A stretch of DNA of 64,000 nt, from the NCBI GenBank assembly GCA_026125795.1, contig JAHCKM010000002.1:1426001-1490000 (forward strand), written 5' to 3'. How positions within the stretch are numbered: the stretch's first letter is position 1; each line of letters opens with the position of its first letter. The notes under the pieces are model-generated. The model was given only the letters and a program-made list of their open reading frames with translations. It was not told the origin of the DNA and did no database searches. The DNA comes from Burkholderiaceae bacterium (GTDB lineage Bacteria; Pseudomonadota; Gammaproteobacteria; Burkholderiales; Burkholderiaceae_C). Shown piece by piece: positions 1 through 64,000 of this stretch. A program made the position numbers and the translations under genes.

Positions 1-24
1 GAACCGCGACGGAAGCGCTGACCG

Positions 25-975
25 ATGCTCGAGCTGATCGTCTTCTCGACATTGAACGGCGTGCTCTACGGCATGCTGTTGTTCCTGCTCGCGAGCGGTT
101 TGACGCTGATCTTCAGCATGATGGGCGTGCTGAACTTCGCGCACGCCAGCTTCTACATGCTGGGCGCGTACTTCGGCTACCAGATAAGCCGCTACGTCGG
201 CTACTGGCCCGGGCTGGTGCTGGCTCCGCTGCTGGTGGGCGTGATCGGCGCGCTGGTCGAGCGTTTCGGCCTGCGCACCGTGCACAAGCACGGCCACGTG
301 GCCGAGCTGCTGTTCACCTTCGGGCTGGCCTTCATCATCGAAGAGCTGGTGCAGATGTTCTGGGGCAAGCTGCCGGTGGACTACCGCGTGCCCGACGCGC
401 TGAACTTCGCGGCCTTCACGCTGTTCTCCACCAACTATCCGGCGTTCCGCATGTTTATGCTGCTGATGTCAGTGGCGGTGTTCATCGGCCTGCTGATGCT
501 GCTGACGCGCACGCGGGTGGGCTTGGTCATCCGCGCCGCGCTGACGCACCCGTCGATGGTGGGCGCGCTCGGCCACAACGTGCCGCTGGTGTTCATGCTG
601 GTGTTCGGCGTCGGCTGCGCGCTGGCAGCGCTGGCCGGCGTGATCGCTGGGCCGGCGCTGGTGACGCAGCCGGCGATGGCGGCGTCGCTGGGGCCGATCC
701 TGTTCGTGGTGGTGGTGGTCGGCGGGCTCGGCTCGTTGCCCGGCGCATTCGTCGCGTCGCTGCTGATCGGATTGATCCAGACCTTCGCGGTGGCGCTCAA
801 CGTTTCGGTGGCCGACGTGCTGGCCAAGTTCGGCATCACGCTGACGCGCGAGTCGTTCGGCGGCGACCTCTGGATGGCCACGGTGGCGCAGGTGGCGCCG
901 ATCATTCCGTACCTGCTCCTGGTGCTGATCCTGATCTTCCGGCCCAAGGGGCTGCTCGGGGATCGCGACACATGA
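25..975 (+). CDS. Branched-chain amino acid-type ABC transporter permease (LivH family)
   Basis: A 316-residue, very hydrophobic protein with about eight membrane segments, typical in length and pattern for LivH-type inner-membrane permeases of the HAAT (branched-chain amino acid/amide/acid) family. The motif SGLTLIFSMMGVLNFAHASFYMLGAY near residues 24-49 is the usual LivH signature region. It is followed by a LivM, a LivG and a LivF gene with start/stop overlaps, so all four should be co-translated. A TGA at 19-21 closes an upstream frame, so a further operon gene, perhaps the periplasmic binding protein, probably lies outside the window. The substrate is not visible from sequence; the acyl-CoA gene cluster downstream suggests an organic or aromatic acid rather than an amino acid. 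Confidence 0.93.
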   Translation: MLELIVFSTLNGVLYGMLLFLLASGLTLIFSMMGVLNFAHASFYMLGAYFGYQISRYVGYWPGLVLAPLLVGVIGALVERFGLRTVHKHGHVAELLFTFGLAFIIEELVQMFWGKLPVDYRVPDALNFAAFTLFSTNYPAFRMFMLLMSVAVFIGLLMLLTRTRVGLVIRAALTHPSMVGALGHNVPLVFMLVFGVGCALAALAGVIAGPALVTQPAMAASLGPILFVVVVVGGLGSLPGAFVASLLIGLIQTFAVALNVSVADVLAKFGITLTRESFGGDLWMATVAQVAPIIPYLLLVLILIFRPKGLLGDRDT

Positions 976-2270
976 ACGTGGCCGTCGGATCGACGAGCCG
1001 CGCGGCGGCGTCGCTGCGCGGCCCCTGGCTGCTGTGGGCCGCTGCAGCGCTCGTGGTCGCGCTGCTGCCGCTGGTGTTCTCCAGCGGCGCGTCGCTGACG
1101 ATGATGAGCCTGATGGGCTTTGCGATCATCTTTGCGCTGTCGTACAACATGCTGCTCGGCCAGACCGGCATGCTGTCGTTCGGCCACGCCGTCTACTACG
1201 GCCTCGGCGGCTTCATCACCGCGCATGCGCTCAACGTGGTGGGCGCCGGCAAGCTGCCGATCCCGCTGCCGGTGATGCCGATCGTCGGCGGCTTGGCGGG
1301 GTTGACCTTCGCGCTGATCTTCGGCTGGGTGTCGACCAAGCGCGCCGGCACCGCATTCGCGATGATCTCGCTGGGCATCGGCGAGCTGGTGGCGGCCTGC
1401 TCGCTGATCCTGCGTGGTTTCTTCGGCGGCGAGGGCGGCATCTCGACCAGCCGCACCAAGACGCTGGCGGTGTTCGGCCTGAACTTCGGGCCGCAGATCC
1501 AGATGTACTACCTGATCGCAGCGTGGATGCTGCTGTGCGCGGGCGCGATGTACGCCATCACGCGCACGCCGCTGGGCCGCATGTGCAACGCCGTGCGCGA
1601 CAACCCGGAGCGCGCCGAGTTCGTGGGCTACAGCACGCAGATGGTGCGCTTCATCGTGTTCTGCCTGTCGGGCTTCTTCGCCGGCGTGGCGGGCGGGCTG
1701 GCGGCGATCCACTACGAGATCGTCACGTCGAGCATGGTCGGCGCGGCGCCGTCGGGCTTCGTGCTGCTGATGGCCTACATCGGCGGCGTGGCGTTCTTCA
1801 TCGGTCCAATCATCGGCGCCGTGCTGATGACCGCGCTGCAGATCTCGCTGTCGGACTACACCGGCGCGTGGCAGCTCTACGTGGGCTTGATGTTCGTCGT
1901 CGTCGTGATGTACGCGCCGTGGGGCCTGGGCGGACTGATCCTGATGCACCAGCCGCTGCTGGCCGCCGGCACGCTGCGCCGCGTGGGGCCGGCCTATGCG
2001 CTGCTGCTGCCGCCGGTGGCGCTGATCGGCGTCGGTGCGGTTGCGCTGGTGGAGACCACGCACCACCTGCTGGTGAACGCGGCCCAGGGCTCCGCGATGC
2101 GGATCCTGGGCGTCGCCTACGACGCGAAGTCGCTGCTGGTTTGGGTGGTGATCGTCGCGCTGCTCGGCACCGGCCTGTGGCTGCTGCGGCGCGTCGCGCC
2201 CGGCGTGTCGGCGGCCTTCCACGGCGCCGCACAGGCTGCACAGGCGGCAGCGCAGGGGCGCGCACGATGA
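972..2270 (+). CDS. Branched-chain amino acid-type ABC transporter permease (LivM family)
   Basis: A 432-residue polytopic membrane protein, the second permease of the importer. The segment GFAIIFALSYNMLLGQTGMLSFGHA is the characteristic LivM motif. The start ATG overlaps the TGA of the preceding permease gene (ATGA), and its own TGA overlaps the next ATG. It is longer than many LivM proteins (about 330-420 residues) because of a C-terminal tail after residue ~330 with an extra hydrophobic pair and an Ala/Gln-rich end. It is expected to form a heterodimeric channel with the LivH-like protein; substrate unknown. Confidence 0.92.
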   Translation: MNVAVGSTSRAAASLRGPWLLWAAAALVVALLPLVFSSGASLTMMSLMGFAIIFALSYNMLLGQTGMLSFGHAVYYGLGGFITAHALNVVGAGKLPIPLPVMPIVGGLAGLTFALIFGWVSTKRAGTAFAMISLGIGELVAACSLILRGFFGGEGGISTSRTKTLAVFGLNFGPQIQMYYLIAAWMLLCAGAMYAITRTPLGRMCNAVRDNPERAEFVGYSTQMVRFIVFCLSGFFAGVAGGLAAIHYEIVTSSMVGAAPSGFVLLMAYIGGVAFFIGPIIGAVLMTALQISLSDYTGAWQLYVGLMFVVVVMYAPWGLGGLILMHQPLLAAGTLRRVGPAYALLLPPVALIGVGAVALVETTHHLLVNAAQGSAMRILGVAYDAKSLLVWVVIVALLGTGLWLLRRVAPGVSAAFHGAAQAAQAAAQGRAR

Positions 2271-3052
2271 GCGGCGTGGAAGGCGTGGAGGGCGCCGCGC
2301 TGCAGCTGAGCGACGTGCACAAGCGGTTTGGCGCCACGCCGATCATCCGCGGCGTCAATCTGGCGTTGCGCCGGGGCGAGCGCCACGCAGTGATCGGACC
2401 CAACGGCGCGGGCAAGTCGACGCTGTTCAACCTGATCAGCGGGCGCTTCCCGATCACGTCGGGCCAGATCCGGTTGAACGGCGAAGACATCACCGGCCTG
2501 CCGCCGTTCCAGATCAACCGCCGCGGCCTGTCGCGCAGCTTCCAGGTGACCAACATCTTCCCGCGCCTGTCGGTGTTCGAGAACGTGCGCTGCGGCGTGT
2601 TGTGGTCGCTCGGCTACCGCTATTCGTTCTGGCAGCGCGTGGCCAAGGCGCGCGACGCCAGCGAGCGCACCGAGTCGATCCTGGAGCAGATCAACCTCGC
2701 CAAGCGGCGCGACACGCCGGCCGGCGTGTTGTCGTATGCCGAGCAGCGCGCGCTCGAGATCGGCATCACGATCGCCGGCGGCGCCGACGTGATCCTGCTC
2801 GACGAGCCCACCGCCGGCATGAGCCGCAGCGAGACCGAGCACGCCGTGGCGTTGATCCGCCGCGTCAGCGAGGGCAAGACGCTGCTGATCGTCGAGCACG
2901 ACATGAGCGTGGTGTTCAACCTGGCCGACCGCATCTCGGTGCTGGTGTACGGCGAGGTGATCGCCACCGACACGCCGCAGGCGATCCGCGCCAACGCTGA
3001 CGTGCAGAAAGCCTACCTGGGCACCGCGGTCGAGGAGGCGGGCCATGCTTGA
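2267..3052 (+). CDS. ABC transporter ATP-binding protein (LivG family)
   Basis: A 261-residue cytoplasmic ATPase of the importer. It has a canonical Walker A (GPNGAGKST, near residue 45), the degenerate LivG signature LSYAEQRALEIG, Walker B (VILLDEPTAGM) and an H-loop (VEHDMSVV). I chose the ATG at 2267, which overlaps the LivM stop; an upstream extension of the frame reads into LivM coding sequence and is spurious. It overlaps the LivF-like gene by eight bases. It presumably pairs with that protein to energise uptake. Confidence 0.92.
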   Translation: MSGVEGVEGAALQLSDVHKRFGATPIIRGVNLALRRGERHAVIGPNGAGKSTLFNLISGRFPITSGQIRLNGEDITGLPPFQINRRGLSRSFQVTNIFPRLSVFENVRCGVLWSLGYRYSFWQRVAKARDASERTESILEQINLAKRRDTPAGVLSYAEQRALEIGITIAGGADVILLDEPTAGMSRSETEHAVALIRRVSEGKTLLIVEHDMSVVFNLADRISVLVYGEVIATDTPQAIRANADVQKAYLGTAVEEAGHA

Positions 3053-3740
3053 GGTGCAGGGCCTGCATGCCTACTACGGCAAGAGCCACATCCTGCACGG
3101 CGTGGACTTCCGCGTCGATGGCGGCGAGATCGTCTCGCTGCTGGGCCGCAACGGCGTCGGGCGCTCCACCACCATCAAGGCCATCATGGGCGATGTGGCG
3201 CGCGAGGGCTCGGTGCGTTTCAAGGGCCGCGAGCTGATCGCGCTGAAGCCGCACCAGATCGCGCACGCCGGCCTGGGCTACGTGCCGGAGAACCGCGACA
3301 TCTTTCCGCAGCTCACGGTGCGCGAGAACCTGATCCTCGGCATGAAGTCCACGCGCGGCGGCGGCCGCTGGTCGATGAACGACATGTTCGAGCTGTTCCC
3401 GCGGCTGCAGGAGCGCGCCGACACGCCCGGCGGCGTGCTGTCCGGCGGCGAGCAGCAGATGCTGACCATCTGCCGCACGCTGATGGGCGACCCCGACCTG
3501 ATGATGATCGACGAGCCCACCGAAGGGCTGGCGCCCAAGATGGTCGAGCTGGTCGCCGAGCTGCTCGAGCGCATCGCCGGGCGCGGCGTGTCGATCCTGC
3601 TGGTGGAGCAAAAGCTCACGATCGCGCTGCGCATCTCCAAGCGCCTGTACGTGATGGGCCATGGCCAGATCGTTTTCGAGGGCACGCCCCAGGACCTGAA
3701 GGACAACGTCGGCATCCGCAAGGAGTGGCTCGAGGTCTGA
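3045..3740 (+). CDS. ABC transporter ATP-binding protein (LivF family) with variant Walker A
   Basis: A 231-residue ATPase with LivF features: LSGGEQQMLTICRTL signature, Walker B MMIDEPTEGLAP and H-loop LLVEQK. The Walker A at residues 34-42 reads GRNGVGRST, so the invariant Lys is Arg (codon CGC at 3162-3164). In the usual LivF this is GRNGAGKT/ST. Arg at this position normally weakens nucleotide binding or hydrolysis, so this subunit may be catalytically degenerate while its LivG partner stays canonical. I have a recollection of similar RNGVGRST variants in other Burkholderiales, so it may be a subfamily trait rather than a mutation. It is the last gene of the transporter group. Confidence 0.9.
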   Translation: MLEVQGLHAYYGKSHILHGVDFRVDGGEIVSLLGRNGVGRSTTIKAIMGDVAREGSVRFKGRELIALKPHQIAHAGLGYVPENRDIFPQLTVRENLILGMKSTRGGGRWSMNDMFELFPRLQERADTPGGVLSGGEQQMLTICRTLMGDPDLMMIDEPTEGLAPKMVELVAELLERIAGRGVSILLVEQKLTIALRISKRLYVMGHGQIVFEGTPQDLKDNVGIRKEWLEV

Positions 3741-3871
3741 AGCGACTCGGCGCCGCACCGGCGCGCGTTCACCCATGGTGCCGCAGGGCGGTGCCGTGCG
3801 GGTGGATCGCCGCGGGCACACAATCGCTGTCGCGGCAGAGACAAACGTCGAGCGCACGCAGCCTAGAATCG

Positions 3872-3881
3872 AACGATCGTT
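3872..3881. promoter_or_regulatory. Perfect palindrome AACGATCGTT, candidate TetR-type operator
   Basis: The 250-base gap between the transporter and the FadB-like gene holds a perfect 10-base palindrome directly after a TAGAAT hexamer (3864-3869) that could be a -10 element. Beta-oxidation genes in proteobacteria are commonly repressed by TetR-family acyl-CoA sensors acting at such sites. The location fits a regulated promoter for the catabolic cluster. No clear -35 is visible, and no regulator gene lies nearby. Confidence 0.35.
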
Positions 3882-3928
3882 TTATTTTTCTGTCGACGGA
3901 CTCGACAGCCGAAGAGGACAGATCCCAG

Positions 3929-3973
3929 AGCCCCCGCCCGGCCTCCCCGAAGGGGGCTCGCACAGCAGTGCGA
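3929..3973. repeat. Tandem stem-loop element in the leader of the FadB-like gene
   Basis: Two adjacent inverted repeats lie immediately before the ribosome binding site: AGCCCCC (3929-3935) pairs with GGGGGCT (3952-3958), and TCGCAC (3958-3963) pairs with GTGCGA (3968-3973) across an AGCA loop. The compact double-hairpin form resembles dispersed intergenic palindromic units of high-GC proteobacteria. There is no U-tract, so it is not an obvious terminator. Only one copy was noticed in this window. Confidence 0.4.
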
Positions 3974-3990
3974 AGCACGGAGGTTACCGA

Positions 3991-6084
3991 ATGAGTGCCA
4001 GCTACGAAGTTCGCGACGGCGTGGCCGTCATCGCCCTTCAGAACCCGCCGGTCAACGGCTTGAGCTACGAGACGCGCCGCGCCATCGCCGACGGGCTCGA
4101 GCGCGCGCAGGCCGACGCCGCCGTGCATGCCATTGTGCTCACGGGTTCGGGCAAGGCGTTTTCCGGTGGCGCCGACATCCGCGAGTTCGGCTCGCCCAAA
4201 TCGGTCACCGAGCCCAACCTGCTGAGCCTGATCAAGCTGACCGAGAACGCCACCAAGCCGGTGGTGGCCGCGATCAACGGCGTGTGCATGGGCGGCGGGC
4301 TGGAGCTCGCGCTGGGCTGCCACTACCGGGTCACCGCGCCCAAGGTGCCGGTGGCGCTGCCCGAGGTGAAGATCGGTCTGATCCCCGGCGCGGGCGGCAC
4401 GCAGCGCCTGCCGCGCGTGCTCGGCGTCGAGACCGCGCTCAACATGATCGTCAGCGGCGAGCCGGTGCCAAGCGACGTGCTCGCTGCGCTGCCGGGCCAG
4501 AAGCTGTTCGACAAGGTGGTCGAGGGCGACCTCGTCGCCGGCGCGACCGCGTTTGCCAAGACGGTGTCCGACAAGCGGCCGCTGCCGCGCGTGCGCGACA
4601 TGAAGGTGTCGCATCCGAGCGCCGATGCGTACTTCCAGTTCGCGCGCAACACCGTGAAGGCGATGGCCAAGAACTTCCCGGCGCCGCCCAAGTGCGTCGA
4701 CGCCGTGCAGGCCTCGGTGACCAGGAAGATCGACGACGGCCTCGCGTACGAGCTCGAGATCTTCAAGGCGCTGATGCTCACGCCGGAGTGCAAGGCGCTG
4801 CGCCATGCGTTCTTCGGCGAGCGCGCCGCCAGCAAGATCCCCGACGTGCCCGAGGACACGCCGCAGCGCAAGATCGCGAAGGTGGCGGTGATCGGCGCCG
4901 GCACGATGGGCGGCGGCATCTCGATGAACTTCCTCAACGCCGGCATCCCGGTGACGATCCTCGAGATGAAGCAGGAGGCGCTCGAGCGCGGCGTGGCGAC
5001 CATCCGCAAGAACTACGAGGCGCAGGTCAAGAAGGGCAAGCTGAAGACAGACAAGTACGACCAGCGCATGGCGCTGCTGAAGACCACGCTGAGCTACGAC
5101 GACATCAAGGACGCCGACCTCGTGATCGAAGCGGTGTTCGAGGACATGGGCGTCAAGGAGAAGGTCTTCAAGAAGCTTGACGAGGTGATGAAGCCCGGCG
5201 CGATCCTGGCGAGCAACACGTCGACACTCGACGTGAACCGGATCGCGGCATTCACCCAGCGCCCGCAGGACGTGATCGGGATGCACTTCTTCAGCCCGGC
5301 CAACGTGATGAAGCTGCTCGAGGTGGTGCGCGGCAGCAAGACCGCCAAGGACGTGCTCGCCACCGTGATGGCGCTGGGCAAGACGATCAAGAAGACGGCG
5401 GTGGTTTCGGGCGTCTGCGACGGCTTCATCGGCAACCGCATGATCGAGCAGTACTCGCGCCAGGCCGGCTTTCTGCTCGACGAGGGCTGCACGCCGGCGC
5501 AGGTCGACAGGGCGATCGAGCGTTTCGGCTTCGCGATGGGCCCCTTCCGCATGGGCGACCTCGCCGGCAACGACATCGGCTGGGCGATCCGCAAACGCCG
5601 TTATGTCGAGCATCCGAATCTGCGCTACAGCAAGACGGCCGATCTGCTGTGCGAGATGGGCCGCTTCGGCCAGAAGACAGGCGCCGGCTGGTACGACTAC
5701 CAACCCGGCAAGCGCGACGCGATCCCGTCGCCGGTGGTCGACAAGATGATCGAGGACTACCGCAAGGAGCTGGGGCGTGCGCCGCGCAAGATCGGCGACG
5801 ACGAGATCGTGCACCGCCTGGTGTACGCGCTGGTCAACGAGGGCGCGCACATCCTCGAGGAAGGCATCGCGAGCAAGGCGAGCGACATCGACATGGTGTA
5901 CCTCACCGGCTACGGTTTCCCGCTGCACCGCGGCGGCCCGATGTGCTACGCCGATACGCAGGGCTTGTTCAACGTGGTGCAGGCCATGAAGCGCTTTGCC
6001 GCCAATCCGCACGACGATGCGCAGTTCTGGAAGCCGGCACCGCTGCTCGCCAGGCTCGCCGCCGAGGGCAAGAGCTTTACTTGA
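3991..6084 (+). CDS. Bifunctional enoyl-CoA hydratase/3-hydroxyacyl-CoA dehydrogenase (FadB-like)
   Basis: A 697-residue fusion catalysing hydration of trans-2-enoyl-CoA and NAD-dependent oxidation of the 3-hydroxyacyl-CoA product. Residues 1-190 are a crotonase domain with the oxyanion-hole regions [13 protein letters not shown] and [13 protein letters not shown]. Residues ~295-480 are a Rossmann domain with GAGTMGG at about 302, followed by C-terminal dehydrogenase domains to 697. I chose the ATG at 3991 because it follows an AGG Shine-Dalgarno at 3981 and begins the crotonase domain; the open frame from 3775 is untranslated leader. It heads the beta-oxidation cluster and precedes the thiolase by 26 bases. 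Confidence 0.93.
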
Positions 6085-6110
6085 TCGAACACGATTTCGA
6101 AGGACACACC

Positions 6111-7286
6111 ATGACCGACGCCGTCATCGTCTCCACCGCCCGCACGCCCCTGGCCAAGAGCTGGAAGGGCGCATTCAACATGACCCATGGCGCCACGCTC
6201 GGCGGCCACGCAGTGAAGGCTGCCGTGCAGCGCGCCGGCATCGAGCCCGGCGCGGTCGAGGACGTGCTGATGGGCTGCGCCAACCCCGAGGGCGCCACCG
6301 GGATGAACATCGCGCGCCAGATCGCGCTGCGCGCCGGGCTGCCGATCACGACGTCGGGCGTCACGATCAATCGCTTCTGTTCCAGCGGCCTGCAGACCAT
6401 TGCGATGGCGTCGCAGCGCGTGCTGGCGGGCGAGGGCGATGTCTTCGTCGCCGGCGGCGTCGAGAGCATCTCTTGCGTGCAGCAGGAGATGAACCAGCAC
6501 ATGCTGTTCGACCCGGCGCTGCAGCAGTCCAAGCCCGAGATCTACTGGACCATGCTGCAGACGGCCGAGAACGTGGCCAAGCGCTACAACATCAGCAAGC
6601 AGCGCCAGGACGAATACGGCGCCGCCAGCCAGCAGAAGGCGTGCGCAGGCCAGGAAGCCGGCAAGTTCAAGGACGAGATCGCGCCGATCACCGTCACCGC
6701 GGGCGTGGCCGATGCGGTGCTCGGGCTGCGCAGCAAAGAGGTCACCGTCGACAAGGACGAGGGGATGCGGCCGGGCACCACGGTCGACGGCATCAAGGAC
6801 ATCCGACCCGCGATGCCGGGTGGCGTGATCACCGCGGGCAACGCCAGCCAGTTCAGCGATGGCGCGGGTGCCTGCGTGATCGTCAGCGACAGCTACGCGC
6901 AGAAGAAGAACCTCAAGCCCATCGGGCGCTTCCTCGGCTTCGCCGTTGCCGGCTGCGAGCCCGATGAAATGGGCATCGGCCCGGTGTTCGCGGTGCCCAA
7001 GGTGCTGCAGCGCCTGGGTTTGAAGGTGGGCGACATCGACCTGTGGGAGCTGAACGAGGCGTTTGCGGTGCAGGTGCTGTACTGCGCCGACAAGCTCGGC
7101 ATCCCGATGGACAAGCTCAATGTCAACGGCGGCGCGATCGCGATCGGCCATCCGTACGGCGTGAGCGGCCAGCGCCTGACCGGCCACGCGCTGATTGAGG
7201 GCAAGCGCCGTGGCGCCAAGCGCGTGTGCGTCACGATGTGCATCGGCGGCGGGATGGGCGCGGCCGGTGTATTTGAAGTGATGTAG
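6111..7286 (+). CDS. Acetyl-CoA acyltransferase (thiolase)
   Basis: A 391-residue thiolase, the expected length, which would cleave 3-ketoacyl-CoA with CoA to finish the beta-oxidation spiral begun by the FadB-like neighbour. The nucleophilic Cys lies in NRFCSSG (about residue 90), the catalytic His in GHPYG (about 347), and the second Cys in CIGGGMG (about 377). The ATG at 6111 follows an AAGGA-type site. Its tight spacing to the FadB-like gene and to the thioesterase genes supports one operon. Sequence alone does not separate degradative from biosynthetic use, but context favours degradation. Confidence 0.94.
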
Positions 7287-7295
7287 CCGAGAGCC

Positions 7296-7727
7296 TTGGT
7301 GAAGGTCGATCCGGTCACGCTGCTGATGCGCGGCCGCGAGGTGCTGGCCGAGCAACCGTTCAGCCGCCTGCTCGGTGCCGAGTTGAGACGCCTCGAGCCC
7401 GGCGGCATCTGCGAGCTCGAGCTGCCGCTGCGCACCGAGCTGCTGCAGCAACACGGGTTCGCGCACGGTGGGGTGGTGAGCTACCTGGCCGACAACGCGC
7501 TCACCTATGCCGGCGGCGCGGCAGCCGGCTTTGCGGTGGTGACCTCCGAGTTCAAGATCAACTACGTGCGTCCGGCGATCGGCGAGCGCCTGATCGCGCG
7601 CGCGGAGGCGGTGTCGGTCGGCAAGAGCCAGATCGTCTGTCGCTGCGACGTGTTCGTGCGCAGCGGCGCCGACGAGAAGCTGTGCGCGGTGGCGCAGGGA
7701 ACGATCGCGCGCGTGGGAGTAGACTGA
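7296..7727 (+). CDS. PaaI-type hotdog-fold thioesterase (first of an adjacent pair)
   Basis: About 143 residues, the size of a single hotdog domain. The segment HGFAHGGVVSYLADNALTYAGG matches the PaaI/YdiI-type active-site loop and helix. It probably hydrolyses an acyl-CoA or aryl-CoA intermediate. There is no ATG near the start: translation begins at TTG 7296 or GTG 7299, nine to twelve bases after the thiolase stop. It abuts a second hotdog gene that starts two bases after its stop, so the two may form a hetero-oligomer or act on different chain classes. Substrate unknown. Confidence 0.82.
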   Translation: MVKVDPVTLLMRGREVLAEQPFSRLLGAELRRLEPGGICELELPLRTELLQQHGFAHGGVVSYLADNALTYAGGAAAGFAVVTSEFKINYVRPAIGERLIARAEAVSVGKSQIVCRCDVFVRSGADEKLCAVAQGTIARVGVD

Positions 7728-7728
7728 A

Positions 7729-8154
7729 GTGGCGCAGTCGATCGATCTTCCGCTGCTCACCGACATCTTTGCCAAGGCGCCGTTCGTGGCCGAGCTCGGC
7801 ATCGTGCCGGTCGCGTTCTCCGACAACGAGATCACAACCGAACTGCTGCTGGCTCCGCGCCACACCCAGCACACCGGCGTGGTCCATGCAGGGGTGATGG
7901 CGACGATGGCCGACCACACCATGGGCGCGGCCGCGCAGGCCAAGGCGCCGGCCGGTCATTGGGTGTTGACCGCGGAGCTGAAGGTCAGCCTGCTGCGCGC
8001 CGCGCGCGGCGAGCGCCTGGTCTGTCAGGCCCAGGTGCTGAAAGCCGGTCGCAGCGTGACCTTCACGGAAGCCTGCGTCTGGACCGAATCCGCGGGCCAG
8101 CGCACGCTCGTGCTGAAGGCGTCGGCGACGATGGCGGTGACCGCTGCCGGCTGA
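7729..8154 (+). CDS. PaaI-type hotdog-fold thioesterase (second of an adjacent pair)
   Basis: A 141-residue single hotdog domain with HTGVVHAGVMATMADHTMGAAA as the active-site region. It starts with GTG at 7729, one base after the TGA of the previous thioesterase gene, which implies translational coupling. It resembles its neighbour in architecture but is clearly divergent in sequence, so it is not a recent tandem duplication. It likely releases CoA from dead-end or pathway intermediates of the acid being degraded. Confidence 0.82.
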   Translation: MAQSIDLPLLTDIFAKAPFVAELGIVPVAFSDNEITTELLLAPRHTQHTGVVHAGVMATMADHTMGAAAQAKAPAGHWVLTAELKVSLLRAARGERLVCQAQVLKAGRSVTFTEACVWTESAGQRTLVLKASATMAVTAAG

Positions 8155-8166
8155 GGGAGCGCGAGC

Positions 8167-9996
8167 ATGCGCGACACCATCGAGTTCCTATTGCACGACT
8201 GGCTGCGCGTTGATGCGCTGCTCGATCGACCGCGCTTCGCCGATCACTCGCGCGACACCATCGCGCAGGTGCTCGACACCTGCGAACGCATCGCACGCGA
8301 GAAGTTCGCGCCGTTCAACCGCGTGGCCGATGTCGAGGAGCCGCGCTTCGATGGCGAGAAGGTGATCCTGCCGGCCAGCTCGCACGCCGCCGCCCAGGCG
8401 TATGTGGACTCCGGCATGCTGGCCGCCGCGCAGGACTACGAGATGGGCGGCATGCAACTGCCGTGCGTGGTGGAGATGGCCGCCAACGCGTTCTTCTCCA
8501 GGGCCGGCATCGGCATCGGGGGCGGCGCGCTGCTCACCAGTGGCAACGCCAACCTGCTGATGGCGCACGGCACGCCGCAGCAGAAGGAAGTCTTCGCCAA
8601 GAACGAGTTCGCCGGCCGCTGGTTCGGCACCATGTGCCTGAGCGAGCCGCAGGCGGGTTCCTCGCTGAGCGACATCGCGACGCGTGCGCTGCCCGATGGC
8701 GATGATTTCGAGACCGATGCGCTGGGACCGCGCTATCGCTTGCGCGGTCACAAGATGTGGATCAGCAACGGCGAGCACGAGCTCACCGAAAACATCGTGC
8801 ACCTGGTGCTGGCCAAGATCCCGGGCCCGGATGGCCAGCTGATTCCGGGTACCCGAGGCATCTCGCTGTTCATCGTGCCGAAGAAGCTGGTCAACCCGCA
8901 CGGCGCTCTGACCGGCGAGCGCAACGACGTCGTGCTCGCCGGCTTGAACCACAAGCTCGGCTACCGCGGCATCCCGAATACGCTGCTCAACTTCGGCGAG
9001 GGCCGGTTCCCGGTGCGCGGAGCGCCGGGTGCCATCGGCTACCGGGTGGGCGCGCCCGGCGAGGGCCTGCGCTGCATGTTCCACATGATGAACGAGGCCC
9101 GGATCGCGATCGGCCTGGGCGCGGCGATGCTCGGCCACGCGGGTTACGACGCGAGCCTGCAGTACGCGCGCGACCGTTCACAGGGTCGGCCCGTGGGGCG
9201 CGCCGGCAAGGATGCGTCGAAGCCGCCGGTGCGCATCGTCGAGCACGCCGATGTCAAGCGCATGCTGCTGGCGCAAAAGAGTTATGTTGAAGGCGCGCTC
9301 GCGTTGTGCCTGTACTGCGCGCGCCTGGTCGACGAGCAGCACACGGGTGCGCCGGCCACGGGCCGTGAGGCCGCGATGCTGCTCGAGGTGCTCACGCCGA
9401 TCGTCAAGAGCTGGCCGAGCGAATGGTGCCTCGAGGCCAACAGCCTGGCGATCCAGGTGCATGGCGGCTACGGGTATACGCGCGACTTCCCGGTGGAGCA
9501 GTACTGGCGCGACAACCGCCTCAACATGATCCACGAGGGGACGCACGGCATCCAGGCGCAGGACCTGCTCGGCCGCAAAGTCGTCATGGAAGGTGGTGCG
9601 GCCTTGAAGCTGCTCGGCGCGCGCATCGACGCAACCGTCGAGCGCGCCTCGAGCGACGCCGCCTGGAGCGCCCACGCCCAGAGCTTGCGAACGGCGTGGC
9701 AGGCCGTGTTGTCCGCCACGCAGGCAGCCTGGTCGACCGGCACGCCCGACGACGCACTGACCAACGCGATGCCGTACATGCAGGCTTTCGGCCACACCGT
9801 GCTAGCCTGGGTGTGGCTCGAGCTCGTATTGGCTGCCGGACGCGCGCGCGAAACCGGCCGCACCGACGCGATGGCCGGCAAGTGCCATGCAGCGCGCTAC
9901 TTCTTCGCCTACGAGTTGCCCAAGGTCGCGGCGTGGCTCGCGGTGGTGCAGGCGCGCGACCCCTTGTGCCGCGACATGCGCGACGAATGGTTCTAG
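8167..9996 (+). CDS. Acyl-CoA dehydrogenase, long C-terminal-extended type
   Basis: A 609-residue FAD enzyme, longer than the ~380-residue classical family and matching the ~590-610-residue class with an extra C-terminal helical domain. The flavin-binding stretch MCLSEPQAGSSLSDIATRA sits near residue 157 and the FAD/substrate region VHGGYGYTRDFPVEQYWRDNR near residue 436. It would introduce the 2,3-double bond used by the FadB-like hydratase. The ATG at 8167 follows GAGGGAG. It lies 12 bases after the thioesterase gene and 17 before an SDR gene, within the same operon. Confidence 0.92.
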   Translation: MRDTIEFLLHDWLRVDALLDRPRFADHSRDTIAQVLDTCERIAREKFAPFNRVADVEEPRFDGEKVILPASSHAAAQAYVDSGMLAAAQDYEMGGMQLPCVVEMAANAFFSRAGIGIGGGALLTSGNANLLMAHGTPQQKEVFAKNEFAGRWFGTMCLSEPQAGSSLSDIATRALPDGDDFETDALGPRYRLRGHKMWISNGEHELTENIVHLVLAKIPGPDGQLIPGTRGISLFIVPKKLVNPHGALTGERNDVVLAGLNHKLGYRGIPNTLLNFGEGRFPVRGAPGAIGYRVGAPGEGLRCMFHMMNEARIAIGLGAAMLGHAGYDASLQYARDRSQGRPVGRAGKDASKPPVRIVEHADVKRMLLAQKSYVEGALALCLYCARLVDEQHTGAPATGREAAMLLEVLTPIVKSWPSEWCLEANSLAIQVHGGYGYTRDFPVEQYWRDNRLNMIHEGTHGIQAQDLLGRKVVMEGGAALKLLGARIDATVERASSDAAWSAHAQSLRTAWQAVLSATQAAWSTGTPDDALTNAMPYMQAFGHTVLAWVWLELVLAAGRARETGRTDAMAGKCHAARYFFAYELPKVAAWLAVVQARDPLCRDMRDEWF

Positions 9997-10013
9997 TTGC
10001 AGGAGACACTTGA

Positions 10014-10805
10014 ATGTCCACACCGATCTCGAAACTGTTTGACCTCACCGGCCAGCACGCGCTCGTCACCGGCGGCTCGCGCGGCCTCGGCCTGCAGATC
10101 GCCGAGGCGCTCGGCGAAGCGGGTGCCAAGATCATGCTCACGTCGCGCAAGGCGGGCGACCTCGAAGAGGCCGTGGCGCACCTGCAGGACAAGGGCATCG
10201 ATGCACGATGGATCGCGGCCGACGCGAGCGATCCGGAGCAGGTGCGAAAGGTCTGCGACGAGACGCTGGAGCGCTTCGGCCACGTGGACATCCTGGTCAA
10301 CAATGCCGGCGCCGCCTGGGGTGCGCCGGCCGAGGATCATCCGCTCGAAGCGTGGGACAAGGTGATGAACCTGAACGTGCGCAGCATCTTCTTGTTCAGC
10401 CAGGCGATCGGCAAGGCGAGCATGATCCCGCGCAAGCGCGGCCGCATCATCAACGTGGCGTCGATCGCCGGCCTGGGCGGCAACCCGCCCGGCATGGAGA
10501 CGCTGGCCTACAACACCAGCAAGGGCGCGGTGGTCAACTTCACCCGCGTGCTGGCCGCCGAGTGGGGCGAACACGGCATCACGGTCAACGCCATCGCGCC
10601 CGGCTTCTTCCCGAGCAAGATGACGAAGCACACGCTGCAGACGATGGGTGCCGAGAACCTCGCCTCGCATGCGCCGTTGCGCCGCCTCGGCGATGATGAC
10701 GACCTGAAAGGCGCTGCCGTGCTTTTTGCGTCGGCGGCCGGCAAGCACATCACCGGCCAGATCCTGGCGATCGACGGCGGCGTGTCGTGCATCACCGGTG
10801 GCTGA
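10014..10805 (+). CDS. Short-chain dehydrogenase/reductase (3-hydroxyacyl/gluconate-dehydrogenase-like)
   Basis: A 263-residue classical SDR. The cofactor motif TGGSRGLG is near residue 19, NNAG near residue 95, and the catalytic Ser and YNTSK lie around residues 150-168. The start follows an AGGAGA site. It presumably oxidises or reduces a hydroxy/keto group of a CoA ester in the cluster; the exact substrate is not readable. A PaaI-type thioesterase gene follows 16 bases downstream. Confidence 0.9.
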   Translation: MSTPISKLFDLTGQHALVTGGSRGLGLQIAEALGEAGAKIMLTSRKAGDLEEAVAHLQDKGIDARWIAADASDPEQVRKVCDETLERFGHVDILVNNAGAAWGAPAEDHPLEAWDKVMNLNVRSIFLFSQAIGKASMIPRKRGRIINVASIAGLGGNPPGMETLAYNTSKGAVVNFTRVLAAEWGEHGITVNAIAPGFFPSKMTKHTLQTMGAENLASHAPLRRLGDDDDLKGAAVLFASAAGKHITGQILAIDGGVSCITGG

Positions 10806-10821
10806 AGAACGGCAACCGCCC

Positions 10822-11286
10822 ATGTCCAAGCCGAACATCCCGTTTCCGATCCGCATTCCCTTCGTCGAGCAGATGGGGCTCGAGCTGCACAGCGCGGCCG
10901 ACGGCAGGGCCGAGCTGCGCGTCGACTTGGCAGAGGCTCACCTCAATTCCTGGGAGGTGGCCCACGGCGGCGTGCTGATGACGATGCTCGACGTCGCCAT
11001 GGCGCAGGCCGCGCGCAGCGCGCTGGCCCGTGCGCCGACCGACAAGGCCGGTGTCGCGACGATCGAGATGAAGACCAGTTTCGTGAGGCCCGCGGAAGGT
11101 GAGCTGCGTGCAGTGGGCACGCTGCTGCACCGCACATCGACGCTGGCGTTCTGCGAGGCGTCGGTGTTCGACGATGGCGGTCATCTTTGTGCCCACGCCA
11201 CCGGGACCTTCAAATACCTGCGCGCGCTGCCCACGCCGAAAGGCGGCGTGAAGCTGCAGCGCCGCGCCCCTGCAGACAAGGAGTAG
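10822..11286 (+). CDS. PaaI-type hotdog-fold thioesterase (third copy in cluster)
   Basis: A 154-residue hotdog protein; NSWEVAHGGVLMTMLDVAMAQAAR contains the helix and active-site loop of PaaI-like thioesterases. I use the ATG at 10822, 16 bases after the SDR stop; the longer upstream frame is SDR coding sequence read out of phase. It is the third hotdog gene within 4 kb. Its basic C-terminal tail (after residue ~130) is not seen in the other two. Confidence 0.82.
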   Translation: MSKPNIPFPIRIPFVEQMGLELHSAADGRAELRVDLAEAHLNSWEVAHGGVLMTMLDVAMAQAARSALARAPTDKAGVATIEMKTSFVRPAEGELRAVGTLLHRTSTLAFCEASVFDDGGHLCAHATGTFKYLRALPTPKGGVKLQRRAPADKE

Positions 11287-11288
11287 CC

Positions 11289-12308
11289 ATGGCCACGGCC
11301 AACAAGCGTTTCGTGCTCGCGTCGCGCCCGAGCGGCGAGCCGACGGCGCAGAACTTCCGCCTCGAAGAAGTTCCGCTGCCGGCGTTGAACGACGGCGAGG
11401 TCCTGGTGCGCCACCACTACCTCAGCCTCGACCCGTACATGCGCGGGCGCATGAACGAAGGCAAGAGTTATGCGCAGCCGCAGCCGCTCGATGCGGTGAT
11501 GATCGGCGGTACCGTCGGCGAGGTGGTGGAGTCGCGCGCACCGGAGTACAAGGCCGGCGACAAGGTGGTCGGCATGGGCGGCTGGCAGCAATACGCCGTG
11601 GTGGCGGCGCAGCAGCCCGGTGCGCTGCGCAAGATCGACACCTCGCGCGTGCCGATCTCGGCCTACCTCGGCGCCGTGGGCATGCCGGGCGTCACCGCGT
11701 GGTACGGCTTGAACAAGATCATCGAGCCGAAAGAAGGCGAGACCATCGTGGTCAGCGCCGCCAGCGGCGCGGTCGGTGGCGTGGTGGGCCAGCTCGCAAA
11801 GGCGAAAGGCTGTCGCGCGGTCGGCATCGCCGGTGGTGCCGACAAGTGCAGCCACGTGGTGCGCGACCTCGGCTTCGATGCCTGCATCGACTACAAGCGG
11901 CTCGACGGTGTGTCCGCGATCGCCTCCGCGCTGAAGGAGTCGTGCCCCGACGGCATCGACGGCTACTTCGAGAACGTGGGCGGCCCGATCCTCGATGCGG
12001 TGATGCAGAACGCCAACGCGTTCTCGCGCATCGCGCTGTGCGGCATGATCTCGGGCTACAACGGAGCGCCGATCCCGATGGCGGCGCCGCAGCTGATCCT
12101 CACCAACCGCATGAAGGTGCAGGGCTTCATCGTCAGCGAGCACCTGCCGCTGTGGCCGCAGGCGCTGGCCGAGCTCGGCGAACGCGTGGCCAAGGGCACG
12201 CTCAAGTACCGCGAGAGCGTCGCGCAGGGCATCGAGAGCGCGCCTGAGGCTTTCATCGGCCTGCTGAAGGGGCGCAACTTCGGCAAGCAACTGGTCAAGC
12301 TGATCTGA
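11289..12308 (+). CDS. Zinc-independent NADP-dependent oxidoreductase (MDR, CurA/leukotriene B4 reductase-like)
   Basis: A 339-residue medium-chain reductase. The N-terminal YLSLDPYMRGRMNEGKSYA is typical of the CurA/PTGR/YncB group of NADPH-dependent double-bond reductases, which lack the zinc ligands of alcohol dehydrogenases. The nucleotide-binding motif SAASGAVGGVVGQLAK is near residue 150. The ATG at 11289 follows AAGGAG two bases beyond the thioesterase stop. Likely role: reduction of an enone or enoyl intermediate. The next gene starts immediately after its stop codon. Confidence 0.9.
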   Translation: MATANKRFVLASRPSGEPTAQNFRLEEVPLPALNDGEVLVRHHYLSLDPYMRGRMNEGKSYAQPQPLDAVMIGGTVGEVVESRAPEYKAGDKVVGMGGWQQYAVVAAQQPGALRKIDTSRVPISAYLGAVGMPGVTAWYGLNKIIEPKEGETIVVSAASGAVGGVVGQLAKAKGCRAVGIAGGADKCSHVVRDLGFDACIDYKRLDGVSAIASALKESCPDGIDGYFENVGGPILDAVMQNANAFSRIALCGMISGYNGAPIPMAAPQLILTNRMKVQGFIVSEHLPLWPQALAELGERVAKGTLKYRESVAQGIESAPEAFIGLLKGRNFGKQLVKLI

Positions 12309-12761
12309 ATGCCATTGCTGTGGAGCTGCCACCGCTTTGAAGAGCTGGGTGCCGATGGCGTGTACGACATGCTGGCGCTGCGTGCCAAGGTATTCATCCT
12401 GGAGCAGGGGCCGTACCTCGACCCGGACGGCGCCGATCGCCAGGCCTGGCATCTGCTCGGGCGCGACGCCGGCAGCGCCGCCCTGCTGGCGTACTTGCGC
12501 GTGCTGGACGCCGGCGTGAAGTTCGCTGACGTGTCGATCGGCCGTGTGGTGGTCGACGCCCGCTTGCGCGGGCGCGGTGTCGGGCACCAGCTGGTGCGCG
12601 AAGGGCTGGCGCTGTGCGAGCGCCAGTGGCCCGGGCAGCCCATCACGATCAGCGCGCAGTCGCATCTGCAGGATTTTTATCGCCGCCACGGTTTCCAGAC
12701 CGTGTCGGCCGAGTACGTCGACGACGGCATACCGCACGTCGACATGCGAAGGAGTGGGTGA
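12309..12761 (+). CDS. GNAT family N-acetyltransferase (ElaA-like)
   Basis: A 150-residue GNAT protein resembling ElaA: the N-terminal segment LRAKVFILEQGPYLDPDGAD and the acetyl-CoA loop RGRGVGHQLVREGL near residue 85 are visible. The ATG directly follows the reductase TGA, and its own stop shares a base with the next ATG (TGATG), so it is translationally coupled to both neighbours. The acceptor is unknown; its presence in an acyl-CoA catabolic operon is unusual and may be incidental. Confidence 0.82.
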   Translation: MPLLWSCHRFEELGADGVYDMLALRAKVFILEQGPYLDPDGADRQAWHLLGRDAGSAALLAYLRVLDAGVKFADVSIGRVVVDARLRGRGVGHQLVREGLALCERQWPGQPITISAQSHLQDFYRRHGFQTVSAEYVDDGIPHVDMRRSG

Positions 12762-14413
12762 TGACGCACGAGGTTCTGAACCAGAGCACGCCGTTCGTCG
12801 ACGTGAACCTGTTCGACTCCGATCACGGGCTGCGCGATGCCTTGCGCTTCAATGCACCGCAGCTCGACACCGAGGCGCTGTCGCGCATCGGCGCCGAGGC
12901 CGGCTCGGCCGAGATGGTGGGGCACGCACGCAACGCCAATGTCCACACGCCCGAGCTGCGCACGCACGACCGCTTTGGTCACCGCGTCGACCAGGTGGAG
13001 TTCCACCCGAGCTACCACGCGCTGCTCGGCGGCGCGCTGCGCCACGGCTTGCACGGCACGCCCTGGTCGCGCGGCGCGGGGGCGCACCTGCAGCGCGCGG
13101 CCGGCTTCATCGTCTGGACGCAGGCCGAGCCGTCGGTGTTGTGCCCGGTGTCGATGAGTTATGCGGTGACCCCGGCGCTGCGCAGCAACGCGGCGCTGTA
13201 CGAGGCGTGGCGCAACGCCATCGCCAGCACCGAGTACGACCCGCGCTTCGCGCCGCTGGCGCACAAGCGCGCAGTCACGCTCGGCATGGGCATGACCGAG
13301 AAGCAGGGCGGCTCCGACGTACGCGCCAACACGACGCGCGCCGAACCCGACGGCACCGACGCCTGGGGACCGCGTGTGCGCATCACCGGGCACAAGTGGT
13401 TCATGTCGGCGCCGATGTGCGACGCGTTCCTCGTGCTGGCGCAGTCCGCTGGCGGCCTGAGCTGCTACTTCCTGCCGCGCTGGCTGCCCGACGGCACGCC
13501 CAACGTGATGCACATCCAGCGCCTGAAGGACAAGCTCGGCAACAAGGCCAATGCCAGTTCGGAGGTCGAGTTTCATCGATCAGTCGCCTGGCTCGTCGGC
13601 GAAGAAGGTCGCGGCGTGCCGCAGATCCTGGCCATGGGCGCGATCACGCGGCTCGACTGCGCGCTCGGCACGGCGGGGCTGATGCGCCAGGCGCTGGTAC
13701 TGGCGCTGCACCACTGCGGCGAGCGGCGCGCGTTCGGCCAGCTGCTGATCGACCAGCCGCTGATGAAGAACGTGCTGGCCGATCTCGCGCTCGAGAGCGA
13801 GGCGGCCACCGCGCTCGCGCTGCGCTTGGCTCGCGCTGTGGATCGCACCGAGAACGGCCAGGATGCCGACGGCCACGAGGCGCTGATGCGGCGCGTGCTG
13901 ACGCCGATCGCCAAGTTCTGGATCTGCAAGCGCGGCAGCGTGTTTGCGCAGGAGGCCATGGAGTGCCTCGGCGGCAACGGTTATGTCGAAGAGCGCGGCG
14001 AGGGTGCGATGGCGCGCGTGTACCGCGAGATGCCGCTCAACTCGATCTGGGAAGGCGCCGGCAACATCATGGCGCTCGACCTGCTGCGCGCGCTGCGCAC
14101 CGGCCCGGTGGCCGATGCGCTGCTGCACGAGTTGCAGCCCGCACGCGCATCGAACGGCGTGCTCGATCGACTGGCCGCCAGCCTGCCCGCGCGAGTGGAT
14201 GGCAGCACCGATGAAACCGCCGCGCGGCGCCTGGCGCGCGACGTGGCGCTGGCGGTGCAGGCCGCGCTGCTGAAGCAGCATGCGCCGAGCGAGGTGTTCG
14301 ACACGTTCTGCGCGTCGCGCCTCGGCGACCAGCTGGGGGGCGGCGGCGCGTTCGGGCTGCTCGATGCGCATGCACCGTTGCATGCACTGATAACGCGCGC
14401 GTCGCCGCGCTGA
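12761..14413 (+). CDS. AidB-like acyl-CoA dehydrogenase family protein
   Basis: A 550-residue flavoprotein close in length to Escherichia coli AidB (~541). The N-terminal TPFVDVNLFDSDHGLRDAL, the flavin motif MTEKQGGSDVRANTT and EAMECLGGNGYVEERGEGAMARVYREMPLNSIWEGAGNI fit the AidB/isovaleryl-CoA dehydrogenase-like branch. I chose the ATG at 12761, coupled to the GNAT stop. AidB is linked to alkylation stress in enterobacteria, but many betaproteobacterial relatives sit in acyl-CoA degradation operons as here, so a metabolic role is at least as likely. Confidence 0.88.
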   Translation: MTHEVLNQSTPFVDVNLFDSDHGLRDALRFNAPQLDTEALSRIGAEAGSAEMVGHARNANVHTPELRTHDRFGHRVDQVEFHPSYHALLGGALRHGLHGTPWSRGAGAHLQRAAGFIVWTQAEPSVLCPVSMSYAVTPALRSNAALYEAWRNAIASTEYDPRFAPLAHKRAVTLGMGMTEKQGGSDVRANTTRAEPDGTDAWGPRVRITGHKWFMSAPMCDAFLVLAQSAGGLSCYFLPRWLPDGTPNVMHIQRLKDKLGNKANASSEVEFHRSVAWLVGEEGRGVPQILAMGAITRLDCALGTAGLMRQALVLALHHCGERRAFGQLLIDQPLMKNVLADLALESEAATALALRLARAVDRTENGQDADGHEALMRRVLTPIAKFWICKRGSVFAQEAMECLGGNGYVEERGEGAMARVYREMPLNSIWEGAGNIMALDLLRALRTGPVADALLHELQPARASNGVLDRLAASLPARVDGSTDETAARRLARDVALAVQAALLKQHAPSEVFDTFCASRLGDQLGGGGAFGLLDAHAPLHALITRASPR

Positions 14414-14432
14414 ATCCGATGGAGACCCACTG

Positions 14433-15350
14433 ATGAGCGAACGACACCTGGGCCGCGGCGACACCGCGGTGATCACCGGCGCGGGATCGGGCTTCGGCCT
14501 CGAGCTGGCGCACCTGTGCGCAAAGCGCGGCATGAACATCGTCGCAGCCGACGTGCAGGCCGATGCGCTGGCGCGTGCCGAGGGCGAACTGCGTGCGCTC
14601 GGCGCGCAGGTGCTGCCGTTTCGGCTCGATGTGGCCAAGGCCGCCGAGGTCGAGGCCATGGGCGCGGCCACGCTCGAGCGCTTTGGCGCGCCGCACCTCG
14701 TGTTCAACAACGCGGGCGTCGGCGCCGGTGGACTGATCTGGGAACACACGTTGCGCGACTGGGAGTGGGTGATCGGCGTCAACGTGATGGGCGTGGCGCA
14801 CGGCGTGCGCGTGTTCACGCCGATGATGCTCGAAGCGGCCGAGAAGGACAGCGGCTACGAAGGCCACATCGTCAACACCGCGTCCATGGCAGGCCTCGTC
14901 AATCCGCCCAACATGGGCGTTTACAACGTCAGCAAGCATGCGGTGGTGGCCTTGACCGAGACGCTTTACCAGGACCTGTCGCTGGTGACCGAACAAGTGC
15001 ATGCGCACGTGCTGTGTCCGTTCTTCGTCGCCACCGGCATCCACGAGAGCGGCCGCAACCGGCCGCAGGCGCTGAGCAACCCCGATACCAAGCCGACGCG
15101 CAGCCAAATGATTGCGCAGGTGATGACGCAGAAGGCCGTGAGCAGCGGCAAGGTCACGGCCGCGATGGTGGCGCAATACGTGCTTGACGCCGTGCGCGCC
15201 GACCGCTTCTACATCTACAGCCACCCGAAGGCACTGGGCTCGGTGCAGGTCCGCATGGAGGATGTGCTGCAGCAGCGCAATCCGTCCGATCCGCTGAAGG
15301 ACGCCCCCGAAATGGGCCGGCAGCTGCGCGAAGCGCTGCGCGCCCGATGA
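14433..15350 (+). CDS. Short-chain dehydrogenase/reductase
   Basis: A 305-residue SDR with cofactor motif TGAGSGFG near residue 15, NNAG near 93, and the catalytic YNVSK near residue 165. It is somewhat longer than classical SDRs, with a C-terminal extension after ~260. It starts 19 bases after the AidB-like gene. It is the second SDR of the cluster and clearly not a duplicate of the first. Substrate unknown. Confidence 0.88.
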   Translation: MSERHLGRGDTAVITGAGSGFGLELAHLCAKRGMNIVAADVQADALARAEGELRALGAQVLPFRLDVAKAAEVEAMGAATLERFGAPHLVFNNAGVGAGGLIWEHTLRDWEWVIGVNVMGVAHGVRVFTPMMLEAAEKDSGYEGHIVNTASMAGLVNPPNMGVYNVSKHAVVALTETLYQDLSLVTEQVHAHVLCPFFVATGIHESGRNRPQALSNPDTKPTRSQMIAQVMTQKAVSSGKVTAAMVAQYVLDAVRADRFYIYSHPKALGSVQVRMEDVLQQRNPSDPLKDAPEMGRQLREALRAR

Positions 15351-15422
15351 GCGTGCTGCGCGGCATCCGGTGAGCGGACCGGCGGGCGGCCGCGAGCGTT
15401 GCTCCATGCCGGGCTTGCCCGG

Positions 15423-16502
15423 ATGAGCGCGCCGCGCGCATTGTGGGTGCTGGCCGGGCCGCGCGCGCGGCAGCGCCTGCGCGAGCACGGCCTGCGCGCG
15501 GCTGACGTGCGGGCCGTGGCCGGCGCGGCCGGCGGCCCCAAGGGGCTGGTGCTCAATGCGCTCGATCGCTTCGTGTTCGGTCATTGGCTGAGTGAGCACG
15601 CGGGGCCGCTGCATTTGCTCGGCGCCTCGATCGGCGCGTGGCGAATGGCCTGCGCGTGCCGGCGCGACGCCGATGCCGCGTTGCGCGAGATGGCGCAGGA
15701 CTACATTGAACAGCGCTACGAGCATCAGCCCGGCAAGCCGCCCAAAGCCGCACACGTCAGCGCGATGTTCAGCCAGGCGCTGCAGCGGCGCTTCGGCGGC
15801 CGCGAGGCCGAGGTGCTGGCGCATCCTGGGCGCAGGCTGCACGTGTTCACGAGCCGGGGCAAAGGCCTGCTTGCTCGCCAGGGGCGGGTGCGCACGCCGC
15901 TGGGCTATCTGGGCGCGTTTGCCGCCAACCTGATGCATCGCCGGGTGATGGGCACGTTGCTCGAGCGCGTGGTGTTCTCCGACATGCGCGATGCATTGCC
16001 GCTCGCATTGCGCGAATACCCGACGCATCGCGTGGCCCTGAACGCCGAAAACCTGGCCGCGTCGATCCTGGCGAGCTGCTCGATCCCGTTCTGGCTCGAC
16101 GCGGTGCACGACATTGCCGGCGCGCCGCGCGGCGCGTACTGGGACGGCGGCATCACCGACTACCACCTGCACCTCGATTACACCGCGCTGAACGACGGCG
16201 TGGTCCTGATCCCGCACTTCCAGCCCACGCTAGTGCCAGGCTGGCTCGACAAGCCGTTCAAGGCACGCCACCGCGCCAGCGCGCGGCTCGACAACGTGGT
16301 GCTGCTGGTGCCGCGGCCCGAATGGATATCGACTTTGCCGCGCGGCAAGCTGCCCGATCGCGGCGACTTCAAGCTCTACGGCGACGATGCCGACTCGCGC
16401 ATGCGGGCGTGGCGCATCGCGCTGGCCGAGAGCGAGCGCTTGGCCGACGAGTTTCAGCAGCTCGTCGCGGCGCCGTCGATGCACGCTGACGCGTTGCCCT
16501 GA
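15423..16502 (+). CDS. Patatin-like phospholipase/acyl hydrolase
   Basis: A 359-residue protein with the patatin signature: an oxyanion loop GAAGGPKG (about residues 34-41), the nucleophile elbow GASIG (67-71, Ser69) and the Asp of a DGG motif at about residue 241. It has no signal peptide, so it likely acts in the cytoplasm on a lipid or ester. I use the ATG at 15423; a TTG at 15399 would add eight residues. It closes the acyl-CoA cluster 72 bases after the SDR. The 232 bases that follow (16503-16734) show no gene or convincing terminator. Confidence 0.83.
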   Translation: MSAPRALWVLAGPRARQRLREHGLRAADVRAVAGAAGGPKGLVLNALDRFVFGHWLSEHAGPLHLLGASIGAWRMACACRRDADAALREMAQDYIEQRYEHQPGKPPKAAHVSAMFSQALQRRFGGREAEVLAHPGRRLHVFTSRGKGLLARQGRVRTPLGYLGAFAANLMHRRVMGTLLERVVFSDMRDALPLALREYPTHRVALNAENLAASILASCSIPFWLDAVHDIAGAPRGAYWDGGITDYHLHLDYTALNDGVVLIPHFQPTLVPGWLDKPFKARHRASARLDNVVLLVPRPEWISTLPRGKLPDRGDFKLYGDDADSRMRAWRIALAESERLADEFQQLVAAPSMHADALP

Positions 16503-16734
16503 GTCGAGTTGACCCGCTAGCTCGACGCGCTCGCGTCCCCCGAGGCGATCCGCCGGCTTTTTGAGGGCAGCCCGGCGTCCGACTGAGCCGCAGCGCACCA
16601 CGCTGCATCCAGTCGCGAAACGGCCGCGTACCACGGCCCCAGACCCATCGTGGCGCGCACGCTCCGATGGTCAGGAACCCTGGCGGCCTTGGTCGGCGGG
16701 GCGATAGTCAACACGCTTTCGAGGATCTATCTCC

Positions 16735-18333
16735 ATGATCGCAACGCTCAAGTCCCGCGCGCGCCTGCTGCCGATCGCGGCGGCCGCCATCGGCGCCGTC
16801 GCTGGTGCCGCGCTCGTGCCGGCCCATGCCTCGAGCCACCGCGAGGCGCCGGCCATCACGCTGCGTCCCAAGGTGGACGGCACCGACTTCTACATGTTCA
16901 ACAGCTACGACCCGGCTCGCGCGGGCTACGTGACGCTGATCGCCAACTACCAGCCGCTGCAGGCCCCGTACGGCGGCCCGAATTACTTCTTGATGGACCC
17001 GAACGCGCTGTACGAGATTCACATCGACAACGATGGCGACAACCGCGAGGACATCACCTTCCAGTTCAAGTTCAATAACAACCGAAAGAACGTCGAGCTG
17101 GACATCGCCGGCCAGAAAGTCGCCATTCCGCTGGTGCAGGCGGGGCAGGTCGCCGATCGCAACGCGGCTGCGCTGAACGTCAACGAAACTTTCACCGTCG
17201 ATGTCATGCGCGGCTCGCGCCGCCAGAAGGCGAACGACGCCACCAAGCTGAAGCACGTGTCCGGCGGCGGCTCGACGTTCGACAAGCCGGTCGACAACAT
17301 CGGCACCAAGACCATTCCGGACTACAAGGCCTACGCAGACAAGCACATCTATCAGGTCAACATCCCGGGCTGCAACCAGCCGGGGCAGTTGTTCGTGGGC
17401 CAGCGCAAGGAGCCGTTCGCGGTGAACCTGGGCACGATCTTCGATCTGGTCAATGCGCCGGTGAGCTTCATCGCCGATCGCGCGAACGCCGGTCTGGTCC
17501 CCAACACGATCGACGACGCCAACATCACCACGCTCGCACTCGAAGTGCACAAGACCTGCCTGACCAAGGGCAACGACCCGGTGATCGGCGGCTGGACGTC
17601 GGCCAGCATTCGCCAGGGCTCGCTGTCGTTCGACAAGCCATTCCTGAACTTCAGGTTTCCCGAGGATGTCGGCGGCCCGTGGACGCAGGTGTCGCGCCTG
17701 GGAATGCCCCTGGTCAACGAAGTCGTGATCGGTCTTCCCGACAAGGATCTGTTCAACGGCAGTCAGCCCAAGGACGATGCGAAGAACTTCCTCAAGTACG
17801 TGACCAACCCGACGCTGCCGCGCCTGCTGGAAATCGCGCTCGACAAGGATCCGGCTTTCGGCGGCACGGCCGAGGGCAAGATCGCGCCGAAGAACTTTCC
17901 GCGCACGGACCTGATGAACGTCTTCCTGACCGGCATCGCGGGTGTGAACCGTCCCGCCAACGCCAATGTAGGCTCAGAAATGTTGCGGCTGAACACCAAC
18001 TCGGCCGTGACCAAGGAGGCGGATCAGAACCCGCTCGGGCTGGCCGGCGGCGACCCGGCAGGCTTCCCGAACGGGCGGCGTCCGAAGGACGACGTGGTCG
18101 ACATCTCGCTGGTCGCGGTGGCTGGTGGCCTGTGCGTGGCCAACGGCGACAACAACGCGCTGGGCTTGAACAGCTCGCTGGGCGCCACCAGTGCGTGCAA
18201 GCCGTCCTCGGTGCCGCTGGGCCCGACGTCTTTGCAGCTACACGACGGTGTTGACCAGTCCAAGATCCCGCTGCTGCCGACGTTCCCCTACCTGTTCACG
18301 CCGACGCCGGGCTCTGGCGCCGGTTCGAACTGA
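16735..18333 (+). CDS. Secreted DUF4331 domain protein
   Basis: A 532-residue protein with an N-terminal signal peptide ending near AHA (about residue 32) and then the DUF4331 hallmark SSHREAPAI, followed by DGTDFYMFNSYDP and repeated beta-rich segments. DUF4331 proteins are exported and of unknown biochemical role. Two Cys pairs in the mature part suggest disulfides. A small lipoprotein gene follows 10 bases downstream and is probably co-expressed. No recognisable promoter was found upstream; a GGAACC hexamer at 16674 lacks a correctly spaced partner. Confidence 0.85.
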   Translation: MIATLKSRARLLPIAAAAIGAVAGAALVPAHASSHREAPAITLRPKVDGTDFYMFNSYDPARAGYVTLIANYQPLQAPYGGPNYFLMDPNALYEIHIDNDGDNREDITFQFKFNNNRKNVELDIAGQKVAIPLVQAGQVADRNAAALNVNETFTVDVMRGSRRQKANDATKLKHVSGGGSTFDKPVDNIGTKTIPDYKAYADKHIYQVNIPGCNQPGQLFVGQRKEPFAVNLGTIFDLVNAPVSFIADRANAGLVPNTIDDANITTLALEVHKTCLTKGNDPVIGGWTSASIRQGSLSFDKPFLNFRFPEDVGGPWTQVSRLGMPLVNEVVIGLPDKDLFNGSQPKDDAKNFLKYVTNPTLPRLLEIALDKDPAFGGTAEGKIAPKNFPRTDLMNVFLTGIAGVNRPANANVGSEMLRLNTNSAVTKEADQNPLGLAGGDPAGFPNGRRPKDDVVDISLVAVAGGLCVANGDNNALGLNSSLGATSACKPSSVPLGPTSLQLHDGVDQSKIPLLPTFPYLFTPTPGSGAGSN

Positions 18334-18343
18334 GGAGCCAGGC

Positions 18344-18625
18344 ATGAAGCAGATGAAGTCATGGCTGGCAGTCGCAGGCGCCGTACTTGCACTTGCCGCT
18401 TGCGGCGGAGGCGGAGGCGACAGCGTCGACCCGGGCACCGGACAGGCGGATCCCCTGGACGGCGTACCGGCCGAAGCCACCGAGTCGGTCTCCGCCTGGA
18501 TCGGCTATCTGGCACGCCTGATCAAGGCAACCGAGGTCGACGACCGCGATCCGGTCGCCCCGACAGGACCGGGCCCGAGCACGCTTCCTGTCGACGACGA
18601 AGGTGAGCCCATCGCGCCAGCCTGA
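18344..18625 (+). CDS. Small predicted lipoprotein
   Basis: 93 residues. The N-terminus MKQMKSWLAVAGAVLALAAC is a lipoprotein signal with lipobox LAAC at about residues 17-20, followed by a glycine run and an acidic, Pro/Asp-rich remainder with no recognisable domain. It lies 10 bases after the DUF4331 gene with a GAGGAG site between, and is followed by a clear terminator. I do not recognise a family; a partner role for the DUF4331 protein at the outer membrane is an inference from adjacency only. Confidence 0.75.
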   Translation: MKQMKSWLAVAGAVLALAACGGGGGDSVDPGTGQADPLDGVPAEATESVSAWIGYLARLIKATEVDDRDPVAPTGPGPSTLPVDDEGEPIAPA

Positions 18626-18652
18626 GACGTACATTCGGCAGGTCCAACCGCA

Positions 18653-18681
18653 GCGTCGCCGCCACAAGCGGCGGCGCTTTT
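18653..18681 (+). terminator. Rho-independent terminator after the DUF4331/lipoprotein pair
   Basis: GCGTCGCCGC (18653-18662) pairs with GCGGCGGCGC (18668-18677) over a CACAA loop, ten pairs with one G-U, followed by TTTT. It sits 28 bases after the lipoprotein stop and separates this unit from the thrS leader. Confidence 0.8.
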
Positions 18682-18735
18682 CGCGTTGTTGGGATTGAAA
18701 TGCCATAGGACGCACCGGATTCAGGTTCACTGGCC

Positions 18736-18741
18736 TAGAAT
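18736..18741 (+). promoter_or_regulatory. Probable -10 element of the thrS leader transcript
   Basis: TAGAAT lies about 40 bases upstream of the Thr-rich leader peptide start, in the only gap between the preceding terminator and the leader. No convincing -35 hexamer is present 16-18 bases upstream, so the promoter is inferred from the -10 and the position. Confidence 0.35.
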
Positions 18742-18780
18742 GAAACCGTCTCGCAACCCACAAGGACTGGGAAGGGCGCC

Positions 18781-18825
18781 ATGGTTATGACACCGCGAAC
18801 GACCGGTACCACCACCGATACCTAG
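18781..18825 (+). CDS. Thr-rich leader peptide of thrS
   Basis: A 14-codon open frame, [14 protein letters not shown], ending in TAG. Seven of 14 codons are Thr (ACA, ACG and five ACC), including three in a row at 18808-18816. A GAAGGG Shine-Dalgarno at 18771-18776 is well spaced. It is followed 45 bases later by a strong terminator and then thrS. This is the layout of ribosome-mediated attenuation: stalling at Thr codons when charged tRNA-Thr is scarce would expose an antiterminator strand. In E. coli thrS is instead controlled by a translational operator. Too short for standard gene callers. Confidence 0.78.
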
Positions 18826-18827
18826 TC

Positions 18828-18894
18828 GGCCGCGCGCGCACGCCCATACCTCCCTTGATCCATCACGAAGCGCGGCCCCAGCCGCGTTTTTTTT
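18828..18894 (+). promoter_or_regulatory. Attenuator of thrS: mutually exclusive antiterminator and terminator
   Basis: Terminator: CGCGGC (18871-18876), loop CCCA, GCCGCG (18881-18886), then eight T (18887-18894). Antiterminator: GGCCGCGC (18828-18835), just after the leader stop codon, is an exact reverse complement of GCGCGGCC (18870-18877), which contains the 5' arm of the terminator. A ribosome finishing at the stop codon would mask 18828-18835 and allow termination; one stalled upstream on Thr codons would leave it free. Pairings are seen; the mechanism is inferred. Confidence 0.78.
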
Positions 18895-18932
18895 CGTCTT
18901 GTCTTTCGTTCGTTTGCCAGGAATTTGACGCC

Positions 18933-20852
18933 ATGATCACGATCACGCTGCCTGATGGTTCGCGCCGCGAGTTTGCGCAGCCCCCGACCGTGGGCGACGT
19001 GGCCACGTCGATCGGCCCCGGACTGGCCAAGGCCGCGCTCGCTGGCCGTGTGGAGGTGGACGGCAAGCCGAGGGTGGTCGACCTGAGCCACCGGCTCTCG
19101 CAAGACGCCAGGCTGGCGATCGTCACCGACAAGGATCCCGACGGCCTGGAGATCCTGCGACATTCCACAGCGCACCTGCTGGCTTACGCGGTGAAGGAGC
19201 TGTTCCCCGACGCGCAGGTGACGATCGGGCCGGTGGTCGAGAACGGCTTCTACTATGACTTTGCCTACAGCCGCCCGTTCACGCCGGAGGATCTGGGGCG
19301 CATCGAGCAGCGCATGGCCGAGCTGGCGAAGAAGGACGAGCCGGTCACGCGGCGCGTGTTGCCGCGCGACGAGGCGGTGGCGTACTTCAAGGGCCTGGGC
19401 GAGCATTACAAGGCCGAGATCATCGGCGGCATTCCGCCCGGCGAAGAGGTGTCGCTGTACCGTGAGGGCGGCTTCGAGGACCTGTGCCGCGGCCCGCATG
19501 TGCCGAGCACGGGGCGGCTGAAGCACTTCAAGCTGATGAAAGTCGCCGGCGCCTACTGGCGCGGCGACCAGAACAACGAGCAACTGCAGCGCATCTACGG
19601 CACGGCCTGGGCCAGCAAGGACGAGCTGCAGGCCTACCTGCGCATGCTCGAGGAGGCCGAGAAGCGCGACCACCGCAAGCTCGGGCGTGAGCTGGACCTG
19701 TTCCACATGGACGAGCACTCGCCCGGGCTGGTGTTCTGGCACCCCAACGGCTGGCTGGTATGGCAGCAGGTGGAGCAATACATGCGCGCGGTCTACCGCG
19801 ACAACGGCTATCACGAGGTCAAGGGACCGCAGATCCTCGACCGCAGCCTGTGGGAGAAGACGGGCCACTGGGACAACTACCGCGACAACATGTTCGTCAC
19901 GGAGTCGGAGAAACGCGAGTACGCGCTCAAGCCGATGAACTGCCCCGGCCACGTGCTGATCTTCAAGCAGGGCATCAAGAGCTACCGTGACCTGCCGCTG
20001 AGATACGGCGAGTTCGGCCAGTGCCATCGCAACGAACCCAGCGGCGCGCTGCACGGCATCATGCGCGTGCGCGGCTTCACGCAGGACGACGGCCACATCT
20101 TCTGCGCGGAGGATCAGATCCTCGACGAGTGCGTCGCCTACACGGCGCTGCTGCAGAAGGTCTACAAGGACTTCGGCTTCAGCGAGATCATCTACAAGGT
20201 GGCCACGCGGCCGGACAAGCGCGTGGGCTCCGACGCGTTGTGGGACAAATCAGAGCAGGCACTGATGGAATCGCTGCGCCGCTCGGGCTGCGAGTTCTCG
20301 GTCTCGCCCGGGGACGGCGCCTTCTACGGTCCCAAGATCGAGTACACGCTGAAGGACGCCATCGGCCGCCAGTGGCAGTGCGGCACGATGCAGGTGGACT
20401 TCAACATGGCCGAGCGGCTGGGCGCCGAGTACGTCACCGAATCCAGTGGCCGAGCCCACCCAGTGATGTTGCACCGAGCCATCGTCGGCAGCCTCGAGCG
20501 CTTCATCGGCATCCTGGTCGAGCAACATGCCGGCGCATTGCCGGCCTGGCTGTCGCCGCGCCAGGCGGTGGTGGCCCCGATCACGGAACATCAGGCCGAT
20601 TACGCGTCCGAGGTCGCGAAACGGCTTCAAAAACAAGGGGTTAGGGCGGCGGCCGATTTGCGGAGCGACAAAATCAGCTATAAAATCCGCGAGCATTCGA
20701 TGCAGAAGGTCCCGTACATCCTGGTCGTTGGCGACAAGGAAAAGGCAAGCGGGGCCGTTTCGGTGCGCGCCCGGGGCAACGTAGACCTTGGTGCGATGTC
20801 GGTCGATGCCTTCTCGGCGAAGATTGCAGGCGACATCGCGCAAAAGGTTTGA
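18933..20852 (+). CDS. thrS: Threonyl-tRNA synthetase
   Basis: A 639-residue class II synthetase that charges tRNA-Thr. It has an N-terminal TGS domain (1-60), an editing domain with [18 protein letters not shown] (HxxxH), the catalytic core with motif 2 around [19 protein letters not shown], and a C-terminal anticodon-binding domain. The length matches E. coli ThrS (642). The ATG at 18933 is the first residue of the TGS domain; the frame extending to 18855 is leader. It is preceded by the attenuator and followed by infC, the same order as in E. coli. Confidence 0.97.
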
Positions 20853-20923
20853 GCCTTCGGCGCGCTTTTGCTTTTGTTTGCAGCCCTTCGCTTGCCTGAC
20901 GGGTTGTTGAAAGGATCCACACC

Positions 20924-21472
20924 ATCGCTACCTTTTTCGACCGTCGTACTCCCAACGCCGAGCGCAAGCATCGGCTCAACCGAGAAATCACCGCACCGCA
21001 GGTGCGCCTCAACGGGCCCGACAACGAACCCCTGGGCATCGTGCCCCTGATGGAAGCGTTGCGCTTGTCCGGTGAATACGACGTGGACCTGGTGGAGATT
21101 GCAGCCACAGCCGATCCGCCGGTGTGCCGGCTGATGGACTACGGCAAGTTCAAGTACCAGGAGCAGAAGAAGGCGGCGGAAGCCAAGAGCAAGCAGAAGG
21201 TCATCGAGGTCAAGGAAGTCAAGTTCCGTCCGGGTACGGACGAGGGCGACTACGCCATCAAGATGCGCAACCTGCGCCGCTTCATCGCAGACGACGGCGA
21301 CAAGGGCAAGGTGACGTTGCGCTTCCGCGGCCGCGAGATCACGCACCAGGACATCGGCATGCGACTGCTCGAGCGCATTCGCGACGAGTTGGCCGATGTG
21401 GCGGTGGTCGAGCACATGCCCAAGCTCGAAGGCCGCCAGATGGTGATGGTGCTGGCACCAAAGAAGAAATAG
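20924..21472 (+). CDS. infC: Translation initiation factor IF-3, starting at AUC
   Basis: A 182-residue IF-3. Homology runs upstream of every ATG/GTG/TTG in frame: the N-terminal segment beginning [19 protein letters not shown] is encoded from 20927, and the only codon suited to initiation is ATC at 20924, eight bases after AAAGGA (20910-20915). IF-3 discriminates against non-AUG starts, and infC in many bacteria uses AUU for autoregulation; AUC here would serve the same feedback. A caller restricted to usual starts would begin at GTG 21002 and lose 26 residues. The protein then matches E. coli IF-3 (180 residues) in length. Confidence 0.92.
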
Positions 21473-21604
21473 CGGCCATTCAGTTTCACGCCCCAGCCGA
21501 GGTTTGGTCGCCGAGGCTGCAGGCATAAAAGCCCGCCACAGGCCCGATCAAGTGGGGCGCTTCGAGCGCTTCCGCCTGCGGCAGCAACTCAAGAAGGAGC
21601 AGTC

Positions 21605-21808
21605 ATGCCCAAGATGAAAACCAAGAAGAGCGCGGCCAAGCGGTTCCGCGTGCGTCCGGGTGGGACCGTCAAGCGCGGTCAGGCGTACAAGCGTCACATC
21701 CTCACCAAGAAGTCCACGACCCGCAAGCGTCACCTGCGCGGCGCGACCAACGTGCACGAAACCAACATGGGGCACGTCGCCGCGATGCTGCCCTTTGCCG
21801 GAATCTGA
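21605..21808 (+). CDS. rpmI: Large ribosomal subunit protein bL35
   Basis: 67 residues, beginning [20 protein letters not shown], the standard bL35 sequence; highly basic. It follows infC after a 132-base spacer and precedes rplT by 29 bases, the conserved order. AAGGAG lies eight bases upstream. The infC-rpmI spacer is where a ribosomal-protein (L20) operator sits in E. coli; I could not fold a convincing equivalent by eye. Confidence 0.97.
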
Positions 21809-21837
21809 TCGACTGACACGCACGAAGGAGCACACAC

Positions 21838-22194
21838 ATGCCTCGCGTCAAACGTGGTGTCACCGCACACGCCCGTCACAAGAAGGTCCTAGCCCAAGCC
21901 AAGGGCTTCCGCGGCCGCCGCAAGAACGTCTTCCGCATCGCCAAGGAAGCGGTGATGAAGGCGGGCCAGTACGCCTACCGCGACCGCCGCACGCGCAAGC
22001 GCGTGTTTCGGCAGTTGTGGATCGCACGCATTAACGCCGCGGCGCGCGAGCTCGGCATCACCTACAGCCAGTTCATGGCCGGCCTGAAGAAGGCCGCGAT
22101 CGACATCGACCGCAAGGTGCTGGCCGACATGGCCGTCAACGATCCGGCAGCGTTTGGCAGCATCGTCGAGAAGGTGAAGGCGCAAGTCGCCTGA
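21838..22194 (+). CDS. rplT: Large ribosomal subunit protein bL20
   Basis: 118 residues, the usual bL20 length, with the N-terminal [21 protein letters not shown] and a long basic helix. It binds 23S rRNA early in assembly and in E. coli represses the rpmI-rplT mRNA. Start ATG after GAAGGAG. It is followed by a 94-base spacer before pheS. Confidence 0.97.
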
Positions 22195-22241
22195 TGCCCT
22201 GACCGGTGCGGCAGCGTTGCGCGCCGCTTGATGCAGCCAAG

Positions 22242-22268
22242 CCAAGCGTCGCCTCGGGGGCGGCTTGG
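22242..22268 (+). other. Stem-loop between rplT and pheS
   Basis: CCAAGC (22242-22247) pairs with GCTTGG (22263-22268), with an inner CGCC/GGCG stem (22250-22253 with 22259-22262) across a TCGGG loop. The following TTGATTGTCG is a poor U-tract. In E. coli this position carries the pheM leader and attenuator; the only small frame here (ATG 22231) contains no Phe codon, so Phe-dependent attenuation is not supported. Confidence 0.4.
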
Positions 22269-22288
22269 TTGATTGTCGATCGGTGATC

Positions 22289-23332
22289 ATGGATGACCTG
22301 GACCAACTGGTGGTTCGTGCGCAGCAGGAGTTCGCTGCTGCGCCGACGCCGGCCGAGCTCGAGAATGCCAAGGCGCGTTTCCTCGGCAAGGCCGGTCGCG
22401 TGACCGAGCTGCTGAAGGCGCTCGCGCCGCTGTCGGTGGACGAGAAGAAGTCGCGTGGCGCCCGGATCAACCGCGCCAAGGAAAGCATCGAAGCCGCATT
22501 GCTGGAGCGCCGCCAGGCCATGGCGCAGGCCGAGCTCGACCGGCAGCTTCGCTCCGAGGCGCTCGACGTCACGCTGCCGGGTCGCCGCATCGGCGATGGC
22601 GGCCTGCATCCGGTGTCGCTGACGATGCAACGCATCGAGGCGATCTTCGCGTCGATGGGCTTCGATGTCGCCGATGGCCCGGAGATCGAGACCGACTGGA
22701 TGAGCTTCACCGCGCTGAACAATCCCGAGAACCATCCGGCGCGTTCGATGCAGGACACCTTCTACGTCGACATGAAGGACGAGCAGGGACGCTGGCTCAA
22801 CCTGCGCCCGCACACCTCGCCGATGCAGGTGCGCTACGCGCGTGCGCACGCCGCGCGCCACGCCGGTGCCGACCCCATGCCGGACATCCGCGTCATTGCG
22901 CCGGGTCGCACCTATCGCGTGGACAGCGACGCCACGCATTCGCCGATGTTCCACCAGTGCGAAGGGCTGTGGATCGGCGAGAACGTGAGCTTCAAGGACT
23001 TGAAGGCGGTGTTCACCGACTTCTGCCGGCTGTTTTTCGAAACGGATGACCTGCAGCTGCGCTTTCGGCCCTCGTTCTTCCCGTTCACCGAGCCATCGGC
23101 CGAGATCGACATTGCGTTCAACAGCGGCCCGCTGAAGGGCAAGTGGCTCGAGGTGTCGGGCTCGGGCCAGGTGCATCCCAACGTCGTGCGCAACTTCGGG
23201 CTCGATCCCGAGCGCTACATCGGCTTCGCGTTCGGCATGGGTCCTGATCGGCTGGCAATGCTGCGCTACGGCATCGACGACTTGCGCCTGTTCTTCGAGA
23301 ACGACCTGCGCTTTCTGTTGCAGTTCAAGTGA
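22289..23332 (+). CDS. pheS: Phenylalanyl-tRNA synthetase alpha subunit
   Basis: 347 residues, slightly longer than E. coli PheS (327). An N-terminal coiled-coil region (1-100) is followed by the class II catalytic core with [15 protein letters not shown] (motif 2 region) and [19 protein letters not shown] (motif 3). It forms an alpha2-beta2 enzyme with PheT. I use the ATG at 22289, which begins MDDLDQLV as in relatives. pheT follows after 108 bases. Confidence 0.96.
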
Positions 23333-23377
23333 GCGGGGAGTCCGTGAAACACACCCTTCGCTCGTTTGGTTCGCTGC

Positions 23378-23427
23378 CCCCAAGGCATCGAAGGAGCCCG
23401 CTTGGGGCTTCTGGGGTGCGTCACCCC
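23378..23427 (+). other. Two hairpins in the pheS-pheT spacer
   Basis: CCCCAAG (23378-23384) pairs with CTTGGGG (23401-23407), and GGGGTG (23413-23418) with CACCCC (23422-23427) over a three-base loop. The second ends 13 bases before the pheT ATG and could affect its translation. pheS and pheT are usually much closer together. No U-tract, so not a terminator. Confidence 0.4.
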
Positions 23428-23440
23428 GGGCGGTCCTGAC

Positions 23441-25864
23441 ATGCAATTCCCAGAATCCTGGCTGCGCGAGTTCTGCGATCCGCCGCTGTCGACGACACAG
23501 CTCGCTGAGCTTCTGACGATGTCCGGCATGGAGGTCGAAGACCTCCGACCCGCGGCGCCGCCGTTCACGCGCGTGGTGGTGGGTGAGATCGTCGAGTGCG
23601 AGCCCCACCCCAACGCCGACAAGCTGAGCGTGTGCCGCGTGCAGGCCGGTGCCTTCTCGCGCGATGGCGCACTGCAAGTGGTGTGCGGTGCGCCCAACGC
23701 GCGCGTGGGGCTGCGCGCGCCGCTGGCGCTGGTGGGCGCGCAGCTGCCCGCGGGCACCGACGGCGAGCCGTTGGACATCCGCGTCGGCAAGCTGCGCGGC
23801 GTCGAGAGCTTCGGCATGCTGTGTTCGGCGCGCGAGTTGGGGTTGAGCGACGACCACGGCGGTCTGCTGGAGCTCGACCCGCAGCACGCGCCGGGCGCAG
23901 ACGTTCGCCAGGCGCTGGCGCTGGATGACACGCTGTTCACGCTCAAGCTCACGCCCAATCTCGGGCACTGCCTGTCGGTGTACGGCATCGCGCGCGAAGT
24001 GTCGGCGCTCACCGGCGCGCCGCTGCGTGCGCCGACGTTCAAGCCCGTGACGGCATCGATCGACGACCGCCTGCCGGTGCAGATCGAAGCCACTGACCTG
24101 TGCGGCCGCTTTTCCGGTCGTGTGGTGCGCGACATCAACTCCGGCGCAAGGACGCCCGCGTGGATGGTCAACCGCCTCTTGCGCTGCGGCCAGCGCCCGG
24201 TCAACGCGCTGGTCGACATCTCGAATTACGTGATGTTCGAGTTCGGCCGCCCTTCGCACATCTTCGATTTCGACAAGATCCGCGAGCGGCTCGTGGTGCG
24301 CTGGGGGAAACCGGGCGAGTCGTTGAAGTTGCTCAACGGGCAGACCGTCGAGCTCGACGCGCAGGTTGGCGTGATCGCCGACGCGCACCACGTGGAGTCG
24401 CTGGCCGGCATCATGGGCGGTGACGCCACCGCGGTGTCCGACGACACGCGAAACGTCTACATCGAGGCGGCGTTCTGGTGGCCTGATGCCGTGGCCGGGC
24501 GTTCACGCCGTTTTGGCTTTTCCACCGATGCCGGACATCGCTTCGAGCGCGGCGTCGATCCGTCGACGACCGTCGAGCACATCGAGCACATCACGGCGCT
24601 GGTCCAGCAGATCTGCGGCGGCAAGGCCGGGCCGATGGATGACCAGCGGCCCAACGTGCCGCGGCGCCAACCTGTGGGCCTGCGCATCTCGCGCGCCAGC
24701 AAGGTGATCGGCATGCCAGTCACGCAGGAGCAATGCGTCGGCGTGTTCCGACGCCTTGGGCTCGAACCGAGCACGACCTCGCCCGACATCGTCAGCGCGT
24801 TGCCGCCGCCCTGGCGCTTTGACCTGACGATCGAGGAGGACCTGATCGAAGAGGTCATCCGCGTCATCGGCTATGACAAGCTGCCGCTGTCGCCGCCGCT
24901 GGCGCCAGTGCGCGGCCGGCCACAGTCCGAAGCCACGCGCAGCGCCCATGCCGTGCGGCGTGCGCTGGCCCGGCTGGGCTACCAGGAGACCATCTCGTTC
25001 AGCTTCGTCGAGGAGCGCTGGGAGCGCGAGCTGGCGGGCAACGACAACCCGATTCGTGTGCTCAATCCCATCGCTGCCCCGTTGGCCGCGATGCGCTCGA
25101 GTCTCATCGGCAGCCTGGTGCAGACCCTGCGCCACAACCTGGCGCAGCGCATCGATCGCGTGCGCGTGTTCGAGATCGGGCGCGTCTACCGGCGCGATGC
25201 GAGCGTGGCGGCGACCGACGGCACGGTGGCCGGCATTGACCAGCCGATGCGGGTGGGTGGACTGGCCTACGGTGACACCGCAGCCACACAGTGGGGCCAA
25301 CCGAGCCGCCGCGCGGATTTTTTCGACGTCAAAGGCGATCTTGAGTCTCTGATGGCGCCGCTGGTTCTGCGTTGCACGCCCGTGCAGCACCCCGCGCTGC
25401 ACCCGGGGCGCAGTGCCGAGTTGTGGCACGGACAGCGGCGCGTCGGCGTGCTCGGCGAACTGCACCCGCGCTGGCGTCAGGCCTACGAGTTGCCCGACGC
25501 ACCAGTGATGTTCGAGCTGGATCTGGAGGCGGTGCTGCAACGGCAGGTGCCGGTGTTCGCGCCCCTTGCGCGCCAGCAGCCGGTGCATCGCGACCAGGCC
25601 TTTGTCGTTTCCGATCGCGTCGCGCACGACCAGCTGATCGCTGCGCTGCTCGATGACCCGGGCGGGGTGGTGCGTCGCGCCACGCTGTTCGACCTGTACC
25701 GGCCCAAGGGCGGCAGCGACCTGGCCCCGGGTGAACACAGTATGGCCGTCAGGCTTGAATTGATGGACGATGCGTTCACGCTGACCGACGAGCGCATCGA
25801 GGCCGCGCTGGCGGCCGCCAGGCAGCGGGCGCTCGATCGTGTCGGCGCGAGACTGCGTACATGA
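23441..25864 (+). CDS. pheT: Phenylalanyl-tRNA synthetase beta subunit
   Basis: 807 residues, close to E. coli PheT (795). MQFPESWLREF opens the protein; residues ~40-150 are the tRNA-binding domain (GEIVECEPHPNADKL), then B3/B4 editing domains, B5, and a C-terminal FDX-ACB anticodon-binding domain. I start at ATG 23441; an in-frame upstream extension to 23366 covers the hairpin spacer and is not conserved-looking. ihfA follows. Confidence 0.96.
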   Translation: MQFPESWLREFCDPPLSTTQLAELLTMSGMEVEDLRPAAPPFTRVVVGEIVECEPHPNADKLSVCRVQAGAFSRDGALQVVCGAPNARVGLRAPLALVGAQLPAGTDGEPLDIRVGKLRGVESFGMLCSARELGLSDDHGGLLELDPQHAPGADVRQALALDDTLFTLKLTPNLGHCLSVYGIAREVSALTGAPLRAPTFKPVTASIDDRLPVQIEATDLCGRFSGRVVRDINSGARTPAWMVNRLLRCGQRPVNALVDISNYVMFEFGRPSHIFDFDKIRERLVVRWGKPGESLKLLNGQTVELDAQVGVIADAHHVESLAGIMGGDATAVSDDTRNVYIEAAFWWPDAVAGRSRRFGFSTDAGHRFERGVDPSTTVEHIEHITALVQQICGGKAGPMDDQRPNVPRRQPVGLRISRASKVIGMPVTQEQCVGVFRRLGLEPSTTSPDIVSALPPPWRFDLTIEEDLIEEVIRVIGYDKLPLSPPLAPVRGRPQSEATRSAHAVRRALARLGYQETISFSFVEERWERELAGNDNPIRVLNPIAAPLAAMRSSLIGSLVQTLRHNLAQRIDRVRVFEIGRVYRRDASVAATDGTVAGIDQPMRVGGLAYGDTAATQWGQPSRRADFFDVKGDLESLMAPLVLRCTPVQHPALHPGRSAELWHGQRRVGVLGELHPRWRQAYELPDAPVMFELDLEAVLQRQVPVFAPLARQQPVHRDQAFVVSDRVAHDQLIAALLDDPGGVVRRATLFDLYRPKGGSDLAPGEHSMAVRLELMDDAFTLTDERIEAALAAARQRALDRVGARLRT

Positions 25865-25915
25865 GCGCCGAGCGCAGGGTGCACCCATGAGCGCAGCGGA
25901 GGTGTCGAGGGAACC

Positions 25916-26281
25916 ATGAGCATTCAACACGGCGCGCCGCCGCGGCCGGTTGCAGTCCCGTCGCTGCAGACCCCCACGCTGACCAAGGCCGAGCTGGCCG
26001 AACTGCTGTTCGAGCGGCTGGGCCTGAACAAGCGCGAATCCAAGGACATGGTGGAAGCCTTCTTCGACCTGGTGCACCACACGCTGGTCGAAGGCCAGGA
26101 CGTGAAGCTTTCGGGTTTCGGCAACTTCAACATCCGGCGCAAGGCGCCCCGGCCGGGACGCAACCCGCGCACCGGCGAGGCCATTCCGATCAAGGCACGC
26201 CACGTAGTGACTTTTCACGCAAGCCACAAGTTGAAATCAATCGTGCAGGGCGACACGCCGGCCGACGGTGAGTTCGAGTAA
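25916..26281 (+). CDS. ihfA: Integration host factor alpha subunit
   Basis: 121 residues. The core [22 protein letters not shown] and [22 protein letters not shown], with the DNA-intercalating Pro in the beta arm, identify IHF-alpha. An N-terminal extension of about 20 residues (Pro-rich) precedes the core compared with the 99-residue E. coli protein, common in betaproteobacteria. IHF bends DNA in recombination and transcription. Position after pheT is conserved with E. coli. Confidence 0.95.
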
Positions 26282-26315
26282 AGTCTAGCTTTGCCGATCC
26301 ACCTCATTGATTTCA

Positions 26316-26795
26316 ATGGAGAATGCGCTTCCGGCAATCCCGGCCAAACGCTACTTCACCATCGGTGAGGTGAGCGTCCTGTGCGGCGTGAAGCCGTACG
26401 TGCTGCGGTACTGGGAGCAGGAGTTCACCCAGCTCAAACCGGTCAAGCGGCGCGGCAACCGGCGCTACTACCAGCACCATGAGGTGCTGCTGATCCGGCG
26501 CATCCGCGAGCTGCTGTACGACCAGGGTTTCACGATCAGCGGTGCGCGCAACCGGCTGGCCGAACAGACGCCGGCCGGTCGTTCGAGCCACAGCAACGGT
26601 GAGCGGCTGTCCGGGTCGGTCCACGCGGCCGAGAGCGCCAGCGCGGGTGCCATGGCCGTCGACGTCGATGAAGCCGACGTCGCCGTGGTGGCGGCGCAAG
26701 AGGATGACGCATTGCCCTTGCCGGAAGTGAGTGAGGTCGATCTGACACAGCTGCGCAACGAGTTGCTGTCGATCCGCCGACTCCTCGACGACTGA
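26316..26795 (+). CDS. MerR family transcriptional regulator
   Basis: 159 residues. Residues ~15-80 form a MerR winged helix (YFTIGEVSVLCGVKPYVLRYWEQEF) with RRGNRRYYQHHEVLLIRRIRELLYDQGFTI. No Cys or effector domain is visible; the C-terminal half is low-complexity and acidic. This short MerR gene directly follows ihfA in many gamma- and betaproteobacteria and its target is not established. Start ATG 26316 (a TTG at 26307 is possible). Confidence 0.88.
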   Translation: MENALPAIPAKRYFTIGEVSVLCGVKPYVLRYWEQEFTQLKPVKRRGNRRYYQHHEVLLIRRIRELLYDQGFTISGARNRLAEQTPAGRSSHSNGERLSGSVHAAESASAGAMAVDVDEADVAVVAAQEDDALPLPEVSEVDLTQLRNELLSIRRLLDD

Positions 26796-26831
26796 CCGGG
26801 GTCACGGGAAAGGGCCTGCAGCGGCCGCCTC

Positions 26832-26837
26832 TATAAT
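26832..26837 (+). promoter_or_regulatory. -10 element of the tRNA-Pro promoter
   Basis: A perfect TATAAT lies 13 bases before the mature 5' end of the tRNA, consistent with a strong stable-RNA promoter. A -35 match is not obvious in the GC-rich upstream sequence. Confidence 0.6.
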
Positions 26838-26849
26838 GTGCGGCTCCGT

Positions 26850-26926
26850 CGGGGTGTAGCGCAGCCTGGTAGCGCACTTGCATGGGGTGCAAGGGGTCGC
26901 GAGTTCGAATCCCGCCACCCCGACCA
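26850..26926 (+). tRNA. tRNA-Pro (anticodon GGG)
   Basis: A 77-base cloverleaf with encoded CCA. The acceptor CGGGGTG pairs with CACCCCG; the anticodon arm CTTGC-ATGGGGT-GCAAG gives anticodon GGG, reading CCC/CCU proline codons; the T arm contains GTTCGAATC. It lies 54 bases after the MerR gene and is followed by a terminator-like hairpin. Confidence 0.97.
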
Positions 26927-26934
26927 ATGAGATC

Positions 26935-26976
26935 AACGGGTTAGCTCCTGCAAAGGGCTGACCCGTTCGTCTTTCT
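26935..26976 (+). terminator. Terminator after tRNA-Pro
   Basis: AACGGGT (26935-26941) pairs with ACCCGTT (26961-26967), reinforced by AGC/GCT (26943-26945 with 26957-26959), followed by CGTCTTTCT. The U-tract is interrupted but the position, nine bases after the tRNA, is right. Confidence 0.6.
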
Positions 26977-27033
26977 GAGGATCGAGTCCACCGATCCCCA
27001 ACCGCTGCCTCGGCACGGCGATTGCCTTTGCCT

Positions 27034-27990
27034 ATGCCTGCCACCAGCACGGCAACACGCCGCCGGGGAAAGCCGTTGATTGAAGGCCTGCAGTCAGCGC
27101 TCGATCCGCACGGACCGGACGCGCGCGTCATTGCCCAGATCTGGTGGGTGCTGCTCTGCGGCGCCATCGTTGTCTTTGCGCTGGTGATGGCGCTGGCGAC
27201 GTGGGCGGCGTTCGGCCGCGGCAACCGCGGTTGGCTTGCCGGCCACGCGGCGGTGGTCACCGGCGGCGTGGCGGTGCCGGCACTGGTGCTGTTCGTGCTG
27301 CTGATCTACACATTCGTGGCGGCTGCGCGTATGCACGCCGAGCACCGCGAGGCTGCGTTGCGCATCGAAGTGGTCGGCGAACAATGGTGGTGGCGCGTGC
27401 ACTATCTCGACGACGATGGCGCGCGCGACTTCGCCACCGCCAACGAAATCCGCATCCCAGTGGGCGCAAGCGTCGAGTTGAAGCTCGTTTCGCCCGACGT
27501 GCTGCACAGCCTGTGGGTGCCGTCGCTGGCCGGAAAGCTCGATCTGATTCCGGGCAAGGACAACAGGCTCCGGCTGCGCGCCGATGGTGCCGGCGTCCAT
27601 CGGGGCCAGTGCGCCGAATACTGCGGAGGGCCGCATGCGCAGATGGCCTTGATGGTCGTTGCCGAGGAGCCCGAGGCGTTCGAGCGTTGGCGAGCACGGC
27701 AGCGTGCGTCGTCGACTCAGCCCGCCGATGAATCGTTCCTCGCGCATTGCGCAAGCTGCCACACGGTGCGCGGAACCGAGGCGCTGGGCACGCTGGGACC
27801 CGACCTCACGCATGTGGGCAGCCGGCTCTCGCTCGGCGCCGGCATCCTGCCGAACAACACCGGCACGCTCGCCGCGTGGATCGGCTCGAACCAGCACCTG
27901 AAGCCAGGCAATCTGATGCCCGAGTTCGGCACCGAGCTGAGCGGCGCACAGCTGACCGCGTTGGCCGCCTACCTGCAGTCGCTGCGCTAG
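27034..27990 (+). CDS. Cytochrome c oxidase subunit II with fused cytochrome c domain (caa3-type)
   Basis: 318 residues: two N-terminal membrane helices, a cupredoxin domain with the CuA ligands His158, Cys193, Cys197, His201 and Met204 (CAEYCGGPHAQM), then a C-terminal cytochrome c domain with CASCH at 239-243 and a likely axial Met in NLMPEF. Electron entry is therefore built into the subunit, as in caa3 oxidases. ATG at 27034; TTG codons upstream are alternatives. It is the first gene of an oxidase operon; the next gene starts five bases after its stop. Confidence 0.9.
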   Translation: MPATSTATRRRGKPLIEGLQSALDPHGPDARVIAQIWWVLLCGAIVVFALVMALATWAAFGRGNRGWLAGHAAVVTGGVAVPALVLFVLLIYTFVAAARMHAEHREAALRIEVVGEQWWWRVHYLDDDGARDFATANEIRIPVGASVELKLVSPDVLHSLWVPSLAGKLDLIPGKDNRLRLRADGAGVHRGQCAEYCGGPHAQMALMVVAEEPEAFERWRARQRASSTQPADESFLAHCASCHTVRGTEALGTLGPDLTHVGSRLSLGAGILPNNTGTLAAWIGSNQHLKPGNLMPEFGTELSGAQLTALAAYLQSLR

Positions 27991-27995
27991 GGACC

Positions 27996-29027
27996 ATGTT
28001 CCGCGAGCTGCCGCTCATCGCCAACATCGGCGCGTTCGTTGCGGCGGCCGCGGTGGTCTGGTTCGCCGGCACGCGGTTGGCGCGCTACGCCAACGGCATC
28101 GCCGAAGTGACCGGCATCGGCCGCGAGTTCCTCGGATTGCTGCTGCTCGGCGGCGTGACCTCGCTGCCCGAGATCGCGGTGGCCACGACGGCCACGCTGC
28201 AGGGTGCGCCGGCGCTGTCGGTCAACGACGTGCTCGGTAGCGCCGCGATCAATGTCGTGATCCTGGCGCTGGCCGATGCAGCGATCGGCCGCGACGCCCT
28301 CACCGGCGTGCTGGCGGCTCCGGCGTTGCTGCTGCAGGGCGTGCTCGGCATCGCGGTGCTGGCGCTGGTCGTTGCGCCCGCGCTGGCCGGCGACGTGGCG
28401 GTCTTCGGCATCGGCGTCTGGAGCTGGGTGCTGCTGGTCACCTACCTGATCGGGCTGCGTCTGGTGTCGAGGTCGCGGGCCGGCCAGGCGTGGCAGCCGG
28501 CTCGCAAGGCCCGGAAGCCGGCAGGCGACGACGGTGGCGCGTCGGATGACGACGCGTCGCTGCGTGGCCTGGCGCTGCGCAGCGCTGCGGCCGGCGCCGC
28601 GATTCTGGTGGCGGGATTCGTGCTGGCGCGCAGCGGCGATGCGCTGGCGCATGCAAGCGGACTCGGCACCAGTTTCTTTGGCGCCGTGGTGCTCGGCTTC
28701 TCGACTTCGCTGCCCGAGCTGAGCACGGTGCTTTCCGCGGTTCGCCTGCGCCAGTACTCGATGGCGGTTTCCGACGTGTTCGGCACCAACCTGTTCAACG
28801 TCACGATCGTCGTGCTCGTCGACGCGCTGCATCCCGGCGGCCCCGTGCTGCTGGAGACCGGGCGCTTCGCCGCGGCCGCCGCACTGCTCGCGCTGTTGCT
28901 CACCGCGATCTACCTCGTCGGCATGATCGAGCGCCGCGACCGGACGGTGCTGCGCATGGGCCTCGATTCGGTCACCGCGCTGTTCGTCTATCTCGCCGGC
29001 CTGGCGGCGCTGTACACGCTCAAGTGA
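27996..29027 (+). CDS. Sodium/calcium exchanger family (CaCA) membrane protein
   Basis: 343 residues with about ten membrane segments in two inverted halves separated by a charged loop (near residues 165-190). The alpha-repeat motifs GGVTSLPEI and GFSTSLPEL mark the CaCA superfamily. It probably exchanges Ca2+ or another cation for Na+ or H+. It is embedded between oxidase subunit II and subunit I genes, with its stop overlapping the GTG start of the latter (GTGA), so it is translationally part of the oxidase operon. Such an insertion is unusual. Confidence 0.85.
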   Translation: MFRELPLIANIGAFVAAAAVVWFAGTRLARYANGIAEVTGIGREFLGLLLLGGVTSLPEIAVATTATLQGAPALSVNDVLGSAAINVVILALADAAIGRDALTGVLAAPALLLQGVLGIAVLALVVAPALAGDVAVFGIGVWSWVLLVTYLIGLRLVSRSRAGQAWQPARKARKPAGDDGGASDDDASLRGLALRSAAAGAAILVAGFVLARSGDALAHASGLGTSFFGAVVLGFSTSLPELSTVLSAVRLRQYSMAVSDVFGTNLFNVTIVVLVDALHPGGPVLLETGRFAAAAALLALLLTAIYLVGMIERRDRTVLRMGLDSVTALFVYLAGLAALYTLK

Positions 29028-31525
29028 ACGCCGCGCTGCCCAACGCCGCACCGCGGCCCGCCGGGGAACTTGAGCAGCTGAAGCGGCTGTGGGATCCGCC
29101 GTGCGGGCTGCGCTTCATCACCGTCATCAACAACAACTACATCGGCGTGCTCTACGTCGGCACGGCGTTCCTGTTCTTCGTGCTCGCCGGCATCCTGGCG
29201 TTGATCATGCGCACGCAGCTGGCGGTGCCGGGCAACGATCTGGTCGGGCCGGATCTGTACAACCAGCTGTTCACCATGCACGGCACGGTGATGATGTTCC
29301 TGTTCGCGGTGCCGGCGGTCGAGGCGATGGGCATTCTGCTGCTGCCCAACATGCTGGGGGCGCGGGACCTGCCGTTCCCGCGCCTGTCGGCCTATGCCTA
29401 CTGGGCCTATGCGGTGGGCGGTCTGGTGTTCTTCACCAGCATCTTCTTCGACCTCGCGCCCGACGGCGGCTGGTTCATGAACCCGCCGCTGACCACCGAG
29501 ACGTACTCGCCGGGCATCAACGCCGACTTCTGGCTGCTCGGCATCGGCTTCATCGAGATCTCGGCGATCGCCGGCGCCATCGAGATCATCGTCGGCGTGC
29601 TGCGCACCCGCGCGCCTGGCATGACGTTGGCGCGCATGCCCGTGTTCGCATGGGCGATGTTGGTGTTCGCACTGATGATCGTGTTCGCTTTCCCGGCCGT
29701 GATCGCGGCGACGATGCTGCTGGAGCTGGAGCGCGCCTTCCACTGGCCGTTCTTCGACGCGGCCAGGGGCGGCGACCCGCTGCTGTGGCAGCACCTGTTC
29801 TGGTTCTTCGGCCACCCGGAGGTCTACATCATCTTCCTGCCGGCCGCCGGCATGGTGTCGATGATCGTGCCGACGATGGCCGGCACTCCGCTTGTGGCCT
29901 ACCGGCTGGTGGTCGTCGCGCTGGTTGCCACCGGTTTCCTTAGCTTCGGGCTGTGGGTGCACCACATGTTCGCCACCGGCATCCCGCAGCTGTCGCTGTC
30001 GTTCTTCGAGGCCGCCAGCATGGCGGTGGCCATCCCCAGCGGCATCCAGGTGTTTGCGTGGATCGCCACGCTGGCGCGCGGCCGGCTGAAGATCAACACG
30101 CCGGCACTGTTCATGCTGGGCTTCCTGTTCATCTTCGTGGCCGGCGGCCTGACCGGCGTGATGGTTGCCGTGGTGCCGTTCGACTGGCAGGCGCACGACA
30201 GCTACTTCGTCGTCGCGCACCTGCACTACGTGCTGGTCGGCGGCATGGTGTTTCCGCTGTTCGGCGCGTTTTACTACTGGATGCCGTACACCAGCCGGCA
30301 CGCGCTGTCGGAGCGGCTCGGCCGCTGGGTGTTCGGGCTGATGTTCGTCGGCTTCAACGTCGCGTTTGCGCCGATGCATCTCACCGGGCTGCTCGGCATG
30401 CCGCGGCGCGTCTACACCTATCCGGCCGGCATGGGGTGGGACACGTTGAACCTGGTTTCCACCATCGGCGCGTTCATGCTTGCTGCCGGCGTCGCGCTGT
30501 TCGTTGTCGACGTCGCCCGGCGCTTTCGCATGTCCAGCGAGGGCAACGCGGGCAACGTGTGGAACGCCGGTACGCTGGAATGGCTGCCCAACGGCAACTA
30601 CTCCAACCGCAGCATCCCGGTCGTCTCCAGCCGCGACCCGCTGTGGAGCCATCCGCGGCTTGCCGAGCAGGTGGAGCAGGGCCGCTGGTACCTGCCGGGA
30701 ACGGTCACCGGCGGCCGCGAGACGATCGTCACGCACCCGATCAGCGCTGAGCCGCAGTGGCTGCTGCGCATGCCGATGCCCGGATGGGCGCCGGTGCTCG
30801 GTGCCTGGTTCACGGCCGCATTCTTCCTGCTGCTCACCTTCAAGCTGGTGGGGCCAGCACTGGTCTGCGGCGCGATTGCCGTGGGCGCGATCCTCCACTG
30901 GGCCTGGAGCCTCGACCCCAAGCCGCTGATGCAGCGCTTCGATATCGGCGGTGGCCTGAAGCTGCCGGCCTACATGAGCGGGCCGCAGTCGCAGGCGTGG
31001 TGGGCGATGGTGGTGCTGATGCTGGTGTCGGCGTCGCTGTACGGCTGCGCCGTCGTCTCCTACCTGTACCTGTGGACGGTGTCGCCCCAGGTGTGGCCGG
31101 CGGCGCACGCGCTGCCCGATGCACGCTGGCCGCTCGCCGTGGCCGCGTTGCTTGCCGCGAGCAGCGGCGCGATGGCCCTGGCCGACCGCTGGCTGGACGC
31201 GCCGCGCCGCTTCGGCGTTGCGATCGGCGGCGCGGTCGCGTGCTTCGTCGCCGCGTTCGCGCTCGATCTCTGGTCCCAGCGCGGCCAGTCGCCAACGGAA
31301 TCCAGCCACGGCGCGATGGTGTATCTGCTGCTGTCGCTCGAAGGCTTCTTCGGTGCCGTTGTGATCGCGATGGCGGCGTTTGCGCTGGCGCGCCGCATGC
31401 GCGGGCTGCTCGGCAGCGTGCACCGGGTCAGCTTCGACAACGCCCGCCTGTTCTGGCACTACGCGGTGGCGCAGAGCCTGGTCGGGCTGGCGCTGGTGCA
31501 CGGTTTTCCGCGCGTGCTGGGGTGA
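29024..31525 (+). CDS. Cytochrome c oxidase, fused subunits I and III
   Basis: 833 residues. Residues ~1-560 are subunit I: the low-spin haem His in TMHGTVMMF, His264 and Tyr268 of GHPEVY (CuB ligand and cross-linked Tyr, with the A1-type Glu266), the CuB His pair in VHHMF and the haem ligands in HDSYFVVAHLHYV. Residues ~600-833 form a second set of helices matching subunit III. Fusion of I and III is known in some caa3-type oxidases. It starts with GTG at 29024, coupled to the exchanger gene. It reduces O2 to water and pumps protons. Confidence 0.93.
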   Translation: MNAALPNAAPRPAGELEQLKRLWDPPCGLRFITVINNNYIGVLYVGTAFLFFVLAGILALIMRTQLAVPGNDLVGPDLYNQLFTMHGTVMMFLFAVPAVEAMGILLLPNMLGARDLPFPRLSAYAYWAYAVGGLVFFTSIFFDLAPDGGWFMNPPLTTETYSPGINADFWLLGIGFIEISAIAGAIEIIVGVLRTRAPGMTLARMPVFAWAMLVFALMIVFAFPAVIAATMLLELERAFHWPFFDAARGGDPLLWQHLFWFFGHPEVYIIFLPAAGMVSMIVPTMAGTPLVAYRLVVVALVATGFLSFGLWVHHMFATGIPQLSLSFFEAASMAVAIPSGIQVFAWIATLARGRLKINTPALFMLGFLFIFVAGGLTGVMVAVVPFDWQAHDSYFVVAHLHYVLVGGMVFPLFGAFYYWMPYTSRHALSERLGRWVFGLMFVGFNVAFAPMHLTGLLGMPRRVYTYPAGMGWDTLNLVSTIGAFMLAAGVALFVVDVARRFRMSSEGNAGNVWNAGTLEWLPNGNYSNRSIPVVSSRDPLWSHPRLAEQVEQGRWYLPGTVTGGRETIVTHPISAEPQWLLRMPMPGWAPVLGAWFTAAFFLLLTFKLVGPALVCGAIAVGAILHWAWSLDPKPLMQRFDIGGGLKLPAYMSGPQSQAWWAMVVLMLVSASLYGCAVVSYLYLWTVSPQVWPAAHALPDARWPLAVAALLAASSGAMALADRWLDAPRRFGVAIGGAVACFVAAFALDLWSQRGQSPTESSHGAMVYLLLSLEGFFGAVVIAMAAFALARRMRGLLGSVHRVSFDNARLFWHYAVAQSLVGLALVHGFPRVLG

Positions 31526-31529
31526 TCCA

Positions 31530-31829
31530 ATGGGCTTTGCCGCGACCGCGCTGCGCATGTCCTCGGGCGTCATCGTCTGGGGACTGCACTTCGCCGCGAT
31601 CTACGGCATCACCGGGCTTGCCTGCGCCCGCGCGGCACCGCAGGCGGCGTTGATCGGGGTGGCGGTCGCCACATTGTTCGCGGTTGCGCTGCTGCTGCCG
31701 ATCGTCGTCTCCGGATGGCGGCGCCGCCAGGAGTTCGAGTCGTGCTTTGCGGCTGCGGTGGGCGCGCTCGCGCTGCTTGCGGTGATCTGGGAAGCGCTTC
31801 CGGCGCTGTGGGTGCCGACGTGCGGCTGA
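31530..31829 (+). CDS. Small membrane protein of the oxidase operon
   Basis: 99 residues with three hydrophobic segments (about 12-32, 38-60 and 73-92). I do not recognise the family. It begins four bases after the subunit I-III stop and its end overlaps the CtaG start by ten bases. The position is where a small subunit IV often lies in caa3 operons, so it may be a structural or assembly subunit. This is inferred from context only. Confidence 0.7.
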   Translation: MGFAATALRMSSGVIVWGLHFAAIYGITGLACARAAPQAALIGVAVATLFAVALLLPIVVSGWRRRQEFESCFAAAVGALALLAVIWEALPALWVPTCG

Positions 31830-32602
31830 CGCTCGTGTTGCTGGCGCTGCAGGCCTGGCCGGGTGCGGTCCGGGCACACGGCGACGCGGCCACGTCATCG
31901 GCGCTCGGCAGCATCGATCTGCTGGCGTTCCTGGCGCTTGCATCGGCCGCCGCGATCTACGCGCGTGCACTGCGGCGCAGCCGGGCGCTGCGGCCGCGCC
32001 ATGCGGCCGCGTTCGCGGCCGGCTGGCTGGTGCTGCTGCTCGCCATCGCGCCGCCGCTCGACGCACCGGCTGCCGCTTCGTTTGCGCTGCACATGGTCGA
32101 GCACGAGTTGCTGATGCTGATCGCGCCGCCACTGCTGATCCTGGGCCGCCCGTATGCCGCGCTGGCCGGTGCATTGCCGCGGCACTCCAGGCTGCTCGCG
32201 CTGGCGGCGTGGCCGCTGCGCACGCCGCCGAGCGCCGCGGTTGCGCTGCACGCGGCTGCGTTGTGGGTCTGGCACTTGCCGCGACTGTTCAATGCCGGGC
32301 TCGAGTCGGAGGTGATCCATGCGCTGCAGCACGCATCGTTCTTCTGGACCGCGCTGTTGTTCTGGTGGGTCGTGTTCCGCCGTGTCAGCAGCGGGGTCGC
32401 CGTGTTGTGCCTGCTCGTGATGCTGATTGCCAGCGGCGCGCTGGCGGCGCTGCTGACCTTTGCGCCGGCGCCGCTGTACGCGGGTGCAACGCTGCACGAT
32501 CAGCAGCTCGGTGGTCTCGTCATGTGGGTGCCGGCGGGCTACGCGATGTTGCTGGCCGGGCTGCTGGCGTTCCACCGCTTGTTGCGGGCGAGCCCGGCAT
32601 GA
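31820..32602 (+). CDS. CtaG-like caa3 oxidase assembly factor
   Basis: 260 residues, with about seven membrane helices after a probable signal/anchor. The segments LHMVEHELLMLIAPPLLILGRP and ALWVWHLPRLFNAGLESEVIHALQHASFFWTALLFWW are typical of the CtaG_Bsu family, which supports caa3-type oxidase biogenesis, probably through CuB. GTG start at 31820 within the end of the preceding gene; its TGA overlaps the next ATG. It is unrelated to the Cox11-type CtaG of mitochondria. Confidence 0.88.
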   Translation: MRLTLVLLALQAWPGAVRAHGDAATSSALGSIDLLAFLALASAAAIYARALRRSRALRPRHAAAFAAGWLVLLLAIAPPLDAPAAASFALHMVEHELLMLIAPPLLILGRPYAALAGALPRHSRLLALAAWPLRTPPSAAVALHAAALWVWHLPRLFNAGLESEVIHALQHASFFWTALLFWWVVFRRVSSGVAVLCLLVMLIASGALAALLTFAPAPLYAGATLHDQQLGGLVMWVPAGYAMLLAGLLAFHRLLRASPA

Positions 32603-33015
32603 GCCGTTTCGCCCCGGCCACCGCCACCGCGCTTGCGAGCCGTGCACTCGCCGCGCTGATGCTGGCCTGCCTCGCGCTCGCCGGTTTCGGGCTGGGTGGC
32701 TGCGCCGACGAGCCGGCGATGCCGTCTGGGATGGCCGGCGATGCCGAGCGCGGCCGCCTGCTGTTGCGCCAGTACGGCTGCGGCAGCTGCCACCGCATTC
32801 CCGGCGTCGCTGCGGCCGCCGGCACATTCGGGCCGCCGCTCGACCGCTACGCGCGTCAGGTCTACATCGCCGGCGTGTTGCCAAACACGCCGGAGCACCT
32901 GGTGCACTGGATCGTCGACCCGCAGGCCGTGGAGCCCGGCACCGCCATGCCGGATATGCAGGTCTCCGCGGCGCAGGCGCGCGACATGGTGGCCTACCTC
33001 TACACGCTCAAGTGA
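32599..33015 (+). CDS. Monohaem cytochrome c lipoprotein
   Basis: 138 residues. A hydrophobic signal ends in the lipobox-like GLGGC, then a single cytochrome c domain with CGSCH (61-65) and a Met ligand candidate in AMPDM. Its second half is closely related to the C-terminal domain of the next gene product, both containing IAG(V/L)LPNTPE followed by AMPD. Coupled to ctaG by ATGA. It probably shuttles electrons to the oxidase. Confidence 0.85.
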   Translation: MSRFAPATATALASRALAALMLACLALAGFGLGGCADEPAMPSGMAGDAERGRLLLRQYGCGSCHRIPGVAAAAGTFGPPLDRYARQVYIAGVLPNTPEHLVHWIVDPQAVEPGTAMPDMQVSAAQARDMVAYLYTLK

Positions 33016-33031
33016 TCGAAAAGGCGATGGC

Positions 33032-33850
33032 ATGAGGTTCAGGCACAAACTGATCGGCGCGATGCTCGCGCTGGCCGCGCTGGGTGCGATCGGCACGTGG
33101 GTGCTGTATTGGGGCGTCTACGACGTCTCGGCGCGCAACCAGCACCTCGCGCCGACCTACTGGCTGCTCGACACCGGCATGCGGCAGTCGGTCAAGCGCC
33201 ATTCGCAGGACATCCACGTGCCTCAGCTCGACGACCAGCGGCTCATCCGGCGCGGACAGGCGCTCTTTCGCGAGCACTGCGTTCTCTGCCACGGCGCGCC
33301 CGGTGTCGCGCCGCAGCCGTTCGCGCTTGGGATGACGCCGGCGCCCGGCAATCTCGCTCACGCGGCGCGCGACTGGCAACCGGCCGAGTTGTTCTGGATC
33401 ACCAAGTTCGGCATCAAGATGGCTGGCATGCCGGCCTGGGAGTTCCGCTTCGCCGACGACGACATCTGGGCCCTGGTGGCGTTCCTGCGGCGCCTGCCGC
33501 GGATCTCGCCCGCCGAGTACCGCTCGCTGCCGGCCGAAGAGGCGCAAGCGCTCCCCCATCCGGCGCACGAACCGAGCGCCGAGCGCGGCCGGATCGCCAT
33601 GCGGCAGTACCTCTGCGTCACCTGCCACGTGATCCCCGGCATCGTCGGCCCCAATGCACCGGTCGGGCCGACGCTCGACGGTATCGCGAAACGCGCAGTG
33701 ATTGCCGGGCTGCTGCCCAACACGCCGGAGAACATGGTGCGCTGGTTGCGCGAGCCGCAGCGCGTGAACCCGGACGGTGCGATGCCCGACCTTGGGGTCA
33801 GCGAGCGCGACGCGCACGACATGGCAGCTTTTCTGCAGACGCTGCGGTAG
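33032..33850 (+). CDS. Dihaem cytochrome c, membrane anchored
   Basis: 272 residues with an N-terminal membrane anchor and two cytochrome c domains: CVLCH at 83-87 and CVTCH at 195-199. The second domain is a paralogue of the monohaem cytochrome encoded just upstream. Last gene of the oxidase operon, 16 bases after its neighbour. It likely links a quinol-oxidising complex or periplasmic donor to the caa3 oxidase. Confidence 0.87.
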   Translation: MRFRHKLIGAMLALAALGAIGTWVLYWGVYDVSARNQHLAPTYWLLDTGMRQSVKRHSQDIHVPQLDDQRLIRRGQALFREHCVLCHGAPGVAPQPFALGMTPAPGNLAHAARDWQPAELFWITKFGIKMAGMPAWEFRFADDDIWALVAFLRRLPRISPAEYRSLPAEEAQALPHPAHEPSAERGRIAMRQYLCVTCHVIPGIVGPNAPVGPTLDGIAKRAVIAGLLPNTPENMVRWLREPQRVNPDGAMPDLGVSERDAHDMAAFLQTLR

Positions 33851-33960
33851 CGAACTCGCCTCGGTGCTCGTGCGCGCGGCGCTCGGCACGAAGACGTTGA
33901 GCGATGCCACGAGTGCAGCCGGCTGTGGCCCGTGCCGGCGCGGCGACGCCACCGCGCAAA

Positions 33961-33987
33961 CGAAAACGGGCCGGCATGGCCGGCCCG
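33961..33987 (-). terminator. Terminator of the membrane pyrophosphatase gene
   Basis: A perfect nine-pair stem, CGGGCCGGC (33967-33975) with GCCGGCCCG (33979-33987), three-base loop, followed on the minus strand by TTTTCG. It lies 22 bases beyond the minus-strand stop. The remaining 33851-33960 shows nothing else. Confidence 0.85.
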
Positions 33988-34008
33988 CGATGCATGCAGC
34001 GGGACTCG

Positions 34009-36447
34009 TTACTGCAGCATGACCTCGACGCGACGCGCCTGGGCCATGTCACCGGTGCCGGTGATCGACTCGGGCTTCTTCAACTCGACCTTGTCCTCGG
34101 CCACGCCGGCGGCCTTCAACGCGTCGCGCACGGCAAACGCGCGCTGCTTGGCCAGCTCTTCGTTCTTCGCCGGGTCTCCGGTGGAATCGGTGTAGCCGCT
34201 GATCACAGCCTTCTTGCCGGCTTCCACGCCCTTGGCCACGTCGGCCAGCGCGGCGACGGCGCCGCCGGCGACCTCGGCCTTGCCGCTGGCGAAGTAGAAC
34301 TTCACCACGCCGCCTTCGACCTTGATGGAAGCGCCGTCGGCCGCGGCCGTTGTTGCGGCCGCAGCGGGGGCATGTGCGGCTTTGGCCGTACCCGCCGGAA
34401 CCGGCAGCAGCGGCACGATCAGCAGCGCGACGATGTTGATGATCTTGATCAGCGGGTTCACCGCGGGGCCGGCCGTGTCCTTGTAGGGGTCGCCCACCGT
34501 GTCGCCGGTCACCGCGGCCTTGTGGGCGTCGCTGCCCTTGCCGCCGTGGTTGCCGTCTTCGATGTACTTCTTGGCGTTGTCCCACGCGCCGCCGCCGGTG
34601 CACATGCTGATCGCCACGAACAGGCCCGTGACGATGGTGCCCATCAGCAGTCCGCCGAGCGCCTCGGCGCCGAGGATCAAGCCGACGAGGATCGGCACCA
34701 CCACCGGCAGCAGCGACGGGATCATCATCTCCTTGATCGCCGCGGCGGTGAGCATGTCGACCGCCTTGCCGTACTCAGGCTTGGCGGTGCCTTCCATGAT
34801 GCCCTTGATCTCGCGGAACTGGCGGCGCACCTCTTCGACCACCGAGCCCGCAGCGCGGCCCACGGCCTCCATCGCCATCGCGCCGAACAGATAAGGGATC
34901 AGGCCGCCGATGAACAGGCCGATGATCACGTTGGGGTTCGACAGATCGAAGCTCGCAGAAATGCCACGCGACTCCAGCGAGTGCGTGTAGTCGGCGAACA
35001 GCACCAGCGCTGCGAGGCCCGCCGAGCCGATGGCGTAGCCCTTGGTCACCGCCTTGGTCGTGTTGCCCACCGCGTCGAGCGGGTCGGTGATGTCGCGCAC
35101 GCTGTCGGGCAGGTTGGCCATCTCGGCAATGCCGCCGGCGTTGTCGGTGATCGGACCGTAGGCGTCGAGTGCGACGATGATGCCGGCCATGCTCAGCATC
35201 GAAGTGGCCGCGATCGCGATGCCGTACAGGCCGGCGAGCCAGTACGACACCAGGATCGCCACGCAGACGAACAGCACCGGCCAGGCCGTGCTCTTCATGC
35301 TGACGCCGATGCCGGCAATGATGTTGGTGGCGTGGCCGGTGGTGGACGCCTGCGCCACGTGCTTCACCGGCTTGAAGTCGGTGCCGGTGTAGTACTCGGT
35401 GATCCACACCATCGCGGCGGTCAGCACCAGGCCGACCACGCAGGAGCCCCACAGCGCCAGCGCGCTCACCTTGGCGCCGCCGGTCACCTCGGCCGGCTGC
35501 GGAAACATCGTCGTGCTGACGAAGTAGAACGCGATCAGGGAGATCACACCGGCGACGATCAGCCCCCTGTAGAGCGCGGGCATCACGTTCTTCATGCCGG
35601 GGCTGGCCTTGACGAAGGAGCAGCCGATGATCGACGCGATGATCGACACGCCGCCGAGGATCAGCGGGTACACCACCGCGGCGGCCGGCGCGCCGGTGAC
35701 CATCAACGCGCCGAGCGCCATCGTGGCGATCAGCGTCACGGCGTAGGTCTCGAACAGGTCGGCCGCCATGCCGGCGCAGTCGCCGACGTTGTCGCCCACG
35801 TTGTCGGCGATCACCGCCGGGTTGCGCGGGTCGTCCTCGGGGATGCCGGCCTCGACCTTGCCCACCAGGTCAGCGCCGACGTCGGCGCCCTTGGTGAAGA
35901 TGCCGCCGCCCAGGCGCGCGAAGATCGAGATCAGCGACGCGCCAAAGGCCAGTCCGAGCAACGGCTTGAGCGTCTCGGAGTCAACTTTGCTGCCGCCCGA
36001 CACATACCAGAAGAACGCGCCCACGCCAAGCAAACCGAGACCGACCACCAGCATGCCGGTGATGGCGCCGCCCTTGAACGCGATGTCCAGCGCCGGGCCA
36101 ATGCCTTGCGTGGCGGCCTGCGCTGTGCGCACGTTGGCGCGCACCGAGACGTTCATGCCGATGAAGCCGCATGCACCCGACAACACGGCGCCGAGCACGA
36201 AGCCCACAGCCGTCTTGCCGCCGAGGAAGATCGCGATCAGGATCGCCAGCACCACGCCGACGATGGCGATCGTGCGGTACTGGCGTGCCAGGTAGGCAGC
36301 CGCACCTTGCTGCACGGCCCCGGCGATCTCCTGCATGCGGGCATTGCCCGCGTCCTTGCTCAAGATCAGGCCGCGTTGCACGAAGCCATATACAACTGCG
36401 GCCAAACCGCAGGCCAGCGCCACGTACAGCGCCATGGTGATCGACAT
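34009..36447 (-). CDS. hppA: Proton-translocating membrane pyrophosphatase with C-terminal OmpA-like domain
   Basis: 812 residues. Residues 1-~690 are a multi-helix H+-PPase with the pyrophosphate-binding [11 protein letters not shown] and the [19 protein letters not shown] loop. [10 protein letters not shown] has Lys where K+-dependent enzymes have Ala, indicating the K+-independent class. Residues ~709-812 are an added OmpA-like fold with [12 protein letters not shown] and the RA of [12 protein letters not shown], the Asp and Arg used by OmpA domains to bind peptidoglycan. Because H+-PPases have 16 helices with both ends outside the cytoplasm, this domain should face the periplasm. The ATG at 36447 follows GGAGAA. 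Confidence 0.92.
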
Positions 36448-36632
36448 GGAGGGTTCTCCTTCCCGTTTGCGAACTGCTGAATTCGTGCGCACCCGTCGGG
36501 CTGCGTGCCGGCGCCCGTGGCGTGGGGGTGCGGTTTGCTCGGCGCGCATCCTAAAGGATGTTGCAAGTCGGTCCGTGGCGGCGGCGCAAATCGAATTCGT
36601 AAAATCCGGGTTTCCCCTGTCATGAGTCCGCA

Positions 36633-37172
36633 ATGAGTCTGCACAACGTGAGTCCGGGTCCGAAGGCGCCCGACGAGTTCAACGTGATCATCGAGATCCC
36701 GATGAATGCCGATCCGATCAAGTACGAAGTCGATGAGGAGACCGGCGCGCTGTTCGTCGACCGCTTCATGGCCACGTCGATGCACTATCCGTGCAACTAC
36801 GGCTATATCCCCAAGACACTGGCCGACGACGGCGATCCGGTCGACGTGCTGGTGATCACGCCGGTGCCGCTGATCCCGGGCGTGGTCGTCACCTGCCGTC
36901 CGCTGGGCATGCTGAAGATGCAGGACGAAGCCGGCGGCGACAACAAGCTGCTGGCGGTGCCGATCGACCAGATCCTGTCGGTCTACACGCAGTGGCAATC
37001 GTTCGAGCACCTGAACCCGCTGCGTCTCAAGACGATCCAGCACTTCTTCGAGCATTACAAGGACCTCGAGCCGGGCAAGTGGGTCAAGGTGATCGGCTGG
37101 ACCGGACCCGAGTTCGCACGCGAAGAGGTGCGTGCCGGTATCGCCGCCTGGAACACCAAGCACGCGGCGTGA
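36633..37172 (+). CDS. ppa: Soluble inorganic pyrophosphatase (family I)
   Basis: 179 residues, typical of family I PPases (E. coli 176). The metal-binding [10 protein letters not shown] and [12 protein letters not shown] motifs are intact. It hydrolyses PPi in the cytoplasm. It is divergent from hppA, separated by 185 bases in which opposing promoters must lie; both PPi-using systems may therefore be co-regulated. Confidence 0.96.
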
Positions 37173-37314
37173 TGCGCGGCTGACGCGGCTGCAACTCGCG
37201 CAGCCCGTGCCGCTCAAACGGTTGCCCGTCGCGCCGGACGCGACGGCGTTACCGCCGGCTGTCTACACTGCGGCGCCTTTGATGGCCGCTAGAGGCCGGC
37301 TTGCTGGAGGATTC

Positions 37315-40023
37315 ATGCGCATCGTCAAGGCCTTGATGGCCGTTGTGTGGGTGGTGCAGGCGTTTGCGGCGCAAGCCACGATGTCCAAGCCGGTCACCGA
37401 AGTCGAAGGCATCAGCGAGTACCGCCTGGCCAACGGACTGCAGGTGCTGCTGGCGCCGGACAACAGCAAGCCCACCACCACGGTCAACGTGACCTACCGG
37501 GTGGGCTCGCGCCACGAGAACTACGGCGAGACCGGCATGGCGCACCTGCTGGAACACCTGATCTTCAAGGGCACGCCGACGCACCGCATGGTGTGGGCCG
37601 AGTTCGCCAAGCGTGGGCTGCGCGCCAACGGTACCACCTGGGTCGACCGCACCAACTACTTCGCCAGCTTTGCCGCCAACGAGCAGAACCTGCGCTGGTA
37701 CCTCGGCTGGCAGGCCGACGCGATGGTCAACTCGTTCATCGCGCGCAAGGATCTCGACACCGAGATGACGGTGGTGCGCAACGAGATGGAGATGGGCGAG
37801 AACGACCCCGGCCGCATCCTGTTCCAGAAGACGATGTCGGCGATGTTCCAGTGGCACAACTACGGCAAGTCGACCATCGGTGCGCGCAGCGACGTGGAGA
37901 ACGTCGACATCGGCCGCTTGCAGGCTTTTTATCGCACCTACTACCAACCGGACAACGCGACGCTGATCGTCTCGGGCAAGTTCGACATCGCCAAGGTCAA
38001 GGGCTGGATCGACCAGTCGTTCGGCCGCATCCCCAAGCCCAAGCGCACGCTGCCGCGGCTGTACACGCTAGACCCCGTGCAGGACGGCGAGCGCAGCGTG
38101 ACGATCCGCCGCGTGGGTGGCACCGCGCAGGTGATGCTGGGCTATCACGTGCCGCCCGGTGCGCACCCGGACTATCCTGCGATGGAGCTCTATGCGCAGA
38201 TCATCGGTGACAGTCCGACCGGCCGCGCGCACAAGCGACTGGTCGAGGGCGGATTGGCCGCGGGCGTGTTCGCCGAAGCGCTGGCCACCGCCGATCCCGG
38301 CGTGGCGCTGTTTGGCGCACAGTTCACCGCCGCGCAGGATGCCGCGCTCGGTTCGCAGGAACTGATCAACGTGGTCGAAGGCGTGGCGAACGATCCGATC
38401 ACCGACGAGGAGTTCAGGCGCGCGCAGGCCAGGTGGTTGAAGAACTGGGATCAGCAGTACAGCAACCCCGAGACGGTCGGGCTGGTGTTGTCCGAAACGG
38501 TGGCGCAGGGCGATTGGCGCCTGCTGTTCCTGACGCGTGACCGTGTGCAGGCGTTGACTCGAGACGACGTGCAACGCGCTGCACAGGCACGTTTCGTCCG
38601 GTCGAACCGCACGGTGGCGAACTACGTGCCCACCGAGAAGCCGGTGCGTGCGCCGGCTGCCGAGGCCGTCGACGCGGCCGCGCAGATGCAGGGCTTCAAG
38701 CCCAAGCCTTCGGCCGCGGCGGTGGCGCCGTTTGACTCCGCGCCGGCCAACATCGATGCCAAGACGCAGCGCTCGGCGCTGCCCAACGGCATGAAGCTGG
38801 CCCTGCTGCCCAAGCCCACGCGCGGCCAGACCGTGCGGATCTCGATGGCGCTGCGCCTGGGCAACGAGCGCAGCCTGATGGGGCAGCGCGAGGTGTCGGA
38901 GTTCGTCGCCGGCATGATCGACAAGGGCGGCGCCGGCCTCACGCGCGTGCAGATCCAGGATCGCCTCGATGCGCTGAAATCCGAACTGCGCATCGGCTCC
39001 AGCGGCGACGAGGTTCGCATCGACATGCAGTCGCGCCGCGACACCGTGGCCGATGCGGTGACGCTGCTGGCACAGTTGCTGCGCGATCCCGCGTTCCCGC
39101 CGGCCGCGCTCGAGGAACTGAAGCGCCAGACGGCCTCGGAGATCGAGTCGCAACGTGACGATCCTGAGGCCATCGTGTCCAATGCCCTGGCCCGGCGCGG
39201 CGACCCGTACCCGCGCGGCGACGTGCGCCATGCGCGCAGTTTCGACGAGCGGCTGCAGGACTCGATGGCGGTGACGGTCGAGCGTATGAAGGAGTTCCAC
39301 GCGCGTTTCTACGGCGCCAACCAGGCGCGCTTCGCCGCGGTGGGCGACTTCGATGCCGACGCGCTGCGCCGCGCGCTGGCCGCCGGCTTCGGCGACTGGA
39401 ACGCGCACGAGCCGATCGCGCGCGTGCCGCGGCCGGTGTTCACGGCGGCCGCCGGCCGCGACGAGGTGCGCACCCCCGACAAGCAGAACGCGACGCTCGG
39501 CGTCCAGTTGCACCTGCCGTTGTCCGACAGCGACGCCGTGCATCCGGCGCTGATGCTTGCCAATTACATGCTGGGCGGCAACAGCGACTCGCGCCTGTTC
39601 AAGCGCATCCGCGAGCGCGAGGGGCTGTCGTACGGCGTGTACACCGCGCTCGATTGGGGCGACCTCGACGCGCACACGCTGTGGTATGGCTGGGCCATCT
39701 TCGCGCCGTCGAACGTGGCAAAGGTCGAACAGGCGTTCCGCGACGAGATCGCGCGTGCACTGAAAGACGGCTTCAACGACGCCGAGGTGGCCGCTGCCAG
39801 AAGTGCGCTGCTCAACCTGCGCCGGCTGTCGCGCGCCCAGGACGATCGGCTGGCGCAGGCGCTGCAGCGCAACCTGGACCTCGATCGCACGTTCGCCTTC
39901 GCGCAGCGCATCGATACCGCGCTCGGCTCGCTGGCGGCAGGCCCGGTGAGCCAGGCGCTGCGCGCCTACATCAAGCTCGAGCAACTCGCGTTCGTGCTGG
40001 CCGGCGACTTCAAACAGCCTTGA
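37315..40023 (+). CDS. M16 family zinc metallopeptidase, two-module
   Basis: 902 residues with a signal peptide (first ~22 residues, ending near QAT). The inverted zinc motif HLLEH in the first module is followed downstream by the Glu ligand region; residues ~470-902 form a second, catalytically inactive M16 module. This is the pitrilysin-like periplasmic protease architecture. ATG at 37315 after GGAGG; the frame back to 37132 is not coding. It converges with the next gene, overlapping its end by 14 bases. Confidence 0.9.
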   Translation: MRIVKALMAVVWVVQAFAAQATMSKPVTEVEGISEYRLANGLQVLLAPDNSKPTTTVNVTYRVGSRHENYGETGMAHLLEHLIFKGTPTHRMVWAEFAKRGLRANGTTWVDRTNYFASFAANEQNLRWYLGWQADAMVNSFIARKDLDTEMTVVRNEMEMGENDPGRILFQKTMSAMFQWHNYGKSTIGARSDVENVDIGRLQAFYRTYYQPDNATLIVSGKFDIAKVKGWIDQSFGRIPKPKRTLPRLYTLDPVQDGERSVTIRRVGGTAQVMLGYHVPPGAHPDYPAMELYAQIIGDSPTGRAHKRLVEGGLAAGVFAEALATADPGVALFGAQFTAAQDAALGSQELINVVEGVANDPITDEEFRRAQARWLKNWDQQYSNPETVGLVLSETVAQGDWRLLFLTRDRVQALTRDDVQRAAQARFVRSNRTVANYVPTEKPVRAPAAEAVDAAAQMQGFKPKPSAAAVAPFDSAPANIDAKTQRSALPNGMKLALLPKPTRGQTVRISMALRLGNERSLMGQREVSEFVAGMIDKGGAGLTRVQIQDRLDALKSELRIGSSGDEVRIDMQSRRDTVADAVTLLAQLLRDPAFPPAALEELKRQTASEIESQRDDPEAIVSNALARRGDPYPRGDVRHARSFDERLQDSMAVTVERMKEFHARFYGANQARFAAVGDFDADALRRALAAGFGDWNAHEPIARVPRPVFTAAAGRDEVRTPDKQNATLGVQLHLPLSDSDAVHPALMLANYMLGGNSDSRLFKRIREREGLSYGVYTALDWGDLDAHTLWYGWAIFAPSNVAKVEQAFRDEIARALKDGFNDAEVAAARSALLNLRRLSRAQDDRLAQALQRNLDLDRTFAFAQRIDTALGSLAAGPVSQALRAYIKLEQLAFVLAGDFKQP

Positions 40024-41185
40024 AGGGCACTCGCTCGTTCAGCTCGTCGACGTAACCCTGCACGCCGGCCCGCTCGGCGTGCAGGTACTCGTCGATGGCA
40101 CGCGCGAACCCTGGGTGCGCCAGCCAGTGCGATGACGCGGTGGGAGTGGGCAGCAGTCCGCGTGCCATCTTGTGCTCACCCTGCGCGCCGCCTTCGAAAC
40201 GCTGGATGCCGTGCTCGATGCACCACTGCAGTGGCTGGTAGTAGCAGGCCTCGAAGTGCAGGCAGTCGATGAAGCGCGTCGCGCCCCAGTAGCGGCCAAA
40301 CGCCGCCCGGCGGTCGCGATCGAGAGCGATCAGCGACACGGCCACCGGCTCGGTGCCGACACGGGCGACGAACATCAGCCAGTGTTCGGCCATCTGCTCG
40401 GCCATCTCTGCGAAGAACGCGCGCGTTAGGTACGGCGTCGAGCCGTGGTCCTGGTAGGTCGATACATAACAACGGTGAAAGAAGTCCCACAGCGCGGGGC
40501 TGATCTCGGCGCCTTGGTGCGCGCTGAACGTCACGCCGGCGCCCGCGACCTTGCGCCGCTCCTGCTGGATCTTCTTGCGCTTGTCGCGCTGCAATTGCCC
40601 GAGAAACGCCTCGAACGTTTCCGGTGCTCCGGCTGAGGACGTGGTCCAGTGAAACTGCACGTTGTGGCGTGCCAGCCAGCCCGCGGATTGCAGCGCACGG
40701 CCATCGGCCTCGTCATGAAACAGCACGTGCGCCGATGACAGACCCTGCTGCTGCGCGAACAGGTGCAGCGCGGCCACGAGCGCGCGCCGTGCATCATCGC
40801 TGCGCGCCATCAACCGGGTGCCAGGCACCGGCGTGAACGGCACCGCCACCAGCAGCTTGGGGTAGTAGCGCAGGCCATGGCGCTGGTAGGCATCGGCCCA
40901 CGCCCAGTCGAATACGTACTCGCCCCAAGAATGCGTCTTCAGGTAGGTCGGTGCCGCGGCTTGCAGCTGGTCGTCGCGCCACAGCGTGACGAAGCGTGGC
41001 GTCCATCCGCTGCGCGGCCACGCGCTGTGCGAGCGGTGCAGCGCGCTGAGATAGCACGCCCGCATGAACGGCGTGGGTGAGGGCTGATCGTCGAGCAGCG
41101 TGTCCCACTCGAGCGGACCGATGTCGCCGGGGTCGTCGAACACCCGGGTGACATAATCGTCGGGCCTTTTGTTGGCTGCTTTCAA
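40010..41185 (-). CDS. DUF482 / FemAB-like GNAT-fold protein
   Basis: About 391 residues, a member of the DUF482 group: FLGQLQRDKRKKIQQERRKV and YWGATRFIDCLHFEACYYQPLQWCIEHGI are characteristic, with a double GNAT/FemAB-type fold expected. Function is unestablished; peptidoglycan-related acyl transfer has been suggested for relatives. No ATG exists near the start: TTG at 41185 preserves the first strand, GTG at 41143 is an alternative. With the TTG, its start is back-to-back with nadE. Confidence 0.78.
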   Translation of the reverse strand: MKAANKRPDDYVTRVFDDPGDIGPLEWDTLLDDQPSPTPFMRACYLSALHRSHSAWPRSGWTPRFVTLWRDDQLQAAAPTYLKTHSWGEYVFDWAWADAYQRHGLRYYPKLLVAVPFTPVPGTRLMARSDDARRALVAALHLFAQQQGLSSAHVLFHDEADGRALQSAGWLARHNVQFHWTTSSAGAPETFEAFLGQLQRDKRKKIQQERRKVAGAGVTFSAHQGAEISPALWDFFHRCYVSTYQDHGSTPYLTRAFFAEMAEQMAEHWLMFVARVGTEPVAVSLIALDRDRRAAFGRYWGATRFIDCLHFEACYYQPLQWCIEHGIQRFEGGAQGEHKMARGLLPTPTASSHWLAHPGFARAIDEYLHAERAGVQGYVDELNERVPFKAV

Positions 41186-41186
41186 C

Positions 41187-43254
<2,068 letters not shown>

Positions 43255-43279
43255 CACGTCGCGGCGCCGCTGTCCCGGT

Positions 43280-43861
43280 TCAGATACGGCGCAGATCGTC
43301 GCGCGCCGTGGCGAGCGCAGCCTGCTGTTCGATGGCATCGAGCAAGGCTTCGGGGTCGGCGCTGACGCGCACCATGTCAAGCTGCTCGCGCGTGACGAAG
43401 CCCGACTCGATGGCCTGCGCCATCATCGACACCAGCGGCTGGAAGTAGCCCGCCGTGTCGAGCAATCCGATCGGCTGGTCGTGGTAGCCGAGGTGGCGCC
43501 AGCTCCAGACTTCGAACAGCTCCTCGAACGTTCCGATGCCGCCGGGTAGCGCGATGAATGCGTCGCAGCCCTGAGCCATCAGGTGCTTGCGCTCGTGCAT
43601 CGTGGTGACCACGTGCAGCTGCGTCAGTCCGGTGTGGCCGACTTCGCGACGCATCAAAGACTCCGGGATCACGCCGGTCACGGCGGCGCCGGCGGCCAAG
43701 ACGGCATCGGCCACGCGACCCATCAGGCCGACCCGGCCGCCGCCGTACACCATGTGCCAGCCGCGCCGGCCGATCGACGTGCCGATCCGTTGCGCGGCTT
43801 CCAGGTACGCCGCGCGCGTGCCGTCGCGCGAGCCGCAGTACACGCAGACCCGCAGACCCAT
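43280..43861 (-). CDS. LOG family (TIGR00730) nucleotide phosphoribohydrolase
   Basis: 193 residues with the LOG motifs GGGRVGLMG and PGGIGTFEEL (PGGxGTxxE). Relatives cleave cytokinin riboside monophosphates or AMP to base and ribose-5-phosphate. Last gene of a minus-strand operon, its start sharing a base with the dgkA stop (TGATG). It converges with glnB, 25 bases apart, with no terminator visible between them. Confidence 0.9.
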   Translation of the reverse strand: MGLRVCVYCGSRDGTRAAYLEAAQRIGTSIGRRGWHMVYGGGRVGLMGRVADAVLAAGAAVTGVIPESLMRREVGHTGLTQLHVVTTMHERKHLMAQGCDAFIALPGGIGTFEELFEVWSWRHLGYHDQPIGLLDTAGYFQPLVSMMAQAIESGFVTREQLDMVRVSADPEALLDAIEQQAALATARDDLRRI

Positions 43862-44241
43862 CACACGCTCCACAAGCGCCATAGCGCGCTCACCCACAGC
43901 AGGGCGCAGGTCACGATGGCGAGCATCACGGCCGCACTGCCGATGTCCTTGGCCCGCTTGGACAGCGGATGCAGATCCGGCGACACACGATCGACCACGG
44001 CCTCGATCGCCGAATTGAGCAGCTCGACGATCAGCACCAGCATCACCGAGCCCGCGAGCAACGCCGTTTCGACCCAGCTGCGACCCAACCACATGGCCAC
44101 CGGCCACAGCACCAGCGCCAGCATGCATTCCTGCCGAAACGCGCTCTCGTGCCGCCAGGCGGCGCCGAGCCCGGCGAGCGAGTACCCGGTGGCGTGGACG
44201 ATGCGGTCCCAGCCGCCCCGGGCCTTCTGCGGATGCGTCAT
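43861..44241 (-). CDS. dgkA: Diacylglycerol kinase
   Basis: 126 residues, three membrane helices, close to E. coli DgkA (122). The catalytic segment VELLNSAIEAVVDRVSPDLHPLSKRAKDIGSAAV is intact. It phosphorylates diacylglycerol recycled from membrane-derived oligosaccharide or lipid turnover. It overlaps the RDD gene by four bases upstream and the LOG gene by one downstream. Confidence 0.94.
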   Translation of the reverse strand: MTHPQKARGGWDRIVHATGYSLAGLGAAWRHESAFRQECMLALVLWPVAMWLGRSWVETALLAGSVMLVLIVELLNSAIEAVVDRVSPDLHPLSKRAKDIGSAAVMLAIVTCALLWVSALWRLWSV

Positions 44242-44765
44242 GGCACCGATTGTGCCGGTGCCGGGTGGGCCGGTCTGGCGTCGACCAGCTGAGTGCCGCA
44301 CAAGACGTCGTGCAGGAACTGCCGGTCTGCGCGCAGGCGGGCCAGCAGTGCATACGCCAGCATGCCGGCTGCAACGATGACCGTGAACGCCAGCGTGCTG
44401 CGGATGCCTGAAAGGTGGGCACAGGCCAGCGCCGGCAGGAACCACAACCAGCTGGCCACGTAGCGCAGGAACGAGCGCCACTGGCTCGGCGAGCCCCCGC
44501 CCACGGTCTGCAGCCGGATGTGCCAAGTCTTCATTGCCAGCGTCTGCCCGCTGCGCGACCAGAAGCCGGCGAAGTAGATGCCCAGCACGAGGAACAGGAA
44601 GAACTGCAAACCGGTACTGCCTTGCAGGGCATGGCGTTGTTGCGTCAGGCTCGAATACAGATAGCCGGCAGTCATCACGACGCCGAACAGCAGCACCGAT
44701 TCGTACAACATGCATGCCAAGCGTCGGCGGATGCTCGGAGCGACCGCCGCCGCCGCCGGCGTCAT
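44238..44765 (-). CDS. RDD family membrane protein
   Basis: 175 residues with three to four membrane helices. The RDD family pattern is recognisable: basic RRRLACMLYE at the N-terminus, SGQTLAMKTWHIRL in the middle and DVLCGTQLV near the end. Function is unknown in this group, although some RDD proteins affect ion homeostasis. Overlaps both neighbours by four bases in the sigma-factor operon. Confidence 0.83.
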   Translation of the reverse strand: MTPAAAAVAPSIRRRLACMLYESVLLFGVVMTAGYLYSSLTQQRHALQGSTGLQFFLFLVLGIYFAGFWSRSGQTLAMKTWHIRLQTVGGGSPSQWRSFLRYVASWLWFLPALACAHLSGIRSTLAFTVIVAAGMLAYALLARLRADRQFLHDVLCGTQLVDARPAHPAPAQSVP

Positions 44766-45544
44766 GGGCGGGCAGCGGGCGCCGAGGCGGCGGAGCGCAC
44801 GCCAGCCCCCTGCGGCCCGCGCTTGGGCAGCAGGGTGTTGCGGTCGACGAAGCCCGGTGTGGCGGTGATCTTGGGCATCCCGGCCTGCTGGTGCGCCGGC
44901 GGTGCAGGCTGGCGCGTGACCAGGGTGGTGGTGGCGCCCGGTGAGGACTGGACGACGGTGGGCGCCACCGGCCGCATCGGTCCGGCCGAATGCGACGGGT
45001 TGGGCACGATGTTGCGCTTGGCGCTGAGCTCCGGCGGCGGCTTGGCGCGGGACGGCGGGGCCTTCGGCGGCGGAGCGCTCTTGCCGCGTGTCGCCAGGGC
45101 GCGGCGTTGCTCCTCAGGCAAGGCCTGGTAGGCCTGCCACTTGTCCTGGCGTTCCTGGTTGGGTAGCTGCTTGGCTTCCCGGTAGTTCAGTCGCGCGCGC
45201 CCCCGCTCGCTGGGGGTCATTTGTGCCCATTCGCTCATGCGGGCATGCAGGCGCTGCTGTTCGCTCGGCGGCAGCTTGGGATAACGCGCGGCGATGTCGA
45301 GCCACTTGGCCTTGCGCGAGTCGTCGATCGAAGACCAGTCCTTCTGCAGCGGTGCCAGCGCGGCGCGTTGCTGCGGTGTCAGCGACTGCCACGACGGGCC
45401 GGCGGACTGGATCGGCGGCCGCTTGACTGGCGACGGCTGCGGTTGCGCGCCGACCGGTGCACTCAAGGCCAGAACGATGCCGATCACGACCCACGCCTGC
45501 AGCCGCAGGCGCCTGGAGAGGCCGGGGGTCGGCGCTGGCATCAC
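44762..45544 (-). CDS. Exported DUF3106 protein
   Basis: 260 residues. A signal peptide (cleavage near residue 33, after VGAQ) precedes a helical segment (residues ~50-145) with repeated LTPQQRAALAPL, LPPSEQQRLHARMSEW and MTPSERGRARL units, then a Pro/Ala-rich tail. The LTPxQ/E-R pattern resembles Spy/CpxP/CnrX-type periplasmic sensors and chaperones, a similarity I infer from pattern only. It is four bases from the DUF3619 gene and in an operon with a sigma factor. Confidence 0.8.
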   Translation of the reverse strand: MMPAPTPGLSRRLRLQAWVVIGIVLALSAPVGAQPQPSPVKRPPIQSAGPSWQSLTPQQRAALAPLQKDWSSIDDSRKAKWLDIAARYPKLPPSEQQRLHARMSEWAQMTPSERGRARLNYREAKQLPNQERQDKWQAYQALPEEQRRALATRGKSAPPPKAPPSRAKPPPELSAKRNIVPNPSHSAGPMRPVAPTVVQSSPGATTTLVTRQPAPPAHQQAGMPKITATPGFVDRNTLLPKRGPQGAGVRSAASAPAARP

Positions 45545-45548
45545 GGCG

Positions 45549-46004
45549 TCACTCGGCGGCCCGCGGGGACTTCAGGAACTCGGCAAAGCCGGGGTCGGTG
45601 TAGGCCTGCGGTGGCAGATCGTCCGTGAGGATGGCCTCGTCGATTTCAGCCGCTGCGCTGATTTGTTGCTCCAGATAGGTGCGCTGGATCGCGAACAGCC
45701 CGAGCAGCAGCAGTGCGATCGGCACGACCGAGGCCGCGCGCAGCCACCAGGAAGGCGGCCCCCACATCACGGCCGTGCTGCCTTGGGCCTGCCACGACGC
45801 CACGGTGGAGAGCTTGCGCAGCTGGCGCGCGCGATCGACCGCCTGCTGCCGTGCCACGCGCAGACGTTCGCCGATGTCGTGCGGCAGGTTGTCGCTGCCT
45901 TCCGTGAGCCGGGCGGCGATGCGCCGGGCGACTCGCGCCTCCAGGACGTCGCGGTGCGGGGTCGGCTCCAGGGCCGGGGCGGTGATGGTGTGGTGGCCGT
46001 TCAT
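45549..46004 (-). CDS. DUF3619 membrane protein, candidate anti-sigma factor
   Basis: 151 residues. An N-terminal cytoplasmic part (1-~85) with Arg-rich helices, a single membrane segment (WWLRAASVVPIALLLLGLFA, about 91-110) and a short periplasmic tail. This is the topology of single-pass anti-sigma factors, and the gene overlaps the upstream sigma gene by four bases. No zinc-binding anti-sigma motif (HxxxCxxC) is present. The role is inferred from topology and position; ATG at 46004. Confidence 0.78.
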   Translation of the reverse strand: MNGHHTITAPALEPTPHRDVLEARVARRIAARLTEGSDNLPHDIGERLRVARQQAVDRARQLRKLSTVASWQAQGSTAVMWGPPSWWLRAASVVPIALLLLGLFAIQRTYLEQQISAAAEIDEAILTDDLPPQAYTDPGFAEFLKSPRAAE

Positions 46005-46567
46005 GGTTCTATTCCCTTGGCTCTCAAGGCCTTGGCCAATGCATGGACTGCCCTGGAACAGTGGGTTTTGACGCTGCCCTCGGAACAACCCATGACGGCG
46101 GCCGTCTCGGCCACATCGAGCTCTTCCCAGTAACGGAGGAGAAAAGCCTGGCGTTGACGCTGGGGCAATTGTTCGATCTCCCCCTCGATACGAAGCAGAA
46201 TCTGAGCTCGTCCGACGGTGTCGGACGCGCTCTCGGTGCCCAAGGCATCGTCGGCGACCTGCAGAGTCTCCAGCAGATCGAAATCCCCAACGTCGCCCTC
46301 CACCTCGAACTCCGAGAAGTTTTGCACCACGGCGTTGCGAACGCGCTGGCGCCGGAACCAGTCCATCGTGGCGTTGGACAGGATGCGCTGGAACAACAGC
46401 GGCAACTCCCCGACGGGTCGGTCTGCGTACTTCTCGGCCAGCCGGATCATCGAGTCCTGAACGATGTCGAGCGCCGCCTCGTCATCGCGCACGGTGTAGG
46501 CGGTTCGTTTGAACGCCCGCTTCTCGACGCTCTTGAGGAAGTCGGACAATTCGTGATCGGTCGCCAA
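46001..46567 (-). CDS. ECF-type RNA polymerase sigma factor
   Basis: 188 residues, containing sigma region 2 (VRDDEAALDIVQDSMIRLAEKY) and region 4 (LPQRQRQAFLLRYWEELDVAETAAVMGCSEGSVKTHCSRAVHALAKAL), with no region 1 or 3, hence an ECF-type factor. First gene of a six-gene, overlapping minus-strand operon. Its stop overlaps the DUF3619 start. It is divergent from ilvI with 260 bases between. An autoregulated promoter is expected there but not recognised. Confidence 0.9.
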   Translation of the reverse strand: MATDHELSDFLKSVEKRAFKRTAYTVRDDEAALDIVQDSMIRLAEKYADRPVGELPLLFQRILSNATMDWFRRQRVRNAVVQNFSEFEVEGDVGDFDLLETLQVADDALGTESASDTVGRAQILLRIEGEIEQLPQRQRQAFLLRYWEELDVAETAAVMGCSEGSVKTHCSRAVHALAKALRAKGIEP

Positions 46568-46704
46568 TGCGAGAGGGCCGGGTGTTCGAGCCCCCGGCTT
46601 TCTGGGGCGGCGGATTATCGCATCGGGTTTTCCGGCCTGTCCGGGCTCGCCACCCGCTCCAAGTCCGATGACATAATGCTGCTTCGCACAACGCTTTTGG
46701 GTCC

Positions 46705-46806
46705 ATGAGCGCCAAGTCCGACGGCGGACGAACGTGCCATGCGCCGCGCAGGCTCCACATCCACCTCACGAGGGTGCGAGGAGGGGCACCGATGGTTTTT
46801 CGTTAG
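46705..46806 (+). other. Possible small leader frame upstream of ilvI
   Basis: A 33-codon frame from ATG 46705 to TAG 46804 lies in the 260-base ilvI leader. Its second half contains LHIHLTRV, four branched-chain residues in eight codons, immediately before a hairpin GGTGC (46773-46777) with GCACC (46786-46790) and a run of five T at 46796-46800. This loosely resembles an ilv attenuator, but the stem is short, the T-run is offset by five bases, and the ATG lacks a good ribosome site. A CATAAT at 46672 could be the -10. Confidence 0.25.
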
Positions 46807-46827
46807 AGAAATTCACAGAGGTTCAAG

Positions 46828-48609
46828 ATGGACGTGTCTGCAGCGGAAATCAAGCGCGCCGCATCGGCGCCGCCGCAAACAACTTCTTCTGGCGCCGAGA
46901 TCCTCAACGGCTCCGAAATCCTGGTCCGCTGCCTGCAGGCCGAAGGGGTCAAGTACCTCTGGGGCTATCCGGGTGGTGCCGTCCTCTATATCTACGACGC
47001 CTTGTACAAGCAGCAGGGCATCGAGCACGTTCTGGTGCGCCATGAGCAGGCCGCTGTGCACGCAGCCGACGGCTATGCCCGTGCCACGGGCGACGTGGGG
47101 GTGGCTTTGGTCACGTCCGGACCCGGCGTCACCAACGCGGTGACCGGCATTGCCACCGCCTACATGGACTCGATCCCGATGGTGATCATCACCGGACAGG
47201 TGCCGACCCCGGCGATCGGTCTGGATGCGTTCCAGGAGTGCGACACCGTCGGCATCACGCGGCCCATCGTCAAGCACAACTTTCTCGTAAAGGACGTGCG
47301 CGAGCTGGCCGGCACGATCAAGAAGGCGTTCCACATCGCCCGCACCGGCCGGCCCGGTCCGGTGGTGGTCGACGTGCCGAAGGACGTCTCGCTGCACACC
47401 ACCACGTTCAGCTACCCGGGCAAGGTGGAGATGCGCTCGTACAACCCGGTGCGCAAGGGCCACGGCGGGCAGATACGAAAGGCGCTGCAGTTGCTGCTGC
47501 AGGCCAGGCGCCCGTACATCTACACCGGTGGCGGCGTGGTGTTGGGCAACGCGTCGGCCGAATTGCGCGAGCTGGCCGACTGGCTCGGCTTCCCGTGCAC
47601 CAACACGCTGATGGGGCTGGGCGCCACGCCGTCCAACGACCCCAAGTTCCTCGGCATGCTTGGCATGCACGGCACATACGAGGCCAACATGACGATGCAG
47701 CACTGCGATGTGCTGCTCGCGGTGGGCGCGCGCTTCGACGACCGCGTGATCGGCAACCCGAAGCACTTTGCGTCGATGGAACGCAAGATCGTGCACATCG
47801 ACATCGATCCGTCGTCGATCTCCAAGCGCGTCAAGGTCGACATTCCGATCGTCGGCGACGTCAAGGACGTGCTGCGCGAACTGGTCGACCAGCTGAAGGA
47901 GGGACAGCAGAAGCCCGATGCGGCGGCGCTGACGGCCTGGTGGAGCCAGATCAACGAGTGGCGCCGGCGCGAGTGCCTAAGCTACAAGCGCAGCACCGAA
48001 GTGATCAAGCCGCAGCACGTGGTGGAGACGCTGTGGCAGCTGACGCGCGACAGCGATGTGTACATCACCTCTGACGTGGGCCAGCACCAGATGTGGGCCG
48101 CCCAGTTCTACGGCTTCAACGAGCCACGCCGCTGGATCAATTCCGGCGGCCTGGGCACGATGGGTGTGGGCCTGCCGTACGCGATGGGCATCAAGCTGGC
48201 CAAGCCGCAGGCCGACGTGTTCTGCATCACCGGCGAGGGCTCCATCCAGATGTGCATCCAGGAACTCTCCACCTGCGCCCAGTACAAGACGCCGGTAAAG
48301 ATCGTGTCGCTGAACAACCGCTACCTCGGCATGGTGCGGCAGTGGCAGCAACTCGACTACGGCGGCCGTTATTCGCACAGCTACATGGACGCGCTGCCCG
48401 ACTTCGTCAAGCTCGCCGAAGCCTATGGCCACGTGGGCTTGTTGGTGGAAAAGCCGTCCGATGTGGAGCCCGCGCTGCGCGAGGCGATCAAACTGAAGGA
48501 CCGCACGGTCTTCCTCGACTTCCGTACCGATCCCACCGAGAACGTCTGGCCGATGGTGCAGGCCGGCAAAGGCATCACCGAGATGCTGCTCGGTTCCGAG
48601 GACCTCTGA
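46828..48609 (+). CDS. ilvI: Acetolactate synthase large subunit
   Basis: 593 residues, a ThDP enzyme for the first common step of valine, leucine and isoleucine synthesis. The catalytic Glu is in HEQAAVHAADGYARATG (about residue 73), the FAD region spans 200-380, and the ThDP/Mg motif reads GEGSIQM with NN 26 residues later. The usual motif is GDG; Glu here (about residue 470, codon at 48235) is a conservative change I believe occurs in related bacteria. ATG 46828 after AGAGG. Followed by ilvH and ilvC. Confidence 0.94.
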   Translation: MDVSAAEIKRAASAPPQTTSSGAEILNGSEILVRCLQAEGVKYLWGYPGGAVLYIYDALYKQQGIEHVLVRHEQAAVHAADGYARATGDVGVALVTSGPGVTNAVTGIATAYMDSIPMVIITGQVPTPAIGLDAFQECDTVGITRPIVKHNFLVKDVRELAGTIKKAFHIARTGRPGPVVVDVPKDVSLHTTTFSYPGKVEMRSYNPVRKGHGGQIRKALQLLLQARRPYIYTGGGVVLGNASAELRELADWLGFPCTNTLMGLGATPSNDPKFLGMLGMHGTYEANMTMQHCDVLLAVGARFDDRVIGNPKHFASMERKIVHIDIDPSSISKRVKVDIPIVGDVKDVLRELVDQLKEGQQKPDAAALTAWWSQINEWRRRECLSYKRSTEVIKPQHVVETLWQLTRDSDVYITSDVGQHQMWAAQFYGFNEPRRWINSGGLGTMGVGLPYAMGIKLAKPQADVFCITGEGSIQMCIQELSTCAQYKTPVKIVSLNNRYLGMVRQWQQLDYGGRYSHSYMDALPDFVKLAEAYGHVGLLVEKPSDVEPALREAIKLKDRTVFLDFRTDPTENVWPMVQAGKGITEMLLGSEDL

Positions 48610-48732
48610 GCGTTTCAGCCGCCGGCTGGCGCCGCGTGACCCGCGCGGCGCAATCCGGCCGGCGCAGACGCTTGGAGGCGTGGCACTGCATTGACTTCGA
48701 AGAGCGTTGCCAAGGCCCGGCGGTTACCGCCG
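48610..48732 (+). ncRNA. Structured ilvI-ilvH intercistronic RNA (candidate)
   Basis: The 155-base spacer folds into a long arm: GCGT (48610-48613) with ACGC (48668-48671), GCC (48618-48620) with GGC (48661-48663), GCCGG (48621-48625) with CCGGC (48655-48659), and GCGCCGCG (48629-48636) with CGCGGCGC (48644-48651). A second hairpin pairs CGGCGG (48718-48723) with CCGCCG (48727-48732) shortly before the ilvH ribosome site. A published comparative RNA motif named ilvH exists in betaproteobacteria, as I recall; I cannot confirm a match. Confidence 0.5.
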
Positions 48733-48764
48733 CCGGCGCTGAAGAGCGCGAAGGACGAACCGAC

Positions 48765-49256
48765 ATGAAACACGTGATCGCCGTGTTGATGGAGAACGAG
48801 CCGGGCGCGTTGTCGCGCGTGGTGGCACTGTTCTCCGCGCGCGGCTACAACATCGAAAGCCTGACCGTAGCGCCGACTGAAGACCCGTCGCTGTCGCGCA
48901 TGACCGTCGTGACGACGGGTTCCGACGAGGTGATCGAGCAGATCACCAAGCACCTGAACCGGCTGATCGACGTGGTGAAGGTGGTCGATCTCACCGAAGG
49001 CAGCTTCACCGAGCGCGAGCTGATGCTCATCAAGGTGCGCGCGGTCGGCAAGGAGCGCGACGAGATGAAGCGCATGGCCGACATCTTCCGCGGCCGCATC
49101 ATCGACGTGACGGACAAGAGTTACACGATCGAGCTCACGGGCGACGCGGCCAAGCTCGATGCGTTCATCGACGCCGTGGACCGCACGGCGATCCTGGAAA
49201 CCGTGCGCACCGGCACCAGCGGCATCGGCCGCGGTGAGCGGATCCTGCGGGTGTAG
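48765..49256 (+). CDS. ilvH: Acetolactate synthase small (regulatory) subunit
   Basis: 163 residues, the usual IlvH length. It has an N-terminal ACT domain (MENEPGALSRVVALFSARGYNIESLTV) and a C-terminal ACT-like half. It activates the large subunit and confers valine feedback inhibition. ATG 48765 after GAAGGA, downstream of a structured spacer. ilvC follows after 45 bases. Confidence 0.95.
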   Translation: MKHVIAVLMENEPGALSRVVALFSARGYNIESLTVAPTEDPSLSRMTVVTTGSDEVIEQITKHLNRLIDVVKVVDLTEGSFTERELMLIKVRAVGKERDEMKRMADIFRGRIIDVTDKSYTIELTGDAAKLDAFIDAVDRTAILETVRTGTSGIGRGERILRV

Positions 49257-49283
49257 ACAACCGGGCCTGCAGCGGGCCCATGA

Positions 49284-50318
<1,035 letters not shown>

Positions 50319-50392
50319 TCGTGGGCCGCTGCGGGTGCGTGCGGGCGCGCACCCATTGCGCAGGCACCTCCTTGGCACACAATCGCAGCACG

Positions 50393-51229
50393 ATGAACGA
50401 CCTTTCGCGCCCCAGCGTCACCGACGAGCCTGTGGCGGAGGGCTCGATGCTGCCGCCGCGGCGCAAAGGCATCTACATCCTGCCCAATCTGTTCACGGTG
50501 GCCGCGCTGTTCGGCGGCTTCTACGCCATCGTCATGGCGATGAACCAGCGCTTCGACCTGGCGGCGATCGGCGTGTTCTGCGCCCTCGTACTCGACAGCC
50601 TCGACGGCCGCGTGGCGCGCATGACGCACACGCAGAGCGCGTTCGGCGAGCAGATGGACAGCCTGGCGGACATGGTGAGCTTCGGTGCCGCGCCCGCACT
50701 CATCGTCTACGAATGGGCGCTCAAGGGACTGGGCAAGGCCGGGTGGATAGCGGCGTTCGTCTACTGCGCCTGCGCGGCGCTGCGCCTGGCACGCTTCAAC
50801 ACCAACATCGGCGTGGTCGACAAGCGCTATTTCCAGGGACTGCCGAGCCCGGCGGCCGGCGCCTTGGTCACCGGCTTCATCTGGGTGCTCGACGACTACG
50901 GGTTCAAGGACGCGGCGCGCGTCGACTGGCTTGCCTGGACCGCGTTCGGTGTCACGCTGTATGCGGGTCTGACGATGGTCACCAACGTTCCCTTCTACAG
51001 CTTCAAGGACATCAGCATGAAGCGCTCGGTGCCGTTCATCGTCATCGTCGCGTTCGCCCTCGGGATCGCTGTGGTCAACATCGATCCGCCGCTGGTGCTG
51101 TTTGCGGCCTTCTGCGCCTACGGCCTCTCGGGTTACGTGGTCTACGGCTACAAGCGCTCCAAGGGCAAGCCGGTGAGCGTGATCGCCACCTCGACCGACG
51201 AGCCCGACGAGGCCGGCTTGCACCGCTGA
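50393..51229 (+). CDS. pssA: Phosphatidylserine synthase (CDP-alcohol phosphotransferase)
   Basis: 278 residues with about eight membrane helices. The CDP-alcohol phosphotransferase motif is complete: D-S-L-D-G-R-V-A-R, then G and two Asp (FGEQMDSLAD), near residues 64-90. It makes phosphatidylserine from CDP-diacylglycerol and serine, the route to phosphatidylethanolamine. ATG at 50393. It sits between ilvC and leuA, an order common in Burkholderiales. Confidence 0.92.
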   Translation: MNDLSRPSVTDEPVAEGSMLPPRRKGIYILPNLFTVAALFGGFYAIVMAMNQRFDLAAIGVFCALVLDSLDGRVARMTHTQSAFGEQMDSLADMVSFGAAPALIVYEWALKGLGKAGWIAAFVYCACAALRLARFNTNIGVVDKRYFQGLPSPAAGALVTGFIWVLDDYGFKDAARVDWLAWTAFGVTLYAGLTMVTNVPFYSFKDISMKRSVPFIVIVAFALGIAVVNIDPPLVLFAAFCAYGLSGYVVYGYKRSKGKPVSVIATSTDEPDEAGLHR

Positions 51230-51255
51230 ACAAAAGCCTGCTACATTCCCGCTCC

Positions 51256-51315
51256 ATGACGTTGCGAATCGTGATCGCGCTGGCGCTACTTCTAGGAGAC
51301 CAACGGGTTCGTTGA
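51256..51315 (+). CDS. leuL: Leu-rich leader peptide of leuA
   Basis: A 19-residue frame, [19 protein letters not shown], with a run of Leu codons CTG-GCG-CTA-CTT-CTA at 51280-51294. CTA and CTT are rare in this GC-rich genome, which makes the run a sensitive stall site for low charged tRNA-Leu. It lies 26 bases after pssA and upstream of a strong attenuator. This is the classical leu-operon leader arrangement. Confidence 0.85.
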
Positions 51316-51341
51316 TCGTCCACGTCCATTCGTTTCTCGAT

Positions 51342-51384
51342 CCAAACGGCCCGTATGCAACTCGCAGCGGGCCGTTTGGTTTTT
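51342..51384 (+). terminator. Attenuator terminator of leuA
   Basis: CCAAACGGCCCG (51342-51353) pairs perfectly with CGGGCCGTTTGG (51368-51379), 12 pairs, 14-base loop, followed by TTTTT. Possible competing pairings are CGTTT (51331-51335) with AAACG (51344-51348), and ACGGG (51303-51307) with CCCGT (51350-51354), both disrupting the 5' arm and the second overlapping the leader coding region. Terminator seen; antiterminator inferred. Confidence 0.88.
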
Positions 51385-51421
51385 GGAGCGCGGGTTGCGA
51401 ACATCCACCCCAAGGACAGCC

Positions 51422-53107
51422 ATGTTGAAGCAACCGCAGACCAAGTATCGCCCCTTCGCGCCGGTCGGCCTCTCGGACCGCACCTGGCCTGACGCCGTGC
51501 TCACACACACGCCGCTGTGGTGCAGCGTCGATCTGCGCGACGGCAACCAGGCGCTGATCGAACCGATGGACAGCGATCGGAAGCTGCGAATGTTCAACAT
51601 GCTGCTGAGGATCGGCTTTAAGGAGATCGAGGTCGGTTTTCCGTCGGCATCGCAGACCGATTTCGACTTTGTGCGTCTGTTGATCGAGCGTGGCCTCGTT
51701 CCCGACGACGTGACGATCCAGGTGCTGACGCAGGCTCGCCCCGAGTTGATCGAGCGCACGTTCGAGTCGCTGCGTGGTGCCAGGCGTGTGATCGTGCACC
51801 TGTACAACGCCACCGCGCCGGTGATGCGCCGCGTGGTGCTCGGGCTCGACGAGGACGGCATCGTGCAGCTCGCGGCCACGCATGCGCGCCAGATGCGCGA
51901 CCTCGCCGCACAGCAGCCCGAGACCGAGTTTGTCTTTCAGTACTCGCCGGAAATGTTCTCCGGCACCGAGTTGGCGTTCACCCGGCGCGTGATCGATGCA
52001 GTGACCGACGTATGGCAGCCCACGCCGCAACGCAAGTGCATCATCAACCTGCCGTCGACGGTTGAACACAGCACGCCCAACATCTTTGCCGACATGATCG
52101 AGTGGACTCATCGACACATCGCGCGGCGTGACGCGATCGTGCTTTCGGTCCACCCGCACAATGATCGCGGCACCGGCACGGCGGCAGGCGAGTTCGCACT
52201 GATGGCCGGCGCCGACCGCATCGAAGGATGTTTGTTCGGCAACGGCGAGCGCACCGGCAACGTCGACCTCGTGAACATCGCGCTCAACCTGTACACACAG
52301 GGCGTATCGCCGGGTCTGGATTTCTCCGACATCGATGAAGTGCGTCGCTGCGTCGAGCACTGCAACCAGTTGCCGGTGCACCCGCGGCATCCGTATGCGG
52401 GCGATCTGGTCTACACGTCGTTTTCCGGCTCGCATCAGGACGCCATCAAGAAGGCGTTCGCCGCGCGCCGCGATGGCGACATCTGGGAGATGCCGTACCT
52501 GCCGATCGACCCCAAGGACCTCGGCCGCAGCTACGACGCCGTGATCCGCGTCAACAGCCAGTCGGGCAAGGGAGGCATCTCGTACCTTCTGGAGCACGAG
52601 TACGGCCTCGAACTGCCGCGCCGGCTGCAGATCGAGTTCAGCCGTGTGGTGCAAGCGGTGACCGACGACACCGGCAAGGAGGTCGATGCGGCACAGATCA
52701 AGGAGATGTTCGATCGCGAGTACGGTCTGGACCAGGCCGGCGTGAGCCAGGTGGCCATCGGGCAGGCCGCCGATGGCATGGTGACTTTGCAGGCCGAGGT
52801 GCAGGTCGGCGCCGAGCCGGCCCAGTTGGTGCGCGGCATCGGCAATGGCCCGATCGATGCGTTCGTCAGCGCTCTGCAGCACCGCGGCTTCGAAGTCCGT
52901 GTGCTGGACTATCACGAGCATGCGATCGCCAGCGGCGCCGATGCCCGTGCTGTCGCCTACGTCGAGCTGCGCGTGGGCGAACACACGCTGTTCGGTGTAG
53001 GCATGCACCGCAATATCGTGACCGCGTCGCTCAGCGCCGTGGTTTCGGGACTGCGCCGCGCGCGGTCGCAAGCGGTTCCCGTGCGGTCGGCCGCGGTTCA
53101 CGCATAA
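51422..53107 (+). CDS. 2-Isopropylmalate synthase, long type (LeuA2 family)
   Basis: 561 residues, the length of the LeuA2 family. The N-terminal [17 protein letters not shown] and the DLRDGNQAL metal motif, with HPHNDRGTG, define the TIM-barrel (residues ~30-310); a C-terminal LeuA dimerisation/regulatory domain follows. It condenses acetyl-CoA with 2-ketoisovalerate. It is directly downstream of the leucine attenuator and 39 bases upstream of a second, different isopropylmalate synthase. Confidence 0.92.
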
Positions 53108-53146
53108 CATCGGCATCACAACCCAAAGCCGCACCAGGAGTTCGCC

Positions 53147-54688
53147 ATGGCTGACAAGCTGATCATCTTCGACACCACGTTGCGCGATGGTGAACAGTCT
53201 CCGGGCGCATCGATGACGCGCGAGGAGAAGCTGCGCATTGCACGTCAGCTTGAGCGGCTGCGCGTAGACGTGATCGAGGCCGGATTCGCGGCTTCTTCCA
53301 ACGGCGATTTCGACGCGGTGAAGGCGATCGCCGATGTGGTGCGCGAGAGCACGGTGTGCTCCCTGGCGCGCGCCAACGACCGCGACATTTCGCGCGCCGC
53401 CGAAGCGTTGAAAGGGGCCGCGCGGGCGCGCATCCACACCTTCATCGCCACCAGCGCGCTGCACATGGAGAAGAAGCTGCGCATGACGCCCGACCAGGTG
53501 TTCGAGCAAGCCAAGCTGTCGGTGCGCTTTGCGCGCAAGCTGTGCGACGACGTGGAGTTCTCGCCGGAGGACGGCTATCGCTCCGACGTTGACTTCCTGT
53601 GCCGCGTGCTGGAGATGGCCATCAAGGAAGGCGCCACCACGATCAACATTCCGGATACCGTGGGCTACGCAGTCCCCGAGTTGTACGGCGGTTTCATCAA
53701 GACGCTGCGCGAGCGCATTCCGAATGCCGACAAGGCCGTCTGGTCGGTCCACTGCCACAATGATCTCGGCATGGCGGTGGCCAACTCGCTGGCCGGCGTG
53801 AAGATCGGCGGTGCGCGCCAGGTCGAGTGCACGATCAACGGCCTTGGCGAGCGCGCGGGCAACTGCTCGCTCGAAGAGGTCGTGATGGCGGTGCGCACGC
53901 GGCGTGATTACTTCGGCCTCGAGCTCGGCATCGACACCACGCAGATCGTGCCGGCATCGCGCATGGTCAGCCAGACCACCGGTTTCGTCGTGCAGCCTAA
54001 CAAGGCGGTGGTTGGCGCCAACGCGTTCGCCCACGCGTCGGGCATCCACCAAGATGGCGTGCTGAAAGCGCGTGATACCTACGAGATCATGCGTGCCGAA
54101 GACGTGGGCTGGACGGCCAACCGCATCGTGCTCGGCAAGCTGTCAGGGCGCAACGCCTTCAAGCAGCGCCTGCAGGAACTCGGCATCGCTCTGGACTCTG
54201 AGGCCGACATCAATGCGGCGTTCGCGCGCTTCAAAGACCTTGCGGACCGCAAGAGCGAGATCTTCGACGAAGACATCCTTGCGCTCGTCAACGACGAGAC
54301 GGTCACGCACCAGCACGAGCACTACCGCCTGCTCGCGCTGAGCCAGCACAGCGAGACCGGCGAGCGACCCCATGCGCGCGTCAGCTTTGCCATCGGAGAA
54401 ACCGAATACAAGACGGAGAGCGACGGCAACGGACCGGTCGATGCAAGCCTCAAGGCCATCGAGTCCAAGGTGGCTTCGGGTGCGGAACTGCTGCTGTATT
54501 CAGTGAACGCGATCACCACCGGCAGCACCGAGTCCCAGGGAGAGGTCACGGTCCGGCTTCAGTTGGGCGGGCGCATCGTCAACGGCGTGGGCGCCGATCC
54601 AGACATCGTCGTTGCCTCGGCCAAGGCCTACTTGGCCGCGCTGAACAAGCTCCACCACGGCCCGGATCGGGTGCCGGCGCAGGGGTGA
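53147..54688 (+). CDS. leuA: 2-Isopropylmalate synthase, short type (LeuA family)
   Basis: 513 residues, like E. coli LeuA (523). [16 protein letters not shown] carries the metal and substrate residues; [16 protein letters not shown] the zinc-type ligands; residues ~390-513 are the leucine-binding regulatory domain. It follows the LeuA2-type gene with AGGAG before the ATG, so both enzymes are likely made from the attenuated transcript. The two are distant relatives, not recent duplicates. Citramalate synthase activity for one of them is an alternative. Confidence 0.93.
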
Positions 54689-54696
54689 AGTGACAA

Positions 54697-54741
54697 TGCT
54701 TTGTCGGCTCTTCCAAGCGGCGGGAGAACGCCGAAAAAGCA
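54697..54741 (+). other. Stem-loop after leuA
   Basis: TGCTTTGTCGGC (54697-54708) pairs with GCCGAAAAAGCA (54730-54741) with one mismatch. It lies eight bases after the leuA stop but has no U-tract, so it may be a processing or stability hairpin rather than a terminator. Confidence 0.4.
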
Positions 54742-54796
54742 CGTGCGAATTTGGCATCCGCCACTCACTTGAGGAAAATCACCTAAGTTCTTGATA

Positions 54797-54825
54797 TTGC
54801 CTGCGTTCTAGTCCCCCGATACACT
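54797..54825 (+). promoter_or_regulatory. Probable promoter of the PBP7-type gene
   Basis: TTGCCT (54797-54802) and TACACT (54820-54825) are separated by 17 bases. Transcription would start about 18 bases before the first ATG. Fits a sigma-70 promoter in an otherwise non-coding gap. Confidence 0.45.
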
Positions 54826-54849
54826 GCGGGCCGTCGGTAGAGCTTGCCG

Positions 54850-55959
54850 ATGCGTTCATCGGTGGCCATGGAAACTGCAAATCGGGGCATGACGTTGGGG
54901 ATCCGTTTCGGCATCTGGGCGGCCGGTGTGGCCGCTTTCGTTTGTTGTCTCGTCGCCACCCCGCAAGCCGCCGTGGCCGGTGAGGGCCGTACCGCTGTCA
55001 AATCGGCCGCCAAGGCGGGTGCTGCAGTCAAATCGCGCCGAAAGGCGCGAGTCATCCCGTACCGTCCCTCGGTGGGCCAGAAGCAAGGGCTGCGCGCGAC
55101 CGATGATCCGCTCGATCTGAAGTCGAGCGTTGCCCTCGTGATGGATCAGGACACCGACGAGATCCTGTTCAGCAAGAACGCCGAAGCGGTGCTGCCGATC
55201 GCTTCGATCACCAAGCTGATGACAGCCATGGTGGTGCTCGATGCCGAGCAGCCGATGGACGAGCCCCTCAAGGTCACCAAAGTTGCCCTCGATACGCCGC
55301 GCAACAACCACTCGCGCCTGCGGGTGGGTACTGAACTCAGCCGTGGCGAACTCATGCACCTGGCGCTGATGTCGTCGGAGAACCGCGCCGCATACTCCAT
55401 CGGCGCCGCGTATCCGGGAGGCATGGCGGCGCTGGTCGAGGCGATGAACCGCAAGGCGCGCGAACTCGGCATGAAAGACTCGCACTTCGTCGAACCCACA
55501 GGCCTTTCAGCCGACAACCGCTCGAGCGCCCACGATCTGGCGCTGCTGGTCAAGGCGGCCTACCAGAACCCGGTCTTGCGCGAGTATTCAACCGCGGCCG
55601 ACGCTTCAGTGTCGGTGGGCCGGCGCATGGTCCAGTTCCGCAACACGAACTCGCTGGTGCGAAGCCCGCTGTGGGAGATTGGCCTGCAGAAGACCGGCTA
55701 TATCTCGCAGGCCGGGCGCTGCGTGGTGATGCAGGCCCAGCTTGCCGGGCGCAAGTTGATCATGGTGCTGCTCGACTCCGCAGGCCGCTACTCGCGCGTG
55801 GGCGATGCAGAGCGCATTCGACGCTGGCTCGACGCGCTCCCGGCGCCGAGCGCTCCGGCAGCGCTGCCGCCGGCTGCCTCGCTGTCACCCCGGCTGGATT
55901 CAGCGTCGGTGTCCGAGCGCGAGGGAGATCTGGGCCGCAGTGGCTCGGACACGTTCTAG
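54850..55959 (+). CDS. pbpG: D-alanyl-D-alanine endopeptidase (PBP7-like)
   Basis: 369 residues. A signal peptide (hydrophobic region ~16-43) and a basic, Lys/Ala-rich linker precede a serine DD-peptidase with SxxK (SITK, 119-122), SxN (SEN, 176-178) and KTG (281-283). It would cleave peptidoglycan crosslinks in the periplasm. ATG at 54850 is used; ATG 54868 or 54889 are possible. Its last 60 bases overlap the end of the convergent IclR gene. Confidence 0.9.
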   Translation: MRSSVAMETANRGMTLGIRFGIWAAGVAAFVCCLVATPQAAVAGEGRTAVKSAAKAGAAVKSRRKARVIPYRPSVGQKQGLRATDDPLDLKSSVALVMDQDTDEILFSKNAEAVLPIASITKLMTAMVVLDAEQPMDEPLKVTKVALDTPRNNHSRLRVGTELSRGELMHLALMSSENRAAYSIGAAYPGGMAALVEAMNRKARELGMKDSHFVEPTGLSADNRSSAHDLALLVKAAYQNPVLREYSTAADASVSVGRRMVQFRNTNSLVRSPLWEIGLQKTGYISQAGRCVVMQAQLAGRKLIMVLLDSAGRYSRVGDAERIRRWLDALPAPSAPAALPPAASLSPRLDSASVSEREGDLGRSGSDTF

Positions 55960-56688
55960 CCAGGACTCCTCCAGCCGATCGGCGGGCGCGGACACCGAAA
56001 GCCCGGCCACCAGGCTCGACTGATCGTCGAAGATTCCTGCTGCAAAGCAGCGCACGCCGAGCTCCAGCTCCTCATCGTCGCGAGCCACGGCCGTCTGGCG
56101 CACTTGGGACAACTCGCGCTCGAGCCGTCCGAGGTCCGTGATGCTGTTGCGGGTGTGCCCAGCCAATCCCGTGCGTGTCGCGTAGGCCCGAACACGCTGC
56201 GGATCGTCGAAAGCGAGAAACAGCTTGCCCACCGAGGTGAGGTGCAGCGGGGCGCGTCCGCCCACGGCCCGAACGACCTGCATGCCCGAGCGTTCGCTGT
56301 AGGTGCGTTCGATGTAGACGATCTCGTCGCCTTGGCGCACCGACAGGTTCACGGGTTGGTGCGTCAACTTGTGAAGCTCGCGCATCGGTCCGAGCGCCGC
56401 GTCCCGCACGTCGAGCCGCGCCTTCACGAGGTTGCCGAGCTCGAGCAGCCGCATGCCGAGGCGATAACTGCCGGCTTCGGGACGGTCGACGAAGCGTCCG
56501 ATGACCAGATCGTTGAGGATGCGATGCGCGGTCGACGGGTGCAGCCCCGTCCGCTCGGTGAGCTGCTTCAGGGGAACCGGGTCGGGGTGCGAGGCCAGCA
56601 CGTCGAGCAGATCGAACATGCGTTCGATCACCTGAATCGTGGGCGTCGGGCCGGTCTTGGGCGGAAGGGGCGACTGTTTTCCGGTCAT
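55900..56688 (-). CDS. IclR family transcriptional regulator
   Basis: 262 residues. A winged helix-turn-helix (residues ~18-80, RMFDLLDVLASHPDPVPLKQLTERTGLHPSTAHRILNDL) precedes the IclR effector domain (~95-260). IclR proteins usually control uptake and degradation of small carbon compounds; no obvious target operon is adjacent. Its end overlaps pbpG by 60 bases on the opposite strand. Confidence 0.92.
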   Translation of the reverse strand: MTGKQSPLPPKTGPTPTIQVIERMFDLLDVLASHPDPVPLKQLTERTGLHPSTAHRILNDLVIGRFVDRPEAGSYRLGMRLLELGNLVKARLDVRDAALGPMRELHKLTHQPVNLSVRQGDEIVYIERTYSERSGMQVVRAVGGRAPLHLTSVGKLFLAFDDPQRVRAYATRTGLAGHTRNSITDLGRLERELSQVRQTAVARDDEELELGVRCFAAGIFDDQSSLVAGLSVSAPADRLEESWLERVRATAAQISLALGHRR

Positions 56689-56735
56689 GGAACGACATTC
56701 TGCATGATGGAAGCCGACCGGCGGCACACCGTCGA

Positions 56736-58043
56736 TCAAGCCGCTGCGGGGCGGTGGAGTGCCTGGACGGCACGGACGCCGGAACGCACGGCGCCCTCCA
56801 GGGTCGCGGGGTACGGGCCTTCGACATAGTCGCCGGCGGCCAGCAGCCCGTCGGCCACCTGCATCGCCGGTCGAAGCAGGTCCGGTTTGCAGGCGAAGGT
56901 GGCCCGGCGTTCCATGGCGGTGTGCACCACCGGCGCCGAGGGGTCGAAAAACCGGGGCAGCGCAACGACCGCCTGCTGGCGGACCGCCTGAGTCATCTCC
57001 TGCGATCCCCGCTCGATCCATGGTCGGGCTCCGCTGACGACAAACGCCACCACCCCTGGGTGTTGGCCCAGCAGCCCCAGATCGAACGCGAACTGCGCCG
57101 GCCGCTCCGGGTCGCTGCGCAACGCCACCATGGGGCGCGGCAAGGGATGGGCGCCACGTTTCAAGTACACCGTGCCGATCGGCTCGTAGACCAGTGCCGC
57201 GGCTTGCAGCGCCCATTCGGCATTGAACGGTGCCGCGAGGCGCGCCGCCTCGACCGCGCTGCAGGCGAGGACCACGGCATCGAACGCCTCGCCGTCGATC
57301 GAATACCGGTCGCCGCTGCGCCTGATCGATTGCACGCGCTGCGCCAACCTGACCCTGGCGTCCTTCGCGGCGAGCCAGGCCAATGCCGGCGCCGGAAAAA
57401 GCTGCGACAAACCGGCACGTGGCAGCAGGAGGTCGGAGCCGCCGGGCTCCGCGAACAGCGCGTCGTTGAGCACGCGCAGGAACACCGAAGCGCTGGCCTG
57501 TGACGCCGGTGTGTTGAGGGCTGCAATGCACAACGGGTCGATCAAGCCCTCCCGCACGCGCGCCGGCAATGGTCGACACAGCTCTTCGACGGTGCTGGCT
57601 TCGGGGCTACGCATGCCTGCGCGCTGCCATGCAAATGCCTGCTGCAAGAGGGCCCAACGGTCATGCCACGACCAACCGCGCGCGCGCAGCACCGCCCATG
57701 CAAACACGATTCGAGCCGGACCGCGCGGCATGCGCAGGCCGTCGCCGTCGGGGTACACCAGCTCGAGCGGCCGCCGATCGAACATGCGACCTGTATCGAC
57801 ACCCACCAGTTGCATCAGGCGCAGCGTCTCGCGATAGGCGCCGATCATGATGTGCTGCCCGTTGTCCAACTCCATCGCGCGGGGCAGAGCCACGCTTCGC
57901 GCACGGCCACCGGCGTGAGCGGCCATGTCGTACAGCGTGACACGGTGGCCCAGCGTCACGGCTTGCACCGCGGCGGCAAGTCCGGCCCACCCCGCGCCGA
58001 CCACGGCGATGTCCCGTGCGACGGAACTCACGTCAACGGCCAC
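56736..58043 (-). CDS. hpnE: Hydroxysqualene dehydroxylase
   Basis: 435 residues. An N-terminal FAD-binding motif VGAGWAGLAAAV, then GGRARS and ELDNGQHIMIGAY, typical of HpnE amine-oxidase-like flavoproteins. It reduces hydroxysqualene to squalene, the last of the HpnC-D-E steps. Third gene of the minus-strand hpnCDE operon, overlapping hpnD by 11 bases. Confidence 0.9.
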   Translation of the reverse strand: MAVDVSSVARDIAVVGAGWAGLAAAVQAVTLGHRVTLYDMAAHAGGRARSVALPRAMELDNGQHIMIGAYRETLRLMQLVGVDTGRMFDRRPLELVYPDGDGLRMPRGPARIVFAWAVLRARGWSWHDRWALLQQAFAWQRAGMRSPEASTVEELCRPLPARVREGLIDPLCIAALNTPASQASASVFLRVLNDALFAEPGGSDLLLPRAGLSQLFPAPALAWLAAKDARVRLAQRVQSIRRSGDRYSIDGEAFDAVVLACSAVEAARLAAPFNAEWALQAAALVYEPIGTVYLKRGAHPLPRPMVALRSDPERPAQFAFDLGLLGQHPGVVAFVVSGARPWIERGSQEMTQAVRQQAVVALPRFFDPSAPVVHTAMERRATFACKPDLLRPAMQVADGLLAAGDYVEGPYPATLEGAVRSGVRAVQALHRPAAA

Positions 58044-58881
58044 GCCACTGCGTGCGCGCGGCGATCCACAGCTTGCGCAGCGGCGTGAGCGAAGTGCGTT
58101 GGTGCAGCACCTGAAATCCGTCGCTCTCGATCTCGCGCAGCAAGGTTCGATAGATGTTGGCCATCATCAATCCGGGTCGCTGCGCATTGCGGTCGACCTG
58201 CGGCAACAACGCCAGCGCCTCGTCGTATGTGCGGTGCGCGCGTTCCGCCTGGAAGCGCATCAACGCGATGAAGCGATCGCTGTAGCCCCACGGCGCCTGA
58301 CGCATCAGGATCTCCGACGCCTTGACGTCGAAGCGCTGCATTTCGTCCAGCGGCAGGTAGATCCGACCACGCCGCGCATCGTCGCCGACGTCACGGATGA
58401 TGTTGGTGAGCTGCAGCGCCTGTCCGAGCCGGTGCGCGTAGGCCACGGTCTGTTCGCTCGTGCGGCCGAAGATCGTCGCCGCCACTTCGCCGACGATGCC
58501 GGCCACGAGATGGCAATAGCGCTGCAGGCCGGCAAAATCAAGGTAACGCGTCTGTTCCAGGTCCATCTGGCAGCCGTCGATCACGGCGGACAGGTGTGCC
58601 GCGGAAATGCGATTCGCTTCGGCGTGCGGCATCAAGGCCTTCATCACCGGATGCGTCGGTCGGCCCGCGAAGGCGCCGGCCACCTCCTGGCGCCACCAGG
58701 CGAGCTTGGTCGCCGCGACACCGCTGTCGATCGTGTCATCGACCACGTCGTCAACCTCGCGGCAGAAGGCGTAGAACGCGGTGATGGCCGCGCGCTTGGG
58801 CGGCGAAAGGAACATGAAGGCGTAGTAAAACGACGAGCCGCTCTGAGCGGCCTTGTCCTGCACGTATTTCTCGGGCGTCAT
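58033..58881 (-). CDS. hpnD: Presqualene diphosphate synthase
   Basis: 282 residues, a trans-prenyl condensing enzyme. The two Asp-rich motifs REVDDVVDD and NIIRDVGDDARRGRIYLP bind Mg and farnesyl diphosphate. It condenses two FPP to presqualene diphosphate. I use the ATG at 58881 (MTPEKYVQDKAA), which overlaps the hpnC stop; the 17-residue upstream extension is hpnC coding sequence. Confidence 0.92.
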   Translation of the reverse strand: MTPEKYVQDKAAQSGSSFYYAFMFLSPPKRAAITAFYAFCREVDDVVDDTIDSGVAATKLAWWRQEVAGAFAGRPTHPVMKALMPHAEANRISAAHLSAVIDGCQMDLEQTRYLDFAGLQRYCHLVAGIVGEVAATIFGRTSEQTVAYAHRLGQALQLTNIIRDVGDDARRGRIYLPLDEMQRFDVKASEILMRQAPWGYSDRFIALMRFQAERAHRTYDEALALLPQVDRNAQRPGLMMANIYRTLLREIESDGFQVLHQRTSLTPLRKLWIAARTQWRGR

Positions 58882-59738
58882 GGCAGACGCAGTGCGGTGA
58901 ACCAGGCGCTCGAATAACGCGCGCAGCGCCACAGCAGCAAGGGAACGTCGGTGGCATCAAGGCGCGGCCGCCCCGACATGGAGGCGTAGTCCATGCGAGC
59001 AATTTTCTCAAGGACGCGCCAGCCACCGTGTACCACCAAACGCAGCTCCCAACCGGCACGTCCCGGGATGCGTGGCGCAAGGGCGGCCCCTTCGGCCATC
59101 AACGACGCCGACCAATGCACGAGCTCGCGCACCAGTGCTCGCGCGTCCGGTGTGTCGGGCATGCGCGCCCGCTCAGACCACGAAACTCGGTGGCGCTGCG
59201 CGTCCGCCATCGGCACATAGTTTCGCCCGCGTGGAAGGTCGACGCTTAAGTCCTGCCAGAAGTTGATCAACTGCAGCGCCGAGCACACCGCGTCCGACTG
59301 GCGCAACGACGCTTCGTCGGCGACGCCGTAAAGCTGCAGCAGCAGGCGCCCGATCGGATTGGCCGAGCGGCTGCAGTACGCCAGCAGTGCAGCACGATCC
59401 GGGTACGGCGGATTGCGCACATCCTGCTCGAACGCATCGAGCAAGGCGTGCAGCAGGGATGGCGCGAGCGCGTGCTGGCGCAGCGCCGCCGACAGCGGGT
59501 CGAACACGGCGCTCCATTGCATCTGTAATTCGGCGGCGCGCTGTTCATCCGTGGCGGCCTGCAGGGCGCTGCGGTAGCGTGCCAGTTCGGCCAACCGCTG
59601 CCTCGCCGGTGCGTCGCCTTCGTCGGCAATGTCGTCGGCGGTGCGGGCGAACGCATAGATCGCCCGAACCGGCGCACGCAGCCGGGGCGGACACAACAAC
59701 GAAGCGACCGGAAAGTTCTCGTAGTGACCCACGCCCAC
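58878..59738 (-). CDS. hpnC: Hydroxysqualene synthase
   Basis: 286 residues, with the Asp-rich motifs RTADDIADE and NFWQDLSVDLPRGRNYVP. It converts presqualene diphosphate to hydroxysqualene. First gene of the squalene operon, starting with GTG at 59738. It is divergent from the RND efflux operon; the 106-base gap contains the operator described next, which might affect both. No squalene-hopene cyclase lies in the window, so hopanoid production cannot be confirmed here. Confidence 0.9.
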   Translation of the reverse strand: MGVGHYENFPVASLLCPPRLRAPVRAIYAFARTADDIADEGDAPARQRLAELARYRSALQAATDEQRAAELQMQWSAVFDPLSAALRQHALAPSLLHALLDAFEQDVRNPPYPDRAALLAYCSRSANPIGRLLLQLYGVADEASLRQSDAVCSALQLINFWQDLSVDLPRGRNYVPMADAQRHRVSWSERARMPDTPDARALVRELVHWSASLMAEGAALAPRIPGRAGWELRLVVHGGWRVLEKIARMDYASMSGRPRLDATDVPLLLWRCARYSSAWFTALRLP

Positions 59739-59772
59739 GGGGGCGCATTGTCCTTTGCGCGGCGACTGGGGT

Positions 59773-59821
59773 TTGACATGGATCAGGTCGGCTCATACAT
59801 TACTGACCGGTCAGTCAGTAA
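59773..59821 (+). promoter_or_regulatory. Promoter and TetR-type operator of the RND efflux operon
   Basis: A near-consensus promoter, TTGACA (59773-59778), 17 bases, TACATT (59796-59801). Over its -10 and start region lies an inverted repeat TTACTGAC (59800-59807), six bases, GTCAGTAA (59814-59821), enclosing the palindrome TGACCGGTCA. This is the style of operator bound by TetR/AcrR-type repressors of efflux pumps. Binding would block initiation. The regulator is not in the window. Confidence 0.75.
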
Positions 59822-59844
59822 CGTAGCTCTCCAAACTCGCCGCC

Positions 59845-60975
59845 ATGAACGCCACGCTTCGCCTCCACTTGTCGTTTGCCGCCCTGTCTGCCGTGACGCT
59901 GCTGGCTGCATGCACCGCGGCGCCGCCGCCGGAAGAGCCTGTGCGTGCGGTGCGGACTATGACGCTGGCCGCCACCAGCGTCGGCGGTGCGCACGAGTAT
60001 GCCGCCGATGTACGGGCGCGCACCGAATCGCGCCTGGGCTTCCGGGTCGGCGGGAAATTGTTGTCGCGCTCGGCCAACCTCGGCGATGCCGTGCGCGCCG
60101 GACAGGTGTTGGCCCAGCTCGATCCCGGTGACCTCAAGCTTGGACAAGAGGCGGCGCAAGCGGCGCTCGGCGCGGCGAAGGCCAGCTACGAGTTCAGCGA
60201 GGCGGAGTTCAAGCGCTTCAAGGAGCTGAAGGACCAGGGCTTCATCAGCGGCTGGGAGCTGGAGCGTCGCGAGACCGCGTTGAGCGCGGCACGCGCGCAG
60301 TACGAGCAGGCGCGCGCGCAGGCCAGTGTGCAGGGCAATCAAACACGATATGCCACGTTGACCGCCGACGCCTCCGGCGTGATCACCGGCGTCGATGCCG
60401 AGCCGGGTGCCGTGGTCGCCGCCGGCGCACCGGTCGTGCGACTGGCCCACGACGGCCCGCGCGATGTGGTGTTCAACGTGCCCGAGGATCGTGTGGCCGA
60501 GGTGCGCTCGCTGGCAGGCAAGACCGGCGCGCTGAAGGTTCACGTGTGGAACAACGGCCAGGCGCCGATCGCGGCCACCGTGCGCGAGGTCGCGGCAGCT
60601 GCCGATACGGCGACGCGCACCTTTGTGGTCAAGGCCGATGTTGGCCGCGCCAACGTGCGCCTGGGTCAGACCGCGACCGTCAAGGTCGAGCTGCCGCGCA
60701 TCGAGGGCCAGATCAAGCTGCCGCTGACCGCGGTGTTCGAGGTCAAGGGTGCGCCTGCGGTCTGGGTGCTCGACAAGGCCACCATGACGGTCACGCAACA
60801 GCTGGTCCGCGTGGCGGGTGCCGAAGGCAACGAGGTGGTGCTGGCCGGCGGGGTCAACGCCGGTGACACCATCGTCGTCGCCGGTGTTCATGTCCTGACT
60901 CCGGGGCAGAAAGTCCGGCTCTACGCCGAGCGCGTTCCCACGGCCGCCAACGGCGCCGTGGCGTCTTCGCGCTGA
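59845..60975 (+). CDS. RND efflux periplasmic adaptor (membrane fusion protein)
   Basis: 376 residues. A lipoprotein signal with LLAAC (Cys23), then barrel-sandwich/lipoyl halves around a helical hairpin (~95-155) and beta-barrel domains. It bridges the inner-membrane pump and an outer-membrane channel. Transcribed from the adjacent operator-promoter and followed 18 bases later by the pump gene. No outer-membrane factor is seen before the window ends. Confidence 0.92.
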   Translation: MNATLRLHLSFAALSAVTLLAACTAAPPPEEPVRAVRTMTLAATSVGGAHEYAADVRARTESRLGFRVGGKLLSRSANLGDAVRAGQVLAQLDPGDLKLGQEAAQAALGAAKASYEFSEAEFKRFKELKDQGFISGWELERRETALSAARAQYEQARAQASVQGNQTRYATLTADASGVITGVDAEPGAVVAAGAPVVRLAHDGPRDVVFNVPEDRVAEVRSLAGKTGALKVHVWNNGQAPIAATVREVAAAADTATRTFVVKADVGRANVRLGQTATVKVELPRIEGQIKLPLTAVFEVKGAPAVWVLDKATMTVTQQLVRVAGAEGNEVVLAGGVNAGDTIVVAGVHVLTPGQKVRLYAERVPTAANGAVASSR

Positions 60976-60993
60976 TCGCCCCCGGAGCCTGCC

Positions 60994-63900
60994 ATGTCGA
61001 GCGCCGTTGCCGCCGTCATTCCGTCGTCGCGTTTCAACATCTCGCGCTGGGCGCTCGAGCACCCGGCGTTGACGCGCTACCTGCTGATCGTGCTGATGGC
61101 GCTCGGCTTTGCGTCGTACTTCCAGCTCGGCCAGGACGAAGACCCGCCGTTCACCTTTCGCGCCATGGTCGTGCAGGCGTTCTGGCCCGGCGCCAGCGCG
61201 CAGCAGATGGCCGAGCAGGTCACCGACAAGATCGAGAAGACGCTGCAGGAGGCGCCGCACGCCGACATCATCCGCAGCTACACAAAGCCCGGCGAATCGC
61301 TCACCATCCTGCAGCTGAAGGACAGCACGCCGCCGAAGGAAGTGGCCAACACCTGGTACCAGGTGCGCAAGCGCGTCGGCGACATGCGCAACACACTGCC
61401 CCAGGGCGTGCTCGGTCCCGTCTTCAACGACGACTTCGGCGACGTCTACGGCTCGATCTATGCGTTGTCCGCCGACGGCTTCAGCGACGAGGAACTGCGT
61501 GTGTTCGCCGATGACGTGCGCTCGGCGCTGCTGCGCGTGCCCGACGTCGCCAAGGTCGAGATGTTCGGCGTGCAGCCGGAAAAGCTCTTCATCGAGATCT
61601 CGCACAAGCGCTTGGCGCAGCTTGGCCTGGACATGAACCAGGTGATCGCACAGCTCGGCGCGCAGAACGCGGTGGAGGGCGCCGGCGTGCTGAACGCAGG
61701 CACGCAGAACCTGCAGGTGCGCGTCGCGGGGCAGTTTGATTCGGTCGACGAGCTGCGGCGCTTTCCGATCCGCGCGGTGAACACGGCCACAGGGGTGGCC
61801 AGCAACCTGCGCCTGAGCGACATCGCCGAGATCCGCCGCGCCACCATCGACCCGCCGGCGGTCAAGGTGCGCCACCAGGGCAAACAGGTGATCGCGCTCG
61901 GCGTGTCGATGGCCAAGGGCGGCGACATCATCGCGCTGGGCGACGCGCTGCGTGCGAAGACCGAGGAACTGAAGCACGACCTGCCGGCCGGCATCGAGCT
62001 GATGCAGGTGCAGGACCAGCCGCGCGCGGTGTCGCGCTCGGTCAACGAGTTCGTGCGCGTGCTGATCGAGGCGATCGTCGTCGTGCTCGCCGTCAGCTTC
62101 ATCAGCCTGGGGTTGCACACCAAGCCGCTGCGCATCGACATCTGGCCTGGTCTGGTGGTGGGCATCACGATTCCGCTGGTGCTCGCGATCACCTTCGTCA
62201 CCATGTACTACTGGGGCGTGGGCCTGCACAAGATCTCGCTCGGCTCGCTGATCATCGCGCTCGGCCTGCTGGTCGACGACGCGATCATCGCGGTGGAGAT
62301 GATGGTGCGCAAGCTCGAAGAAGGCCACGACAAGATGCGCGCCGCCACGGCGGCGTACGACATCACGTCGATGCCGATGCTCACCGGGACGCTGATCACC
62401 GCCGCCGGATTCCTGCCGATCGGATTGGCCAAGTCGGTGACCGGCGAGTACACCTTCGCGATCTTCGCGGTCACGTCCGCCGCCTTGCTGATCTCGTGGC
62501 TGGCCTCGGTGTACTTCGTGCCGTACCTGGGTGCCGCACTGCTGCGCACCAAGAGCCGCGCCGGGTCTGGCGAGGCGCACGAGCTTTTCGACACGCCGTT
62601 TTATTCGCGGTTCCGCGCGCTGGTGGACTGGTGCGTGCGACACCGCTGGATCACGATCGGGTTGACCGTGCTCACGTTCGTGCTCGGCGTGGTCGGCATG
62701 GGCCGCGTGCAGCAGCAGTTTTTTCCCGATTCGAGCCGGCCCGAGATCCTGGTGGACCTGTGGTTGCCTGAGGGCTCGACGATCCAGGAGACCGAAACCG
62801 TGGCGCGCCGCTTCGAGGCACGCATGATGAAGGAGCCGGGGCTCGACACGGTCAGCCTCTGGGTCGGTTCGGGCGTGCCGCGCTTTTACCTGCCGCTGGA
62901 CCAGATCTTCCCGCAGACCAACGTCACGCAGGCGATCCTGCTGTCCAAGGACATCGAGCAGCGCGAAGCCTTGCGCAAGCGCCTGCCGGCGCTGCTGGCC
63001 GAAGAGTTTCCCGAGGTGCGCGGCCGCGTCAAGCTGCTGCCCAACGGCCCGCCGGTGCCGTACCCGGTGATGTTCCGCGTCGTGGGCCCCGACGCGCGCG
63101 AAGTGCGTGTGTGGGCCGACGAAGCACGCGCGATCCTGGCGGCCGATCCGGCGATGCGCGGCGTCAACGACAACTGGAACGAATCGATCAAGTCGCTCAA
63201 GCTCGAGATCGACCAGGACAAGGCCCGTGCCATCGGCGTGACCAGTCAATCGGTCGCGCAGTCATCGCGCACCATCTTGTCTGGCACCACGATCGGCCAG
63301 TACCGCGAGGGCGACAAGCTGGTCGACATCGTGCTGCGCCAGCCCCTCGAGGAACGCAATGCGATCACCGATCTCGGCAGCGCCAACTTGCCCACGGCCA
63401 GCGGGCGCTCGGTGCCGCTGACGCAAGTGGCCAGGGTCGGCTTCGGATTCGAACCCGGCGTGTTGTGGCGCGAGGGGCGCAAGTTCGCCGTCACCGTCCA
63501 GGGCGACGTGGTCGACGGCGTCCAGGGCCCGACGGTCACGCGCCGCGTGTGGCCCAAGCTGGCCGAGCTGCAGAAGCGCATGCCGCCGGGCTACTCCATC
63601 ACCATCGCCGGCGCTGTCGAGGAAAGCAGCAAGGGCCAGGGTTCGATCGTGGTCGGCGTGCCGGTGATGCTGTTCATCATGCTCACGCTGCTGATGCTGC
63701 AACTGCAGAGCTTCTCGCGCTCGGTGCTGGTGTTTCTCACTGCGCCGCTCGGCATGGCCGGCGTGGCCGGCGCGCTCTTGCTGCTGAACCGGCCGTTCGG
63801 CTTCGTCGCGCTGCTCGGTGTGATTGCGCTGATGGGCATGATCATGCGCAACTCGGTCATCCTGATCGACCAGATCGAGCAGGACCGCAAGCGCGGCGTT

Positions 63901-64000
63901 GAGACATGGACCGCGATCGTCGAGGCCGCCGTGCGGCGCTTCCGGCCGATCGTGCTCACGGCGGCCGCAGCGGTGCTGGCAATGATCCCGCTGTCGCGCA
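60994..64000 (+). CDS. RND efflux transporter permease (partial, runs off the window)
   Basis: 1002 residues are visible of a protein expected to be about 1020-1050. The N-terminus has the first membrane helix (TRYLLIVLMALGFASYFQLG) and QDEDPPF; the proton-relay region GLLVDDAIIAVEMM shows the paired Asp of helix 4, and a second membrane block begins near residue ~885. The sequence ends within the last helices. The QDEDPPFTFR start is typical of the HAE1-related pumps paired with short lipoprotein adaptors. Substrate unknown. Confidence 0.93.
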   Translation, partial: MSSAVAAVIPSSRFNISRWALEHPALTRYLLIVLMALGFASYFQLGQDEDPPFTFRAMVVQAFWPGASAQQMAEQVTDKIEKTLQEAPHADIIRSYTKPGESLTILQLKDSTPPKEVANTWYQVRKRVGDMRNTLPQGVLGPVFNDDFGDVYGSIYALSADGFSDEELRVFADDVRSALLRVPDVAKVEMFGVQPEKLFIEISHKRLAQLGLDMNQVIAQLGAQNAVEGAGVLNAGTQNLQVRVAGQFDSVDELRRFPIRAVNTATGVASNLRLSDIAEIRRATIDPPAVKVRHQGKQVIALGVSMAKGGDIIALGDALRAKTEELKHDLPAGIELMQVQDQPRAVSRSVNEFVRVLIEAIVVVLAVSFISLGLHTKPLRIDIWPGLVVGITIPLVLAITFVTMYYWGVGLHKISLGSLIIALGLLVDDAIIAVEMMVRKLEEGHDKMRAATAAYDITSMPMLTGTLITAAGFLPIGLAKSVTGEYTFAIFAVTSAALLISWLASVYFVPYLGAALLRTKSRAGSGEAHELFDTPFYSRFRALVDWCVRHRWITIGLTVLTFVLGVVGMGRVQQQFFPDSSRPEILVDLWLPEGSTIQETETVARRFEARMMKEPGLDTVSLWVGSGVPRFYLPLDQIFPQTNVTQAILLSKDIEQREALRKRLPALLAEEFPEVRGRVKLLPNGPPVPYPVMFRVVGPDAREVRVWADEARAILAADPAMRGVNDNWNESIKSLKLEIDQDKARAIGVTSQSVAQSSRTILSGTTIGQYREGDKLVDIVLRQPLEERNAITDLGSANLPTASGRSVPLTQVARVGFGFEPGVLWREGRKFAVTVQGDVVDGVQGPTVTRRVWPKLAELQKRMPPGYSITIAGAVEESSKGQGSIVVGVPVMLFIMLTLLMLQLQSFSRSVLVFLTAPLGMAGVAGALLLLNRPFGFVALLGVIALMGMIMRNSVILIDQIEQDRKRGVETWTAIVEAAVRRFRPIVLTAAAAVLAMIPLSR

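Follow-up and report, generated by a model that had tools for sequence, protein, structure and literature searches.

Results

The thrS locus

The window, our term for the whole 64,000-nucleotide stretch of Burkholderiaceae DNA analysed here, holds an open frame that we take to be thrS, a name that rests on the sequence and on a preliminary description of this DNA. Relatives of the gene, mostly of full length, occur in 99/100 genomes of the family (E <= 0.001). The open frames downstream of thrS presumably correspond to infC, rplT, pheS and pheT, which they resemble. The infC-like frame (21002-21472) begins at GTG and encodes 156 amino acids, which we take to be short for IF3, so that a non-standard start further upstream is likely. 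The elements upstream of thrS are collected in Table 1.

Table 1. Elements of the thrS leader region, with positions counted from the first nucleotide of the window
Feature	Position	Strand	Remarks
-10-like hexamer TAGAAT	18736..18741	+	similar position in most leaders; poor -35 in the window
Conserved block CAAGGACTGGGAAGGGC with the leader ribosome-binding site	18761..18777	+	kept in relatives
Near-invariant core GGTTATGACACCGCGAAC	18783..18800	+	codons ACA CCG CGA AC(G/T)
Leader frame, start at the second ATG (probable)	18787..18825	+	12 codons; from the sequence and relatives
Region 1, putative anti-antiterminator 5' side, within leader codons 2-7	18790..18807	+	predicted duplex with region 2
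Region 2, putative antiterminator 5' side, directly past the stop codon	18828..18835	+	complement of 18870-18877
Region 3, terminator 5' arm	18867..18876	+	antiterminator partner 18870-18877
Region 4, terminator 3' arm plus eight-T run	18881..18894	+	from the sequence
thrS, threonyl-tRNA synthetase, the presumed controlled gene	18933..20852	+	ATG at 18933; open frame

The reading frame at 18781-18825 is ATG GTT ATG ACA CCG CGA ACG ACC GGT ACC ACC ACC GAT ACC TAG, with Thr at 7/14 sense codons. The preliminary description had proposed a 14-codon leader with seven Thr codons; the frame is indeed present, but its start appears to be misplaced. Initiation at the upstream ATG (18781) would lengthen the leader by two codons relative to 18787, and it is the second ATG, not the first, that is kept in relatives. 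The leader is therefore most likely 12 codons long, and its true start is probably 18787. The 18-nt core that spans this start has a single perfect match in its own genome and five further sites, each with 3 mismatches.

Past the stop codon, GGCCGCGC (18828-18835) is the exact reverse complement of GCGCGGCC (18870-18877), confirming the 8-base complementarity reported earlier. The hairpin at 18867-18890 has 10 pairs, including two G-U, and a loop of 4; it was also found in the terminator scan and runs into eight T at 18887-18894. The terminator with eight T that was reported earlier is thereby confirmed at 18867-18894. In the window, the predicted duplexes reach -15.6 kcal/mol for region 1 with region 2 and -20.0 kcal/mol for region 2 with region 3. 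The global minimum free energy of the 191-nt leader was no better than that of shuffles (z -0.27) and is uninformative, and the surrounding 4 kb hold 3 terminator-like sites, equal to the shuffled mean of 3.1.

The leader in relatives

Sequence preceding thrS was gathered at 270 loci: 93 from the window's own family, 80 named loci (genome_contigs) that are the best matches of a longer list, 57 from other Burkholderiales families and 40 from other orders of the class. For the family sample, 90 loci were taken from the 99 genomes with a match, 9 being left out (partial genes, contig ends, low-ranked); the order sample covers 60/146 matching genomes and the class sample 40/105, both picked for spread. 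Taking the leader core to be GGTTATGACACCGCGAAC, with no more than 3 mismatches allowed and a start codon required, we found it at 80/93 loci of the own family, 49/80 of the best-matching named loci, 10/57 loci of other Burkholderiales families and 0/40 in other orders; one locus with a core that lacked the start codon (L064) was excluded. Leader-bearing named loci include those of Roseateles terrae (L041), Hydrogenophaga sp. (L039) and Rhodoferax ferrireducens (L101). The core is thus absent from 13/93 family loci and from most sampled loci of other families.

A second rule, blind to DNA similarity, was applied to the family, other-family and other-order sets and looked for a short frame with R-T and a further Thr nearby. 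It picked out 73/93 family loci, 17/57 loci of other families and 0/40 in other orders, against 4.1, 1.6 and 1.3 in shuffled sequences. The 17 loci come from 13/38 other families sampled, and one of them (L205) resembles a chance match. The small frame first described in the window is therefore kept in its family, and related thrS leaders of different sequence lie upstream of the gene in other Burkholderiales families. When 300 Burkholderiales genomes were scanned with at most 1 mismatch, the core was present in 35, once per genome, while the reversed core pattern had zero matches in the same 300. All 30 of the 30 places checked among the 35, the window's included, sit 113-223 nt upstream of thrS. 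Judged from these sequences, the likeliest reading of the distribution is a predicted thrS attenuator that is widespread yet patchy in Burkholderiales.

Removal of 7 near-duplicates from 139 leaders gave 132 dereplicated leaders, 87 of which are 12 or 13 codons long. From the sixth codon to the last, Thr accounts for 291/1160 codons in frame, compared with 18/1160 and 29/1160 when the same codons are read in the other two frames and with 87.5 +- 8.7 in nucleotide-shuffled leaders. Two Thr codons only are present in 18/132 leaders. Codons 2-5 are almost frozen (ACA in 129, CCG in 131, CGA in 121 and ACT in 118, with ACG in 14, the window's own codon 5 being ACG); codons 6 and 7 encode Thr in 95 and 61 of the 132, by several synonymous codons. 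In 75 thrS genes from loci that have the leader, three of the frozen codons are rare: among Thr codons, ACA accounts for 3.2% and ACT for 4.2%, and among Arg codons CGA accounts for 3.0%. What is conserved is a near-invariant rare-codon core more than a Thr run, and this core pairs with the stretch past the stop.

Transcript start and ribosome-binding site

The promoter test covered 130/132 leaders, and -10-like hexamers were concentrated 46-60 nt 5' of the leader ATG in 86/130. The promoter score of leaders was barely above shuffled (9.4 vs 8.6), and in the window a consensus sigma-70 scan of 17500-21500 found no promoter. The hexamer in the window would place the transcript start at about 18748, and the cluster of such hexamers upstream of the leader speaks against a transcript that starts downstream of 18894. 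The block CAAGGACTGGGAAGGGC is present in 118/132 leaders, with its GAAAGG positions 98-100% conserved among those 118 and a block-to-ATG distance of 9 or 10 nt in 115/118. The leader ribosome-binding site matches the 16S 3' end found in the window's own genome.

Terminator and competing pairings

By sequence, a terminator is present in 130/132 leaders of relatives, as against 15/132 when the downstream stretch is dinucleotide-shuffled. Removal of two weak terminators (L023, L058) reduced the set from 132 to 130 leaders, and in 122 of these the 9 nt scored after the hairpin include five or more T. A GCGG/CCGC anchor is shared by 124 terminators, and the anchored pairs hardly vary. At the next position loopward, C-G (36), A-T (20) and T-A (15) all occur, the position being paired in only 73/124.

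Both competing duplexes are stronger than those with shuffled linkers: linker:region 3 has a mean z of -1.40, with p <= 0.05 in 40% of 130 leaders, and region 1:linker a mean z of -1.05, with p <= 0.05 in 26% of 130. The per-leader significance of the 2:3 and 1:2 pairings is thus modest, and on average both alternative stems beat shuffled linkers, which upholds the earlier proposal of alternative structures. Own 2:3 pairs scored -13.86 vs -12.93 (sd 0.18) for swapped ones. In a block test of 128/130 leaders, core:linker pairing scored -10.84 vs -8.56 shuffled and was the stronger in 102/128. Within the family, region 1 is too uniform for covariation to bear on the 1:2 pairing. Pairing of the SD with the linker was slight (-10.76 vs -9.65 shuffled and -10.22 swapped). 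CAAGG/CCTTG in the window had suggested that the linker might also pair with the 5' block (-38..-20); this was rejected, as the score of -7.73 was no better than the -7.90 of shuffles.

When linkers and regions 3 were swapped across families, the own pairing was best in f32 and in f1, a group (120) that includes named loci of mixed Burkholderiales taxonomy, and best by only 0.01 in 'other'; in f4, the own pairing (-13.30) was no better than that with other f4 members (-13.49). These f4, f32 and other sets, in which some starts or members may be wrong, were dereplicated within groups and not between them.

Dependence on ribosome position

Folding was masked by the ribosome: at the stage when region 4 is still to be made, we folded just the RNA 3' of the ribosome, placed either on the Thr codons (stalled) or at the stop, or else the RNA with the ribosome absent. 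The switch was measured as the energy needed to free region 3, in kcal/mol. For the window, stalled, at-stop and absent states gave 10.5, 4.8 and 3.5 kcal/mol, the stalled value exceeding all 10 shuffles. In the predicted fold of the window with no ribosome, the leader codons are paired with the stretch around the stop; with the ribosome stalled, GGCCGCGC:GCGCGGCC is formed; with the ribosome at the stop, region 3 is nearly free for the terminator.

Across 130 leaders the three states gave 7.8, 5.4 and 3.1 kcal/mol, vs 6.0, 5.5 and 5.1 kcal/mol for shuffles. The stalled value exceeded the absent value by more than 2 in 102/130 leaders vs 30% of shuffles, and the at-stop value by more than 2 in 70/130 vs 26%. 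The stalled energy lay above the mean of a leader's own shuffles in only 83/130 leaders.

Two further families, f4 and f32, whose stems differ in sequence, show the same pattern; they were analysed, along with a mixed set, under a slightly different definition of region 3. The leader rule (R-T plus another Thr), the presence of a terminator and dereplication kept 23/34 f4, 16/32 f32 and 19/56 other leaders, L205 being removed for want of a terminator. Stalled, at-stop and absent states gave 8.0, 2.3 and 4.4 kcal/mol in the 23 f4 leaders (shuffled 5.4, 5.1 and 5.7), with stalled minus stop above 2 in 22/23 vs 20% of shuffles. The 16 f32 leaders gave 6.2, 1.8 and 3.9 kcal/mol (shuffled 4.8, 4.0 and 4.4), with such a difference in 12/16 vs 31%, and the 19 leaders of the mixed set gave 6.5, 5.0 and 4.0 (shuffled 5.3, 4.9 and 5.2), with 10/19 vs 25%. 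Folding that goes beyond shuffles in three families thus supports, in silico, the earlier claim that the two structures exclude each other, stalling favouring antitermination and arrival at the stop favouring termination.

Once the whole terminator is included, equilibrium folding prefers it whatever the ribosome state (mean 0.88 stalled, 0.96 at the stop and 0.97 absent; 0.99 in the window when stalled). The states are therefore told apart only when RNA that still lacks region 4 is compared, and the switch would have to be kinetic, the choice falling while the RNA is being transcribed, as known attenuators are assumed to work. Frame and Thr bias, terminator, competing pairings and dependence on ribosome position are all found in silico in three families.

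Discussion

We predict, with a probability of about 85%, that the thrS leader is a ribosome-mediated transcription attenuator. The parts that an attenuator is built from are found here in silico: a frame of cognate codons, an intrinsic terminator, an antiterminator favoured by stalling and a 1:2 anti-antiterminator. Transcription would begin near 18748, and a ribosome would start the leader at 18787. When charged tRNA-Thr is plentiful, the ribosome would reach the stop and cover region 2, the 3:4 terminator would form and the polymerase would halt before thrS. When charged tRNA-Thr is scarce, the ribosome would stall at the Thr codons (2, 5, 6 and later) and cover region 1; region 2, left unoccupied, could then pair with region 3, which would permit read-through into thrS. 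With no ribosome, region 1 would hold region 2 and the terminator would form. The transcript start, termination in the cell, the dependence on tRNA-Thr charging and the kinetic nature of the choice are what we infer from this arrangement. Beyond the preliminary description, the analysis adds the probable start at 18787, a region 1 within the leader codons that pairs with region 2, a core more invariant than the Thr run and a distribution that is wide but patchy.

It is tempting to speculate that the core itself is the sensor module, a reading that we consider unlikely. A newly initiated ribosome would meet rare ACA, CGA and ACT within five codons, on the very RNA that serves as the anti-antiterminator. 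On this view no more than two Thr codons would be needed, with the Thr run setting a tunable gain. Perhaps ThrRS reads the core as well, in which case one element of about 40 nt would tie together the start of leader translation, the decoding of rare codons and the amount of enzyme.

Alternatively, the core could be bound by ThrRS or some other factor, like the E. coli thrS operator, with the Thr leader secondary. Its conservation at the nucleotide level, with almost no synonymous change in codons 2-5, would suit a binding site, as would its persistence where the Thr run is short (18/132 leaders with two Thr). However, codons 6 and 7 often change synonymously with the amino acid kept (Thr in 95 and 61 of 132), the switch with ribosome position exceeds shuffles in three families, and other families have the same architecture with a different core. 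The constancy of the core is explained at least partly by its pairing with region 2, and we regard a binding site as quite improbable.

An attenuator is also to be preferred to a hairpin that acts as a constitutive terminator of upstream transcription, whether from an upstream gene or, in other families, from tRNA-Val, with the thrS promoter downstream and the Thr frame mere decoration. The tRNA-Val gene directly upstream and in the same direction at 39/60 order-sample loci, and the similar hairpin retained by some leaderless relatives, speak for such a terminator. The restriction of the Thr bias to the reading frame, the conservation of both the antiterminator pairing and the -10-like hexamers upstream of the leader, and three scanned loci of the own family with no such tRNA argue against it and make it very improbable. 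We find it scarcely plausible that the leader affects translation of thrS or mRNA decay and not termination: while the terminator forms in all states at equilibrium, a T run follows the hairpin (at least 5 T of 9 nt in 122/130), and the leader stop in the window, 107 nt upstream of thrS, would be too far for simple coupling. A T-box riboswitch reading tRNA-Thr directly can be set aside, for although the core includes ACCGCG, a string of the T-box consensus, and thrS is under T-box control in Gram-positives, Rfam finds no T-box at its gathering threshold in the window. At 18600-18960, Rfam searches up to E = 5 returned no T-box and no leader family, the single match being unrelated and sub-threshold.

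Leader-peptide attenuators are known in enterobacteria for trp, his, thrLABC, pheA and pheST. They share with the predicted thrS attenuator the cognate leader codons, regions 1:2, 2:3 and 3:4 and a terminator before the first gene; the differences here are the gene, thrS, the host order, Burkholderiales, and a near-invariant rare-codon core with a variable Thr tail. In E. coli, ThrRS binds its own mRNA, at anticodon-like stem-loops by the thrS ribosome-binding site, and blocks translation. That translational operator likewise exerts feedback on thrS in the 5' leader, whereas a leader peptide and terminator would do so here. In Gram-positives, the RNA of the thrS T-box reads tRNA directly, and tRNA-Thr charging likewise controls a terminator before thrS, whereas no T-box was found here. 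The type of switch is thus known, and the gene is controlled otherwise in E. coli. If the prediction is true, attenuation would be a third solution for thrS, beside translational self-repression in E. coli and the T-boxes of Gram-positives. A prediction of a thrS attenuator may already exist in print; Lopatovskaya et al. (2010), cited in PMC4833913, reportedly deal with attenuators of operons for amino acids and aminoacyl-tRNAs and may include one.

Attenuation of synthetase genes has precedents. PMC1262725 names pheST as a classical attenuator, so a synthetase gene can be under such control, and predicts attenuators for trpS and leuS in Streptomyces, classical ones on synthetase genes as here, for other amino acids and in another phylum. 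For Streptomyces lividans, PMC8079986 proposes a thrL upstream of thrS, with 18 codons, two of them Thr, on a leaderless transcript, its terminator being unclear according to the authors. This thrL shares with our leader a Thr-codon frame upstream of thrS and differs in its phylum and in bearing no likeness to MTPRT by eye. Within the part of the open-licence PubMed Central literature that was covered, we found no leader-peptide attenuator of thrS in Proteobacteria.

The element is compact and conserved, and its losses and exchanged stems form a natural series that would offer a way to study the origin of attenuators. Many genomes could also gain annotation of a small frame that gene callers have likely missed.

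Several leaderless relatives (family loci L021, L024, L133, L152 and L153, named loci L059 and L061) retain, by eye, a hairpin of the GCGCGG type just past a promoter-like site, in many cases followed by a T run. This looks like a loss of leader and linker that spared the terminator. A tRNA-Val (GAC) gene lies directly upstream of thrS or its leader, in the same direction, at 39/60 order-sample loci (L177-L236); all 39 are among the 57 loci from other families, and the three own-family loci scanned (L232-L234) have no such tRNA upstream. The attenuator may have arisen between the tRNA gene and thrS. Four Burkholderiales genomes (G131, G176, G216, G431) carry a second, more distant full-length thrS with 56-59% identity to that of the window.
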